Shown: piece after piece, positions 1 through 64,000 of the stretch
Layout of the letters: each line of letters starts with the position of its first letter
Numbering within the stretch: position 1 is the stretch's first letter
Source of the DNA: Candidatus Omnitrophota bacterium
Lineage (GTDB): Bacteria > Hinthialibacterota > Hinthialibacteria > Hinthialibacterales > Hinthialibacteraceae
Reading direction: 5' to 3'
NCBI GenBank assembly: GCA_013177805.1
Contig: JABLXU010000019.1
Span: 1-64,000, forward strand
DNA length: 64,000 nucleotides
Program-made: the position numbers and the translations under genes
The notes under the pieces: generated by a model
The model's database searches: none
What the model was told of the DNA's origin: nothing
The model's input: only the letters and a program-made list of their open reading frames with translations

Positions 1-1
1 T

Positions 2-874
2 GATCCGGCCCGCCTGGAACAGTTATGCGGCGTGAAGTCCACGGGAACGGCGCAACACCGGTCCGGCTTGCCTTTGCCGCTGGTGAAGGCGGCATCCGCG
101 AGGAAATTGGATCATCCGGGCCAGCCAGCCGTCTATGAGAACGCCGTTGGCCAAGGCCGTGTGCTGTATGCCCCCGAACCGTGGGAAACCTTTCACGGCC
201 AGGATTTGTTTGTCTCCAATCCGGAACTGACATCCGATCCGCAGAAGAATTTGTATTTATCTCTGACTCCCTTAGCGGACGTTTATCCGCCCGCGGAGAT
301 TCACGCCACCACCGGCGTCTGGCGGATAACGGAAATGAAATCCAGCCAGGATACCTGGATCACCCTCCTTCCCCGCTCATCCTGGAACGCAGAAGCCGCG
401 GTGGCAGTAAACCGCCCGCCGGTTTCATTGCAATGGACGTTCCATGACCCGGTTCCCGCCGGGGTGTTGTTAAACCGGAATCATCACGCGGTCGCCGCAA
501 CCGGCTCAGCGGCCTTGTCCCTCTCCACGGGGCTCCACATTCAAGGCGGAAGCCCTTGGATGATGATCAGTTTGGATCAGCAAGCCTTGTCCCAATCGGA
601 AGTCTTGCTGCTGTGCACTATGCGGGGTGGAACGGTGCGATGGGACAGTTCTGCAGGCAACTTCCAGGCGGAAGCCGTCGAATGGCGGCAAGGAAGCATT
701 GTCCCGGTTTACCCGCAGCCAATCCGCCGCGATAACGGGACATGGGAAATCGATACCGAACCCAACGAGCTGTATCTCGTAACCAGTGAAGCGAAAAGAG
801 ACCAGAGCCTTACCCTTGCCCAGGATCTATTTCTAGGCCAGCAGGGCGCACTCGACAGCGGCTTGCCTGAATGA
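2..874 (+). CDS. Hypothetical protein, C-terminal part (frame stays open to the window edge, so 5' truncated)
   Basis: Reading frame open from base 2 through the listed ORF (GTG at 32) to the stop at 874; no motif recognised. Confidence 0.55.
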   Translation, partial: DPARLEQLCGVKSTGTAQHRSGLPLPLVKAASARKLDHPGQPAVYENAVGQGRVLYAPEPWETFHGQDLFVSNPELTSDPQKNLYLSLTPLADVYPPAEIHATTGVWRITEMKSSQDTWITLLPRSSWNAEAAVAVNRPPVSLQWTFHDPVPAGVLLNRNHHAVAATGSAALSLSTGLHIQGGSPWMMISLDQQALSQSEVLLLCTMRGGTVRWDSSAGNFQAEAVEWRQGSIVPVYPQPIRRDNGTWEIDTEPNELYLVTSEAKRDQSLTLAQDLFLGQQGALDSGLPE

Positions 875-891
875 GCCGATACCTTCCGGCT

Positions 892-1905
892 TCAAATCAC
901 CCCCCGTTCCCGCAACGCCTTGATGACATGCTGCGTGATTTGCGCGACGCGGTCTTCTTCCAAGTTTCCGGAACGGGGCGGGCAGCCTTCCGGCGGGGGA
1001 TCCACATAGCCGAAATCAGCCAAAATGCAGCGCAGCACACGCTGCAAAGCGGCGCGGTCGATTTTCTGATTGGGGCTGAGCGGCTGGCGGCTGGGCCCCA
1101 TGCGGATGCCCCGCAATTCGACCGCCGCGCGGAAGCCTTCGGGAAAGTCCGCGGAATATAACATCGTATCGAATAATTCCAATAAGCGGTATTGCAGTTG
1201 AACCGCTTCCCCGACGCGGCCGGATTTGGTCAACTCATACACCATGCGGGTTAGTTCGGGAACCACGCCGCTGGTGGCGTTGGTCCCGCCATCGCAGCCG
1301 ATCAGCAGCATGGGGACGAGGACCGCTTCCCAGCCGGTCAGAAAGACAAAATCCGGCCGGATGGGGCGGACGGCGGCGATCAGGCGCATCATAAAGGCCA
1401 CGTCGCCGGAGGAATCCTTGATCCCCACGACGCGTTCCAGTTCCGCAAGCCGGCGCAACGTGGAGACATCGATGGGGCTGGCGAACATCGGGATGTTATA
1501 GAGTGTGATATCCACCGGTGAATGGAGCGCGATTTCCCGAAAGTAAGCATACACCGATTCGGGACTCAGTTTGTAATAAAACGGAGAAACAATAGCGGCG
1601 GCGCGCGCGCCCCATCCGGCGTAGGCTTCACACGCGGCAAGGGTTTCCCGGACATTGGCTTCGGCGGCGCCAGCCAACACGGGGACGCGGGTTCCGGCTT
1701 GCTCGCACACGATGCGGATGATGCGCCGCCGTTCTTCGGGCGTGAAGCGGATGAACTCACCGGTCGAGCCGTTGGGATACAAGCCATGCACGCCGCGCGC
1801 GATCAGCCAATCGACATACCGGCGCAGTTCGGCCTCGTGGATTTGCCCCTGATCGTCCAACGGGACCATGTGGGGTGTGAATATGCCTTCGATTTTGATG
1901 GCCAT
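892..1905 (-). CDS. Dihydrodipicolinate synthase / N-acetylneuraminate lyase family aldolase
   Basis: DHDPS-family pattern: [23 protein letters not shown], and GIKDSSGD with the Schiff-base lysine. Confidence 0.88.
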
Positions 1906-2029
1906 GCTTCTGACGCCTCGCCGAGTGGCGACAATTTACTCGATTATAGAGTAAGAATGCCTTTCGCTATGGAAGGGCTTCTCTCATCCTCCCAGAGAAA
2001 GAGGGAATCATTCCTGTGGTCCTTCTTTT

Positions 2030-2051
2030 CCCAGGGCTGACACACCCTGGG
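2030..2051. repeat. Perfect inverted repeat CCCAGGG-N8-CCCTGGG followed by gctatactcatgccgcgcc (dispersed-repeat type)
   Basis: cccagggctgacacaccctggg; related hairpin at 17580-17599. Confidence 0.6.
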
Positions 2052-2134
2052 CTATACTCATGCCGCGCCGTTGGCGATTAGAAGTTCTCTGGCCTGCCAG
2101 TCAATCCCGGCCAACAGGTCAATGGTTTCTAACC

Positions 2135-3127
2135 TCATTTCCTTTTATATCCATCGGGATGCGCAAGAAACCATTGCCACGCGGTATGGATGATTTCCTG
2201 GATATCGACATAGCGGGGCTTCCAATCCAGAAGCCGTTGGGCTTTTCGCGCCGAGGCGATCAAGCGGGGCGGGTCACCCGGCCGGCGCGGCGCTTCGCGG
2301 ACCGGAATGGGATGGCCCGTCACGGCGCGGGCGGCTTGGATCACTTCAAGCACCGAATAGCCCTGTTCCGTGCCCAGGTTGCATGTGATGCTTTCTTGCT
2401 TGATATACTCCAGCGCGCGGAGATGGGCATCGGCCAGATCGCTGACATGGATATAATCGCGAATGCAGGTTCCATCCGGGGTATCGTAGTCGGTCCCAAA
2501 GATCGAAACGGCCTCCCGCTTGCCCAGGGCGGTGAAGAGCACCAAGGGAATCAAATGGGTTTCCGGATCATGATCTTCGCCCTGTTCCAAGGCCGCGCCC
2601 GCCGCGTTGAAATAGCGCAGGATAGCGTGCCGGATGCCATACGCCTCCTCATAGCTTCGGATCAGCAGCTCAAAAGCCAATTTGGAGCGGCCGTAGGGAT
2701 TGATCGGATTGGTGGGCTGTGTTTCATCGATGGGCACGTTGTCCACTTCGCCATACGTAGCGCACGTCGAGGAAAAAACAATCCGCTGGACCCCATGGCG
2801 GCGCATGGCGTTAAGCAAATGATAGCCGCCGATGAAGTTGTTATGAAAATATTCTTCCGCGCGCGTCATGGATTCGCCCACGTACGCGTAGGCGCCGAAA
2901 TGCATGACCGCGTCCACGCGATGCGCCTCGAATACCCGGTTGAGGGCCGCTTCGTCACGCAAATCGCAAGTCTCGATGACGGCCCTCGGCGGAACCGCCT
3001 CCCGGTGGCCGCGCTCGAAATTGTCCACCACGATGACGCGCCGGCCCTGCTGGAGCAACGCCGCTGCATTGACGCTGCCGATGTAACCTCCGCCGCCGGT
3101 GACCAGAATGGTTTCGGGATGATTCAT
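2135..3127 (-). CDS. galE: UDP-glucose 4-epimerase
   Basis: MNHPETILVTGGGGYIGS Rossmann motif, SSTCATYGEVDNVPIDE, PYGRSK. Start placed at 3127, because the longer ORF to 3271 translates an intergenic repeat. Confidence 0.9.
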   Translation of the reverse strand: MNHPETILVTGGGGYIGSVNAAALLQQGRRVIVVDNFERGHREAVPPRAVIETCDLRDEAALNRVFEAHRVDAVMHFGAYAYVGESMTRAEEYFHNNFIGGYHLLNAMRRHGVQRIVFSSTCATYGEVDNVPIDETQPTNPINPYGRSKLAFELLIRSYEEAYGIRHAILRYFNAAGAALEQGEDHDPETHLIPLVLFTALGKREAVSIFGTDYDTPDGTCIRDYIHVSDLADAHLRALEYIKQESITCNLGTEQGYSVLEVIQAARAVTGHPIPVREAPRRPGDPPRLIASARKAQRLLDWKPRYVDIQEIIHTAWQWFLAHPDGYKRK

Positions 3128-3215
3128 ATTGGTATCGTTTTTAATTGTAAATTGTGATGCCAGAAGCAATCTACCTGATTCCCGAGAGAGGATGCCTTCC
3201 GCCTTTGCAGGACGA

Positions 3216-3250
3216 CCCTCACCTTCACCCTCTCCCAGAGGGAGAAGGGA
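3216..3250 (+). repeat. Dispersed intergenic hairpin element, copy J (ccctcaccttcaccctctcccagagggagaaggga)
   Basis: Matches core consensus CCCTCACCCTGGCCCTCTCCCAGAGGGAGAGGG. Confidence 0.75.
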
Positions 3251-3356
3251 TCTTCTTGCACGCTCAGCCAAGCACCTGCCCTGGATACCAGAAAAGATCC
3301 GCCTGCAGGAATCCCGTCAAAACTCTTCTTCGTGGCGCCAAAGGACCGGCTTGCTT

Positions 3357-4400
3357 TCAACGGATCGCGACAGCCTGCCCCGTGCGGGCTGATTCATAGC
3401 AGGCGGCGATCACTTTTTGATTTTGCAGTCCAATCTCAGCGCCCACCCGGGGTTCCCGGTTTTCCTGGATGGCCTGGCTGAATTCCTCGATTTCCGATTG
3501 ATAGAGGTTTTCCGTTCCGGCGGTGATGGGCGTCCCTTGCTCTGACGCGCGGGCTTGTTGCGCGTCATAGCCGGCCGCGGTCTCTTGGAGATAAGCGGTC
3601 ATCTCGCCGCCGCTGCTCTGCCCGATGGTGCCCCGGGCCACTATGCCGCCTTGGGAGCCATACAACTCCAACACATTTTTGCTGCTATTGTCCGGCACGC
3701 AGAAAAAAGCATCCACGGTGGCCAACGCGCCATTGGCGAAAGACAACAGGATTACAGAACTGTCTTCCGAGGCATAGGGATGGACGAGATTATTGACAAA
3801 GCAACTGACTTTCGCCACGGGGCCGAAAAACATCTCCAGCAGATCAATGCAATGGCTGCCCATGTCAATCAACGCTCCACCGCCGCCCAGAGCGGGATCC
3901 TGCCGCCAGGCCCCCGGAATGGGCGGATACCAGCAGGACAGTTGCGCGCGGGCATAGACCGGCTTGCCCAGCCTCCCAGCCTGGATGATTTTCAGCGCGG
4001 CTTGATGCAAGGGATGGAAGCGCATCATGAATCCCACCCCCAGCCGCACGCCGGCTTGGCGGCAGGCTTGGATCATCGCTTCGGCCTGGGGAACATCCAA
4101 TCCCAGCGGTTTTTCGCACAAGATATGCTTGCCGGCCGCAGCGCAGGATTGCACCTGACCGGCATGCGCGAACACCGGTGCCGCCACATACACCGCGTCA
4201 ATATCCTGGTTCAGCAATTCTTCCAGGCTGGAACACGCTTGAACCCCATATTGCGCCGCGACTTCTTGATTGACCGCCGCGTTCGTGTCAAACACCGCGG
4301 CCAATTCGGCATTGCGGGCTTTCGTGATCCCTTCGGGAATCGTCCGCCGCCGCGCGATGCCGCCCGAACCGCTCACGCCCCATTTGATTTTGGCCGTCAT
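3357..4400 (-). CDS. Gfo/Idh/MocA family oxidoreductase
   Basis: MTAKIKWGVSGSGGIARRRTIPEG, AAPVFAHAGQVQSCAAAGKHILCEKPLGLD (EKP motif). Confidence 0.9.
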   Translation of the reverse strand: MTAKIKWGVSGSGGIARRRTIPEGITKARNAELAAVFDTNAAVNQEVAAQYGVQACSSLEELLNQDIDAVYVAAPVFAHAGQVQSCAAAGKHILCEKPLGLDVPQAEAMIQACRQAGVRLGVGFMMRFHPLHQAALKIIQAGRLGKPVYARAQLSCWYPPIPGAWRQDPALGGGGALIDMGSHCIDLLEMFFGPVAKVSCFVNNLVHPYASEDSSVILLSFANGALATVDAFFCVPDNSSKNVLELYGSQGGIVARGTIGQSSGGEMTAYLQETAAGYDAQQARASEQGTPITAGTENLYQSEIEEFSQAIQENREPRVGAEIGLQNQKVIAACYESARTGQAVAIR

Positions 4401-4470
4401 GTCGGTCTCCTGTCGAGAAAAAGGGCAAGACAATAATAGATTCGTGATTTTTTAAATTTACTTCACAAAT

Positions 4471-5745
4471 TTACTTCGCGTACGCGTCAATCACCTTGAG
4501 AATCGCCTGGGCGATCTGGCCCATGTCTTCCTCCGTGAAAGTGGGATAGGCGAAGCAAGTGAACGTATGGCTTTCGTGCCAGAGGGCGTTGGGCACTTCC
4601 ACCCGGCTGTAATCCACGCTGGCCGGATTGGTGTATTCTTTGGAGGTAAAGGGAAACCCGGAGCGGCCGAAGGCATTGTGTTTTTGGAAAGCGGCTTCGG
4701 TATGGCATTGAGGCCAGAAGACTTTCCAGCAGGGCGCGCCTTCGGCTCCCACGGCCCGCACAAACTGCTGGATATCGCAGTTCATGTTTTCAATATCCAG
4801 CGAAAAGGCCAACACATACCAGCCATTTTGCCGCTCAGGCGTGTCGATGGGGAAATATTTAATCAGCGGGCATTTTTTCAACGCGTCGATCAGAATATAC
4901 GCGTTGCGGCGGCGCGTGGGCAGGTTCCACCTGTCGAGGCGTTCCAACTCGGCCAAGCCGATGGCGGACTGCATTTCGGTCATGCGGTAATTCCAGCCCA
5001 GCCGGTTGTGGATGTAAGGCAGTTTTTGTTCCAGTTCCAGCAGATTGAGGCGCTCCCGCACGTCATAGCCGTGATCGCGGAAACTGCGGGCTATCCAGGC
5101 CAGATCTTCGTCATCGGTGGTGACCATGCCGCCTTCGCCGCCGGTGGTGAAGGTTTTGTTTTGGCAAAAACTGCAGCCCGCGATATGGCCGAGCGTGCCG
5201 GTTTTCTTGCCTTTGTAAACGCCGCCGTACGCCTCGGCGTTGTCCTCAATAACAAACAAGTTGTACTTACGGGCGAAATCCAGGATCGGGTCCATGTCGC
5301 AGACATTGCCATACAGATGCACGGGCATGATGGCTTTGGTGCGTTCGTTGACCAATTTTTCGGCGGACTCCACGCTGATGCAGTGGTCTTCGAGATTGAC
5401 ATCGGCGAAGCGGGGGATCGCGCCCGCCTGGACAATGGAGAAACTGCTGGCGATGAAGGTGTAGCTAGGCACGATCACTTCATCGCCCGGCCCAAGGCCC
5501 AGCGCGGACAGGGCCACGTGCAGGGCCGCGGTGCCCGTGGCGACACTGATCGCGTACTTGCTGCCCTGCCATTCGGCGAATTTTTGTTCGAATTCCATCC
5601 CTTTCCGGCCGGTCCAGTAGTTGACTTTGCCGGAACGGAGGACCTCTTCGACAGCCTGGATCGCCTTTTCGTCGAATTGCGGCCAGCCTTGCAGCGGGTT
5701 GGTGACGGCCTTGGGGCCTCCCTCGATTGCCAGTTTCGCGTTCAT
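4471..5745 (-). CDS. DegT/DnrJ/EryC1/StrS family PLP-dependent aminotransferase
   Basis: GTAALHVALSALGLGPGDEVIVPSYTFIAS, VIEDNAEAYGG, SFCQNKTFTTGGEGGMV. Confidence 0.92.
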   Translation of the reverse strand: MNAKLAIEGGPKAVTNPLQGWPQFDEKAIQAVEEVLRSGKVNYWTGRKGMEFEQKFAEWQGSKYAISVATGTAALHVALSALGLGPGDEVIVPSYTFIASSFSIVQAGAIPRFADVNLEDHCISVESAEKLVNERTKAIMPVHLYGNVCDMDPILDFARKYNLFVIEDNAEAYGGVYKGKKTGTLGHIAGCSFCQNKTFTTGGEGGMVTTDDEDLAWIARSFRDHGYDVRERLNLLELEQKLPYIHNRLGWNYRMTEMQSAIGLAELERLDRWNLPTRRRNAYILIDALKKCPLIKYFPIDTPERQNGWYVLAFSLDIENMNCDIQQFVRAVGAEGAPCWKVFWPQCHTEAAFQKHNAFGRSGFPFTSKEYTNPASVDYSRVEVPNALWHESHTFTCFAYPTFTEEDMGQIAQAILKVIDAYAK

Positions 5746-5799
5746 GGCGCGCTTCCTTTCCCCAGGTGATAATGGAGGTATTTTATCTTTTCCGGGATT

Positions 5800-5860
5800 C
5801 CCTCACCCTGTCCCTTTCCCAGAGGGAGAAAGGATTATTTTGTGCTCCCATCCATACTCG
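5800..5860 (+). repeat. Dispersed intergenic hairpin element, copy K
   Basis: ccctcaccctgtccctttcccagagggagaaagg, then ...cccatccatactcgt shared with the reverse copy at about 63.1 kb. Confidence 0.7.
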
Positions 5861-6121
5861 TACACCGATAAAGCTCATCCACGGATAACACAGGGAGAAC
5901 GAGCAGCATTTGAATCAAAAAGGAATGCCGAGTCAATCGAATCAGAGCAAAGAATCATTTAAAGAATCATTGATTTTTCATCTTACTACTTCCGCAACCA
6001 GCCGGTCTAGTCATGTGATTCCCAGAAAACCGGCTTGGGCGTGCCCAGTGGCGGAGGGAAGAGGGCTCGTGTATAATGCCGCGCGGTTCGGATTCCGATC
6101 CCCGAAGGAGCCCCTGTAATC

Positions 6122-7552
6122 ATGTGGATATTCCGATTCCCCTCCCCCCTGACGTTACTCTGTGGCATCCCGGCGGCACTGTGGATTCTTCCCCCCGCCC
6201 TGGCCATCGGCGGAGAAGTGCTTTCCATTGGCGGCCGCCTGGAACCCTTTGTGGACCTGTTTCTGATCGAATCCCTGGAAACTGCCGAATTGCGGTTGCA
6301 TCCGCCCACGCCGCGGGAAATCGTCTTCACGTTCGATCAACCGTGGGAAGGCCCCTCCAGCGCGTACTGCACGGTGCTCCAGGATGGGAACCGGTATCGC
6401 CTGTATTACCGGGGGTACTGCCCGGACGACCTGGACGCCCAACAGGTCAGCTGCATGGCCGAAAGCACCGATGGCATTCATTTCACCCGCCCCCGCCTGC
6501 AGCTCTACGAGTTCAACGGCTCCAAAGACAACAACATTGTCTGGCGCGGGAAGGAGGCCCACAATTTCGCTCCGTTTCTCGATGCCAATCCCCATTGTCC
6601 GCCGGACGAAAAATGGAAAGCCCTCGGCGGCCTGCCGCCCGTGGCGTTCGTGTCGGCGGACGGGATCCATTGGCGTAAAAAACAGGAACTGCCCGTCCTC
6701 ACCGAGGGGGCCTTCGACTCGCTGAATATTGCCTTTTGGGATACGGAAGCCGGATGCTACCGCAGCTATTCCCGGTCGTGGACCAAGGGCGATTTTGGAG
6801 GATTCCGCGCCATCCAAAGCGCCACCTCGGATGATTTCCTGCATTGGAGCAAGCCGGTGCAAAACCAATATGCGGCCGGGATTCCGGTCGAACATTTTTA
6901 CACCAACGCGTGCGTGCCCTATCCCCGGGCGCCGCATATTTTCTTGTCCTTCCCCAAGCGTTTCGTGCCGGAACGCAAAAAAATCGCGGAGTGGGAAGGG
7001 AGCGGCGTGTCCGACGCGGTATTCATGAGCAGCCGCGACGGCGTCCATTGGGACCGCTGTTTTTTGGAAGCCTGGATCCGGCCGGGACTCGACCGGCGCA
7101 ACTGGACCCACCGCAACATCATGCCGGCCTGGGGATTGTTGGAACTTAATCCGGAAGAATACAGCCTGTACCACAGCGAACACTACCAGTGGGAGGACGC
7201 CCGTTTGCGGCGCGTCACGGTCCGCAAGGACGGCTTCGCCTCCCTGCATGCCGGCGCGCGGGAAGGCACTGTTCTGACCAAGCCGTTCCGATTTGAGGGC
7301 ACCGCGCTGCGTCTCAATTATTCCACTTCCGCCGCGGGGCATATCCGTTGCGAAATTCTGGAGGAAGCAGGCGAACCCCTCCCCGGCTTTAGCGGCGATA
7401 CGGGGGCGGTGATGTTCGGGGATTCGCTCGATGAACTCGTGGTCTGGCCGCAGGGGAAGGACGTGGCTTCGCTTCAGGATCGGCCCATCCGGTTACGAAT
7501 ATCGCTGCGGGACGCCGATTTGTACGCGATCCGGTTCGGCGCGGGGGACTGA
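6122..7552 (+). CDS. Secreted beta-propeller glycosidase-like protein (GH43/GH32-like fold)
   Basis: Hydrophobic N-terminal signal; repeated 'STDGIHF', 'SADGIHW', 'SSRDGVHW' blade motifs; QNGNRYRLYYRGY-like patch. Confidence 0.65.
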   Translation: MWIFRFPSPLTLLCGIPAALWILPPALAIGGEVLSIGGRLEPFVDLFLIESLETAELRLHPPTPREIVFTFDQPWEGPSSAYCTVLQDGNRYRLYYRGYCPDDLDAQQVSCMAESTDGIHFTRPRLQLYEFNGSKDNNIVWRGKEAHNFAPFLDANPHCPPDEKWKALGGLPPVAFVSADGIHWRKKQELPVLTEGAFDSLNIAFWDTEAGCYRSYSRSWTKGDFGGFRAIQSATSDDFLHWSKPVQNQYAAGIPVEHFYTNACVPYPRAPHIFLSFPKRFVPERKKIAEWEGSGVSDAVFMSSRDGVHWDRCFLEAWIRPGLDRRNWTHRNIMPAWGLLELNPEEYSLYHSEHYQWEDARLRRVTVRKDGFASLHAGAREGTVLTKPFRFEGTALRLNYSTSAAGHIRCEILEEAGEPLPGFSGDTGAVMFGDSLDELVVWPQGKDVASLQDRPIRLRISLRDADLYAIRFGAGD

Positions 7553-7560
7553 CATTCCAG

Positions 7561-8658
7561 TTACCACTCGGCGGCGCGTTTCCTATAGCGGTCCACGGCC
7601 GCCGTATCGATCCGGGGCCGCGCGTGATGTTCGGGGGGGATATTGATCCATCCATCCCGCACGGCAATGGGAGGGTCGATGATGTCATCCTGGTACCAGC
7701 GGCGGGAGGCTTCCACATCGGTGGGATACGTGCAATTAGGATGCAGCGCCAGGTATAAGGCGTGCAGCGAGGCGAGGCCCAGTTCCGGCATGGTACCCAT
7801 CCAGGTGGGGATGCCCCGCGCGGCGCAGAGTTCGATCACCTCCCTGGCCTTCTGGATGCCGCCGAGGCGCTGGATCTTCACGTTCACGATCCGGCAGGCT
7901 TCCATTTCGATAGCCCGGCGCAGGGTCTCGGGACTGGACGCGCTTTCATCCAGGCATACGGGAGTCGATAGCCGGGCTTGCAAGCGGCGGTGGCCTTCCA
8001 GGTCGTCTTTCGCGAGCGGTTGCTCGATCATGAGCAATCCCATGCCGTCCAACTGTTCGAATACAGGAAAATCGGCCGGAGTGTAGGCGGCGTTGGCGTC
8101 CACCATGAGAGGAATTTCCCCAAACACACGGCGGATTTCCCGCAGGGGTTCCACATCCCATCCCGGCTGGATTTTGATCTTCAACCGCCGGTAGCCGTCG
8201 GCGAGATAGCGCTCACAGGCCTGAATCAAACGATCGATGGTGGGATAAATGCCCACCGCCAGGCCGGAGGCCACCGGCGAATATTCGACACCCAACGCTT
8301 GGGTAAAGGAGATCGCTTCGCGTTGGACGGTCAGATCCCACAGCGCCCCTTCCAGTCCCGCGGCAGCGAAGCGGTCGCATTCTTCCGCCAACAATTCCCG
8401 TGCCACGAATTCGGGATGGAAGTTCCGCGATTGGAGGAGCCGGGGGATGGCATGTGCCGATAAATACGCCCACGAAGAATCCGGGGTTTCCGAAGAATAA
8501 AATCCGCCGGCCATCGGCGAGGCTTCGCCCCAGGCTTGGATTCCATCCATTTCGATGCGGATCAAGACCGCTTCCTTGGTGCGCACTTCGCCGGAACTGA
8601 TCCGGAACGGTTCGGTCATGGGGATCTCGACATGAATCAGGGAAACGCGATTGGGCAT
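7561..8658 (-). CDS. Enolase-superfamily enzyme, o-succinylbenzoate synthase / N-succinylamino acid racemase-like
   Basis: KxK (RLKIKIQPGWD), VDANAAYT, EQPLAKDDL, CLDES, NVKIQRLGG. Confidence 0.82.
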   Translation of the reverse strand: MPNRVSLIHVEIPMTEPFRISSGEVRTKEAVLIRIEMDGIQAWGEASPMAGGFYSSETPDSSWAYLSAHAIPRLLQSRNFHPEFVARELLAEECDRFAAAGLEGALWDLTVQREAISFTQALGVEYSPVASGLAVGIYPTIDRLIQACERYLADGYRRLKIKIQPGWDVEPLREIRRVFGEIPLMVDANAAYTPADFPVFEQLDGMGLLMIEQPLAKDDLEGHRRLQARLSTPVCLDESASSPETLRRAIEMEACRIVNVKIQRLGGIQKAREVIELCAARGIPTWMGTMPELGLASLHALYLALHPNCTYPTDVEASRRWYQDDIIDPPIAVRDGWINIPPEHHARPRIDTAAVDRYRKRAAEW

Positions 8659-9023
8659 GGATTTCTCCCGGCGCGCAATGGGGATCGATGGATTCCAGGT
8701 CATCCACCATGTCATCGTACGTTGTCTTTGGGAAGGAATAAAGGACCTGAAGAAAGAAAGGCGGATCCCCGGGCTGATGCGCGGAGCATTTCAAAATGCC
8801 GTGGGCGCGGGCCACGGCCATCCCGTATTTCAGCGACTCATTCAAGATGAAATCTTCCCAGGACCTGATTCATCCACCAGAGATCTGCCTGGCCGGCCGA
8901 ACTCGCCCCTTCTCTATTCATGCGGCGGATTTCATTATATGGTTTCTATTTTAAATAGCACGCCGGAGAGCCCGAGCGCGCCCCCGGCGTGGACCGGATG
9001 CAATCATCGGACATGGGATACTC

Positions 9024-10721
9024 ATGGATACGGCCCAACTGGTCTTTGCGGATTACGCCGTCATCGCCGGATTTTTCGCGGTCATGCTGGCGATCGGGTG
9101 GTATTATTCCGGGAAGATGCGCACTTTGCAGGATTATTTCAGCGGCAGCCAGAAAATTCCCTGGTGGTTGTCGTCCATCTCGTTTTACATGAGTTCCTTC
9201 AGCGCGTTCACCTTCGTTTCGTATTCCGCTCTCGCGTATCAATACGGCTGGGTCGCCGTCACGATGTATTGGGTTACCGTGCCGGCGTCGCTCCTCAGCG
9301 CCTATTTCTTCGCCTCCCGTTGGCGGCGGGCGGCGAACACCAGCCCCTTGGAGTATATCGAAGAACGGTTCGGCCCGGCGCTGCGGCAATGGCTGGCATG
9401 GCTGGGGATTCCGGTCAAGGTGATCGACGACGGCTTGAAGCTCTTCGCCATCGGCACGCTGGTTTCAGCGGGATTGGATTTTCCGCTGCGTTGGGGGATT
9501 CTCCTCTCCGGCGGCATCATGTTGACTTACACGTTCTTGGGAGGGTTATGGGCGGTTATCATCACCGATTTCGTCCAGTTTGTGGTGATGATCTTGGTAG
9601 TGGCGATATTGGTGCCCCTTTCGTTCATGAAAGCCGGGGGTGTAACGGGATTTCTGGAGAATATCCCCTCCGGTTTCTTCGCGCTCACCACGCCGAAATA
9701 CAATTGGATCTACCTGTGCTCGTTCTTTGTGATTATCGCGCTCAATTACAGCACCTCGTGGTCTCTCGTGCAGAGATACTATTCGGTCCGGCGGGATTCG
9801 GAGGCGCGCAAAGTCGGTTACCTGGTGGCCGTATTGAATGTCATCGGCCCGCCCCTCTTCTTTTTCCCGGCCATGGCGGCCCGCGTTTATCTCCCGGATC
9901 TCGCGAATGTGAACGAAGTCTACTCGCTCCTCTGCCGGACGCTCCTGCCCGTGGGCATGACCGGCATGTTGATCGCCGCGATGTTTTCCGCCACGATGTC
10001 CATGATCTCCAGCGATTACAACGCCGTGGCCTCGGTCCTGACCAACGACGTGTACAAGCGGTTTGCGGGAGCGGGACAAAGCGACCGGTCGTTGGTCTTC
10101 GCCGCCCGGCTCTTCACCTTGCTGGTCGGGGTGGTTTCCTTACTGACCGCGTGGGTGGTTATGAACAATCCGGGGCAGGAAGATCTCTTCCAGTTGATGG
10201 TCCGCCTCTTCAGCATCTTCCTGCCGCCGGTGGCCTTGCCCATGCTGGCGGGTCTCATCACCCGGCGGGTTTCGAACGCGGGCGGCATCGCCGGTTTGCT
10301 GCTAGGGATGACGACCGGACTGGCGGTGTATGTACTGGGAGGGGATGAATCGTACGCGTCCCTGCGCCAGGAGCCGGTGATCACCGCGTGCACCTTGGTC
10401 AGCACGGCGTTTGGCCTTCTCGCCGGCACTCTGGCGCGGCGCCGCACGCCGCGGCAAGCCGCCGCGATTCAGAATTTTTTTAACCGGATCGAATCCCCGG
10501 AAGGACCCCAGCCGGCTGATACCTCCCCGGCCCAGTCCACGTCTCCCCTGCCGGTGATCGGGGTTTCGATCGGTTCACTGGGCTTGTTGATGATCGGGGT
10601 GATGCTTTTGACTTCCGTCCAGGAAGGATTTGCGAGCCTCCTGGTGGGATTTATTATGCTGGGATTGGGCCTCTTGTTCTGTGGAGCGGGCCGTTCCAGC
10701 CACGAGGGACAAAAGCCATGA
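9024..10721 (+). CDS. Sodium:solute symporter (SSS) family transporter
   Basis: Multiple hydrophobic segments; GKMRTLQDYFSGSQKIPWWLSSISFYMSSFSAFTFV; SATMSMISSDYNAVASVLTNDVYKRF. Confidence 0.9.
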   Translation: MDTAQLVFADYAVIAGFFAVMLAIGWYYSGKMRTLQDYFSGSQKIPWWLSSISFYMSSFSAFTFVSYSALAYQYGWVAVTMYWVTVPASLLSAYFFASRWRRAANTSPLEYIEERFGPALRQWLAWLGIPVKVIDDGLKLFAIGTLVSAGLDFPLRWGILLSGGIMLTYTFLGGLWAVIITDFVQFVVMILVVAILVPLSFMKAGGVTGFLENIPSGFFALTTPKYNWIYLCSFFVIIALNYSTSWSLVQRYYSVRRDSEARKVGYLVAVLNVIGPPLFFFPAMAARVYLPDLANVNEVYSLLCRTLLPVGMTGMLIAAMFSATMSMISSDYNAVASVLTNDVYKRFAGAGQSDRSLVFAARLFTLLVGVVSLLTAWVVMNNPGQEDLFQLMVRLFSIFLPPVALPMLAGLITRRVSNAGGIAGLLLGMTTGLAVYVLGGDESYASLRQEPVITACTLVSTAFGLLAGTLARRRTPRQAAAIQNFFNRIESPEGPQPADTSPAQSTSPLPVIGVSIGSLGLLMIGVMLLTSVQEGFASLLVGFIMLGLGLLFCGAGRSSHEGQKP

Positions 10722-11755
10722 CACAAGCCAACGCATCGTTAGGGATCGCCATTTTGGGATCGGGATTCATGGGCCGGACGTACGCCGAAACCATCGCCAA
10801 GTACACCCGGGGGGCCCACCTGGTGGGCGTGGCCTGCGGCTCCCGCGCGCCGGCCCTGGCTGCCGATTATCACATCGCTTCGCATTCATCCTATCAAGAT
10901 TTGATCGCGCGCGATGACGTGGACGCCGTGTTCATCGCGACTCCGCACGCGCAACACGCCGAGCAGGCCCTTCACGCGGCGGAGGCCGGGAAACACCTGC
11001 TAATCGAAAAGCCCATGGCCTGCACCGTCGCCGAATGCGACGCCATCCTGGCCGCCTGCGCGTCCCGGAAGCGCTTCTGCACCATCGGCTTCACGCAGCG
11101 GCTGCGGATCTGCAACGCCAAGGCCAAGGAGATCCTCGACTCGGGCCGCCTGGGCCGGATCCAGCACATCCGGTCGTATCACATGGTCCCCGGCGGGATG
11201 GCCGGCCTGCCCAAGTGGCAGTTGGAACCGCAAAACCTGGGAACGTTGTTCGGCCACGCGATTCACAATTTCGATAACATCCGCTGGCTGACCGGGCAGG
11301 AGATTCAAACCGTTTACGCCAAGTGCCGCAGCCTCGATCCGGCCTGCACGACTGAAGGCACCGCCGATGTGCTGATGACCTTGCCGGAAGGGTGCACCGC
11401 CTACCTGTTCTGTTCGTTCCAGGTGCCGAAGCCGGGATTTCCCCGCTCGCAGTTCGCGTACCAGGTCATCGGGGAGCGGGGGCTGTTGGACATCGACGCC
11501 TACGGCGAAGCCCGCGTGGCGTTTACCGGTGGAACTTGGGAGACGGTGGCCACGCAAGCGCCGATCGACTGGCAGGGCAAGGGATTTCTGGATCCGGTGC
11601 GGTTGGAATCGTATTCGTTGCACCTGCAGGATTTCATCGACAGCATTCGGCAAAACCGGGAACCGTCCATCACCGGCTGGGACGGGCGGCAAGCCGTCGC
11701 GGCGGCGCTGGCGGCGTATGAATCCAGCCGGACGGGGAAGGAAATTCAGTTGTGA
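10718..11755 (+). CDS. Gfo/Idh/MocA family oxidoreductase (ATGA overlap with upstream symporter)
   Basis: LGIAILGSGFMGRTYAETI; ATPHAQHAEQALHAAEAGKHLLIEKPMACTV. Confidence 0.92.
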   Translation: MTQANASLGIAILGSGFMGRTYAETIAKYTRGAHLVGVACGSRAPALAADYHIASHSSYQDLIARDDVDAVFIATPHAQHAEQALHAAEAGKHLLIEKPMACTVAECDAILAACASRKRFCTIGFTQRLRICNAKAKEILDSGRLGRIQHIRSYHMVPGGMAGLPKWQLEPQNLGTLFGHAIHNFDNIRWLTGQEIQTVYAKCRSLDPACTTEGTADVLMTLPEGCTAYLFCSFQVPKPGFPRSQFAYQVIGERGLLDIDAYGEARVAFTGGTWETVATQAPIDWQGKGFLDPVRLESYSLHLQDFIDSIRQNREPSITGWDGRQAVAAALAAYESSRTGKEIQL

Positions 11756-11882
11756 CTTGCTTCCGGAACTTCGAATTCTCCTGGAAAGAAACCGGCAGGG
11801 ATCAGGATTTCCCTCACGCCGATCCTCCCGCGGAGGGCCCTCCAGGATGAGAGCGGACATAAAAGTTGGATCTTAAAAAATA

Positions 11883-11996
11883 CCCTCCCCCTGACCCGCT
11901 CTTCTGGAGGGAGAGGGGACCGGGGTGGATTTCATCGATCCTATCCAAGAGACGCGAATCAGGGATCAAAACAAAAGTACGCACGTAAAGGATGAG
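11883..11996 (+). repeat. Dispersed intergenic element, copy A (long form with 3' module)
   Basis: ccctccccctgacccgctcttctggagggagagggg...gtggatttcatcgatcctatccaagagacgcgaatc...aaagtacgcacgtaaaggatgag. Confidence 0.7.
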
Positions 11997-12014
11997 TCCC
12001 AAAAGGCTTTCGCC

Positions 12015-13343
12015 ATGAAAACTGACCAATCCAAGAATTTATTAGACCGGGCGCGGCAGGTGATTCCAGGAGGCATATCCAGCAATGTCCGCGCGAACTG
12101 GGAACCGTTTCCCTTGTTTTATGAACGGGGGGAAGGTTCGCGGGTGTGGGACGTTGACGGGAATGAGTATATCGATTATGTGCTGGGCCGCGGGCCGTTG
12201 CTGCTGGGCCATTCGCCCCGGGAAGTGATCGAGGCCGTTACCGCGCAATTCCACAAAGGCCTGATGTACGCCGGACAGACGGAATTGGAAATCCTCGCCG
12301 CGGAAAAGATCCGCGAACTGGTCCCCTGCGCGGAAATGGTGCGCTTTGCTTCCTCGGGATCCGAATCCGTCCATGCCGCCTTGCGCCTGGCCCGGGCGGT
12401 CACCGGCCGGAAGAAAATTCTGCGGTTCGAGGGGCATTACCACGGCTGGCTGGACAACATCGCGTGGAATTTCGCGCCGCCGCTCGATCCGGATAATCCG
12501 CGCGAATCGCCGAAGTTGTTCCCTTCCTCGCTCGGCCAGACTCCCGAGGACGGCGCGAACTTGTTCGTGTTGCCATGGAACGATTTGGCATTGGTCCAGA
12601 ATTTGTTTGAACACCATGGCGATGAGATCGCGGGCGTGATCACCGAGCCGATCATGTGCAACGCGGGGGCGATCGAGCCGCAACCGGGTTTTCTCGCCGG
12701 CTTGCGGGATGTGTGCGATCAGCACGGCGCGTTGCTGATCTTCGATGAAGTCATCACCGGCTTCCGCGTCGCGCTGGGCGGGGCGCAGGCGTATTATCAG
12801 GTCATTCCCGACCTGGCCGTTTTTGCCAAAGCCATGGGGGGAGGCATGTGTGTCAGCGCCCTGGCGGGCAAGGAAACTTATATGCGGTGGTTCGGTGAAT
12901 TGAAAACCGTGCACGCGGGGACGTACAATGCCAATCCGCCGGTTATGGCCGGAGTGCGGGCGGCGCTGGATTTTCTCAGCGCCAATGAGGGCGCCATGTT
13001 GAAAAAAGCGCAAACGACCGCGCGCCGTCTGATGGAACGGTTGCGGGAATTGGCGGCCCTCACCTCCCTGCCGCTGACGATCCGGGGCGTGCCGCCGGTG
13101 TTTCATGTCTCTTTCGTGCCCTCACCCTCGGTGCCCGTGACCGACTACCGGACGGCGCAGCAGGCGGACAAAGCGCTCGCGCGCCGCTTTTGGATTGAAC
13201 TGCAGGAACGCGGCGTGCGTGTCATTCCCGAGGGGTTGTGGTTTGTCTCCACGGCGCATACGGAACGCGACGTGGAGGAAACCGTCAACGCAGCCGCCGC
13301 GGCCTTGCGCGCGGTCGAACAAAGCCAGGGAGCAGAATCATGA
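12015..13343 (+). CDS. Class-III PLP aminotransferase, glutamate-1-semialdehyde 2,1-aminomutase-like
   Basis: ARQVIPGGISSNVRANWEPFPLFYERGEGSRVWDVDGNEYIDYVLGRGPLLLGH; LIFDEVITGFRVALGGAQAYYQVIPDLAVFAKAMGGG; start set downstream of copy A. Confidence 0.85.
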   Translation: MKTDQSKNLLDRARQVIPGGISSNVRANWEPFPLFYERGEGSRVWDVDGNEYIDYVLGRGPLLLGHSPREVIEAVTAQFHKGLMYAGQTELEILAAEKIRELVPCAEMVRFASSGSESVHAALRLARAVTGRKKILRFEGHYHGWLDNIAWNFAPPLDPDNPRESPKLFPSSLGQTPEDGANLFVLPWNDLALVQNLFEHHGDEIAGVITEPIMCNAGAIEPQPGFLAGLRDVCDQHGALLIFDEVITGFRVALGGAQAYYQVIPDLAVFAKAMGGGMCVSALAGKETYMRWFGELKTVHAGTYNANPPVMAGVRAALDFLSANEGAMLKKAQTTARRLMERLRELAALTSLPLTIRGVPPVFHVSFVPSPSVPVTDYRTAQQADKALARRFWIELQERGVRVIPEGLWFVSTAHTERDVEETVNAAAAALRAVEQSQGAES

Positions 13344-15931
13344 AACGGAATTTCTTCTTCTTACCGATCGGCATCGTAACCGGCTGCCTGTGGATAGTGC
13401 CCGCGTCATCCCCATCCGAAACGAGCATCAAGCAGCGTCTGTTTGAAAAGGTTTTTGGCAAGGCGGTGGTTTTGAATCCCGAAATCCACCAACAGGTATT
13501 GCAAGCCGATCGGGGCCAGCGGATTTATGTGGACACCAATCAAGACGGCCGCCCGGAGGAAGTTTGGTTCATTGACACCGATTCCCGCCATCCGGAGAAG
13601 TACCGGCCCCTCTTGGTCCGGGTGATTGACGAAGACGGCGATCTGCGGGAAGGGCAGGAGCCCGATTTGGACAGCGATTTGTATATCGCGGATTGGCAAG
13701 CCGACGGGACGGTGGACGCGGTGCTGGATTACACCGACGTGGACGGCGACAACGACGTGGACGAGATGGGGATCTACTTCCACGACGGCCCCAGCGCGTT
13801 TTGGAAGCAGGATACGCTGCGTATCTGGTGGGGGCGGGACATTGGGGACGACAATTTGTTATGGTTTGATGTGGGCTACACGTACGATCAGACGCTCTGC
13901 CAATACCGCACCCATTTCGGCGGCGATGAAGAATTTGTGGCCTTTGCCCTAACCGAAGACGCCACGGAGTGGACCCCGTTCTTCGAAAATCCCTTCCTGT
14001 TTTATGATCACGATCATGATGGCGTCACCGAGGAAGTGCTGCGGTTTTCGGGCATCGGCACGGCGGTGGAAAACATCCGCCACAGTTTTGACGCCGACAA
14101 CGACGCCACGCCGGACCAGCCCCGCGATTTCGATGTTTCGCTGACGGCCTGGGCGCCGGGCGCCTCCGCGATGGTGAAGAACCGGCCCCGCGGACATTCC
14201 GATCTGCACTTTGATGAAACCGTGGCGGAGAGAACGGTCATCCGCGGCCTACCCACCGGTCCTTTCCTTCGCTGGGACATCGCTCCCCGGTTCGCGTTGC
14301 CGGTCCGCTGGGAACGGATGATGCTGACCTGGGATGAAATCGATTTCAACATCGACGGCCAAGGCCGCGCCGATACGAATGAGCGCTGGGAAGGCGTCAT
14401 CGCGCACGGCAATCCCGATTTCCCCCAGGTAGGGGGACCCAGTTGTGGGCCGTTCAACAAGCGTTATGAATTAGCCATGCACCCCCAATCCAGCGTGGAG
14501 ATTTATTATCATCCCACCGATCAGCGCATTCATTTGAAAGGAGCGGCCCGCGCCTGGATGGATGTGGATTCCAACCTGGATACCATACTGGATGGCCGTT
14601 ATGGAATGCGGGACGCCAGCGGGGACGGCGTCATCGACACGTGGGAGTTCGATCTCGACGCGGACGGCCAAGTGGATGATACCTGGACATCGGCCAATCC
14701 CGCGATCCAGCCGATCGGCTGGAACTGGCCGGAAATTCATTCCATCATCACCTCCACCCGCCAAGAGTTGCCCAAGCGGCTGTACCAATTGAATCAAACC
14801 TTGTCGCTCACTTTAGAGAAAATGCCGCCATCCAATCAAGACAACCGCTTCACGCGCGAATGGAATGCGCTGTTCACCGGCATGGATTCTTCATTGCAAC
14901 GTCACTTGCTGCAAAGCGATGAAACCGTGTGCTTCTACCTGAATCTCCTGAAGGACCGGTTGTGGGTCCAAGTGAAGCGATCTTCTGAAATATCCCCCTT
15001 GATTATGGAATCCATTCACCAGGCGCGCGCCCGGGGGGACTGGGAGGGGATTTCGTCTCTTCTCGTGAAAGAATTCGGGATCAACAATACCTATCCCCCC
15101 TATGAGGATTGGATTGCCGGCATCCGCCGCGATCCGCAAGCCATTAAAACCGCCTGGGCGCAGGATTGGGTGCCGCCGAACATCGGATGGGAATCGGAAA
15201 AAACCGCCTACCGGGCCTATTGGGGGCAATTCGATTTCTTCGGGAAAAAACAGGATTGCCTGATATATCCCACGATCGGCGCGCAAAGCTATCATGACGA
15301 AACCGAATGGGGCATTGACGCGCTGCTGGTGGGCGATTCGCCCGGATCGGGTGGAATCACGTTGTATGTCAATGGGGAAGCGTATCCCGTGTGGTGCGCG
15401 GAAGGGAAATGTGACATTGAATTTACCAAGCGGATGATCGAATCCAGCCCCAGCCGCACTCTTATTGAAATGCAGGCGGCGGGAGCCGGCCCGCAAGACA
15501 ATCCCTACACGATTCGTTTTCAATGCGCCGCGTTGGCGGGGCGGGCGGACACCCCCATTCAAATTGACATCCGCGGCGGAAACGCCGGCGATGAACTGGC
15601 GCTGGGGATTGGACTGACCAAACTGCCCGAGGAAACGCTGCAGTTGGATACCCAAGCGGGCGTGTTGGGTGTGTGGGGATCCCAAACACCGGTCATTGGG
15701 ACCATCGGCATGGGAATCGTGTTTCCCGCGGAGCGTTTCATCCAACTGCGGAACTTGCCCAATGAAAACCAAGTGGTGCTGAAGGCCGAACATAACCAAC
15801 CCATCACATATCATATCCAATGCGACTGGCTGCGGGGGCGGCGCTTCAACCGGTGCCCCGGTTTGGCCGAATGGGTCGAAGAACTGCGGAAACTGGCGGC
15901 GCGGGTGAAAGTCCAATCAACCGAACCATGA
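13340..15931 (+). CDS. Exported EF-hand/Asp-rich putative calcium-binding protein of unknown function
   Basis: N-terminal signal MKRNFFFLPIGIVTGCLWIVPASS; repeated D-x-D-x-D/N-G loops (DTNQDGRPEEV, DVDGDNDVDEM, DHDHDGVTEEV, DASGDGVIDTWE, DLDADGQVDDT); start overlaps upstream stop (ATGA). Confidence 0.75.
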   Translation: MKRNFFFLPIGIVTGCLWIVPASSPSETSIKQRLFEKVFGKAVVLNPEIHQQVLQADRGQRIYVDTNQDGRPEEVWFIDTDSRHPEKYRPLLVRVIDEDGDLREGQEPDLDSDLYIADWQADGTVDAVLDYTDVDGDNDVDEMGIYFHDGPSAFWKQDTLRIWWGRDIGDDNLLWFDVGYTYDQTLCQYRTHFGGDEEFVAFALTEDATEWTPFFENPFLFYDHDHDGVTEEVLRFSGIGTAVENIRHSFDADNDATPDQPRDFDVSLTAWAPGASAMVKNRPRGHSDLHFDETVAERTVIRGLPTGPFLRWDIAPRFALPVRWERMMLTWDEIDFNIDGQGRADTNERWEGVIAHGNPDFPQVGGPSCGPFNKRYELAMHPQSSVEIYYHPTDQRIHLKGAARAWMDVDSNLDTILDGRYGMRDASGDGVIDTWEFDLDADGQVDDTWTSANPAIQPIGWNWPEIHSIITSTRQELPKRLYQLNQTLSLTLEKMPPSNQDNRFTREWNALFTGMDSSLQRHLLQSDETVCFYLNLLKDRLWVQVKRSSEISPLIMESIHQARARGDWEGISSLLVKEFGINNTYPPYEDWIAGIRRDPQAIKTAWAQDWVPPNIGWESEKTAYRAYWGQFDFFGKKQDCLIYPTIGAQSYHDETEWGIDALLVGDSPGSGGITLYVNGEAYPVWCAEGKCDIEFTKRMIESSPSRTLIEMQAAGAGPQDNPYTIRFQCAALAGRADTPIQIDIRGGNAGDELALGIGLTKLPEETLQLDTQAGVLGVWGSQTPVIGTIGMGIVFPAERFIQLRNLPNENQVVLKAEHNQPITYHIQCDWLRGRRFNRCPGLAEWVEELRKLAARVKVQSTEP

Positions 15932-16674
15932 AAATAATCGACGGCCACGTGCATATCGGCAAGGCCACCTGGTGCCATATCGACGCGGACGCGGATTTAT
16001 TGATCCGGGAGGCGGACCGGAACGGCATCGAGAAACTTTTCGTCACCGATTTCATGGCGCTGACGTATGACATGGCGGAGGGCAATGAGTTTCTGCGCGC
16101 GCAAATCCAAAAATATCCGGATCGTTTATATGGATATTATACCGTCAGCGCGGGACGTTTCGGTCCGTGGATTGCCGGTCAGTTGGACCGCTATGTCAGT
16201 GAACATGGATTCCGGGGCTTGAAAATTTATTCCGTGCCTCCCCTGCAAGTGATTGACGATCCCTATATGATTCCCGTGATCGCCAAGGCGGCGGAATTGC
16301 GGATTCCCATTCTCGCGCATTCCACCGGGCCGGAATGTGAATCCCTGGCACGGCAGGTCCCGGACGCGGTCATCATCAACGCCCACATGGGATGCTGCCC
16401 TCAGGCCCAAGGCGATTGGCACCGGTCGATCGCCGCCGCCAAGAGGTATCCCAACATTTACCTGGATACGGCCAGTTCCTCCTTCGACAATAACATGATC
16501 GAAACCGCCGTGGCCGAGGCGGGAGCAGAAAAAATCATCTATGGATCCGACCTTCCTCTGCTGGATCCGGCTTTGCAAATCGCGAAGATCATGGAATCGG
16601 ATATCACGTCAGCCCAAAAAGAGATGATCCTTTCTGGAAATATACTGCGCCTGCTTTCCTTACGGGATAACTAG
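15928..16674 (+). CDS. Amidohydrolase-2-type metal-dependent hydrolase
   Basis: IIDGHVHIGKATW; ILAHSTGPECESLARQVPDAVIINAHMG; YGSDLPLLDPALQI; ATGA overlap with upstream gene. Confidence 0.83.
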   Translation: MKIIDGHVHIGKATWCHIDADADLLIREADRNGIEKLFVTDFMALTYDMAEGNEFLRAQIQKYPDRLYGYYTVSAGRFGPWIAGQLDRYVSEHGFRGLKIYSVPPLQVIDDPYMIPVIAKAAELRIPILAHSTGPECESLARQVPDAVIINAHMGCCPQAQGDWHRSIAAAKRYPNIYLDTASSSFDNNMIETAVAEAGAEKIIYGSDLPLLDPALQIAKIMESDITSAQKEMILSGNILRLLSLRDN

Positions 16675-17427
16675 ATGATTATCGATATCCATGGATATTT
16701 TGGCGAATGGCCGTATTGGCCGCTGCGAAACAGCCATGAGGCGGCGATTCTGTGCCACATGGACCGGCTGGGAATCTCCCAGTTAGCGGTCAGTTCCTTG
16801 CGCGGGATTTTCTCCGATCCGGGGGGAGGCAATCAGGAGGTCATCCGGCTGGCGCGATCCCATCCGGACCGTTTCATCCCCGCGTTGACCTATTCTCCTT
16901 ACGCGCCGGGCCGGGAGCGGTATGGTGAGGATTTCAAGGATTTGCCAACGGGCATTGTGAAGTTGTTTCCCATTCAACATACCTATGATCCCCTGGAAGA
17001 AACTTACATTCACGAGTTACTGACGTTCTGCGGTGAAAAACAAATTCCCGTGATGATCCCCTACCGGTTGATGATGAGCTGGCGGTTTCCGGTTTTCGAT
17101 CTGAAGAAAACCGGCCGGCTGGTAGCTTCATTCCCCGAAGTTCGTTTTATCCTCGCGTCCATCAATTATCTGGCGGAATTGCAGAGCGCGCTGCATATCG
17201 TGAAGCAGTACGCGAACGCGTATATCGAAACATCGGGGATGATGTCCTTCGGTGGAATAGAAACCGCGGTCCGGCAGGTTGGCGCGGAGCGGATGCTGCA
17301 TGGGACATGCCTGCCGCTGCAAAATCCCGCGATCGGCCCGCTGAAAATCCGGAACGCAAGTATAAGCGAGGATGAGAAAGATATGATCCTCTACGGGAAT
17401 GCCCAAAAGTTGTTAGGAATGAAGTAA
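16675..17427 (+). CDS. Amidohydrolase-2-type metal-dependent hydrolase (paralogue of upstream gene)
   Basis: MIIDIHGYFGEWPYWPLRN; same length and architecture as the upstream gene; start immediately follows its TAG. Confidence 0.78.
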   Translation: MIIDIHGYFGEWPYWPLRNSHEAAILCHMDRLGISQLAVSSLRGIFSDPGGGNQEVIRLARSHPDRFIPALTYSPYAPGRERYGEDFKDLPTGIVKLFPIQHTYDPLEETYIHELLTFCGEKQIPVMIPYRLMMSWRFPVFDLKKTGRLVASFPEVRFILASINYLAELQSALHIVKQYANAYIETSGMMSFGGIETAVRQVGAERMLHGTCLPLQNPAIGPLKIRNASISEDEKDMILYGNAQKLLGMK

Positions 17428-17481
17428 AGGGTCAATTTATTCGGTTGCCGAGAAGAGAGGCATTCCGCCTTTTCAGGGCAT

Positions 17482-17510
17482 CCCTCACCCTGGCGCTCTC
17501 CCTGAGGGGA
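17482..17510 (+). repeat. Dispersed intergenic hairpin element, copy L
   Basis: ccctcaccctggcgctctccctgagggga, preceded by attccgccttttcagggca as in copy J. Confidence 0.6.
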
Positions 17511-17561
17511 CGGAAAAGGGAGGTCCTTGCTGTTGGATTAGGTTGCGCTGGGGTGAGTATC

Positions 17562-17600
17562 GCCCAGGGTTGAATTGTGCCCAGGGTTGAAACCCTGGGC
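17562..17600. repeat. Tandem/inverted CCCAGGGTTGAA...CCCTGGG repeat
   Basis: gcccagggttgaattgtgcccagggttgaaaccctgggc. Confidence 0.65.
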
Positions 17601-17690
17601 TGGTGTACGGCGGACCCTTGAAAGGGGCGCTATATGGAAAGGGGGGAACACAAAAGCCGGGAAGGTGGAGTGGGGTAGAAAGGGACTCCC

Positions 17691-17829
17691 ATCCCCCTGG
17701 CCCTCTCCCAGAGGGAAAGGGGTTTTTGAAAATGGGCTTCATCAATCCTTTCGGAGAGATGCGGTCCGGCGGCCGGGAAAAAGCGCGCACCGGCCGGATG
17801 AGCCGCAAAGAATACCGGCCGGCGGGAGC
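17691..17829 (+). repeat. Dispersed intergenic element, copy B (long form)
   Basis: ccccctggccctctcccagagggaaagggg...cttcatcaatcctttcggagagatgcggtccggcggccgggaaaaagcgcgcaccggccggatgag. Confidence 0.75.
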
Positions 17830-20800
17830 TTAGTTCTGAAAATAGCCTTCGAAAAATTCCCGCAGGGGGCCGGGATACATGGCCCGCTTGATCTTAGCCC
17901 AGGTCAGCTGATCGGCAATGCAATAATACAGATAGGTGTTTCCTCGATATTCGATGATATCCGGATCGGAGGCGTTGATGCCTTCATTCCAATCCGGCCG
18001 GAGTACCGGATTGGCCGCGCTCCATTCCCACTCGTTCAGGTCCTTGGAGCGGGCCAGGTATGTCTCGAAATACCAGCGCGGCGCGCGGTGTTCCAGGTAC
18101 AAAAGATAGTAATATCCACCGGCATAGCGAATGCAGGGGCAGGCGGCGTAGCGGTCCTTTAAAAACACCGCGTCCGGCACTTTGCTCCAGTTCACCAAGT
18201 CCCGCGAGACGGCGAATTTCACGCTGAAAGGCGTGTATTGGGGATCGTCGGATTCATAGGCCATGACATAACCCTGATCCGTGGCGCAGACCGAGCTGTT
18301 GAAGAGATGCTCGTTTTCCTGCTGAATGACCACCCGGCTTTGCCAGTTTTGCAGATCCGGCGACATGAGCAAATTGACATCGTTCCAACGGTTGCCTTCT
18401 CCCCACCGGGATGCGTAAACATAAACCGTACTGTCTTGGACAAACGCGCAGGCCAGGCTGTAACCTTCTCCGAACCGGGCCAGGATTTTGCCGGTGTCCG
18501 CTTCCCGGATTCGCAGATAATATTGGTTCTGTTCACCTTCAGCCGCCGGGCGGATACATTCCAGCAGGCAGAGTTGGCCTTGCCATTCCAAAGGTGATAT
18601 TTCACAGTATTCATTGATGATTCGATCTTCTTTCCTTAGTTTGGAAGGCAGAACCGGTTGCGGCGGCACCACGTCCTCAAAAACCTGGACCGGCCAATGA
18701 CCCAGGCGGCGCATGCCGGCGGGGACTTCTTGCTCGAATTGCACATAGGCGGACACGGGCGGCGTGGTGGAATAGCGGATTTCGCCTTCGCCCGCGCCGA
18801 AGACTTTGTAACCCATCAGCAGGCAATCTTCCAAATCGACATGCAGCCATTGGCCCTTGATTTTGCTGTTGATGATCCCGGTCGAAGGTGTCCCGCGGGG
18901 CTGGGAAAAGTTCAGTGAGATCAGCCGGCAGCCATGCAGTTTCACGCGGGTGTACCCTTCATATCCAGGATTCCCGGCTTGCAAGGCGTTGTCCGGCCCG
19001 ACCAGGACACAATCCTCGAAGGTGACATCCGGAAAGTCCGGCGTGGTTTTGTTTTCCGCGCGGATGTAAGCGCCTCCGGCGTCGCCCCACCAATCGAGCG
19101 ACCAGAGATGGCAGCGCCGGAAGATCACCGGCTCATCGGGCCGGGCGATGAAGTTTGCCGCGCCGCCGCCGAAAGCCCGGCCGATCCCCACGCTGTCTTC
19201 CACGACGATCGTGAACGGCTCCAGTTTCGGGGGAAGATCCCAAAACAAGCCGGCATCTCCGCCCGTGGCGTACACATGACGAATCCGCCAGCGGTCCCAC
19301 GCCACGCCCGAAAAATCGGGATTGGCTTTGAAATTGCTCCACCAATCGACGGATTTGAAGCCTTTGTGGGGGTCGCCGCAATCCAGGACGGCATAGCCCG
19401 CCGCGCCCGATCCCCATGTGCCATCGAAATCCGCCAGCAATTGGTTATAATTGCCTTTTGCCCCTTTGTAAGCCGGCGAGAGATTCGCCTCCATGTACGT
19501 ATCCGGGCGGACGATGATCCGGTGGCCGCCCTGGTCATCCGGCACGGCGTCCAAGGCCCTTTGGATGCTATGAAACGCCTTCGCCCACGACGATCCATCG
19601 GAATCATCCCCCAGTTTGGATACATAGATTACGCATCCGGCTTTGGTTATATAGCGGATCAGCAAAGCCATATCCAGCGGGCTGGGCGCGGGCTTGTATT
19701 TTAAGAAAAACGCGGCCAATCGTTCCCGGACTTCCGGCGCGAAGGGACTGAGCCGCAGCCAACGCCCGGGAATCTGCACCAGATTGGGATTGGAGCCCGG
19801 ATTCCCGGTGATCTCGCCGAAGAGCACGCCGTTGTTGAGGCGGGCGAAGCCTTGCGTTACGGTTTTGCCCAGCCGGGCCATGTCTTCGCGGGTAAATATC
19901 TGGTTTTCATGGGCCAATAAAACCGGCAAGGCCATGGTTAAGGCCGCGTGGGATATGTCTTCCCCCCGGATGTCTTCCGTGGATTTCGTTTCCGTAACCG
20001 GATCGAGGGGAAGCCAGTAAGGCCAATAATACGCGCCGTCCGGCGCTAATGTCAGGCGGTTTTTGATATAGCGGCCGATGGCTATCGCCCGATGATAGTA
20101 GACTTCTTCGCCGGTCAGTTTCCCCAAAAGCCATAACGCTCTGCCCATGCTGCTCAGGCGGTTGCCCGGCAGCGGTTTGCCCTCCAACGCGTTTTCCTGA
20201 TCCATGCCAATGTAATGGCCTTCCCCCTCTGCCGGGCCGTCCCGCCATTGGCGGTCGTGATAATGCAGGCTTTCCCGGGCGGCGCGCAGGATGGCTTGAT
20301 CCGCGTCTCCCCATTCGTTGCGCAGCACCGGATTTTCCCGCGCCAGGAGCAGAAAATCCAATATCGGATACACGATCATCCCGGTATGAACAGCAAACAC
20401 GGCCCGGCCGCGTTCCGCGTATTTGTCCGAACTCCACGCGGGCGCGGTTTTTCCGGTCCAGAGCGTGACCCCGCGGATGTCATCCCGGGCCGCCAGCACG
20501 GCTTGGACGCATTGCCGGTTCGCGTCCAGATAGCGCCGATCGCCGGTGCCGCGGTACATCTCGTTGAGAGCCATCATGAAATAGGCCCATCCCCAGGCGA
20601 TGCCGCCGTTATCGTTGTTGATGGTTTTCAGGTTTTCCACCCATCCTTCCCTCAGAAAGAGCGCATCGAAGCGGGCCGGTGAGGCGTATTCCTCCAGCCG
20701 GGGAAGGGGTTTTACTTCCGGAAACTGGGTTAGAAACCGCCGCGTATATTCGGCGTCCTGTTCCGCTGTCCCCATCCCATCCGCGGAGGCGGCCGCCACC

Positions 20801-20868
20801 AGGCCAAGCGCCACGGAAACGCCCACTGCCCACCAACCAACAACCGCATAATACCTGCCTCGTGGCAT
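17830..20868 (-). CDS. Large secreted multidomain protein: alpha/alpha-barrel-like N-terminus, pectin-lyase-like beta-helix middle, beta-propeller (GH43/GH32-like) C-terminus
   Basis: Signal VGWWAVGVSVALGLVAAASA; YVSKLGDDSDGSSWAKAFHSIQRALDAVPDDQGGHRIIVRP; C-terminal MSPDLQNWQSR / VSRDLVNWSK / RSKDLNEWEW blades. Confidence 0.7.
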   Translation of the reverse strand: MPRGRYYAVVGWWAVGVSVALGLVAAASADGMGTAEQDAEYTRRFLTQFPEVKPLPRLEEYASPARFDALFLREGWVENLKTINNDNGGIAWGWAYFMMALNEMYRGTGDRRYLDANRQCVQAVLAARDDIRGVTLWTGKTAPAWSSDKYAERGRAVFAVHTGMIVYPILDFLLLARENPVLRNEWGDADQAILRAARESLHYHDRQWRDGPAEGEGHYIGMDQENALEGKPLPGNRLSSMGRALWLLGKLTGEEVYYHRAIAIGRYIKNRLTLAPDGAYYWPYWLPLDPVTETKSTEDIRGEDISHAALTMALPVLLAHENQIFTREDMARLGKTVTQGFARLNNGVLFGEITGNPGSNPNLVQIPGRWLRLSPFAPEVRERLAAFFLKYKPAPSPLDMALLIRYITKAGCVIYVSKLGDDSDGSSWAKAFHSIQRALDAVPDDQGGHRIIVRPDTYMEANLSPAYKGAKGNYNQLLADFDGTWGSGAAGYAVLDCGDPHKGFKSVDWWSNFKANPDFSGVAWDRWRIRHVYATGGDAGLFWDLPPKLEPFTIVVEDSVGIGRAFGGGAANFIARPDEPVIFRRCHLWSLDWWGDAGGAYIRAENKTTPDFPDVTFEDCVLVGPDNALQAGNPGYEGYTRVKLHGCRLISLNFSQPRGTPSTGIINSKIKGQWLHVDLEDCLLMGYKVFGAGEGEIRYSTTPPVSAYVQFEQEVPAGMRRLGHWPVQVFEDVVPPQPVLPSKLRKEDRIINEYCEISPLEWQGQLCLLECIRPAAEGEQNQYYLRIREADTGKILARFGEGYSLACAFVQDSTVYVYASRWGEGNRWNDVNLLMSPDLQNWQSRVVIQQENEHLFNSSVCATDQGYVMAYESDDPQYTPFSVKFAVSRDLVNWSKVPDAVFLKDRYAACPCIRYAGGYYYLLYLEHRAPRWYFETYLARSKDLNEWEWSAANPVLRPDWNEGINASDPDIIEYRGNTYLYYCIADQLTWAKIKRAMYPGPLREFFEGYFQN

Positions 20869-21091
20869 TGCTTGCTCCCTTCCCGCAGACAAGAATCCTC
20901 GTGATTGATCCCCGGGGCGATCTTACCGAAAAAATTCAACACTTGATAGGACGCAAGAATTACTCGTGTTTTCATTCAAAGGGCGGGAGTTCAATTTTCA
21001 ATGAAGAAAGCCGGGAGCGCAGAACCGCGGGGCGAGTTGTATTAAGTTGTAAAATCGCGGATTGGTGAAATTAAACGGATCCGTCCATCGC

Positions 21092-21120
21092 TTGACATGG
21101 TTTCGGAAGATCCCTAGAAT
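21092..21120 (+). promoter_or_regulatory. Sigma70-type promoter TTGACA-N17-TAGAAT upstream of pseudopilin gene
   Basis: cTTGACAtggtttcggaagatcccTAGAAT read directly. Confidence 0.7.
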
Positions 21121-21184
21121 TTTCCAACCATGTAAAATCATCCAGAAATTCACCATTATTCTCTCCTGGGGGTAGGCCATTACC

Positions 21185-21895
21185 ATGTTGGAAACCGGAA
21201 AATCTCAACTGTCTTTCACATTGATTGAATTGTTGATCGTCGTGGCCATTATAGGGATTTTGGCGGCCATCGCGGTACCCAACTTTCTCAACGCGCAAAC
21301 CCGGGCCAAGATCGCCCGTTGCCATGCCGACATGAAGGCGTTGACCACGGCCATCCAGCTCTTCACCACCGATCACAACAAGATGTTGGTGGACATCCGG
21401 GATGACGACACCACCATCGGCACCGACCGGATTCAAAAGGATTTTCAAGGCGTGGGTTGGAACGGGGGATCGGGCAACCGGAACAATCTGGCGGTTTTAT
21501 CTCCTCTGACCACACCGGTATCCTATATGGGATCCATTCCGCGGTCGCCCTTTTTCCCGGCCCACTTGTTCAACATCAACAGCGGCAACAACGAGGCCTT
21601 CGGCCGTATTGGGAACGATGCCTACGCGTATTGGGACAACGATCCTGAAATCCAAGAACCGGCCGGCAACGATCATCAGGATTGGAACCTCAGCGCGCTG
21701 GGGCGGTACGTTCCCCGCTTGAAACCGTGGGATTTCATCCTCATTTCATTTGGGCCGGCGGCCAATACCTCCACCACCTTGAACTCGGGATTGCCCTACC
21801 ATCCCTCAAACGGCCTGAACAGCAATGGAGAGATTTTCTTGACCAATTACGGCCTTACGAATGAAAACGCTTCCGACCGTAAGACATACAACTGA
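21185..21895 (+). CDS. Type II secretion / type IV-like pseudopilin (prepilin N-terminal methylation motif)
   Basis: QLSFTLIELLIVVAIIGILAAIAVPNFLNAQTRAK. Confidence 0.93.
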   Translation: MLETGKSQLSFTLIELLIVVAIIGILAAIAVPNFLNAQTRAKIARCHADMKALTTAIQLFTTDHNKMLVDIRDDDTTIGTDRIQKDFQGVGWNGGSGNRNNLAVLSPLTTPVSYMGSIPRSPFFPAHLFNINSGNNEAFGRIGNDAYAYWDNDPEIQEPAGNDHQDWNLSALGRYVPRLKPWDFILISFGPAANTSTTLNSGLPYHPSNGLNSNGEIFLTNYGLTNENASDRKTYN

Positions 21896-22118
21896 CATCC
21901 CATCAAGAATAGAACTTGTTTGACAGATTACGCGCCGCACGTCACGCCCTATGGGTATACGATGGGAACCGCCCTCTTTCATTCCTTAGGAAGGGAATTT
22001 TCCTATCACTCCTCCTCATGCCTCAGAGGGCACAGGAGGGGTAGAAAATCCAGGTATTCAATAATTAAAAGCCAAAAACAGTAGAATTATTCGGAATTCC
22101 GATAAAGAGGGCTGATTC

Positions 22119-22146
22119 TTGACATGCTGGTTTTTCTTCCTAGAAT
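22119..22146 (+). promoter_or_regulatory. Sigma70-type promoter TTGACA-N16-TAGAAT upstream of second pseudopilin gene
   Basis: TTGACAtgctggtttttcttccTAGAAT read directly. Confidence 0.7.
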
Positions 22147-22190
22147 GAAAAAGGGGCGTGAGGTTTTTCATCGGATGGGAGGATATTTCA

Positions 22191-22823
22191 ATGTATAAGT
22201 GGAAGTCGGAGTTCAGAGGTTTTACCCTGATCGAATTGCTGATCGTGGTCGCCATTATCGGCATTTTGGCGGCCATCGCGGTACCCAACTTTCTTAACGC
22301 CCAAGTGCGGGCCAAGGCGGCGCGGACTTTCGCGGACATCAAAATGTTATACGACCAGGTTCACATCCGCAAATTTGATACCGGTTTATGGCTGATCGAC
22401 GGGAATGACGCCGGGCAAGGACCGGAGGATAAATGTTCTCTGCGGGGCGGGTACAGTTTTTGGGGGAAAACGCCATCCCAAGTGGGCGTGAACACCAACG
22501 GGTTGGGAGAAAATCATTGGAACGGCCGGATTTGGGAGCAATTGACCACACCCGTAGCGTATATTTCATCCATCCCCCTGGACCCGTTCGCCAAAGGGCT
22601 GTTTTATGGCTATGAAGACCGGGATTGTTCGAACACGGTAGGCAGCCACTGGCTGATGTTCGCGGCGGGACCGGACGGGGATTATGGCGACTGGTACACC
22701 AACCGCCGGGCCATGCCGTATATGCCCAGCAACGGCGTGGTTTCCAACGGGGACATTTGGAAGGCGGTCAAGCTGCGGGGCAATTTGTGGGAAGAAATCG
22801 GCCTGTTCGACTCGTATTTCTAA
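22191..22823 (+). CDS. Type II secretion / type IV-like pseudopilin
   Basis: MYKWKSEFRGFTLIELLIVVAIIGILAAIAVPNFLNAQVRAKAAR; gggagg ribosome-binding site upstream of 22191. Confidence 0.93.
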   Translation: MYKWKSEFRGFTLIELLIVVAIIGILAAIAVPNFLNAQVRAKAARTFADIKMLYDQVHIRKFDTGLWLIDGNDAGQGPEDKCSLRGGYSFWGKTPSQVGVNTNGLGENHWNGRIWEQLTTPVAYISSIPLDPFAKGLFYGYEDRDCSNTVGSHWLMFAAGPDGDYGDWYTNRRAMPYMPSNGVVSNGDIWKAVKLRGNLWEEIGLFDSYF

Positions 22824-22897
22824 ATCCAATCTGTTGTGGTGGCGGGCCGGCAGGGGGATCGCATCCGGGGTGTGATGCTGTACGCGCACAGCCCGAA

Positions 22898-23188
22898 TCA
22901 TAGTGAGGAAGATTCATCAGCCGCCTCTCCGTCAGGGGAGGCGGTTTTGCCGTCTGAGGGGATAGATACCTGGGATATGATTTCCTCTGCCTTTTCCGCA
23001 TCGTCTTCAAACACTAGGATGCGCGAGTGGCCGTAGGTTTCCTCGAACAGGCCATCGAAGGCCTCGTCGTGGAAACTTTGGACGACATACCGGATGCCTG
23101 CATCATCCAAAGCGCCCTTGATCAAGGTTTCGTGGACCTCGTCATTGGTGGTGCCCACAGGCACCAGGTTTTCGTCGGTATAATCCAT
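22898..23188 (-). CDS. Small acidic protein, DUF2007-like (putative signal-transducing)
   Basis: ENLVPVGTTNDEVHETLIKGALDDAGIRYVVQSF...ILVFEDDAEKAEEII pattern. Confidence 0.55.
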   Translation of the reverse strand: MDYTDENLVPVGTTNDEVHETLIKGALDDAGIRYVVQSFHDEAFDGLFEETYGHSRILVFEDDAEKAEEIISQVSIPSDGKTASPDGEAADESSSL

Positions 23189-23274
23189 CGGCGTTTCTCC
23201 TTGAAAAACAGATGGCATCATCCGGAAAGTGTGAACCGGATGAGGGAAAATCGATTCCATTCACTTCGGGATGA

Positions 23275-23297
23275 GGGCGGGCACTCAGGTCCGTCCC
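23275..23297 (+). repeat. Diverged solitary relative of the 48.7-49.5 kb array hairpin, followed by degenerate core element (23306-23335)
   Basis: gggcgggcactcaggtccgtccc. Confidence 0.55.
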
Positions 23298-23410
23298 GCA
23301 AAATTCCCCTCACCCTTACCCACACCCCGAGATAGAACCTATCAAATGGATTCCCTCACAGGGAGAGAGGCGAAGGGGCGAACCGGGCCCATCTCCCAAG
23401 AAGGATCGTT

Positions 23411-24508
23411 TCACTCCGATTTCACCGCCGTATTGCATCCTTGGCCGCGGCGGGTCCAGGTCAACTCCAAGTCGTCCATCATTTTCCAGTCGAGTTCCGG
23501 TTCGCGGCCGGCGGTGGTGAGGTAATTGCCGATCATCATGCTGTCCGCCCCGGCCAGGAAAATCAGGCTTTGCAGGTCGCGCAGGTTGGATTCACGGCCG
23601 CCGCAGATCTTGATTTCCTTGCGCGGCAAAATAAACCGGAACAGGGCGATAATGGACAGGATGGTCAAGGGGGCCAGCGGTTCGCGCGTTTCGAGAGGCG
23701 TGCCCTGAATGCGGTGGAGGAAATTGAGGGGCACGGTGTCGACATCCAGTTCACGCAGGGTGAAAGCCATGTCGATCCGGTCGTCCCAGGTTTCGCCCAT
23801 GCCGAAGATGCCGCCCACGCAGAGGTTCAGGCCGCAGGCGCGCGCGGTCCGGATGGTTTCGATCCGGTCCTGGAAGGTATGGGTGGTGCAGATGGAGGGA
23901 TAGAAGCGTTCCGAGGTTTCCAAATTGTGGTTGATCATGGTGACGCCGCATTCACGCAGGTATTGGAGCTGCTCGCGGGTACAGATGCCCACGGAGGCGT
24001 GGATGTCGAGATTCACCTCGCGCTTGAGGGTCTTCACGATCTCACCGAGGGCCTGCAGTTCCTTGTCGTTTTTGATGCCCCGGCCGCTGATGACCACGCC
24101 GAACGACTCGGCCCCGTCGCGTTCGGCCAGGCGGGCGGTTTGCAGGACTTCCCCGGGTTTCATCAGCCCGTATACCGGGGCGGCGGTTTGGAAGTGGGCG
24201 GATTGGGCGCAGAACGAGCAATCCTCGGGGCACGCGCCGGACTTGGCGTTGACGATGGAGCATAGGCTGACGGTGTCGCCGCGGAACCGCTCCCGCAGAC
24301 GTTTGGCGTAGTGGAACAGGAGCATCGCGTCGCGCTTATCGATGGCCGCGAGGCGGGCGGCTTCCCCGCGGGTGGTTTCGTGCCCTTCCTCCAGAATCCG
24401 GCGTGTCAGATCGTCGAGAAAAACCGGGAGTGGAAGCGCGGGATCTTGGATATCGTGATTGAGAACACAGACAGATTCGTGAACGGTCATTGGGTCAAAC
24501 TCCTTCAA
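23411..24508 (-). CDS. bioB: Biotin synthase
   Basis: Radical-SAM CPEDCSFCAQSAHF; NAKSGACPEDC; NHNLETSERFYPSICTTHTFQDRIETIR; AGADSMMIGNYLTT. Confidence 0.95.
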   Translation of the reverse strand: MKEFDPMTVHESVCVLNHDIQDPALPLPVFLDDLTRRILEEGHETTRGEAARLAAIDKRDAMLLFHYAKRLRERFRGDTVSLCSIVNAKSGACPEDCSFCAQSAHFQTAAPVYGLMKPGEVLQTARLAERDGAESFGVVISGRGIKNDKELQALGEIVKTLKREVNLDIHASVGICTREQLQYLRECGVTMINHNLETSERFYPSICTTHTFQDRIETIRTARACGLNLCVGGIFGMGETWDDRIDMAFTLRELDVDTVPLNFLHRIQGTPLETREPLAPLTILSIIALFRFILPRKEIKICGGRESNLRDLQSLIFLAGADSMMIGNYLTTAGREPELDWKMMDDLELTWTRRGQGCNTAVKSE

Positions 24509-24595
24509 CCGAAATCAGATGGATTGTAGCACCGATCCATCCGTCTGTCTGGACAATGATTGGTCTGGAACATGAGTAGAGATAAAAACAGCCGT

Positions 24596-25786
24596 TTAAC
24601 GGGCTGGGGTGATTTCAACCGCGGGCGCGGCGGTATTGCCCCCGCCGTTGTCCCACACGATGGTCCCCGTGATCCCGGGATAGGGCGCGAGGCGGGTGAT
24701 GGCCTCCCATAATCCAGCCCGGTTGAGACCTGCCTGCCGAATCCCCTCGACCACCAACCGGGCGGCGTCGTAAGCATACGCGGCAGCCTCCAGCGGCCGT
24801 TCGCCATAGTACCGGATGTAACCGCGCGTGAATTTCCAGTACGGGCCGCAGGTTTTGCGGATGGGAAAAGGAGCGGCGAGAACCATCGTCCCAGGATACG
24901 CCGCTACCAGTTCGCTCCGTGGCAAGCCGGGAATCCAGGGGACCAGGATGGTGAGATCCGCCCGGGCCTCGCGCAACGTCTGGAGCAGTGAGATTAAGTT
25001 TTTCGGGGGGAGGTGGACGGCCAGGCCCTCGGGCGCAAACGAACACGCATGCCGCACGGTTTCCCTGTAATCATCCGCCGTGGGGGATACGGGGATGTGA
25101 AACACCAGGGGAACACCCTGGGAGGCCATCACGCTTTCCCATTCCGCGGCGGCCATGCGCCCGTCGTGATTCGAGGCAAAGATCAATCCCACCCGTTTTA
25201 AGCCACGTTCCAAGATACCCCGCTGCACCAGGGCCACAGCCTGGGCGCGGTCGTCGGGGGGAAGGCGGAAAATCCACGGAATCCGGATGTGCGTGAGCGA
25301 GGGATCGGAAGAGACCGGGGATAACAGCGGCAAAAAAGCTTTGGTAACAATCTGCTGGGCGACATGGGTGGATTCGCCATCAATGGAGCCGATAACCGCC
25401 CATACGCGGTCTTCATACACCATACGGATTACCTCCTTGGAACCGGCGCCCCAGGGATCATCGGCCCAGCGGGAGATCAGAACAAACGGTGTCCCTTGAT
25501 AGCCGCCCTGGGCGTTGGCTTCCTCCAAGGCCAGTGACGCGCCCCGGATGAGCGCGCGGCCCACGGGCTGACGGGGATCATCCGGCGCGAACAGGCCGAT
25601 GCGGATCTGATCCAATTCGGCGGGATCCGCTGACATAAGCTCCGGCCCGTGGAACTCGAGCGGATCATCCAGCATGCGGCGGTAAGGCGGCCAGCCTTCT
25701 CCAGCAGAAAGAGCGTGGACAAAGAAGAAGAGGATAAGGAGGATGGGGAACAAGGATTTATGGAATAATCTATTGGTCATGTTCAT
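24596..25786 (-). CDS. Exported ABC-type branched-chain amino acid / receptor-ligand-binding family substrate-binding protein
   Basis: Signal LFPILLILFFFVHALSA; IRIGLFAPDD...GASLALEEANAQGGYQGTPFVLISRW...VIGSIDGESTHVAQQI; ORF extension to 26170 judged an artefact. Confidence 0.78.
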   Translation of the reverse strand: MNMTNRLFHKSLFPILLILFFFVHALSAGEGWPPYRRMLDDPLEFHGPELMSADPAELDQIRIGLFAPDDPRQPVGRALIRGASLALEEANAQGGYQGTPFVLISRWADDPWGAGSKEVIRMVYEDRVWAVIGSIDGESTHVAQQIVTKAFLPLLSPVSSDPSLTHIRIPWIFRLPPDDRAQAVALVQRGILERGLKRVGLIFASNHDGRMAAAEWESVMASQGVPLVFHIPVSPTADDYRETVRHACSFAPEGLAVHLPPKNLISLLQTLREARADLTILVPWIPGLPRSELVAAYPGTMVLAAPFPIRKTCGPYWKFTRGYIRYYGERPLEAAAYAYDAARLVVEGIRQAGLNRAGLWEAITRLAPYPGITGTIVWDNGGGNTAAPAVEITPAR

Positions 25787-28664
25787 TTTGCGCATGATGG
25801 ATTGGAATGGCCGTTTTCTTTCCACTGGGGGTGATGTATCGCAATGTGTCGATACCAGGCGGTTTGTCACACGATTCGATGCGGGCGGTATTGCCGTCCA
25901 GGGATAATTCCAAAAAGGCGGCGGAGTCGCGCAGACGAAGTTCCAATCCTTTGTAGCGGAGCGTGCTCCCATTGCACAGTACCACCCGTTCAGCCTGATC
26001 CCCGCGTTCCGAGACAAAAGCGATTTCCGCATGGAATTGCAACTCAAGGTTGGCGGCTTGCGCATCGGCGTCTTGGGGCAGTGGAGTTCCCGCAAAGGCG
26101 ATAATATGGCGGCGGCCGTCCCGGAGATCGAGCGAGAGAACGCCGTTAAAATCGGGGGATTCCTTCTCACCCGGTATTTCCAATGGCCAACGTTGGATGG
26201 CTTGGATTTCCGGTTCCTGTTCGAAGGGATCGATTACCGCCACGAAGCAAGACCGCAATGGGGGCGAATCGGTTTTTCGCCGGATCATCAGGCGGGGAAT
26301 CCACTCGGGGGCACCGCCGAAGAGGCCCGCGTCCACCCAGCATTCCGCTACGGACGCTTCGGCATTCGCGGTCAGATCGGTATAACGCAAACGCACGGAC
26401 GTCTCCGGCGGGAGGTATTTCATCCGGTCCTCGACCGCCCACACCGCCGTCCAGCCGGCGGGGGCGCGGGGATCGCTATGGAAATTCCGCATCAAGGTGC
26501 TGTACCCATAATCCGGCGCAGGCTGGAGATTCAGTTTTTCCGTGGTGACCGTTCCAAACGTGGAGGACAGGAACTTGGCGTGATCGCTGCCTCCCACGAT
26601 ATGGAACAAGTCGACCAGGTAAAAATCGCGGCTGGAAACATCGATCAGCGCCAGCGTACGTTCATACCGTTCGCCCTGGATCAATCGCGGCGCGTCAGCC
26701 CGGATGATGTGGAATTGCTTCCCGCTGCCCCACAGTGTGGTGGTCCCCTCCGCCGAGGGTTGATCCTTCCCGTCCACCGCCACGGTGTTGTGCGCGGCGG
26801 TTTTGGTATACCACACCGCCTTGGGCGAGTCCCAGCCGCCGTAGCCCACCGGGGGATAGCCGAAATCCGGCAGCAGGTCGAGGCCCTTGGCGAAGAGGCC
26901 GATGTTCATGCCGTCGTGGTGGCTGTGGGCGCCGCCCGCGTCGTAATCCAGCCAGGCGGCCCGGCGCTGATCTCCCCGGCCCGACCGCAGGATCGCGAGG
27001 TTCCATTGTTGCTTGTTCACGTCGGAGAGTTCGATCTCATCGCCCACCTGGCCGATTACCTGACGGACCTGGTTTTGGAAGGCCTCCGGATCCGGAGCGC
27101 CGATATCGTGCGGCAGGCCATCGACCGACCGGCCGTTGCCGATGTACAGGCACTGCACGAAGGCGGGATCCCGGGTCAACTCGTACAGCCGCCACATAAA
27201 CTGGAACATGGACGGCTCGATGCCGGCGGCTGGTTTGGCGAACGAGACTCCCGCGTAGTTGGGCGATTGCGAGGCGAAGGCCGATCCGTCACCTTCCTTC
27301 GGGTAATATTTTTCGAAGCACCAGGTATCGATGTGAAACCGGAACGTCTGATGCAGGGCGGGAAATTTCGCCAGCAATTCCGGGAGCAGGGAGGAATCGA
27401 GATGGTCGAACTTCGCGAGCAGTTCGGCGATGGCGTGCGGTCCGATGGTGGTGTAGCCGGTCAGGCCCTTCTCGCCGGTCACCCCGTCTTTTTTCAATGA
27501 GGTTTCCAGGACGGAGGAGATCATCCCCAGTATCTTCTCCCGGTTGGCCGGCCAATCCAGTACGGTTTCCATCGTCAGAATCGACACGGGCGTGCGGGGA
27601 TAGTTGGAGCGGATCTTGTATTCATGTTCGATGGTGTCGCGGAAAATCCGGTTTTCGATATTGGCTTGGATGTCCGCAAAGGTGGTTTTGGGATTTTCGA
27701 TGGCGTACTGCTTGGCTTTGCCGGACAAGAACGCAACCAGTTCTGAGTCATTGGGGAGGGCGTCGAAAATCTGGTCATAGGCCTGCGCCAGTTCGCGAAC
27801 TTCCTCGCAGGCGTCGTGCCACGTGGAGATGTACCCATTGGAACCGAGTTTGCGTTCATAGACGACCGCTTGTTCCTTGAAATCAAAGGTGGGATACACA
27901 TCCGCGACGCGGTCCAGGAGGATGGCGGCCTTGCGCGCGTACACCGGATCACCGGTCACAAAAAACGCCTCGCCGAGATGGACGATCCCCGCCAGGACCA
28001 GTTTTTTCCATTGGCCATAGACCAGATAGGCGCCGATGAACCGCCAGCGTTTGTCCCCTTCCACGAAGCCGGTCCCATCATCGACGCCGAACAAGTGGAG
28101 GGGATCGTTGGAGTCCGGATGCTCCGTGTTGAATAGGAGAGAACGGTCCGCGCGTTCCGGATCGAAGACGCCATGTTCATCCAATCCGGATTGGTAGAAC
28201 GCGGCGAAATCGTTGGTAGGAAACAGCGCCTGGCAGTGGGGGCATTGGGTTTTGTACGGATGGTTCCAGGGATCCATGATCCAGTCGTACATCTTCACGT
28301 CTTTTTTGCAAGCCGGGCAGTAGCCGTCCGACCAGACCATCCACGAGCGCGGGAGGGTGGCGCCGAACATCATGCTCCAGAGCGCGTCATCGGACGCCTC
28401 CCGCCAGGGCCGGGCACGTTCCACGACGCGGGCTTGCGCTTCCTTCGCCCATGGGAATTTTTGGGCGTTGGAGATGATCTGAAGAGACAAGGAGCGCGGA
28501 TAGAGAACACTGGCGGTTTTCTTATGGGAAGCCTCTTCCCCCCAGGCGGGCGGGATGAGCATCATTCCCAGCAAAGCCAGACAGGCCGGGAAGAAACCGC
28601 CCGGCCGCCAAAGGAGGGAGCGATTCCATTTCGCATAATGTGGAAAACAGGAAAAGAGGCGCAT
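25770..28664 (-). CDS. Secreted heparinase II/III family polysaccharide lyase-like protein
   Basis: Signal peptide; RRAAWLDYDAGGAHSHHDGMNIGLFAKGLDLLPDFGYP; NTVAVDGKDQ. Confidence 0.82.
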   Translation of the reverse strand: MRLFSCFPHYAKWNRSLLWRPGGFFPACLALLGMMLIPPAWGEEASHKKTASVLYPRSLSLQIISNAQKFPWAKEAQARVVERARPWREASDDALWSMMFGATLPRSWMVWSDGYCPACKKDVKMYDWIMDPWNHPYKTQCPHCQALFPTNDFAAFYQSGLDEHGVFDPERADRSLLFNTEHPDSNDPLHLFGVDDGTGFVEGDKRWRFIGAYLVYGQWKKLVLAGIVHLGEAFFVTGDPVYARKAAILLDRVADVYPTFDFKEQAVVYERKLGSNGYISTWHDACEEVRELAQAYDQIFDALPNDSELVAFLSGKAKQYAIENPKTTFADIQANIENRIFRDTIEHEYKIRSNYPRTPVSILTMETVLDWPANREKILGMISSVLETSLKKDGVTGEKGLTGYTTIGPHAIAELLAKFDHLDSSLLPELLAKFPALHQTFRFHIDTWCFEKYYPKEGDGSAFASQSPNYAGVSFAKPAAGIEPSMFQFMWRLYELTRDPAFVQCLYIGNGRSVDGLPHDIGAPDPEAFQNQVRQVIGQVGDEIELSDVNKQQWNLAILRSGRGDQRRAAWLDYDAGGAHSHHDGMNIGLFAKGLDLLPDFGYPPVGYGGWDSPKAVWYTKTAAHNTVAVDGKDQPSAEGTTTLWGSGKQFHIIRADAPRLIQGERYERTLALIDVSSRDFYLVDLFHIVGGSDHAKFLSSTFGTVTTEKLNLQPAPDYGYSTLMRNFHSDPRAPAGWTAVWAVEDRMKYLPPETSVRLRYTDLTANAEASVAECWVDAGLFGGAPEWIPRLMIRRKTDSPPLRSCFVAVIDPFEQEPEIQAIQRWPLEIPGEKESPDFNGVLSLDLRDGRRHIIAFAGTPLPQDADAQAANLELQFHAEIAFVSERGDQAERVVLCNGSTLRYKGLELRLRDSAAFLELSLDGNTARIESCDKPPGIDTLRYITPSGKKTAIPIHHAQNEHDQ

Positions 28665-28722
28665 GTTGGAAACTCCAGGAAGGATTGTTGTTTGAATCCA
28701 TTACCCCGATTGAATAGGGATT

Positions 28723-28834
28723 CCCTCACCCTGGCCTTCTCCCGGGGGGAGAGGGAATTTGGGGGTGATTTTCATTGATTATTTCTAAGAGACGCAAACC
28801 GGCCTTCGGAAAAAAAAGTACGCGCTTCCCGGAT
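28723..28834 (+). repeat. Dispersed intergenic element, copy C (long form)
   Basis: ccctcaccctggccttctcccggggggagagggaatttgggggtgattttcattgattatttctaagagacgcaaaccggccttcggaaaaaaaagtacgcgc. Confidence 0.8.
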
Positions 28835-28852
28835 CCGTCCTATTTTTCGGAA

Positions 28853-29446
28853 TTATTGGTTCGGCCGGTGCACGTAGCCGCCACCGCGGGCGTTTTGTTC
28901 TTCCTTGCTGTTGGAATGGTAAATGCACCCGATGGACCGGATACCGTTGGTGATGTCGTAAAAGATCCATCCCATCTTGGAAGGCCCCAATCCCATCATG
29001 AACCAATCGAACGACATGATGTAATCCGCGGGCCGCGAGGGTTTGCCCCGGGTGGCGGGGCCGTCGTAGGCGTCGGTATCGTTGCACATGTAATAGGTGT
29101 AATCCGGCCCGGAGGTGGCATACAGGTCATGCTCCATGGCCAGCCCCCCCACGCGGAAGGGATCGGACGGGAAACTGCTCATGTAGGCGACGGGCGTGGT
29201 GAGGCGGCGGAACGGCCGCGTAGGATAGCGCTCCACGTAATTGCTGCGGGGAAAGTCGTTGCGGTCGAGGAAATACATATCCAGGGCGGTGTGCAAGGCC
29301 CCCATGTCCGTGTACGAACGGGTGATTTTGGCCCGGGTCTGCGCGTTTAAAAAGTTGGGGACCGCAATGGCCGCCAGAATACCGATAATCGCAACCACGA
29401 TCAGCAATTCGATCAGGGTAAACGAGGAGGACCACTTTTTTAGCAT
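28853..29446 (-). CDS. Type II secretion / type IV-like pseudopilin
   Basis: MLKKWSSSFTLIELLIVVAIIGILAAIAVPNFLNAQTRAKITR. Confidence 0.92.
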   Translation of the reverse strand: MLKKWSSSFTLIELLIVVAIIGILAAIAVPNFLNAQTRAKITRSYTDMGALHTALDMYFLDRNDFPRSNYVERYPTRPFRRLTTPVAYMSSFPSDPFRVGGLAMEHDLYATSGPDYTYYMCNDTDAYDGPATRGKPSRPADYIMSFDWFMMGLGPSKMGWIFYDITNGIRSIGCIYHSNSKEEQNARGGGYVHRPNQ

Positions 29447-29835
29447 AATCAAACTCCCCTTCAAAGTCATTCGAATGGCGTCCACCCGGGAAGAAACCAT
29501 GCCCCCAGGGGATTTCTCCCGTTTAAGGAAATCCTGTCTGGGTCCATTATAAATCCTCCGGTACCTTCAAGAATACGGAATTCAACGATCTTTCGCTAAA
29601 AAAGAGCCGATGGATAGGCTACGCTGCGCTTTGAGCCCACGCTAACCACTGTTGTCCGGCGGCCCATAAAAGGGGCGCCGGGGGGAAGAAGGGGGGAGGG
29701 AGCGGTTTTGTGTTTCTGTTCTTACGCGTCCACCACTCTTACGCCTCGTACGCCGAATCAAGCCCTGAGGCAGTTCCGCATCGGCGTACATCGTTATGAA
29801 CCATCGAGGCGGGGATTGGTGATTTGGGGTGGACC

Positions 29836-30405
29836 TTACGGGCCTTTGCGCACTAGGTCGCCTTTGGAAATCACCCCATTGGAGGGATCGTACTTCAAAA
29901 CGTCCTCCGGCGCGGCGGATTCATTGTCAAAATACTGGTTGGGACCGATGCTGAAGATGAAATAGGCCTTGGGAACGCCCCGGTGAATGAGAAAATTGTC
30001 CCGCGTGAAATAGACGTACGGATACGGGGGGCGGGATTGAAAATGGCGGGCGTAGCGGGGATCGTTCCGGTGATTCTCTTTGGTATGGAAAATATCGGAG
30101 GGCAGTTCCGAGATATACGCCAAAGGGGTGGTCAAGACTTTTTGAATGCGCGTCTGATCAAATAATTCCTCGGTGCGCTCGAAATAATCGTTGCCATCCA
30201 AGGGGTAGCAATTGTGGTCCAGGGCGTACGTTTCGATCACGGTGGACAGGGTTTTCATTTCCGCGTAGGCGGCGGATACCTTGGCCTTCACCTGGGCGTG
30301 CTGGTAATTGGGCAGGGCAATGGACGCCAGGATGCTGATGATCGCCACGACCACCAGCAATTCGATCAGCGTGAAAGATTGTTGAGAGTGCGTCAACTTA
30401 AACAT
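29836..30405 (-). CDS. Type II secretion / type IV-like pseudopilin
   Basis: SQQSFTLIELLVVVAIISILASIALPNYQHAQVKAKVSAAYAEMKTL. Confidence 0.92.
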   Translation of the reverse strand: MFKLTHSQQSFTLIELLVVVAIISILASIALPNYQHAQVKAKVSAAYAEMKTLSTVIETYALDHNCYPLDGNDYFERTEELFDQTRIQKVLTTPLAYISELPSDIFHTKENHRNDPRYARHFQSRPPYPYVYFTRDNFLIHRGVPKAYFIFSIGPNQYFDNESAAPEDVLKYDPSNGVISKGDLVRKGP

Positions 30406-30536
30406 TATGAACCTGTTGTCCCATCGTGAGGAAACAACCCGCCGTTCTAGTCCGGGTCCAGGAGGTTTTCCGTTTGATGTATCCCATTCTGCCTGGTATC
30501 AGAAATCCTAGAGAGGCCAGGAATCGCACCCCATTT

Positions 30537-30600
30537 CCCTCATCCTGCTTCTTTTACCGAGGGAGAGGGCAATTTCGGGAGGAACCGGGAAACCGCCGGG
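30537..30600 (+). repeat. Dispersed intergenic element, copy O (degenerate)
   Basis: ccctcatcctgcttcttttaccgagggagagggcaatttcggg. Confidence 0.5.
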
Positions 30601-30740
30601 CTGCATTCCCTTATCACTATCCTTGTCACGCCATTTATGGGATTGATACGCACTTTCTGAATCGGTTTACTATTCGTGCTTCTCTACCATAAGTATATCC
30701 CATGTTCGGTGGATTGACCGAATCTACGCCAAATCAGTTT

Positions 30741-30852
30741 CCCTCACCCTGCCCCTCTCCCAGGGGGAAAGGGAATTTTGGAGTGATTTTCATCGATCTT
30801 TTCGAAGAGAGGCGAACCAGCGGCCGGAAAACAGTTGGCACTGGCAGGATGA
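30741..30852 (+). repeat. Dispersed intergenic element, copy D (long form)
   Basis: ccctcaccctgcccctctcccagggggaaagggaattttggagtgattttcatcgatcttttcgaagagaggcgaaccagcggccggaaaac...gcaggatgag. Confidence 0.8.
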
Positions 30853-30860
30853 GCCTCAGA

Positions 30861-31664
30861 TCAGATGTTCCAGCCGGGAAACTGAAACCGCCGGGCGCGG
30901 ATTTCTTCGATCCCGCGGTGATCGTCGCCCGCGTAGCGCACCGCCACGAGGGTTAATCCTTGCGCGGGGAGGGTGGGGCCAGCCCGCCGGCGGTCCTTGG
31001 ATTGCAGGATTTCTGGGATCTCCTCCGCGCTTCGTTTGCCCTTCCCCACCTCCAGGAGAGTGCCGCTGATGGTGCGCACCTGATGGCGTAAAAAAGCCGT
31101 GCCGCGCACCCGAATGTGCAGAAAGGGGGGCGATTCCTGGACAGTCAGTTCATATATTTCCCGCCTGGCATGTTCGGCGTCACATTGTTGACTGCGAAAG
31201 GCCGAAAAATCGTGCTTGCCTACGAAATAGCGGGCCGCGGCGCGCATCGCCTCCACGTCCAGGGGATCCCGCACCCAATAGGTATAATCCCGGAACATGG
31301 CGCTGGGGGCCGGCTGGCAGAAGAATGTGTAGCGGTATTCCCGGTCCAGCGCATCCCGGCGCGCCCGCCAATCCAGCGGCATGTCCACCACCGAGTACAC
31401 GGCGATATCCGGGGGGAGCACCGCGTTGATGCCCCGCAGCAGGCTGAGTGCATCCAACCGTGTCCCGGAAAAAAAATGGGCTACGTGTTGTTCGGCATGG
31501 ACTCCCGTATCCGTCCGGCCGGACGAATAGAGGATAATTTCATGTTGGATGATTTTTTCGACCGCTGTCTTGACGGTTTTCTCGATCGTGGGCAAATTCG
31601 GTTGCCATTGCCACCCGAAATAGTTTCGTCCATCATACTCCAAATCGAGCCGGATGTTTCTCAT
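30861..31664 (-). CDS. truA: tRNA pseudouridine(38-40) synthase
   Basis: MRNIRLDLEYDGRNYFGWQWQPNLPTIEKTVKTAVEKI; SSGRTDTGVHAEQHVAHF. Confidence 0.93.
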   Translation of the reverse strand: MRNIRLDLEYDGRNYFGWQWQPNLPTIEKTVKTAVEKIIQHEIILYSSGRTDTGVHAEQHVAHFFSGTRLDALSLLRGINAVLPPDIAVYSVVDMPLDWRARRDALDREYRYTFFCQPAPSAMFRDYTYWVRDPLDVEAMRAAARYFVGKHDFSAFRSQQCDAEHARREIYELTVQESPPFLHIRVRGTAFLRHQVRTISGTLLEVGKGKRSAEEIPEILQSKDRRRAGPTLPAQGLTLVAVRYAGDDHRGIEEIRARRFQFPGWNI

Positions 31665-32001
31665 GGCGGGTACAAGGGAATCAGGCGTTGGGATGGGAAC
31701 GAGACCGATGGATTCCCGGATTCGTTCATATTGTATACCCCCGCGGGGAGTGTCAACTCTCGCAGGCGTACTCCTGGACCGGGGATTCATCGGCAAATCG
31801 GGATGGAAGCGGGTGTCCGGTTATGAAAAACAGCGGGTTGCGGATTGCTCGAATGCAGAGAGGGAATCGGTTCGCGTTCCCGTTCGTAGTCATCCCATGA
31901 ATCAAGGCTGGAGAAAGTTCCGCGTCCGGGTAAATCGTCGCAAGCGTTTTGTAAAAGCATAGCCAAATTAAAGTGAACAATTTCCCGTGAAAACAGGTGC
32001 A

Positions 32002-35000
32002 ATGAAAAAAGTCTTGGCTTGGATGATGTGGATTGGGCCGGCGGCCGGATACTGGGTGTGCCCGCTGGACAGTTCCGGTGATCCAGAGGCGTTCGCGCCT
32101 TTCGGCTCGATGAATGAATCCGGCGGCGGCACGGTGAGGTCCGCCACCCAGCCGCCTCAATACACGTTTCTTTGCCAAGACGGCCCGCACACGATTGAAT
32201 ATGAAATCCTCATCGGCGATCCAAGCGTGAGCTCCGGCATGATCAGCATCCGGGTAGCGATCGATGAAAAGCACCGATTGATCCCGGTGTACCAGGGCGG
32301 CTTGATTGTGCAGAGCGCGACGGGTTCTCTGCTCCATCCCGCGGATGTCAGCCTGCAGAAAACCAGCCGGCTGGTCCAGCACGAACGAAGGGGCCACACG
32401 GTCCATCTGCACTACGAAGAAGAGCTTTACGGGCAAAAACTGAACAAGGAGTATGCTTTCACCCTGCGGGGTAAAACATTGGTCATCCAGGCGGCCGGGG
32501 ATGTCATCCACTCGGCCTCAGCGTCCTATGTGGGATTTGAATTCGGCCGGTCCCGTTATACGAACAACGCCACGATTCTGCGTCTTCCCGCCTGCCCCAT
32601 CCCCGTTGCTCAATCCAACGAATCGTTCTTTTTCTCGACCTACGCCGATCCCCTGCTCAGCACCACCGGCCGGTACACGGAACAAGCCACCGTGTTCAAC
32701 ACCCGCACCATCGAAGTAGGCAACACTCCCGCCCTGTTGGTCCCGGATGCTTCCGGACGCTGGCCGGATCTGCAAGTGACCGCCTATCTCACAGTCAGTT
32801 CCAACCTGGCCGACGTGCTTCCAGTCCCACCGGCCTCCGCCGTTCCGCCGGCTCCGCGCTTGCGGGAGCGGGTAGTCCTGGATCTGCACGAATGGCCATT
32901 CGCTCACCGCCCCTTGACGCCGGGAGGCCTCATCCGGCGTTGGGAAGCGCCCGTATCGGGAACGGTCTCCCTGAAGGGAACTTTCGCCCTCTTGAGCGGT
33001 GATTTGGCCACCTGCGAGGTGTATCTCTTGGAGGGGGATAGCGGAGAATCGGCGTTGCTGTTCAGCCAGGTGCTCGATCCCGATTCCAAGCCGGCCACGG
33101 GTATCGAGGGGAATTTTCCGTTGGAGGTGGGGGATCAGTTGTTGTTCGCCTGCACCGGCCCAGCCATCCTGACCGGCGGCGAGGTGGGCCTCCACCTGCT
33201 GCTGCGTCAGGACGGCCTGACGTACAATTCGAACACCGATTTCGCGGATCAGCAGGGGCATCAGGGGTGGTATTACGAACAACAGATCGGCCCCTACCGC
33301 ACGCTATTGATTTGGCATCCGGAACGCAAACGTTGGGAAAGCCCCGTCACCCGGTCGTATCAAACCGCGGAGCGGATCGTCACGCGCAGCGGATCCTCCG
33401 GGGATGCTTTTCAGGAAGCCCAAGCGTTTTTCGATGATCTGGATTGCCTGGGGCTCCAAAACCTTACGCTTCTCGCGCGGAGTTGGAGCCGTCATGCCAG
33501 CATAAATTCCCCCTCCCCGGTTTCTTTGACTGAACAAGTCTGGGGATCCTCACAAAACCTATTGACGCTTACGCAAAATCTTATCGACAAGGGAAACGTG
33601 GTCATTCCCGTTATCGATCCTTTCGAGGCCATGGACACCCGCCCGGCCGATCCGAGAATCTCTTCCCTCACCTCTACGGCCGGGGCGGTTTCGGACAATT
33701 GGCTGGACCGGTCCTTGTCCACCATGCAAATTCATTCCCTGGTGGCCAATCAGGTGATGCACGCCCAAGGCGCCCTGCTCGAGTTCCCCGGGACGTTCGG
33801 CCGATGGGTGAAGGCGGATTCACCTTACGGCCTGTTGGGTCTGAGCCAACCGGCTTCGTCCGCCGCGTATAAAGCCATGCGGGACTGGACCGCGGCCGTC
33901 CGTAAAATCACCCCTGGACCCTTGTTAATGGCCTGGAACGACACCGCCTACCGTTTTGATCTCTATGCCGCGTCCTTGTTCGACGCCCTGCTGATCCCCT
34001 CCCGGACCGACAGCAACGCCCTGAGCCTGGTGGAGGAAGAACTCCACGTGGGCCGTATCCACGGCCCGCGCATCGGTTTCGGCACGTACAAGCAGTATTA
34101 TCAAAATCCCCAAGGCGGGAACGTCGTCGACCTGCGGCTGTTTCCCCTCGATCACTACCTGGCTTCCACCCTGGCCTGCGGACGCGTGCCGTACATCTCC
34201 AGCCAAGTGTGGTTCCCCGGTTTCGATGAGCGGACCCAACGCCGCTACCTGTTGGAAACTTATTGTCTGCTCGCTCCCGCCGCGGAGGAATACCTTGATC
34301 CCGCCAACGCGGTCACGAACATCGCGTACCAGGCGGGAGACGATACTTCCCATAGCGTTTTGGCTATCATCAAAAGTGGAAAACTGGATCAGATCGACCG
34401 GATCGCGGTGCGATACGCCAACGGATTGCGGATCTACGCCAACCACCGTTCGAAACCCTGGCTGGTGCATCCAACCAACACGGCCAGCCTGGAGATCAGC
34501 AAGGACGGCTTTTTGGCCTGGAACGAAAAAACGGGATTGTTGTCCATGACCGGCCTGCAGGGTTTCCGCCCGTTTTCGGTCTGCCAGACTCCCCGGTCCC
34601 TATTCCTGCACAGCCGCGATGGCCAGCTCACGCGTTATGGATCTCTCGCCACGGACGGCATGGTCTACCGGCGGCCGAACGCGTATTCAGCCTTCCCCGA
34701 CATGACCAGCCTGGCCGCTTCCGACGTATCGGCCTTGGATCCCATGATCCCCATCCTGCGTTCCAACCACCGCGTCGATTGCGCCTTGCGGTGGCAATCT
34801 CCATCCCGGGTGGAACTCCGGATCTACCACGCCGAACCGTCTCCGACCCTATTGGAATTGTTCGACCTGCCGCCCGAGTGGCTCCGGGAAGGATCTCCGC
34901 TGGCCGTACTCCGAACCGGGGAATACGCGGAGGATGAGCCACCAATCCAGTGGTATATCATCGAGTCCAACCAACGGAAAGGCATCCGGTTCACGGACAT

Positions 35001-35199
35001 CGAATCGGGAGACCGGTACGCGATTACCTATGGGGAGGCGGACCATCCGAAAACCATCCCTGGGCCGGAGCGGAAGAGTCAGGCGGAACCAGAACCTAAG
35101 CCGGTTTCCCCGCCGGAGCCGGCGCAACAGAAAACGCCACTGGAATCGCAACTGGACATTCAACCGGGAGATTTGCTCCCTTCCCCGCTTCCGGATTAA
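32002..35199 (+). CDS. Large secreted protein of unknown function, possibly glycosidase-like
   Basis: Long open frame with signal-like MKKVLAWMMWIGPAAGYWVC; no diagnostic motif recognised. Confidence 0.65.
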   Translation: MKKVLAWMMWIGPAAGYWVCPLDSSGDPEAFAPFGSMNESGGGTVRSATQPPQYTFLCQDGPHTIEYEILIGDPSVSSGMISIRVAIDEKHRLIPVYQGGLIVQSATGSLLHPADVSLQKTSRLVQHERRGHTVHLHYEEELYGQKLNKEYAFTLRGKTLVIQAAGDVIHSASASYVGFEFGRSRYTNNATILRLPACPIPVAQSNESFFFSTYADPLLSTTGRYTEQATVFNTRTIEVGNTPALLVPDASGRWPDLQVTAYLTVSSNLADVLPVPPASAVPPAPRLRERVVLDLHEWPFAHRPLTPGGLIRRWEAPVSGTVSLKGTFALLSGDLATCEVYLLEGDSGESALLFSQVLDPDSKPATGIEGNFPLEVGDQLLFACTGPAILTGGEVGLHLLLRQDGLTYNSNTDFADQQGHQGWYYEQQIGPYRTLLIWHPERKRWESPVTRSYQTAERIVTRSGSSGDAFQEAQAFFDDLDCLGLQNLTLLARSWSRHASINSPSPVSLTEQVWGSSQNLLTLTQNLIDKGNVVIPVIDPFEAMDTRPADPRISSLTSTAGAVSDNWLDRSLSTMQIHSLVANQVMHAQGALLEFPGTFGRWVKADSPYGLLGLSQPASSAAYKAMRDWTAAVRKITPGPLLMAWNDTAYRFDLYAASLFDALLIPSRTDSNALSLVEEELHVGRIHGPRIGFGTYKQYYQNPQGGNVVDLRLFPLDHYLASTLACGRVPYISSQVWFPGFDERTQRRYLLETYCLLAPAAEEYLDPANAVTNIAYQAGDDTSHSVLAIIKSGKLDQIDRIAVRYANGLRIYANHRSKPWLVHPTNTASLEISKDGFLAWNEKTGLLSMTGLQGFRPFSVCQTPRSLFLHSRDGQLTRYGSLATDGMVYRRPNAYSAFPDMTSLAASDVSALDPMIPILRSNHRVDCALRWQSPSRVELRIYHAEPSPTLLELFDLPPEWLREGSPLAVLRTGEYAEDEPPIQWYIIESNQRKGIRFTDIESGDRYAITYGEADHPKTIPGPERKSQAEPEPKPVSPPEPAQQKTPLESQLDIQPGDLLPSPLPD

Positions 35200-35234
35200 A
35201 CCAGATTCAATGAGGAGGCCCCGGTAAAAATCCC

Positions 35235-38072
35235 ATGAGGCTCATGCGCCTATTTCTCCTTGGGATTTCGATTCTGTCAACCAACTCCCTGCCGGGTAGT
35301 GGAATCGTCCCTTCTCCCGCCAATATTGAAATTCTGTGCCCACTAACCCATCCGTCGGAACCCATCCGTATGGGCATTGCCGAGTTGGAGAACGTGCTGG
35401 CCAGTCAAGGCTGGCGGGTGACAAAATCATTCGGTCCCCTTTCTCCCGTTCCCCCCTCTGTTCCATTGCAAATCATCATTGCCCCTTTGGATGCCGAAGC
35501 GTTGGGCAAAGAGAGCGATGCGCAGTTCCAGGACGCCGTGCCCGCGCCGCCGGAATCGCTTTCAATCAGGAAATTTCCATATGACGGAGGATTGCGGGTG
35601 TACGCGACCGGCAGTGATACCAACGGAACGATGTACGCCGCGCACGAGCTGGCCGGGCAGCTGCGCTTCTCATCGTTCGAACAGGATTGGGATCAACGCA
35701 TCCAGGAAACGAAAAAATCCCCCGCCCTGACGGTGCGGGGCATCCAGTTGATGATCCACAAGCAGGCGCTGGATGATCCCTATTCCTGGTTTCATTCGCC
35801 GGTGTTTTGGGAGGATTACCTGGACCTTCTGGCCCGGAACCGGTTCAACGCTCTGGAACTGCAAGGAGTTTACGATTTGGCGACGGGGGAATGTTCCAGC
35901 CTGATGCCGTATATGGTTTACACCTCCGAATACCCCCAGGCGGGATTGGATCAATCCCAGGCCGACGCCAACTTGCAATCGTTCCAGCGCCTCTTGGGGA
36001 TGGCGCACGCCCGGGGAATTTCTGTCACGCTGGTTAATGCCGGCACGGGCTGGATTCCGCTCGGCACCCCGGCCGGTTACCTTACCGGCGGGCAACTGAT
36101 CCACTACACCCGCATCACAACGCGGCAATTGTTCGACGTGTGCCCCGCGCTGAACGGTTTGGGTTTTTCTGTCGCGGCGGCGGGCCTCCCCAAGGATTTT
36201 TATCAGCAATCCTACTGGCGCGCGATTACCCAATCGCCATACCATCCGGTGTTGGTGTTGCATCCGGGAGAAGGTGGTTCGCGGCCGGTGAAAGAGCTCG
36301 CCAAGACATACGGGGGACAATCCGTGGTGCTCGTGAAATGGAACGGCGATCATCTCGGTTTGCCGTATCCCGTGGCGGGCGGCCGGATAAGCCGTTGGCC
36401 AAGGGCCTCCCATCAGGATTTCTTCGACTGGCCACGGCCGTACGCGTTGCTGTACCTAATCGGCTTCAACGGCACGCACCGGATTTTCCCATGGGGGGAT
36501 ACCGCTTTCATCCGCCGGACGTTGGCCGAGGTGCGCGCCATGGAGGCAACCGGCTTCCTCTTGCAAACGTATTCCACGTTTCAACCGCATAGCGATATAT
36601 GGACCAACCCGGAGCCGTCCCCTTTGCGTTATTACAACTGGACCTTTGAACGGGATTGGTACTGGTATTTGTTCTGGGGGCGGCTGGCGTATGATCCCGC
36701 CACGCCGGACGCGTATTTTGTCCGCTGTTTTCAGGAGCATTTCGGCGAGGAGCCCGGCGAGCGCATGTTCAAGTCCTTGCTGGCGGCGTCCCGGGTGATT
36801 CCCACCCTGGCTGCCATCGGGTTCCCCAGTCCGGAGCGGGAGGATTTTGCCCCGGAGATGACCGCGCCGCTGAACCTGGACCAAACCTGCCAACTACAAC
36901 CGCTGGATACATTCAGCATCCGTTCCGTGACGGAAGAAATCGATGTGATCACCCTGGGGCAAGCGGATGGACGCCTATCGCCCATCACGCTGTTGGATGA
37001 CGCGGCCCAAGCAGCCGCTTCGGCGGTGGAGGAAGCCCGCGGCGTTGTCGAGAAATTGCAGCAAAATCCCGGCGGTCTGGAAGAAACCGCTTCACAACAA
37101 TTTGGAACCATCCAGCAAGAGGCCAACGCCTGGAGGCTGGATTTCCAGGCGCTTGAAGCCCTGGCGCGGTATTGGCGCGGGCAGATCGGCGCGGCCGCGC
37201 ATCTGGGCGTTTATTTACGGTCGGGCGATATTCCATCGCTGGTGATGGCTTCCGAGAATCTCCACTCCGCCAGCGCGGCCTGGAAGGAAGTCCAGGAGCA
37301 TACCTTCACCCACTACCGGCCGATTCGGCTTCCCGCTCCAGGCGGACTCCGGGCGTTTCATTGGAAAACGGTTCCTACGCAATTCGAAATGGATGAACAT
37401 TGGATTCAAAATCTCTATCAGGAGTGGAGCGAGGGCACTCCCTGGCCGGAGATTCATGGACATTTTCCGGTGTATCGCGCGCCACCGGGACGGCCGTTGA
37501 TGCTCACGCTTTCGGTTCCCCCGAAGTTCAACCCGGCCTCTCTTTTCGTGAATTTCAAAAACAGCGAAGGCAGCACCGGCCGGTTGCCGTTGGAGAAAAC
37601 CCAGATCGCGGGAGCGTATTCTGCTTCCATCCCCCCCGAGCGGGTCACGGAAGGCGAGTTGCAATATTTTTTCCTAGTCACTCTTCCGGAAGAAGAAACC
37701 CGCGTCATTCCCGAGGACGGGGGGCCGTTCAAAGTGATCATTACCCCGGATACCGAGCCGCCTCAGGCCATCCAGGCAGGCCACAGTTTGAATGACGCGA
37801 AGAACCAAGTGACCGTCACCGCCCAGTTTACCGATAGCTCCGGAATTCAATCCGTCCATCTATGGTGGAAACCGCTGACCTCCACCGAAGATTGGCGCAA
37901 AATTCCCATGAAGGCAAGCGGAGCCGCATTTACCGGATCGTTTCCCTTGACCTCTTCCGGCGCGCTTTACGCGGTGGAAGCCACGGACACGATGGGCAAC
38001 GTCCGCCGCGTGCCTGATCCCCGGACCGAAACGCCCTACCGGTTGATTCCGGCCTTCGCCAAAGGGAAATAG
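35235..38072 (+). CDS. Large secreted glycoside-hydrolase-like protein (GH20/GH67-type domain arrangement suspected)
   Basis: Signal MRLMRLFLLGISILSTNSLPGS; GTMYAAHELAGQLR; TVRGIQLMIHKQALDDPYSWFHSPVFWEDYLDLLARNRFNALELQG. Confidence 0.6.
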   Translation: MRLMRLFLLGISILSTNSLPGSGIVPSPANIEILCPLTHPSEPIRMGIAELENVLASQGWRVTKSFGPLSPVPPSVPLQIIIAPLDAEALGKESDAQFQDAVPAPPESLSIRKFPYDGGLRVYATGSDTNGTMYAAHELAGQLRFSSFEQDWDQRIQETKKSPALTVRGIQLMIHKQALDDPYSWFHSPVFWEDYLDLLARNRFNALELQGVYDLATGECSSLMPYMVYTSEYPQAGLDQSQADANLQSFQRLLGMAHARGISVTLVNAGTGWIPLGTPAGYLTGGQLIHYTRITTRQLFDVCPALNGLGFSVAAAGLPKDFYQQSYWRAITQSPYHPVLVLHPGEGGSRPVKELAKTYGGQSVVLVKWNGDHLGLPYPVAGGRISRWPRASHQDFFDWPRPYALLYLIGFNGTHRIFPWGDTAFIRRTLAEVRAMEATGFLLQTYSTFQPHSDIWTNPEPSPLRYYNWTFERDWYWYLFWGRLAYDPATPDAYFVRCFQEHFGEEPGERMFKSLLAASRVIPTLAAIGFPSPEREDFAPEMTAPLNLDQTCQLQPLDTFSIRSVTEEIDVITLGQADGRLSPITLLDDAAQAAASAVEEARGVVEKLQQNPGGLEETASQQFGTIQQEANAWRLDFQALEALARYWRGQIGAAAHLGVYLRSGDIPSLVMASENLHSASAAWKEVQEHTFTHYRPIRLPAPGGLRAFHWKTVPTQFEMDEHWIQNLYQEWSEGTPWPEIHGHFPVYRAPPGRPLMLTLSVPPKFNPASLFVNFKNSEGSTGRLPLEKTQIAGAYSASIPPERVTEGELQYFFLVTLPEEETRVIPEDGGPFKVIITPDTEPPQAIQAGHSLNDAKNQVTVTAQFTDSSGIQSVHLWWKPLTSTEDWRKIPMKASGAAFTGSFPLTSSGALYAVEATDTMGNVRRVPDPRTETPYRLIPAFAKGK

Positions 38073-38358
38073 GGTTAGTTTCGCGGTAACACAGGAAGGC
38101 GCGCCTCAGAATGGATTGCGATCCAAATCCGTTTTCCGTTCACCACCGCGACGCGGAGAACGCGGATATTTTCTATATAGGGGCCCAGGCGATGGTAAAT
38201 TGTCTGAATCAGGATGGCCAGGATGTGGATGAATCATGCCCGGGATTGATGACGTCCGTAGCCGCAGGGGAAGCAGGAACGCTTGGCATCGGGCCCCTAC
38301 AATGGGAACGGAGGGGAGCCGCTTGAAATCGAAAGGTTTTTGCCCGGTGATAGATTTA

Positions 38359-38430
38359 CCCTCACCCTGGCCCTCTCCCAGAGGGAGAGGGGATTCCAGA
38401 AAGAGAGGGGATTCCAGAGAGAGGGAAATG
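38359..38430 (+). repeat. Dispersed intergenic element, copy G, with internal direct duplication gagaggggattccaga
   Basis: ccctcaccctggccctctcccagagggagaggggattccagaaagagaggggattccagagagag. Confidence 0.75.
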
Positions 38431-38574
38431 AATTACCTATGTACAGCTATGCCTTGGGCTATGTGCATGCCACGCCGCCGGCGCTTGAAAAGGATTCTAT
38501 GTACCGGTAAATAGTCAGAAAACCGGTCAATCCCCGATTCAACCATGAAAGGAATTCCAATTAGGAAACCCACA

Positions 38575-39930
38575 ATGGCACAATCATATACCTACCCACG
38601 CATCACCATTTCCGGGGCGCGGGGCATCATCGGGCAGGATCTCACCGCGGAAAACGCCTTGCGCATGGCTTGGGCCTACGCCCGCTTGGCAGGCCCTGGC
38701 ACCGTGATCCTGGCGCGGGACGCGCGGCCCAGCGGATTGTTGATCCGCCGCGCGGCCGAGGCGGGGCTGCTCGCGGGCGGCGTGGAAGTCATTGACTTGG
38801 ACTTGGCCCCCACGCCCACCGTGGGCATCATGATCCGGAGCCTGGGCGCCCAGGGGGGTATCAACATCACCGCCAGCCACAATCCCGCCCCCTGGAACGC
38901 CTTGAAATTTTTCGGCGCGGATGGCACGTTTCCGGATGATGAATTCGTCCAGAAATACACACAACTTCTCTACCAAGGAGATTTTCACCACGCGGCCTGG
39001 AACGAAATCCGGCCATCACGGCGGGATGATTCCGCATTCGACACCCATGCCCGGTTGATCGAAAACGCCGTCGATTGCGGCCCTATCCGCGCGAAGCCAT
39101 ACCGGGTGGTGGTGGACGGCTGCCGCTCAGCGGGCGGGGTGTTTCTGCCCCCTTTTCTCGAACGGTTGGGCTGCGAAGTGGTGCGGCTGGATTGCGAGCC
39201 GGACGGCGACTTCCAGCGGGGGCTCGAGCCGGTTCCGGAAAATCTAGGCCGGTTGGGTGAACGGGTCCGGGAAACAAAGGCGGATCTGGGCATGGCCGCC
39301 GATCCCGACGCCGACCGCCTGGCCCTGGTGGATGAGCACGGCCGGGCGATCGGAGAAGAATACACCCTGGCATTCGCGGTCCAGGCAGCGCTGCAACAAT
39401 CGGGAGGCGGGAACGTGGTAGTGAACCTCTCCACTTCCATGCTGACCGATTACGCCGCGCGGCAAGCGGGGGGAAATGTAATCCGAGCCGCGATCGGCGA
39501 GGCCAACGTGGCACGGGGGATTCGGGAAAATCACGCGGTCATCGGCGGCGAGGGCAACGGGGGCGTGATGTATCCCGCCGTCCACAACGGCCGCGACGCG
39601 TTGACCGCCGCCGCCTTGGTGCTCTGGCTGATGGCGCGAAGCGGGAAAAGCCTCAGTGGACTGGTTGCGGAGTATCCCAACTATGTCATTCTCAAGGACA
39701 AAATCACCATGGACCTGGCGAAGGCCCGCGAACGTTTGGCGGAAATCGCCGGGATGGACCTCGGCGGGGAGATGGATACCCGCGACGGCGTGAAAATCAT
39801 CCGCCCCGGCGCGTGGCTGCACTTGCGCTGTTCCAACACGGAGCCGATCGTGCGGATCATCGCCGAGGCCGAGGGAACAGAGGAGACGCAACGCTTGATT
39901 GCCGAAGGCAAGCGGCTGTTGGGGCCATGA
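38575..39930 (+). CDS. glmM: Phosphoglucosamine mutase / phosphomannomutase family
   Basis: TYPRITISGARGIIGQDLTAENA; active-site NITASHNPAPWNALKFF; AADPDADRLALVDEHG. Confidence 0.82.
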   Translation: MAQSYTYPRITISGARGIIGQDLTAENALRMAWAYARLAGPGTVILARDARPSGLLIRRAAEAGLLAGGVEVIDLDLAPTPTVGIMIRSLGAQGGINITASHNPAPWNALKFFGADGTFPDDEFVQKYTQLLYQGDFHHAAWNEIRPSRRDDSAFDTHARLIENAVDCGPIRAKPYRVVVDGCRSAGGVFLPPFLERLGCEVVRLDCEPDGDFQRGLEPVPENLGRLGERVRETKADLGMAADPDADRLALVDEHGRAIGEEYTLAFAVQAALQQSGGGNVVVNLSTSMLTDYAARQAGGNVIRAAIGEANVARGIRENHAVIGGEGNGGVMYPAVHNGRDALTAAALVLWLMARSGKSLSGLVAEYPNYVILKDKITMDLAKARERLAEIAGMDLGGEMDTRDGVKIIRPGAWLHLRCSNTEPIVRIIAEAEGTEETQRLIAEGKRLLGP

Positions 39931-40065
39931 GGGCGGGGGAAGAAGCCGGCACTACCCGAGGGGCCATAAGACTTTTCGAGAAGAACTAAGACACTAGAAT
40001 GAAGGCCAAAGGGAGTCCATTTTCCCTCGCCCCGGTGAGAAAGGCAGGGGAAGTTAATGATTTCA

Positions 40066-40098
40066 CTCCCCTTGGCCCTCTCCCAAGGGGAGATGGGA
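40066..40098 (+). repeat. Dispersed intergenic element, copy H
   Basis: ctccccttggccctctcccaaggggagatggg. Confidence 0.55.
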
Positions 40099-40167
40099 CA
40101 GGTAATTGGGCCGCAGGGGCCTGTTGCATGGGCTCCTATGGAAAATGCTTATGAAAACCTTTTGGTT

Positions 40168-40183
40168 CCCCGCTTTCGCGGGG
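40168..40183. repeat. Short perfect hairpin CCCCGC-TTTC-GCGGGG
   Basis: ttggttccccgctttcgcggggatgg. Confidence 0.5.
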
Positions 40184-40284
40184 ATGGCCTTTGTGGGTGA
40201 CGGCTGGGTATAGTTCAACACAATCGCCAAACGGGCTGGTGTAGATTAATCCAGAATTCAATCATTCACCAAGGAGATCTGTAA

Positions 40285-41265
40285 ATGAAAACAAGACCAT
40301 TGGGCGCGTCGGGAATCGAAGCATCGGTCATCGGATTGGGAACCTGGGCGATAGGCGGTTGGATGTGGGGCGGCACGGAAGAAAGGGCCTCGATCGCGGC
40401 CATCCAGGCGGGGATCGATCACGGTATCACCTTGATCGACACCGCCCCCGCCTATGGTTTGGGATACGCGGAAGAGATCGTGGGCAAGGCCATCGCCGGG
40501 CGGCGGGACCAGGTCATCGTGGCAACCAAGTGCGGATTGGCCTGGCATACCACCAAGGGAACGCACTTTTTCAATGAAAACGGCAAGCCGGTCTACCGCT
40601 ACCTGGGGGCGGAGTCGGTCCGTTACGAGACCGAGCAGAGCCTGAAGCGGCTGAAAATCGACTGTATCGATCTGATGCAAACCCATTGGCAGGATCATAC
40701 CACGCCCATCGCGGAAACCATGTCCGCCCTGATGGATCTCAAAAAGGAAGGCAAGATCCGCGCCATTGGCGTCAGCAACGCCACGGTGGCGCAGATGGAG
40801 GAATACCGCCAAGCCGGGCCACTGGACACGGATCAGGAGAAATACAGCATGCTGGACCGCCAGCTGGAGAAAGAGAGCCTGCCCTATTGCCTGAAAAACA
40901 ATATCGCAATGCTCGCCTACTCGCCGTTGGCCCTGGGGGCGCTCACCGGCAAGATCGGCCCGGAACGGCAATTTTCCGGCGATGATCAACGCATCACCGA
41001 TCCCCGTTTCTCGGTCGAAAACCGCAAGAAAATTATGGCCCTGCTGGATAAATTCAAGCCTATCGCGGCCAAATACGGTTTGACCATGGCCCAGTTGGTC
41101 ATCGCCTGGACCCTGGCCCAGCCAGGATTGACGCATGCCTTGGTGGGCGCCCGCAATCCTGAACAGGCTATCGAAAACGCCAAGGCCGGCGAAGTGACCC
41201 TGGAAGCCGAGGATCTCCAATCCATGAACCAGATTCTGGAGACCCAGGGCCGGGAAATACAATGA
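40285..41265 (+). CDS. Aldo/keto reductase
   Basis: MKTRPLGASGIEASVIGLGTWAIGGWMWGG; ITLIDTAPAYGLGYAEEIVGKAI; CIDLMQTHWQD; AIGVSNAT. Confidence 0.92.
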   Translation: MKTRPLGASGIEASVIGLGTWAIGGWMWGGTEERASIAAIQAGIDHGITLIDTAPAYGLGYAEEIVGKAIAGRRDQVIVATKCGLAWHTTKGTHFFNENGKPVYRYLGAESVRYETEQSLKRLKIDCIDLMQTHWQDHTTPIAETMSALMDLKKEGKIRAIGVSNATVAQMEEYRQAGPLDTDQEKYSMLDRQLEKESLPYCLKNNIAMLAYSPLALGALTGKIGPERQFSGDDQRITDPRFSVENRKKIMALLDKFKPIAAKYGLTMAQLVIAWTLAQPGLTHALVGARNPEQAIENAKAGEVTLEAEDLQSMNQILETQGREIQ

Positions 41266-41401
41266 CATGAACGGTCCGATTTTCTTCCCTCCCTTCGTGG
41301 GACCGGTCTGCATTGCCAGCCTATTGTAACCTCCGGCCGTCAAGAAGAGATCCACTGCCGATAAAAAAAGCACCACCCTACTCGATTGCAGAGATACGAT
41401 G

Positions 41402-41490
41402 CCTCACCCCCTTTCAGGGATATCCTTACCATTGCCCTCTGCCGGAACGAGAGGGAATTCAAGGTGGTTTTCTTATGCCTGTCCGGTTGG
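41402..41490 (+). repeat. Dispersed intergenic element, copy M (diverged)
   Basis: cctcaccccctttcagggatatccttaccattgccctctgccggaacgagagggaattcaaggtggttttc. Confidence 0.5.
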
Positions 41491-41622
41491 ATTGCCGATC
41501 TCATCCCGGAATTAACGAAGGCATGTGCTGGACGAACCGTTGTTTAATAAGCGCCGAGCGGCGGGAAGAAGTGGTTTGGGATTACATCCTGTGAAAAAGA
41601 AACTACAAGGAATCTATGCCGC

Positions 41623-43080
41623 TTACGATACGGCCTGGAGATGATGCAGTTGGCAGAAAATCCGCAAATCGCGGGCGTGCCGGCCGTAGAACAGGCAGAG
41701 ATGATGGCCTTTCACGCCGCACGCGTCATCCAATTCGTCCAGTTCCAATTCCACGTTGGTCCGGCAGCCACCGGTGGGCGGATTAGGGGGACACCCCACG
41801 ATTTTGCCACTGTATACCAGCATTTGAGGAGGGGTTTCGCGGGACAGCAATTTTGTAAAGGTCACCTCTTGCCCGATGGGGAACAATACCTGCGGAACGC
41901 ACCCCCAGCCGGCCTCCGCGTGATTGCGCAAGATGTAGGGTTCCGGCGGGCGGTCTGGACCGCCCATGCGGGACGCGCAAGTGCAATGCGCCCCGAAATA
42001 GCGGTTCTTCTCCGTATCCATGGAAGGATTGTGTTGAAAACCCGGCCGGTCGAACAACGCCTGGATCAACAACATCGTGAGGGTGGCATCTAAATCCGAT
42101 TCGCAGCCCGCGGGGATGCCTTCGTCCCGCAGGCTCATGAATCCCATGCAGGGGGGGACATGTTGATGCGGTTCGCGTAAGCCGGGCAGGCAGTTCATCA
42201 TGACCGCGCCGGCCTGTTCGCTTTCGAGGATTTGCTTGAAGACAAAATAGGTTTTGGCGGCGTCGAGGACATCCTCTTCCGACGGTTCCACATGCCGGAC
42301 GGCATGGCGGAGATATTCCCGCGCCAGGCGTTGCACCTCGTCCGTGGCGGACATCGCCTGAAAAGCCGAATAGAAGCGCTGGTGGGGGATGGTCCGGATC
42401 CGGGTTCCCCAAGGCGGCGCTTCGGTTTCCCGGGTGTCGGCGCCATCAATATTGACGATCAGGGTATCCTTCATCCGGCGCGCCGCGCGGATCATCGTCA
42501 TCCCCCGCCGCACCGCGTCCAGATTGTCCAGCGAATTGATCAGATAGACACCCGGCCGTTCGCGCAGGGACTGAATCTGGGCGTTCAACAAAATGCCCTG
42601 GGTGGCGAACACCACCGCCGGGACCGAGGTTTCATCCAGAATGCGCCTTACGCCTTCGAAATGGCTTTTTTTGAAGGGAATCAATAACAATCCGTCGGGC
42701 GGGGATTCCCGCACGCCGTGGATAAACCGTTGGACACTGTCATCCAGGTTTAAGGGTTTATCCTCCATCTCGATATGCATGCCCAGGTCCCGCTCCATTA
42801 TCCGGAGTTCCTGAAGGTACTGGGCGTGCCGTCCCTCGGCGTCGAAACTCGATCCCGGCCAGCTGTAATACCCCTCCTGGCGCAGTTGCGTGGTGGGGGG
42901 ATACAAGAACGCGCCCCTCACTTTCGCGGGCGTAATTCCTCGAGTCCCGTCGTTATTCTCCCCCGCGAACACTTTCCAAAGACCCGGACCCGCCCACAGG
43001 CCTCCCGCGATTGTGCCCATCGCCAAGCCAAATTGCCGCCGGGGCATCAAACTGGAAAAACCGAATGTCCCACGCGTCAT
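41623..43080 (-). CDS. Sugar-isomerase-fold (L-fucose/L-arabinose isomerase-like) protein with Tat-like signal
   Basis: MPRRQFGLAMGTIAGGLWAG; PCMGFMSLRDEGIPAGCESDLDATLTMLLIQALFDRPGFQHNPSMDTEKNRYFGAHCTCA. Confidence 0.62.
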   Translation of the reverse strand: MTRGTFGFSSLMPRRQFGLAMGTIAGGLWAGPGLWKVFAGENNDGTRGITPAKVRGAFLYPPTTQLRQEGYYSWPGSSFDAEGRHAQYLQELRIMERDLGMHIEMEDKPLNLDDSVQRFIHGVRESPPDGLLLIPFKKSHFEGVRRILDETSVPAVVFATQGILLNAQIQSLRERPGVYLINSLDNLDAVRRGMTMIRAARRMKDTLIVNIDGADTRETEAPPWGTRIRTIPHQRFYSAFQAMSATDEVQRLAREYLRHAVRHVEPSEEDVLDAAKTYFVFKQILESEQAGAVMMNCLPGLREPHQHVPPCMGFMSLRDEGIPAGCESDLDATLTMLLIQALFDRPGFQHNPSMDTEKNRYFGAHCTCASRMGGPDRPPEPYILRNHAEAGWGCVPQVLFPIGQEVTFTKLLSRETPPQMLVYSGKIVGCPPNPPTGGCRTNVELELDELDDACGVKGHHLCLFYGRHARDLRIFCQLHHLQAVS

Positions 43081-43239
43081 GATTCCTCCCCCCTCGTGCA
43101 TTGTCTGGTGGAAGAGCCGAGTTCGCCTCTCCTGCCCACCGGAAGTGGTTCCATCGTATCGGGTTCCATCGTATCAAAGATTACGGAGCAAGCCAATGGA
43201 CCCTTATTCATTGGCAGGAGGCTTTTCACCGCGAAGGAA

Positions 43240-43845
43240 TCATTCCGGCCGGGTGGCATCCTGAATTTCAGAGGCGGCGGCTTCGAGATAACCGAAGATG
43301 TTCACGTCCCGGACCGAGAGGATGTTCTTGTACGGCTCAAAATGAATGAATCCCTCGATCACTCCCCCGAAGTTGATGATTTGACCGGTCTGTAATTGAT
43401 CCGCCACGGTGGAGGGAATGGATTGGAGGACGGTGTCGGGGAGGATATAGCGGGGATCCTTTTCTTCCAGGTCCATTTCCACCAGCAGCCGGGAGAGGCC
43501 TGTGCCGGGATCGCTCTGGATCTGCATAATCCGTCCGACCCATCCATCGATCGTTTTTCCCGATAAATTCTTGCTATATTTCGTTAATTTTTCCGGTTCC
43601 CGCAACATCAGATCCCGGTTGGCCCGGATGCCAAAGAAATTGGGACCAGCCAAGGCGGGTGTGGGAACCGGCGTAGGAGAGGGGAGGGGAGACGGGGTCG
43701 GGGAAACCTCCGCGTTCGCCGATTGTTCCTCGAGAACTGTCGGTTGCGAAGGTTTGCCGCACGCCTGGAACAGCACCATTCCCGCCAGAAATCCGATCCA
43801 CACGATTCCATAGAAATAACGTGATTGAGACAGCATCGAAGACAT
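43240..43845 (-). CDS. Putative lipoprotein with Pro/Thr/Ser linker
   Basis: Signal plus lipobox ...GMVLFQAC|GKPSQ; SPTPSPLPSPTPVPTPA linker. Confidence 0.68.
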   Translation of the reverse strand: MSSMLSQSRYFYGIVWIGFLAGMVLFQACGKPSQPTVLEEQSANAEVSPTPSPLPSPTPVPTPALAGPNFFGIRANRDLMLREPEKLTKYSKNLSGKTIDGWVGRIMQIQSDPGTGLSRLLVEMDLEEKDPRYILPDTVLQSIPSTVADQLQTGQIINFGGVIEGFIHFEPYKNILSVRDVNIFGYLEAAASEIQDATRPE

Positions 43846-44007
43846 CCTTCTTTCTTTGCTTGATACACGGTATCGTGTCATGGTGTCACTCCATACCGAG
43901 AGAGAGGAAGAGTCTCTCATTCTTAGCAACTTGAATAGGAACGAACGGGAGTCCGAAAAGTCCCGCTCCCCAAGGGGGATCCCTGGGATTTTTTGAGATG
44001 CAGCATC

Positions 44008-44343
44008 TCAGAGCAATTTCAAGCCATTAGGGACGGGACGTTCGGGTTGCGCCAGAACCACCTCGCCTTCGCAGGGGATAAAACCGGTGATTAAGACTTC
44101 GGAGGTGAAATCCGCCACTTTCTTGGGAGGAAAATTCACGACGCAAATCACCTGTTTCCCCAGCAATTCATCTTTTGTGTATAATTTGGTGATCTGCGCG
44201 CTTGACGATTTCACTCCGAATTCACCCAAATCAACCCGGATTTGGAAGGCTGGCTTGCGGGCTTGGGGAAAATCCTCCACCGCGATGATGGTACCCACAC
44301 GGATTTCGACTTTTTCGTAGTCCTGCCAGGTAATCGTTTCCAT
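44008..44343 (-). CDS. csaA: tRNA-binding (EMAP-II/OB-fold) protein, CsaA-like
   Basis: METITWQDYEKVEIRVGTIIAVEDFPQARKPAFQIRVDLGEFGVKSSSAQIT; QVICVVNFPPKKVADFTSEVLITGF. Confidence 0.9.
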   Translation of the reverse strand: METITWQDYEKVEIRVGTIIAVEDFPQARKPAFQIRVDLGEFGVKSSSAQITKLYTKDELLGKQVICVVNFPPKKVADFTSEVLITGFIPCEGEVVLAQPERPVPNGLKLL

Positions 44344-44571
44344 GGTCAAGGAATCATGGACCTCCATACCGCTCCAAGATTGGAAGACCTGCCGGCAACA
44401 GTTCAGAATATGATTTTGAATTCGTACATCATAAAAAGCCGCGAGGGAAAAGGAAGGGTTTTGGGACAACCTGCCCCAAGCCGGAAAACGGTGGCGCAGG
44501 GCTTAGAGAAGAGGAGGGCCAATATCGTTTTTTGGGGGAAGTAACGTTTTTCCATTTGTAGCGGAGTCCAT

Positions 44572-45132
44572 TCAGGAAGGCTGATGCACTGTGAGTAAGC
44601 CACGGGAGCGGCACAAAAGCCATCCCAAGGCGGAATCCACATCGGATATTTTCCCCTCGTCGAACAATTGTTGAAATTCTTCCACGGTTACAGTTAACAC
44701 ACGGATATCTTCGGTGTCATCCAGATTCTGGGCCGCGGCCGGTTGGCAATTCCGCGCGCAATACAGGTGGAAGGCATTGCGGATTTTGGAAGGACCCAGT
44801 TGAAACGTGCCCAGATAGGTCCAATCCTCGCTGGTATAGCCGGTTTCTTCCAGCAACTCGCGCTTGGCTGTATCGAGCGGGGAGGGATCGCGGGAATCCA
44901 CCAAACCCGCGGGGAATTCGAGGGTGATGCCCCCGCAAGCGTGGCGGTATTGCTCGACGAGCACCAGTTTTCCTTCGCCGGTGATGGGGACGATGGAGGC
45001 CCATTCCCGGATCTCGAACACATAATAATCGATGGTGTTGCCGTTCTGCAATTCCACGCAATCGCGCCAGACATCGACTCCCGGCGTCCGTAAGATGATT
45101 TCCGAATTCAACGTTTTCCATTTTTGGGCCAT
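44572..45132 (-). CDS. NUDIX hydrolase (ADP-ribose pyrophosphatase-like)
   Basis: Nudix box GLVDSRDPSPLDTAKRELLEETGY. Confidence 0.9.
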   Translation of the reverse strand: MAQKWKTLNSEIILRTPGVDVWRDCVELQNGNTIDYYVFEIREWASIVPITGEGKLVLVEQYRHACGGITLEFPAGLVDSRDPSPLDTAKRELLEETGYTSEDWTYLGTFQLGPSKIRNAFHLYCARNCQPAAAQNLDDTEDIRVLTVTVEEFQQLFDEGKISDVDSALGWLLCRSRGLLTVHQPS

Positions 45133-45620
45133 GGTTAGTCACCCTATCCACTCCCCCGTTTGGGGCACGCCTCGGCTCCGTGTCCGCCTTGGCGTTCACT
45201 GACCGCGTTTGATCCACCCACCCCCCGTGCTCCGGAATCCTCCCCGCTGATCAGCCCAATTGATTGATTGGCCCAATTATAACGGGAGGATGTCCAGCCC
45301 TATTGTACATTTACCACCGCGTCTTCCAATATCCATGGGATTTGATCCCGTACCGGGAAAGTCCCGCATTCAGGTAAATTGTTCACCGGGAGGGAGCTGT
45401 TTGTCAGGTTTTTCGGAATCAGGTATCGGGAAAATCCTGACAGAAAAAACGTTTTTTCCCTGATATCGTGAAACAAAATCTCTTCTATAATGATTCTTAC
45501 AAAAAATGATGTCACTTCGGACAAGAGGAATCGTAAGCCGAGGGGACAGGAAATTGGCACCGAGGGGAAACAAAAAGAAAAAGAAAGAGATTTGCAACAT
45601 CTTCATCCAATTCCCCCCTG

Positions 45621-45660
45621 AAAAACGCTTGGTCGCCAGAAGCCAAGCGTTCTTTTTTTG
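45621..45660. terminator. Rho-independent, probably bidirectional terminator
   Basis: AACGCTTGG-tcgccagaag-CCAAGCGTT with flanking A-run and T-run (aaaa...ctttttttg); lies 3' of the minus-strand gene ending at 45730. Confidence 0.78.
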
Positions 45661-45729
45661 TACATATTTTACATATGAAATATTAAATATAAACGAATAT
45701 TATTGTACTGTTTTTTTCGATGCCAGGGA

Positions 45730-46722
45730 TTACGAGGCCGGGAAAGTCCAATTGTTTTGCAGATGATCGAAGATGGCCACGGGATGCGCGCGGCTGTTTT
45801 CGATAAACCATTTGTTGGTGTGCCGTCCCCCTACGATCACGCCGGCCAGGTAAATCCCTGGGCGGTTGGATTCGTAGGAGACCGGATCGTGGGCGGGTGT
45901 GTGGAATTCGTCTTCCACTTTGTTGATGCCGATCCGGTGTAAGAATTCGTAATTGGGCTCGTAGCCGGTCAAGGCGAGGACAAAATCATTGGGGATTTCG
46001 AAAGTTTCTCCAGTGCGATTTTGAAGAAGCACGGAGGTTGGCAGGATTTCTACGACGCGGGTATGAAAGAAGGCGGTGATTTCTTCATGATTGATGCGGT
46101 TTTTGATGTCGGGAAGGATCCAGTATTTGACTCCGGCATGAAAATCACCGCCCCGGATGGCCACGGTTACGCGGGCGTGATGGCGGTGGCATTCCAGCGC
46201 GGCGATGGCGGCCGAATTGCCACTGCCCACGATCAGCAAATCCTGGTGCGCGTAAGGGTGCGGTTCATGGTAATAGTGGCTGACTTTGACCAGATCTTCG
46301 CCGGGAACCCGCATCAGCCGGGGTTTGTCAAAAAATCCCGTGGCAACGATGATTTTCGCTGCCAGGTATTCCCGCTTGGGGGTGATGACACGGAAATCGC
46401 CGTTTCGGCCCTGGATATCCAAGACTTCTTCGTAGAGGTGAATTTCCAGTTCAAAGAACTCGGCTACCCGGCGGTAATATTCCAGGGCTTCTCTGCGGGT
46501 AGGTTTTTCGCTTTGGCAGACGAAGGGAATCCCCGCGATTTCCAGTAAATCCGGGGTGGAAAAAAAGCGCATGGTCACCGGATAATGGTAGATTGAATTG
46601 ACCAAGCAGCCTTTTTCCAGCACCAGGGCCCGCACTCCGCGCCGTTTGGCTTCCACGGCGCAGGCAATCCCGACCGGCCCCGCTCCGATGATCACCACGT
46701 CGTATCCGGCCACTCGGATCAT
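45730..46722 (-). CDS. ypdA: YpdA-family FAD/NAD(P)-dependent oxidoreductase (putative bacillithiol disulfide reductase)
   Basis: YDVVIIGAGPVGIACAVEAKRRG; GCLVNSIYHYPVTMRFFSTPDLLEIAGIPF; LLIVGSGNSAAIAALE. Confidence 0.85.
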   Translation of the reverse strand: MIRVAGYDVVIIGAGPVGIACAVEAKRRGVRALVLEKGCLVNSIYHYPVTMRFFSTPDLLEIAGIPFVCQSEKPTRREALEYYRRVAEFFELEIHLYEEVLDIQGRNGDFRVITPKREYLAAKIIVATGFFDKPRLMRVPGEDLVKVSHYYHEPHPYAHQDLLIVGSGNSAAIAALECHRHHARVTVAIRGGDFHAGVKYWILPDIKNRINHEEITAFFHTRVVEILPTSVLLQNRTGETFEIPNDFVLALTGYEPNYEFLHRIGINKVEDEFHTPAHDPVSYESNRPGIYLAGVIVGGRHTNKWFIENSRAHPVAIFDHLQNNWTFPAS

Positions 46723-46730
46723 TCTCCTTC

Positions 46731-46937
46731 CTATTCTTCCAGCACATCCAGTTGGACGTAATCGTCGGGGACCCAGGCGCAGGGGCAGTATTCCACCAGG
46801 TAACGGATTTCACCCCGGATGTTTTCAAGCGCCTCCTCCCGGGTCTTTCCCACCGCGAAACAGCCGGGATCGCCCAGGGTCCGGGCATAAAATCCCCCAT
46901 GGGTTTCATCCTCGCGCAGGAGGACTTGAAATCGCAT
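46731..46937 (-). CDS. HicB-like small protein (solitary)
   Basis: GGFYARTLGDPGCFAVGKTREEALENIRGEIRYLVE pattern; 8 bp upstream of ypdA. Confidence 0.65.
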   Translation of the reverse strand: MRFQVLLREDETHGGFYARTLGDPGCFAVGKTREEALENIRGEIRYLVEYCPCAWVPDDYVQLDVLEE

Positions 46938-47032
46938 AATTCAGCCCTTTCCGTTGCAGAATGTTTAATCACAGAGGAAAAGCGATTGTTGATAGCGGTA
47001 TTTAAATCCGTTTTTGGGAGGTTGTCATGTTT

Positions 47033-47070
47033 TTTTATCTGGAATCACGGCTTTTATCTGGAATCACGGC
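47033..47070. repeat. Perfect 19-bp tandem duplication TTTTATCTGGAATCACGGC x2
   Basis: Read directly at 47033-47051 and 47052-47070; second copy contains the stop codon of the 47064 gene. Confidence 0.9.
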
Positions 47071-47678
47071 AATTCGAGATTGGGATCGTTTTCGTAAGCG
47101 GAACCGATATGGCAAAGATGATTGAGGGTTTCGGAAAAGAGTTCGAACAGGGATTTGAGTTGGTCCAGGTTCACGAGTGAATCTTCCAGAAGGCACAGGA
47201 GTTCATCCACGCCTTCGGGGAACGTTTCCCGGAAGTAGCCTTCGTCATCGCGCACTTCCAGGAAGATGGAGGGGAGTTGTTCGATCAATTGCCGGATACG
47301 GGCATTGCTGAAGAGGGCCTTCACTTTGTCTTCCTGGTTGCCTTGAATAATGAAATCCCGGTCGAAGGCGGGATAACCGACTTGGATGTCTTGCAGCCCC
47401 AGCAATTTTTCAACGGCCGTGAACAATCCCTTGCGGTAGATACGGAACCGGAAACCGTCCTTGTTAAGGTAGGGAGCCCGCATGCGCGTGTAAACGATGT
47501 GATCGTATTGCGTGTCGATGCGGCAGGTATCCAGGGTGACGGTCCATTCCCCGGTTTTGGCGACCACTTTGCCTCCTTTCCAAGTATTGCCTTCCAGAAA
47601 CTGTCCTCCGATTTCCTGGCTCAATTGTTTCCACACTTCATCCCGGCTGGGTCCGAAGATTTGTCGTAGCAAGCTCAT
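47064..47678 (-). CDS. Hypothetical protein
   Basis: Good ORF MSLLRQIFGPSRDEVWKQLSQEIGGQF...; no family recognised. Confidence 0.65.
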   Translation of the reverse strand: MSLLRQIFGPSRDEVWKQLSQEIGGQFLEGNTWKGGKVVAKTGEWTVTLDTCRIDTQYDHIVYTRMRAPYLNKDGFRFRIYRKGLFTAVEKLLGLQDIQVGYPAFDRDFIIQGNQEDKVKALFSNARIRQLIEQLPSIFLEVRDDEGYFRETFPEGVDELLCLLEDSLVNLDQLKSLFELFSETLNHLCHIGSAYENDPNLELP

Positions 47679-47896
47679 GGAACCGCCCCTTTACGCTGGA
47701 ATGTTGACTCGGCTTACTGCTACAATTCTTGCCAAACCATTGTCTACCGTATCGAGAGCCCTGTAAACCGGCTTTCATCCTCAGGGTAGATGGGGATTAA
47801 ACAGGGAAAAGCGGATGGACGCAACACTCGCGGCAACTCCCTCACCTGGCTTTATACACGGTTCTGGTTCTGAGAACTATCGATGGAAATCCATTC

Positions 47897-48691
47897 ATGA
47901 CCAATTCTGACGGATATCACGATCCGTTCATTGCCCGGACGTATGACTTGGTGGTGCCCTACCGCCACCGGCGGGATGTTGAGTTTTTCGTGGAGATGGC
48001 GCGCGCGGCGGGCGGGCCGGTATTGGAGTTAGCCTGCGGGACGGGCCGGGTATTGCTGCCCATCGCGCGGGCCGGGGTTCCGATCACCGGTTTGGATCTA
48101 TCGCCGGCCATGCTAGCGGTCTGCCGCGAACGGTTGGCGCTCGAACCACCCGCCATTCAGGAAAAAGTCCACTTGATGGAGGGGGACATGCGGAGATTCG
48201 CGATGGCTGAGCGTTTCGCTTTGGTTCTCATCCCCTTCCGTTCTTTTCAGCATTTGTTGACCGTCGAAGATCAACTGGCTTGTCTGCAGCGGTGCCGGGA
48301 TCATCTCAAGGAACATGGCCAGTTGGTGTTGGATTTGTTCAATCCTTGTCTTTCTTATCTATCGGACGAGCGTTTTCTGGAGGTTACGGAATCGGAACCG
48401 GAATTTATTCTTGACGATGGCACACGGATCGTGAGGCAAAACCGCCTATTGGCCCGGGATTTATTCAATCAGGTGATCGACATGGAGTTCCTCTACCGGA
48501 TTACCTATCCCGGCGGCCGCCACGGTAGCATAGCCCACCGCTTTTCCATGCGTTACCTTTTCCGGTATGAGGTGGAGCATTTGCTGGAGCGGGCGGGATT
48601 TCAAGTCGAGGCGGTGTACGCCGATTACAAAAAAGCGCCTTATGGATCCCAATATCCGGGCGAATTGATCGTGGTGGCGCGGAAACGGTGA
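47897..48691 (+). CDS. Class I SAM-dependent methyltransferase
   Basis: VLELACGTGRVLLPIARAGVPITGLDLSPAMLAVCRERL. Confidence 0.9.
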   Translation: MTNSDGYHDPFIARTYDLVVPYRHRRDVEFFVEMARAAGGPVLELACGTGRVLLPIARAGVPITGLDLSPAMLAVCRERLALEPPAIQEKVHLMEGDMRRFAMAERFALVLIPFRSFQHLLTVEDQLACLQRCRDHLKEHGQLVLDLFNPCLSYLSDERFLEVTESEPEFILDDGTRIVRQNRLLARDLFNQVIDMEFLYRITYPGGRHGSIAHRFSMRYLFRYEVEHLLERAGFQVEAVYADYKKAPYGSQYPGELIVVARKR

Positions 48692-48700
48692 AAAGAGATT

Positions 48701-49544
48701 CTGTTTACTGAAAAACACGGGCGGACACCCAGGTCCGCCCCTACATTGTTTACTGAAAAACACGGGCGGACACCCAGGTCCGCCCCTACATTGTTTACTG
48801 AAAAACACGGGCGGACACCCAGGTCCGCCCCTACATTGTTACTGAAAAACACGGGCGGACACCTAGGTCCGCCCCTACATTGTTTACTGAAATACACGGG
48901 CGGACACCCAGGTCCGCCCCTACATTGTTTACTGAAAAACACGGGCGGACACCCAGGTCCGCCCCTACATTGTTACTGAAAAACACGGGCGGACACCCAG
49001 GTCCGCCCCTACATTGTTACTGAAAAACACGGGCGGACACCCAGGTCCGCCCCTACATTGTTACTGAAATACACGGGCGGACACCCAGGTCCGCCCCTAC
49101 ATTGTTTACCGAAAAACACGGGCGGACACCCAGGTCCGCCCCTACATTGTTACTGAAATACACGGGCGGACACCTAGGTCCGCCCCTACATTGTTACTGA
49201 AAAACACGGGCGGACACCTAGGTCCGCCCCTACATTGTTACTGAAAAACACGGGCGGACACCTAGGTCCGCCCCTACATTGTTTACTGAAAAACACGGGC
49301 GGACACCTAGGTCCGCCCCTACATTGTTTACTGAAAAACACGGGCGGACACCTAGGTCCGCCCTACATTGTTTACTGAAAAACACGGGCGGACACCTAGG
49401 TCCGCCCCTACATTGTTACTGAAATACACGGGCGGACACCCAGGTCCGCCCCTACATTGTTACTGAAATACACGGGCGGACACCCAGGTCCGCCCCTACA
49501 TTGTTACTGAAATACACGGGCGGACACCTAGGTCCGCCCCTACA
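48701..49544. repeat. Tandem array of 19 hairpin-containing units, period 44-45 bp
   Basis: Unit attgttTactgaaAaacacGGGCGGACaccCagGTCCGCCCctac counted 19 times; no unique spacers. Confidence 0.97.
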
Positions 49545-49551
49545 TTAATTT

Positions 49552-49584
49552 GCCCTCCCCGGCCCTCTCCGGAGGGAGAGGGGG
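49552..49584 (+). repeat. Dispersed intergenic element, copy I, directly abutting the array
   Basis: gccctccccggccctctccggagggagaggggg. Confidence 0.7.
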
Positions 49585-49669
49585 TAAACAGGCGATTTTA
49601 CAATGTCATAATACTTAATAAGATGATATTGGGAAATGCGTGTCATTATCCATAAGGTGTTCGTGTTCC

Positions 49670-51634
49670 ATGATCAGCATCACGGACGGTGAATTGTTGT
49701 TAGGCGGCAAGCCTATTTTTTCCAACCTCTCCTGGCGGATCGACCGGGGGAAACGGATCGGCCTGGTGGGTCCCAACGGGGCGGGAAAAACCTCCCTGCT
49801 GCGGGTCTTGGCGGGGGAATACCCCCTCGAAAAAGGGATAGTGGAGAAATCCCGCGGCCTGCGCATCGGTTATCTTCCCCAAGATTGTGCCGAGCTGCCC
49901 CGCCAGCGGGTGGGGGAAATCCTCTGGCAGGCCTTCGAGCCCTTAAACGCGATGGAGCGGGAGATCCACACGCTGCTGGACACGATCCAGACAGCTGAAA
50001 ACGGTTCTCCCGCGCATGACAAAGCCCTTCACCGGTACGCGGAACTCCAGGAAGAATTCCACCAGCGCGGCGGGTATCAGCGCGAGAGCGAGGCCAAGAA
50101 AATCATGCTCGGCCTGGGATTCCAGCACGCGGATTGGGACCGCCCCGCGGCTGAGTTCAGCGGAGGGTGGCGTATGCGCATCCTGCTGGCCCGCCTGTTG
50201 CTGGAAAAATCCGACATCCTGTTGCTCGACGAGCCGACCAACCACCTTGATCCCGAATCGTTGGCGTGGTTCGAACAATATTTGTTGGGGACGGAATCCG
50301 GCCTGGTGATCGTCAGCCACGACCGGTATTTTCTGGACCGGATCGTGACCCAGATTGCCGAAATCGAACGCGGCCGTTTCCGCTTGTACCCTGGCCATTA
50401 CTCGCAATATCGTATCCAGAAGCAGGCCATCCGCGAACAACTCATGGCGCAGAAGCAGCACCAGGACCGGGAAATCGCCCACCTGGAGCGTTTCATAGAG
50501 CGTTTCAAGGCCAAGAACACCAAGGCGTCGCAAGCCCAATCGCGGATCAAGCGGCTGGAAAAAATCGAACGCATCGAGATCGAAACCGAGGCAAAAACCG
50601 TGACGATTCCCTTGCCGCCCACGCCCCGCAGCGGCAGGGAAGTGTTGATGCTCGACCGGTTGGGGCATTGTTATGGGGAAGTGCGCGCGCTGCACCCTTT
50701 TTCCGCCGTGATCCACCGCGGGGGCCGCGTGGCCGTGTGGGGTCCTAACGGCGCGGGCAAGACCACCCTGTTGTCGCTGATGGCCAAGATCCTGGAGCCG
50801 ACGGAAGGAAGCGTGCAGTGGGGTTACAACACGCACATCGCCTATTTCTCGCAGCACCACGCGGAGTTGCAGGACTCGCAGCAAAGCGTCCTCGAGGAGT
50901 TATCCGCCGTGGCTCCCGCTGAAATGCAAGCCCGCCTGCGGGATGTCCTCGCCGCGTTTCTTTTTCAGGGAGATGACGTGTTCAAACCGGTTTCCGTTCT
51001 CAGCGGCGGGGAGAAGAGCCGCCTGGCGCTTGCCAAACTGCTGGTGCGGCCGGTCAACGTGCTCATCATGGATGAGCCGCTCAATCACCTTGATATCGCC
51101 ACTGTCGAAACCTTGGAGGAAACCTTGAAGACTTTCGCGGGGACCATTGTCTTTGTCTCGCACGACCGCTTTTTCGCAGACCGGCTGGCCACCCAGATCT
51201 GGGAGATGCAGGCGGGGCGGGTCACGATCTTCCAAGGCAATTTTCAGGATTACGACTACGCCAAGCGCCTCCAGGTTTCCGCTGCTCCAGCTGCCCCCCC
51301 GCCCGCCGGCCAGGGAACGGGAGATCCTCCATCATCCACCCGTGAACAACGCAAGGAGCAACGGCGGCGCGAGGCGGAAGCCCGCAACCATCTCAATGCC
51401 CTGCGCCGCAAGCAAGAAAAAGAATGCGCGGCCATCGAGGAAAAAATCCACGCGGCCGAAGCCGAAATCCAGGCGCTCGAGACGCAACTTTCGTCCGGAG
51501 AGTTTGTCCGCGACGAAAACAAAATGGCGGAACTGAGCCGCCGGTACAAGCAGGCGATCAAACTCCGCGACCGCCTCTACGAGAAGTGGGAAGAATTGGT
51601 GGACGCGTTGGAATGCGGCGTGCAGGGGGGATAA
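49670..51634 (+). CDS. ABC-F family ATP-binding protein (two ABC domains)
   Basis: Walker A GPNGAGKTSLL and GPNGAGKTTLL; LLLDEPTNHLDPESL; charged C-terminal coiled coil. Confidence 0.92.
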   Translation: MISITDGELLLGGKPIFSNLSWRIDRGKRIGLVGPNGAGKTSLLRVLAGEYPLEKGIVEKSRGLRIGYLPQDCAELPRQRVGEILWQAFEPLNAMEREIHTLLDTIQTAENGSPAHDKALHRYAELQEEFHQRGGYQRESEAKKIMLGLGFQHADWDRPAAEFSGGWRMRILLARLLLEKSDILLLDEPTNHLDPESLAWFEQYLLGTESGLVIVSHDRYFLDRIVTQIAEIERGRFRLYPGHYSQYRIQKQAIREQLMAQKQHQDREIAHLERFIERFKAKNTKASQAQSRIKRLEKIERIEIETEAKTVTIPLPPTPRSGREVLMLDRLGHCYGEVRALHPFSAVIHRGGRVAVWGPNGAGKTTLLSLMAKILEPTEGSVQWGYNTHIAYFSQHHAELQDSQQSVLEELSAVAPAEMQARLRDVLAAFLFQGDDVFKPVSVLSGGEKSRLALAKLLVRPVNVLIMDEPLNHLDIATVETLEETLKTFAGTIVFVSHDRFFADRLATQIWEMQAGRVTIFQGNFQDYDYAKRLQVSAAPAAPPPAGQGTGDPPSSTREQRKEQRRREAEARNHLNALRRKQEKECAAIEEKIHAAEAEIQALETQLSSGEFVRDENKMAELSRRYKQAIKLRDRLYEKWEELVDALECGVQGG

Positions 51635-51686
51635 AGCGAAAGGAATGCGCTGAGCTGAAAAATCTCTACCCTCCCAGTCACCGGAT

Positions 51687-54323
51687 TCACCGCACACCTA
51701 TGATATATTTTCCCCCTTGGGCGAGGGTGAACCGCATGCCGTCCTGGGCCGGGACACCCCCATCGGGGCTGTGCAGCACCTTGACCGGTTTGTCCTGGCA
51801 GACATCGGGCATGGTTACGTCGGCGGTGACGTCACCGGGAAGTTCCAATTCCATCGTCCAGGTTTGTGGATCCCAGGATACCCACACTATCCCCTTGGGG
51901 GTGCCCACATGGCCCGCCACGTAAGGGAGTCCGGCGGCATCGGGGTGAATATGGATCCGCCCGCCGCCCGGTTCGGTGATCCGTACACCCAGCAACGTGT
52001 CATGCATCCACAGCAGCGGGACGGCCTGCCAGCCGTGAGACCCGGTTTCGTCTTCGGGTTGGGCGGTGTTGATTTCGCCTGGTTTCAGATTCAGATCTTC
52101 CCGTGAAACCCAATACTCCGGCAGCGGTCCACCGTACGGCCCTTGCAAGACCGGCGGGACCGGATTGCGGGGATGGCCGGGGAGGTAAGGCGCATAGCGC
52201 TCGAGCAGATGCGCGACGGCGCGTTCGGAAAAGCCGTTTTCGGAGAGAGCCCGCAGCACGCGGTAGCCGTAGGTGGGGTTGTTCCAACGCGTGACGCCGG
52301 GGGGCGGAGTCCCATCGGGAGCCGGGAACGCGTAATCGAGATCCAACCGCGCTTCATCCTTGGTCATCAAGCCCGAGGTGATGGCGATGGTCTGTCCGGC
52401 CTGGCTATAGCCCCGTTCGAGTGTGGGATCGGCGGGATCGAAGCGGTCGGCCACGTGCGCGGGGATGCCGCCGGACGCGGGCACGATGTGATATTGGCGG
52501 AAAGCCAAGGCCATGCGGTCCGCGGTGGCGCGCCAGCGTTCCGCCAGGTCAGTTTGGCCGATGGCCCCGGCCATGACGGCGGTCCAGCGCAGGCGTTCGA
52601 TGATCCAGGGCGTGACGATGCCGCTGGATTGCTTATCGTTCGCGCAATGCAGGCCAACCCGGATATCGGCCAGCACGCGATTTGTCAACCATAAGCCATC
52701 TTCGTTGACATGAGAAAGCACGTTGTCCCAATACTTGACGACGTTCGGCCAATAGGTCTCGATCAGCGCGGTATCGCCCGTCCACATGTACTCATCATAG
52801 AGAAAGGCGATCCATTGGACGCTCCAATCGTACGGCGCGGGATAGGCCGGGTAGTTGCTGGGGGCGAAGGGATGGAAATCGCCGTCGGGACCTTGCCCTT
52901 CCGCGTGCGTGCGGATCAAAAAGCGGCGCAGTTGATTGTCCCCGAACCAGGAGGCGGAAATCAGGGCGCGGGGCCGCGCGTCCTCGATCCACTGGCCGTC
53001 CTCGCGGCCGGGGGTGTCCACGTAGGAATCGCTCATGGTTACTTCGGCGTGAATCAGGCACAGTTTGACGATCTGATCGATCCGCTGGTCCCCGCAGGAG
53101 AAACTGCCGATGGGTTTGATCGGATATTGCGATTTGACCATCCCAACTTGTTTGATCTTCACTTCTCCGGCAACGGGAAAATGAACATGCACCGACAACC
53201 AACGGGCGGTGCGTTCATCGGGGAACTCGACGGTTTGCGCGCCCGCCCGGGTGATGTAGCGGTCCGCGTACCCCTTGCCCACGACGCGTTCGGGATTGAT
53301 CCAGCCATCGGGGCGGACGTGCATTTCGCCGTTATACAGCGCGCGGGCGAGTTCGCAATACCCCAGGTCGATCACCGTGCCCGCGGGCGCGTCCGCGAAC
53401 TCCAACAGGGGATAGCCATGCGCGGGCAGGCCGAAGTCGAAGGTGATATAGTGCGTCTCACCGGCCTGGCCGCGGATAACGGTTTCGCGGCCGTTCAACA
53501 AGTGTCCAGCTTCCTCCGTCTCTGCGGGAGAAGGCAAATAGACGGCCGTGCGGATGCGGGAAGCCATGGCCAAGGGGCCGTCGAAAACCGGCTGGGTGGA
53601 GGAGGCCATCCCGGCGGCCAGCACGCTAAGAGGCGGCATGAAATATTCGCGCTGGCCGGGCGTTTCAACGGGACGAGGCTGTTCCGGCCACGGGCCACCT
53701 GTTACTTCCACCGCGTGGCTCCAGGCGCAGTCGTCGAAGGCGGGATCGTGAATGTCGCCTGGCAACACCTGGCGGCCGTCGATGATGAGCGGGTACCGGA
53801 TGCGGTGATCGCCGATGACGCCCACGATCTGCGTTTCATGGGAAAGAAACTCAGGCGCGGTGAGGCAGCGCCAGGAGGCATCGCTTTTTACCCATTCGCT
53901 GTCCACGTACAGGCCGGCGTGTTGGTTGCCCGTGCGCTGGAAGGTAATGATACCGCCCCAGTTGTGATGCAGGACACAAACAACGTTCTTCCCCACGCGC
54001 AGATAGGGGGCGGCGTTGATCACTTCGGCGGTGATTTTCTCTTCATGGTAGCGGGCAACTTTGCGGCGGACGATGTGGCCGTTGATCCACAGGCGGGCGT
54101 TGCTGTCGGCGGCGAAAAGCAGGGTGGAATCCTGGGGCAGCCGGTCCAGCTCGGCAACGGTCCGAAAATAGGTGAAGCGGTTTTTGGGCGCGGGCTGACC
54201 GGGATCGGACCAGATCCACCGCGCGGTGTCTGCCGTGGCATAAAGACAAGGCACAACCGAAGGGATCATCAATCCCGCCATCATGAGTGAAAATAAACGT
54301 GCGGAAATGGATGTTCGTATCAT
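51687..54323 (-). CDS. Secreted alpha-L-rhamnosidase-like protein (GH78)
   Basis: ARWIWSDPGQPAPKNRFTYFRTVAEL; DSYVDTPGREDGQWIEDARP; LTNRVLADIRVGLHCANDKQSSGIVTPW. Confidence 0.85.
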   Translation of the reverse strand: MIRTSISARLFSLMMAGLMIPSVVPCLYATADTARWIWSDPGQPAPKNRFTYFRTVAELDRLPQDSTLLFAADSNARLWINGHIVRRKVARYHEEKITAEVINAAPYLRVGKNVVCVLHHNWGGIITFQRTGNQHAGLYVDSEWVKSDASWRCLTAPEFLSHETQIVGVIGDHRIRYPLIIDGRQVLPGDIHDPAFDDCAWSHAVEVTGGPWPEQPRPVETPGQREYFMPPLSVLAAGMASSTQPVFDGPLAMASRIRTAVYLPSPAETEEAGHLLNGRETVIRGQAGETHYITFDFGLPAHGYPLLEFADAPAGTVIDLGYCELARALYNGEMHVRPDGWINPERVVGKGYADRYITRAGAQTVEFPDERTARWLSVHVHFPVAGEVKIKQVGMVKSQYPIKPIGSFSCGDQRIDQIVKLCLIHAEVTMSDSYVDTPGREDGQWIEDARPRALISASWFGDNQLRRFLIRTHAEGQGPDGDFHPFAPSNYPAYPAPYDWSVQWIAFLYDEYMWTGDTALIETYWPNVVKYWDNVLSHVNEDGLWLTNRVLADIRVGLHCANDKQSSGIVTPWIIERLRWTAVMAGAIGQTDLAERWRATADRMALAFRQYHIVPASGGIPAHVADRFDPADPTLERGYSQAGQTIAITSGLMTKDEARLDLDYAFPAPDGTPPPGVTRWNNPTYGYRVLRALSENGFSERAVAHLLERYAPYLPGHPRNPVPPVLQGPYGGPLPEYWVSREDLNLKPGEINTAQPEDETGSHGWQAVPLLWMHDTLLGVRITEPGGGRIHIHPDAAGLPYVAGHVGTPKGIVWVSWDPQTWTMELELPGDVTADVTMPDVCQDKPVKVLHSPDGGVPAQDGMRFTLAQGGKYIIGVR

Positions 54324-54557
54324 GCGTCCGCTCCTGGACAAACGAAATGCATGCTGCGAATCAAAGTGAACTAGCCCAGTTATTATCATCACCTGGCGTG
54401 ATGTCATCGTACCTTGTTTTATCCCGCGTTGTCACGGGCGCGGGAAAAGAAACCTATCGATTGGGGGTTGCGATCAACCCATTCATAAAACATTCGCAAA
54501 CGCGCGCCGTCCTGTTCCCTTCCCCTGATCAACCGGATCCGCCATGATGAAAAATGA

Positions 54558-55565
<1,008 letters not shown>

Positions 55566-55725
55566 AAAACAGCCTTCCCGATTCCATCCTTGGTGCCAGT
55601 CAACGGCCTGACACTTACGCCTCACCGGCCATTCATCCTTCCAGGCCGGGCAAGCCTTGATCATCAAGATTCATCCGGGAAGCGTGGACTGAAAGAGGTA
55701 ATATCGATTCCGTTCCCTTCGGTAT

Positions 55726-55753
55726 AAAGGCGGACACCCAACTCCGCCTTTTT
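55726..55753 (+). repeat. Diverged solitary relative of array hairpin (5' module of composite element)
   Basis: aaaggcggacacccaactccgccttttt. Confidence 0.6.
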
Positions 55754-55763
55754 AGAAACACGT

Positions 55764-55860
55764 TCCCCCTGATCTTCTTCCCAAGGGAGAGGGAATTTTG
55801 TGGTAATTTACATCGATCATTTTGAAGTGATCCGGACCGGCGGCCGGAAAAAAAGAACGT
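55764..55860 (+). repeat. Dispersed intergenic element, copy E (long form)
   Basis: ccccctgatcttcttcccaagggagagggaattttgtggtaatttacatcgatcattttgaagtgatccggaccggcggccggaaaaaaagaacgt. Confidence 0.78.
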
Positions 55861-55989
55861 CATGGCTGGACAAGCCATTGTTTATTCCTATTTCTTACAA
55901 TTTTGTTGCAAGGGTTATGTCTTCCATCTATAATTATCCCACATTTTCCAATCCAAACTTCTTAAATCCTATCCTGTGGGGTGAAGCCC

Positions 55990-58900
55990 ATGAAATTCAG
56001 GAATCCGTGGAAAAAATCCTCCGCCATTCTATTCTTGTGTCTGGTTAGTATTGGCATCGCAGGGATTGGGTATTTCTCGTTCCACTCCAGCCAGCCGGTT
56101 TCTCCGTCGAATCCCGCGCCGGCCCTACCCGCCCAACCGGATAGCCGTTACACATCTTTGACAGCCGCCCTGGCGCCCGGCCCGGCCACCCCGGATTCGC
56201 AAGTCCTTCCTTCTGCCGCGAAACCCCGCAAGCCGGTGCGTCCCACCGTCCAACGGACCGATTCCACTACCGCGAAGCAGGCCGCGGACCGCATTTTGGC
56301 CCACTTCGGCCGGATGCAGCAACGAATGGCCAATCAGCCATCCAAACCCATGAGTGGGCTTCCCCGGGCCACCGGCCCGAACGTGTTGAATCCGGAACAA
56401 CAAAAAGCAATCGACCAAATGCTGGCGGACCTGGGCAGCGGGGCGGTTTTGCATATGGACAACGTTTCCGGGACATTGCGCCACTTGGAGGGGGATTTAA
56501 AGAAATTGGTGGACGATTCGGCCGCCTACCAAGCCGCGCGGGAACGGTTGGACCACGCCGGCATGGCGGTGGCCTTGGCCGGTGAAATCAAGCGCGTGCT
56601 GAATATCCAAAATCCGGCGGAAGAATTCCAGGCCGAACGGATTCAGCACGATGAACTGGGTATGACGCATGTCATCTTGCAACAGGAATACCGGGGTGTG
56701 CCCATATGGGGGGCGGAGATTGGCGTCCATTTCAGCGCGGGCCACGATCCGGTGCGGATGGCGGGCGTGTACTCGGCCACTCCCGTGAACATGCCTATTC
56801 CTGAAGTGGAAATCAGCCTGGAAACGGCCGTCGCGAAGGCCCAGGAGGCGGTGGGGCATCCCGGTCCCCATCTCGTCCCGCCGCGGGCGCAACGCATGAT
56901 CTATTGGGATATCGACCGCGCCCCGGTGATGTGCTACAACGTGGACATGACCCCGAATTTTCAGGAATCCTGGGAGATTTTCATCTCCACCGCGGATGGC
57001 TCCGTGGTTCATAAATACAACAAAGTGATGACGGCGGCGGCCACGGGCACCGCGCCGGACCTGAAGGGCACTCCGCGCACCATGCACTGCTGGGAGAGCC
57101 AAGGACAATACTACGCCATCGACACTACCCTGCCCATGTACAAACCCGGGCAATCCCAGCCGCCGGATCCCACCAAGTTGACGGGCGCGTTGTACCTGAT
57201 GGATTTCCGGAACGCGGATCCCAACGCGCAGGAGTTGCGGATTTACGATGTCGTGACCAACAACGTGAACCAATGGGATCCCACGGCGGTCAGCCTGATG
57301 CATAACTTCCGGTTGACGGAAGATTATTACCGGAAGACCTTCAATTACAACTCCATTGACAATAACGGCATGAACATCTGGGCGATCATTCATTGGCGGT
57401 TCCCCACCGGCCAAGGGGGAAGCACCAGTGACAATGCCTGTTGGAATCCGGGAATCAAGGGCATGCAATTCGGGGACGGGGAGCAATACGATGGGGGCAT
57501 ACTGCCGCATGACCTGGATACGGTGGCGCACGAATACACGCACGGGATCACGAATTTCACTTCCAATTTGATATACGAAAATCAATCCGGCGCGCTCAAT
57601 GAGCATTTTTCCGACTTTTTCGGCTGCATGGTGGACCGCGACAATTGGCTGCATGGAGAGGAAACGATCAATGTGCCCGGGAAAATCGCCTTGCGCGATT
57701 TGTCCAATCCCGGCAATCCCCAAGTGGCCTCACCGAACCCCGCCACGATGGCGGAATACAAACACCTGACCCTGGAGCAAGACCATGGGGGAGTGCATAT
57801 CAACATGGGGATTCCTTGCTACATGTCCTATCTGCTGGCCGAGGGTTTGAACGGGGGCATCGGCAAGGACAAAACGGAGCGGATTCTCTTCCGTTGCGTG
57901 ACCCAATACCTGACCCAGCGGTCGCAGTTCATCGACTACCGCCGCTTGTGCATCAACGCGGCGCAGGACTTGTATGGCGAGGCGGAAGCCACCGCGGTGA
58001 AAAACGCGTTTGACGCCGTGGGCATTACCGATGGCGGAGGCGGCGGCACACCCCCCTCCACCCCCGGCACTCCCACCCGTGGCAATGAGGCGGTGCTGTT
58101 CCTGCTAGCCGATTCCACGGCCGGTTACGATTTCTTCCGGGATGATTTTTATTATATGTTGATCCTTAACGCGGCCGGGAATAATCAATTGGCCGCGTCA
58201 CGGTACGTGGCGGGCACGCGGCCGGCCACTTCGGGCGACGGCCAATGGGGCGTGTATGTCGGATGGGACAACAACGTTTACTGGACCGACGGCCAATCAG
58301 AAGAACAATGGACCGAGGAAGGCATCGTCCGGACGCTGGCCATGTCCAAGAATCTGCGGTACATTGCCTTCACCACCATCAATTACGACAATTTCATTTA
58401 TCTAATCGATATTCATAGCAAAACCGTTTCGGAAGTGAAGCTGCAGGTTCAATTGCAAAGCGCGGGGATGGGGGATCTTTATTTCGCGGACGTGCTGACC
58501 TTTAATTTCCGGGGGGATCATTTGTTTTACGACGGCGTGGCGGCGGTCAAGCTCCAATCCGGACAGAACATCGATGCCTGGGGGATTTATGGTTTGCGCC
58601 TATCGGACTTGTCCAATTTCGAGTTTCTCGCGCCCTTGTCCGGCCAGCAAATCGGCGATCCCATCTTTTCCCACACCAACGACGCCTTGCTCCTGGCCGA
58701 CATGGATCTCGTAGAGAACGAGCAAGTCACAGCCAACGTAGTCTCGATCGATATCAACCAGCAAAAAATCGGTTTGTTGTTGAAAAACACCGAATTGCTC
58801 GCCAAGCCCTCCTTCCGGGGGGATGATAAAAGCATCCTGGTCCGGCTGATTGATCAAAATCACCAAAATTATCTGCTCGTGGAGGGCAAACTGGCCGCCG

Positions 58901-61338
58901 ACAATCTCAGTGTGGATACCCAAAACCTGCAGTTGGTCTTTTCTTCCAACGAAGCCATTACGTATCCGTTCGGATTCCGGATCGGCGAATACACGGCCCA
59001 GGAAGGGAAAATTGCCGTCCCGGCCCGTTTGGATTTCGGCACGGTGCCGGTTCAGGCCATCGCCGAACAAACCCTGAGCATCACCAACCAGGGGAACGCC
59101 GACCTGGACGTGTTGAATATCGCCTTCGAGGGGGAAAACTCCGGCCGCTTCGCTCATAACGGCAACGCGCAAAAGATCCCTCCCGGAGCGCAATATCAAT
59201 TCCAGGTGGCCTGTCAGCCCTTGCAGGAAGGGCCGGTGCAGGCAGCCATGCGGATCCGGTCCACCGACATGAACCAACCGGAGGTCACGGTGCAGCTGAC
59301 TGCCGTGGGGGCGCCTGCCGCTCCTCCTACGCCCTCCCCATCGGCCCAGCCCACGCCGACCGCGACCCAAACGCCGACCGCCACCGTGGGAATTCCCACA
59401 GCCATCCCCACTACTCCGATTCCCGGACCGACCGCGACCCCTACCTCCGGCGGCGCTCCGGAGGAATGGATTTACGAGTTCGATCAGCCCTCCCTGGCCG
59501 CCAACGGGTGGAATCCCATTCCCGGCGGTTTTGTGCCCAACACGCCGGCGGGAACGATTGTAGCGCAATCGTTTTTCGGCAAGCCGATCGCTTCCTCAAA
59601 AGATAATAAGGGACTCATCATTACGGTGGAGCCTGGGCAGGTGGCGTTCTTGTACGCGGCCGATCCGATCCCCACAGGGGGGAATCCCGTACTCCTGCGC
59701 CTGACGGTTTGGGCCGACAGTCCCAACGCGGCGGTTGCCCTGGTGGCCCTTAAAGGCATCTTGGCGGCCGGTGTGGACGGATCGATCGCTACGCACATTC
59801 CCGCTAAAGCGGCCCGCTTCGTGAATCAGGAACGCGCATTGGTGCTGCTTTACGAACCGGACCAGGGTGAATGGATCACCCCAGCCATTCAGGTAGCCTC
59901 TACAGGAGACACATCCACGACGGTTTTGATCGATAAATTGGACGTGGTCAAATTGGAGTCCGCCCTCGCCTATTCCGGCCGGGCATTTTCCTCCCAGCCA
60001 TTGTTGCATGGCGCGCTGGTATCGGCCCTTCCCAAGCCGGCGCAGCCTATCCTCACGTATGAATTCAAGGAAAACACCTTGGACCTGTGCGGGTGGAGTC
60101 CCATCCCCGGCGGATTCAGCGGAGCGGCGCCGGGTTCTATTTTCGTCATGGGATTCTTTGGGGATCCCATCCCCTCGTCCACGGATAAACGGGGCGCGAT
60201 GCTCTCCGTCCAACCCGGGCAGGTCGCGTTCATGTACGCGAAGGAACCCATCGCCACCGGCGGCAGGCCCCTCTTGTTCCGGGCGGTGATGAGCAGCGAT
60301 GGAGCGAACGCGTCCGTGGCGCTCGTGGCGTTGAAAGGCAATCTGGCCGCCAACGCCGTGGACGGCTCCATCGCCACGCACATCCCCGCCACCAGCGCCA
60401 GCATGACGAATACGGAACGCAGTTTGGTGCTCCTGTATGAACCGGATGAAGGCAATCTCGTCACACCGGTGATTCAGGCCGCCGCAACCAGCCCCGATCA
60501 AGGAACCGCGATTTTGCTCGACCGGCTGGAAGTTTACGCGCTCGATCCGGAAGAAGCCTATTTGGGATCGCTATGCAGTTCCCAGGCAGCCAAGATCAAT
60601 TCCTTGGTTCCCACCAGCACGCCCGCCAGCACGCCGGTCCCCACCGCCACTCCCGTGACGCCCCCCACCCCGACCTCCACACCCCTGCCGCAAGGAATCG
60701 CCGAACAAGAGCCGAACAACTCCATCCAGCAGCCGCAGAACCTGGGCGTTTTGAACATGAACGGGACCATCTCCGTATCGGGGAGCATCCTGAAAGGCGG
60801 CATCTATAGCGGCGACGCCGATTGGTACGCGTTCAACCTGGCGGCCCAGGCGACAGTGCGGATCCGTCTTGATTGGAACGGACAGGCGGACCTGGACATG
60901 GCGGTGTACGATCAGAACGGAGATTATTTGATTTCGGATGAGACAACGGCCAAGCCGGTGGTACTCGAAGGTCCTCTTTCTCCGGGGGTCTACTATTTTG
61001 TGGTTGCCTCCAAGGACAATCCCGCCGATTACCAATTCACGTTGACTGCCGGCGCATTTACCGCCCCCTATGCCAACGATGTCTCCATCCTGAACGGCAA
61101 ATACACCCAGGATCCCGCCTCCTTGCTTTGGTGGTATGTCTTCGATGGACAAGGACGATACGAATATTGGGGATGGAACTCCCTTTCCGGAGATGTCTTG
61201 CTCCACAGCGGGACATACACGGTTGCCTATCCCAACCTGATTCTCAACCACGACGGCAAAACCGAGCAGTTCGAATTGTCATTCGAAAGCCCCACAGTGT
61301 TCCTTCTGAATGGCAACGCGCGGTACGTGCGGGGATGA
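55990..61338 (+). CDS. Large secreted M4 (thermolysin-like) metallopeptidase with choice-of-anchor-like, duplicated unknown, and PPC-like C-terminal domains
   Basis: VAHEYTHGITNF and GALNEHFSDFFG; IPARLDFGTVPVQAIAEQTLSITNQGNADL; Pro/Thr linkers; EPNNSIQQPQNLG...GDADWYAFNL. Confidence 0.9.
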   Translation: MKFRNPWKKSSAILFLCLVSIGIAGIGYFSFHSSQPVSPSNPAPALPAQPDSRYTSLTAALAPGPATPDSQVLPSAAKPRKPVRPTVQRTDSTTAKQAADRILAHFGRMQQRMANQPSKPMSGLPRATGPNVLNPEQQKAIDQMLADLGSGAVLHMDNVSGTLRHLEGDLKKLVDDSAAYQAARERLDHAGMAVALAGEIKRVLNIQNPAEEFQAERIQHDELGMTHVILQQEYRGVPIWGAEIGVHFSAGHDPVRMAGVYSATPVNMPIPEVEISLETAVAKAQEAVGHPGPHLVPPRAQRMIYWDIDRAPVMCYNVDMTPNFQESWEIFISTADGSVVHKYNKVMTAAATGTAPDLKGTPRTMHCWESQGQYYAIDTTLPMYKPGQSQPPDPTKLTGALYLMDFRNADPNAQELRIYDVVTNNVNQWDPTAVSLMHNFRLTEDYYRKTFNYNSIDNNGMNIWAIIHWRFPTGQGGSTSDNACWNPGIKGMQFGDGEQYDGGILPHDLDTVAHEYTHGITNFTSNLIYENQSGALNEHFSDFFGCMVDRDNWLHGEETINVPGKIALRDLSNPGNPQVASPNPATMAEYKHLTLEQDHGGVHINMGIPCYMSYLLAEGLNGGIGKDKTERILFRCVTQYLTQRSQFIDYRRLCINAAQDLYGEAEATAVKNAFDAVGITDGGGGGTPPSTPGTPTRGNEAVLFLLADSTAGYDFFRDDFYYMLILNAAGNNQLAASRYVAGTRPATSGDGQWGVYVGWDNNVYWTDGQSEEQWTEEGIVRTLAMSKNLRYIAFTTINYDNFIYLIDIHSKTVSEVKLQVQLQSAGMGDLYFADVLTFNFRGDHLFYDGVAAVKLQSGQNIDAWGIYGLRLSDLSNFEFLAPLSGQQIGDPIFSHTNDALLLADMDLVENEQVTANVVSIDINQQKIGLLLKNTELLAKPSFRGDDKSILVRLIDQNHQNYLLVEGKLAADNLSVDTQNLQLVFSSNEAITYPFGFRIGEYTAQEGKIAVPARLDFGTVPVQAIAEQTLSITNQGNADLDVLNIAFEGENSGRFAHNGNAQKIPPGAQYQFQVACQPLQEGPVQAAMRIRSTDMNQPEVTVQLTAVGAPAAPPTPSPSAQPTPTATQTPTATVGIPTAIPTTPIPGPTATPTSGGAPEEWIYEFDQPSLAANGWNPIPGGFVPNTPAGTIVAQSFFGKPIASSKDNKGLIITVEPGQVAFLYAADPIPTGGNPVLLRLTVWADSPNAAVALVALKGILAAGVDGSIATHIPAKAARFVNQERALVLLYEPDQGEWITPAIQVASTGDTSTTVLIDKLDVVKLESALAYSGRAFSSQPLLHGALVSALPKPAQPILTYEFKENTLDLCGWSPIPGGFSGAAPGSIFVMGFFGDPIPSSTDKRGAMLSVQPGQVAFMYAKEPIATGGRPLLFRAVMSSDGANASVALVALKGNLAANAVDGSIATHIPATSASMTNTERSLVLLYEPDEGNLVTPVIQAAATSPDQGTAILLDRLEVYALDPEEAYLGSLCSSQAAKINSLVPTSTPASTPVPTATPVTPPTPTSTPLPQGIAEQEPNNSIQQPQNLGVLNMNGTISVSGSILKGGIYSGDADWYAFNLAAQATVRIRLDWNGQADLDMAVYDQNGDYLISDETTAKPVVLEGPLSPGVYYFVVASKDNPADYQFTLTAGAFTAPYANDVSILNGKYTQDPASLLWWYVFDGQGRYEYWGWNSLSGDVLLHSGTYTVAYPNLILNHDGKTEQFELSFESPTVFLLNGNARYVRG

Positions 61339-61487
61339 GTTAGAGTGGAGGAATTGGGGAGGGACGGGCAGAAGGATTTTTCGCCCTGATCATGTCTCCT
61401 AAAACATTTCCCTGATTTTTCTTTTCCTTCTTTCACCCCTTCCTGGATTTTAGTACCATTCCCATAAATTCCATATGAGGCAAAACC

Positions 61488-63020
61488 ATGAAGGATACGC
61501 GCTTGAAACCGTGGCTTGGAACGTTCGCTCTCCTTTTCCTTGCCGCGCTTGATCTGCCGGCTGAACCAATCCAGCCTCCCCCCCCGGCGGGCGTCTCCGC
61601 CGCAGACGCCTATCACCGGCAGGCTATCGCCAAGGCCGAGGCTTCGGTGGCTCAGGCCCGTGCCGCCGTAGAGAAAGATCCCAACCGGCCGGCCTATCAT
61701 TTCCAGGCTCCCGCTTATTGGATGAACGATCCTAACGGCCCGATTTACTACCAGGGCGAATATCACCTTTTTTATCAGCATAATCCCTATGGTGAAAACT
61801 GGGGGCATATGCACTGGGGCCACGCCAAAAGCCGGGATCTGGTTCATTGGCAACATTTGCCGATCGCGCTGGCGCCCTCGGAAGACCAAGGCGAAGAGCA
61901 TTGTTTTTCGGGCAGCGTTATCGTGGATGAAAACGGCATCCCGCGCGCGTTCTACACCAGCATCGGTCCGGACACTCCAGCCTATGACGGCGCGGTGCAA
62001 TGGATGGCCTACAGCGGGGACGGCATGCAGACCTGGACGAAATACCCCGGCAATCCCGTCTTGACCGAAGACCTGCATGGCGATTTGAAAATTCTGGATT
62101 GGCGGGATCCCTATGTCTGGCGGGAGAAAAACGCCTGGTACGTGGTGCTCGGCGGACATCCGAAAGACGGGCGGGGCGCGGCGTTCCTTTATCAATCGCC
62201 CAACCTGGTGGATTGGAAGTTCCTCAACATCCTCTACCAATCCAAGCCGGAAGATCAGGAAGGCAACTGGGAATGTCCCAATTTCTTTCCATTGGGGGAC
62301 AAGCGGGTGTTGGTGTATTCCCCCCACAACCTGGTCCGGTATTACACCGGCGATCTTCTTCCGGATTATTCCTTCCAACCGGATTTTCATGGAATCCTGG
62401 ATTATTCCCCTAATTTCTACGCGCCCAATTGCCTGGAAGACGGCCGGAGCCGGCGGATCCTGTGGGGCTGGATCCGCGACGTGAAAGGACCGGGATGGAA
62501 CGGGGCGTTTACGCTTCCCCGCATCCTCACCTTGCGGCCGGACGGCAGGCTGGGCATGGAACCCGCGCCGGAAATCGAAATGTTGCGGAGGTCCTATCAA
62601 AAAATCGAAAACCAGACCATCGCCTCGCGGTCCATCATACTGGACGAACGGGAAACCGGTTGCGTGGAGATCCGGGCGGTGTTCGAACCGGGTGAGGCGG
62701 AATCATTCGGGCTGCGGTTGCGGCCCGCCACGGATAGCGAAACCGCGGTCCCTCTTACCTGGAACCGCGCCGCGAAGCAAATGACCATCGGCGGCCGGAC
62801 CTTTGATTTCGATTGGCTTGAAGGGGAGAAAACGTTGGATCTGCGCGTCTTCGTGGACAAGTTACTCGTGGAAGTCTATCTCAACCGCCGTGCCGGCTGC
62901 ACCCTGGTGGTGCCGGAGATGCGCCCGGATCACCTGCGGATCGAAGGCCTGGCGGAGAATGGTCCGGTTCGTCTCGTCTCATTCGAAACCTGGGAAATGC
63001 AGCCGACCGGGGAGAGATAA
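61488..63020 (+). CDS. GH32 family glycosidase (levanase / fructanase-like), exported
   Basis: YHFQAPAYWMNDPNGPIYYQGEYHLFYQHNPYG; DWRDPYVW; WECPNFFPL; signal-like N-terminus. Confidence 0.93.
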   Translation: MKDTRLKPWLGTFALLFLAALDLPAEPIQPPPPAGVSAADAYHRQAIAKAEASVAQARAAVEKDPNRPAYHFQAPAYWMNDPNGPIYYQGEYHLFYQHNPYGENWGHMHWGHAKSRDLVHWQHLPIALAPSEDQGEEHCFSGSVIVDENGIPRAFYTSIGPDTPAYDGAVQWMAYSGDGMQTWTKYPGNPVLTEDLHGDLKILDWRDPYVWREKNAWYVVLGGHPKDGRGAAFLYQSPNLVDWKFLNILYQSKPEDQEGNWECPNFFPLGDKRVLVYSPHNLVRYYTGDLLPDYSFQPDFHGILDYSPNFYAPNCLEDGRSRRILWGWIRDVKGPGWNGAFTLPRILTLRPDGRLGMEPAPEIEMLRRSYQKIENQTIASRSIILDERETGCVEIRAVFEPGEAESFGLRLRPATDSETAVPLTWNRAAKQMTIGGRTFDFDWLEGEKTLDLRVFVDKLLVEVYLNRRAGCTLVVPEMRPDHLRIEGLAENGPVRLVSFETWEMQPTGER

Positions 63021-63129
63021 TGCCGGGCTTCTTGATCCCTCTTTCGGGTGGACAAGGAAAGTACCGTATTGCGGAACTCCTGGCGGGCTTCCATCCTGGC
63101 ACGAGTATGGACGGGAACGCGCAACGATT

Positions 63130-63156
63130 CCCTGTCCCTCTGGGAATGGGACAGGG
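63130..63156 (-). repeat. Dispersed intergenic hairpin element, copy N (reverse orientation)
   Basis: Reverse complement reads ccctgtcccattcccagagggacaggg, then ...cccgtccatactcgt as in copy K. Confidence 0.6.
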
Positions 63157-63256
63157 TAAGGGGAGCCTTGAAAGGGCAAATTCCATCCTTCTCCGGCAAT
63201 CGAATTACGAGCCAAGATAACGAAAAAGGCTGTCATATCCGGCTGGTTCACGGGAA

Positions 63257-64000
63257 TCAGAACAGAGACCAATCCGTGACCCGTACCGGTGTCGTTTCAT
63301 TCGTCCGGTATAAATAGAGGTTGTCAAATTCCAGCACCACGTTTCCCTGCCCTCCAAGTTGCAAGTAAGGGAAAATCACACTCCACGTCTCCGGGTAAGG
63401 CGGCAACAAAAACGAGATGTCGGTCCATACGCCCTTTTCCGTCAGGGTGACTTCTTGCACGGCCGGCAATGTGGCACCCGTCCATTCGCTCGAATTGGTA
63501 TAGCCTCCGCGAATCACCAAGGGGGCAACGCTGGAGCGCACCGTGAGGTTCAGCCGCAACGCGCCATCGTAAGTGCGCACCTTGGTGAAACGGCCCAGGA
63601 TGACGGCGGCGTCCTCGATCGTGCTGCCCGGTTGATTGACCGTGAATTTTGCCACCGTGGTGCCATTGGGAGCGCCGTCCATCGTCACCGCTTCCGCCGT
63701 CCCCCCCCGCGGAAACACCGCGCGGATGTCGGTGGTGCCCTCATACGACCGGCTGGTCAAGGCCTGGGTGAGCGCGACCCGGATGTCATCGAATTGGAGT
63801 GTTTGGGGGGCTTGGCTTCCCAATTGAAACCGCAGGCCCATATCGGCGGTCGTAAACACATTGGAAGGGCCTAGAATAAAATCATAGGAAAGCCATTTTT
63901 TCTCGAAACCGGCGGGAATGGTAACTGTGGTGCTGACGCCGCTCCAGGGATCCTGGTTGATTTGCAGATACGTGGGAATGTTGTAAGGAGCATGATCGAC
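63257..64000 (-). CDS. Secreted carbohydrate-binding-module-like protein, truncated at window edge
   Basis: Frame open to base 64000 (DHAPYNIPTYLQINQDPWSGVSTTVTIPAGFEKKWLSYDFILGPSN...); beta-rich with LQFDDIRV and LEFDNLYLYR. Confidence 0.6.
   Translation of the reverse strand, partial: VDHAPYNIPTYLQINQDPWSGVSTTVTIPAGFEKKWLSYDFILGPSNVFTTADMGLRFQLGSQAPQTLQFDDIRVALTQALTSRSYEGTTDIRAVFPRGGTAEAVTMDGAPNGTTVAKFTVNQPGSTIEDAAVILGRFTKVRTYDGALRLNLTVRSSVAPLVIRGGYTNSSEWTGATLPAVQEVTLTEKGVWTDISFLLPPYPETWSVIFPYLQLGGQGNVVLEFDNLYLYRTNETTPVRVTDWSLF

Follow-up and report, generated by a model that had tools for sequence, protein, structure and literature searches.

A long head-to-tail hairpin array, very probably of a GTAG-class REP element, between methyltransferase and ABC-F genes

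The window analyzed here, a stretch of 64,000 nucleotides from a draft bacterial genome (5.58 Mb in 93 contigs, with an estimated contamination of 5.2%), includes a tandem array lodged between two genes encoded on the plus strand. The upstream gene (47897..48691) encodes a SAM-dependent methyltransferase of 264 amino acids (Methyltransf_25), and the downstream one (49673..51634, with the start set by alignment to orthologues) a 653 amino acid ABC-F type ATPase that contains two ABC_tran domains, ABC_tran_Xtn and ABC_tran_CTD. The array at this locus is intergenic; it spans 48704..49546 and consists of 19 units of 44/45 bp, all in one orientation, with the REP strand being the minus strand. Tandem Repeats Finder reports a 44-bp unit repeated 19.0 times at 48705-49546 (97% matches, score 1500). 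Each unit carries a hairpin with an exact 8-bp stem and a 6-nt loop, GGGCGGAC-N6-GTCCGCCC, which is exact in 19/19 units and spans 48719-49539; the first of the 19 hairpins (48719..48740) starts 27 nt past the methyltransferase stop codon. When up to two mismatches are allowed, the hairpin pattern yields 20 matches in the window, compared with 0.13 expected from shuffles. An isolated, decayed copy of the palindrome, with two mismatches, is located at 23275-23296. The first-pass annotation described 19 units of 44-45 bp with a perfect 8-bp stem and a 6-nt loop, and this description holds in full, as does the array that it delimited at 48701-49544, except that the right edge is better placed at 49546.

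Read on the minus strand, the unit is CAAT-GTAG-GGGCGGAC-CTNGGT-GTCCGCCC-GTG(T/A)TTTTCAG-TAA(A), and the units vary at five sites, in a non-periodic order. The loop variants follow one another along the array as CCCTCCCCCCTTTTTTCCT, with the T variant in units 4, 11-16 and 19, exactly as originally noted; in addition, unit 10 carries TTTACCG, and unit 15 lacks one C. Adjacent units share the same haplotype in 7 of the 18 pairs, compared with 2.2 expected (p about 0.003), as local copying would predict; for the loop variant alone, the clustering of adjacent units gives p about 0.03. Thus, the clustering of variants is real but modest, and lends limited weight to the earlier suggestion that it results from unequal exchange or slippage.

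In all units, GTAG lies directly 5' of GGGCGGAC-N6-GTCCGCCC, with the last G shared with the stem in unit 15. This arrangement, a short GC-rich palindrome with GTAG immediately on its 5' side, characterizes the GTAG REP superfamily (PMC3733652). The palindrome is far from being restricted to the array. A search for the unit across the genome and its relatives, which had been suggested at the outset, returned 51 exact genomic copies of GTAGGGGCGGACN6GTCCGCCC (none for the reversed control), and with up to two mismatches, there are 133 copies of the palindrome per strand, compared with 13 for the control; the exact pattern is absent from the five other members of the family. The same REP forms at least four other head-to-tail arrays, on contigs C1 (55 bp), C60 (55 bp), C17 (71 bp) and C39 (150 bp), and each of these has a spacer and a period of its own, which indicates that each array was built in place. 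Half-hairpins GACCTAGGTGTCCGCCC form short 17-bp tandem runs right after a full REP in two loci (L041, about 1-100, contig C59; L050, about 1300-1350, contig C71).

A second palindromic element, CCCTCTCCCTC-N-GGGAGAGGGC..GGGTGAGGGAATTTTT, lies ahead of most of the single REPs in the genome. This partner element (CCCTCTCCC..GGGAGAGGG) also adjoins the right end of the array (49548..49588, minus strand, CCCTCTCCCTCCGGAGAGGGCCGGGGAGGGCAAATT), where it abuts unit 19 and no other unit, so that the founder copy is probably the REP of unit 19 (49518..49543, minus strand, GTAGGGGCGGACCTAGGTGTCCGCCC), which was delineated by alignment with the dispersed single REPs. Longer flanks around the GAGAGGG partner are common to single REPs (L037, L045, L047 and L048), which suggests that what is dispersed is a composite element some 150-200 bp long.

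The genome encodes two Y1 transposases. The one on contig C89 is an ordinary IS200/IS605 transposase that scores 77 bits with NF033573 (cut-off 55), and its gene (L036:1500-2700) is ringed by other palindromic repeats, for example, CCCAGGGTTTTAACCCTCGG and CCCCCTTCAGGGGGCG. The other, on contig C1 (L033:2882-3598, also given as 2885-3598, minus strand), is the only RAYT-like ORF in the genome and matches PF01797 above the cut-off of that family but scores 58 bits, below the cut-off of 80, against NF047646 (REP-associated tyrosine transposase), in two stretches split by REP-coded residues. The low score is possibly due to this interruption, and the protein may be decayed. The HUH motif MPNHVHG (MPNHxHG) is conserved, and the segment WQRNYYEH holds the candidate tyrosine, although one homologue has no tyrosine in this place; no sequence match to the protein was found among solved structures. 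REPs of the array class are located inside this ORF, near its start and, as a 4-unit 55-bp array, across its 3' end; four REP loci lie within 1 kb of the ORF, compared with about 0.02 expected by chance. The RAYT-like gene and the 19-unit array are on different contigs of the assembly. In G129, which belongs to another phylum, a homologous RAYT (43% identity) likewise has REPs of this class within its ORF and next to it, in G134 the dominant REP is GTAGGGGCGGACCTTYAGGTCCGCCC and this form is found near the RAYT match, and the RAYT genes of G037, G004 and G288 are accompanied by GTAG palindromes of other types. In the RAYT-like genes of two phyla (L033:2885-3598 and L153:1489-2073, both on the minus strand), the REP is translated in frame as GADLGVR/GADLCVR and occupies the same loop, which separates the HUH motif from the C-terminal WQRN..EH region; in L154, a different GTAG palindrome occurs in the RAYT region between the HUH motif and WQRN..EH.

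The orthologous site is empty in a relative from the same family but a different genus (G002): the gap between the methyltransferase gene (56% identity) and the ABC-F gene (65-70%) is 62 bp long there and contains no REP, compared with 981 bp here. Neither was such a REP found upstream of the ABC-F orthologues in four other family members. Given the REP-free gap in G002, both the acquisition of the element and its expansion probably took place in this lineage, gain being a simpler scenario than loss from G002. In G003, another member of the family, a Y1-type transposase gene of its own is adjoined by a head-to-tail array of five 47-bp units (L099, contig C134) with a different GTAG palindrome, GTAGGGTGGGATGAGG..ACGAATCCCACC.

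The presence of GTAG next to a palindrome, the high dispersed copy number, the extragenic location of the array and a RAYT-like gene flanked by REPs together make up the profile of GTAG REPs. The array is very likely a head-to-tail series of a GTAG-class REP element, unusually long and of an already described kind, and its identity as a GTAG-class REP array is well supported. Among the roles first proposed for the repeat was that of a recently amplified REP-like sequence; this proposal proved right and can be narrowed to a GTAG-class REP that is dispersed, associated with a RAYT-like gene and missing at the orthologous site of a relative. The other roles put forward there, a protein-binding or condensation site and a transcript-stability or buffer element, are speculative. 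No Rfam match was found in the window, and a literature search with the REP sequence string returned, among the matches listed, titles that look unrelated.

Were the array to have any consequence for the adjacent genes, it would most likely be a passive one. A transcript running in the direction of both genes would bear 19 GC-rich hairpins, starting 27 nt past the methyltransferase stop codon, and these could shield the 3' end of the methyltransferase mRNA from exonucleases and uncouple the ABC-F gene. The predicted transcript of the gap, the folding of which had been suggested in the first-pass annotation, is indeed strongly structured (-414 kcal/mol, z = -13 compared with shuffles), but this follows from the repeats, and any such array would show it. 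On the plus strand, the hairpins lack the U-run of an intrinsic terminator, with unit 15 alone passing a loose scan (TACATTGTTT). On the minus strand, the hairpins are followed by TTTTT or TATTT and all units pass the terminator scan, so that antisense transcription would meet 19 terminator-like signals; these signals come from the local spacer and are perhaps incidental. Between the array and the ABC-F gene (49585-49624, plus strand), there are promoter-like sequences, which are consensus matches only (four in the region, compared with 0.6 in shuffles, both strands counted).

The alternative that the 19 hairpins are a selected RNA element, kept because it stabilizes the methyltransferase mRNA or blocks read-through that would enter or leave the ABC-F gene, appears unlikely. 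The co-directional genes, the proximity of the first hairpin to the stop codon, the strong predicted fold and the terminator-like antisense units are all compatible with such a role, and E. coli REPs have been described as 3'-end stabilizers (PMC13289151). Nevertheless, the element is missing at the orthologous site of G002, other arrays of the same REP are located at unrelated places with other spacers, and the T-run belongs to the local spacer rather than to the REP.

Comparable arrays are scattered across bacteria. When 85,000 species were scanned for three consecutive GTAGGGGCG-N12-CGCCC units, with spacers of 12-42 bp and loci limited to about 8 kb, 49 loci were identified in about 35 genomes that represent about 12 phyla by record title, including Chloroflexota, Bacteroidota, Bacillota, Cyanobacteriota, Planctomycetota, Nitrospirota, Acidobacteriota, Verrucomicrobiota and Pseudomonadota, with the caveat that some host labels may be wrong, since metagenome bins account for many of the records. 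Each array has spacers of its own, which are mostly 80-100% alike inside it. Within these limits on spacer and locus size, the measured arrays comprise 3-10 units, so that the one with 19 is the largest. The unit lengths of the 49 arrays are multiples of three more often than expected (p about 0.004) and are weakly phased at 10-10.5 bp (p about 0.025 at 10.5 bp). Both trends were noticed post hoc among partly non-independent arrays, and neither the helical phasing nor the multiples of three were used as evidence.

The array most likely grew locally, and the simplest account is a short-homology duplication that slippage or unequal exchange then extended. Taken together, its left edge and its right edge cover the whole spacer, with an overlap of 1-2 bp, consistent with one initial duplication via microhomology. 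Under the proposed sequence of events, a composite of the GAGAGGG palindrome and the GTAG REP would have been inserted between the methyltransferase and ABC-F genes, perhaps with the aid, at some stage, of a RAYT-type single-strand transposase. The REP, together with about 18 bp of flanking sequence, would then have been duplicated once via 1-2 bp of microhomology, with one breakpoint 1-3 nt from GTAG, as template switching at the hairpin predicts. Finally, slippage or unequal exchange would have expanded the array to 19 copies and partially homogenized it.

Amplification driven by the RAYT itself, in which an HUH transposase would cut single-stranded REP DNA and rejoin it beside an existing copy, yielding head-to-tail copies, is an unlikely alternative. 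In its favor, TnpA_REP enzymes, guided by GTAG, cleave single-stranded REP DNA at CT/CA beside the hairpin and rejoin it (PMC8266576). One breakpoint of the array is 1-3 nt from GTAG, the other, left-hand one follows CA on the REP strand, and the G003 array sits beside a Y1-type transposase gene. However, the upstream break here is at neither CA nor CT, and breakpoints near the REP edge were found in six of nine clean arrays compared with 3.3 expected, with p of only about 0.04. Many arrays (for example, L104, L118 and L128) have the form REP-(spacer-REP)n, which is also expected from plain recombination between two REPs. A count of REP-edge breaks in 18 of 22 arrays was withdrawn because a hidden, degenerate extra REP scores as an edge break by construction. 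Equally improbable is the broader proposition that GTAG REP hairpins of the GTAGGGGCG type recurrently seed head-to-tail amplification in about a dozen phyla via dedicated hairpin-edge or RAYT-driven copying, an active single-REP (non-REPIN) amplification route that would have reached an extreme in the 19-unit array.

It is very unlikely that the array, which comes from an assembly of 93 contigs, is an artefact whereby one or a few units were inflated to 19: the units vary at five sites with no periodicity, the contig runs on with intact genes on either side, and the longest exact internal repeat is just 104 bp, so that 150-bp reads could in principle resolve the array. The chance that these regularly spaced palindromes, with GADLGVRP-type repeats in short overlapping open frames, form a CRISPR-like array or a protein-coding repeat is next to nil, given that the spacers are near-identical across the 19 units, none being unique, as already recognized when the first-pass annotation rejected the CRISPR reading, and that the 44/45-bp alternation shifts the reading frames.

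With the flank of the probable founder, the empty site in a relative and variants that record the steps, the array is a clear natural example of the tandem expansion of a single REP. Together with the 49 similar ones, it provides material for asking which of the two, the RAYT transposase or plain replication slippage, gives rise to REP clusters, a point left open as a 'second mechanism' in PMC3116915.

The GTAG REP superfamily (Di Nocera, De Gregorio, Rocco 2013, PMC3733652) comprises elements that are similar to this REP in being GTAG-ended palindromes of 20-40 bp with high copy numbers, mostly intergenic and near RAYT genes; the difference is that the REP analyzed here forms one 19-unit head-to-tail array and that its clustered exact copies are all head-to-tail. 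The REP sequence itself does not appear in the text of that paper, the consensus list in its Figure 1 aside. The REPs of Pseudomonas fluorescens SBW25 are likewise RAYT-associated and form ordered tandem clusters that include flanks, with up to 12 REPs (Bertels and Rainey 2011, PMC3116915). In contrast to the SBW25 REPINs, the unit here is a single REP; no inverted doublets were seen, with no REPINs among the 51 exact copies and all neighbors within 400 bp co-oriented, which speaks against the main reading in that REPINs are what moves in the well-studied systems. The RAYT-like protein resembles TnpA_REP/RAYT (NF047646, PF01797; PMC2817692, PMC8266576) in being a Y1/HUH protein with REPs of its own class in and beside the gene. 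It differs in scoring below the NF047646 cut-off and in having REP-coded residues in the ORF. The BIMEs of E. coli are clusters of REPs in alternating orientation, and the array is similar to them in being a REP cluster but differs in that all its units are co-oriented. The array is a long instance of a known phenomenon rather than a new system.
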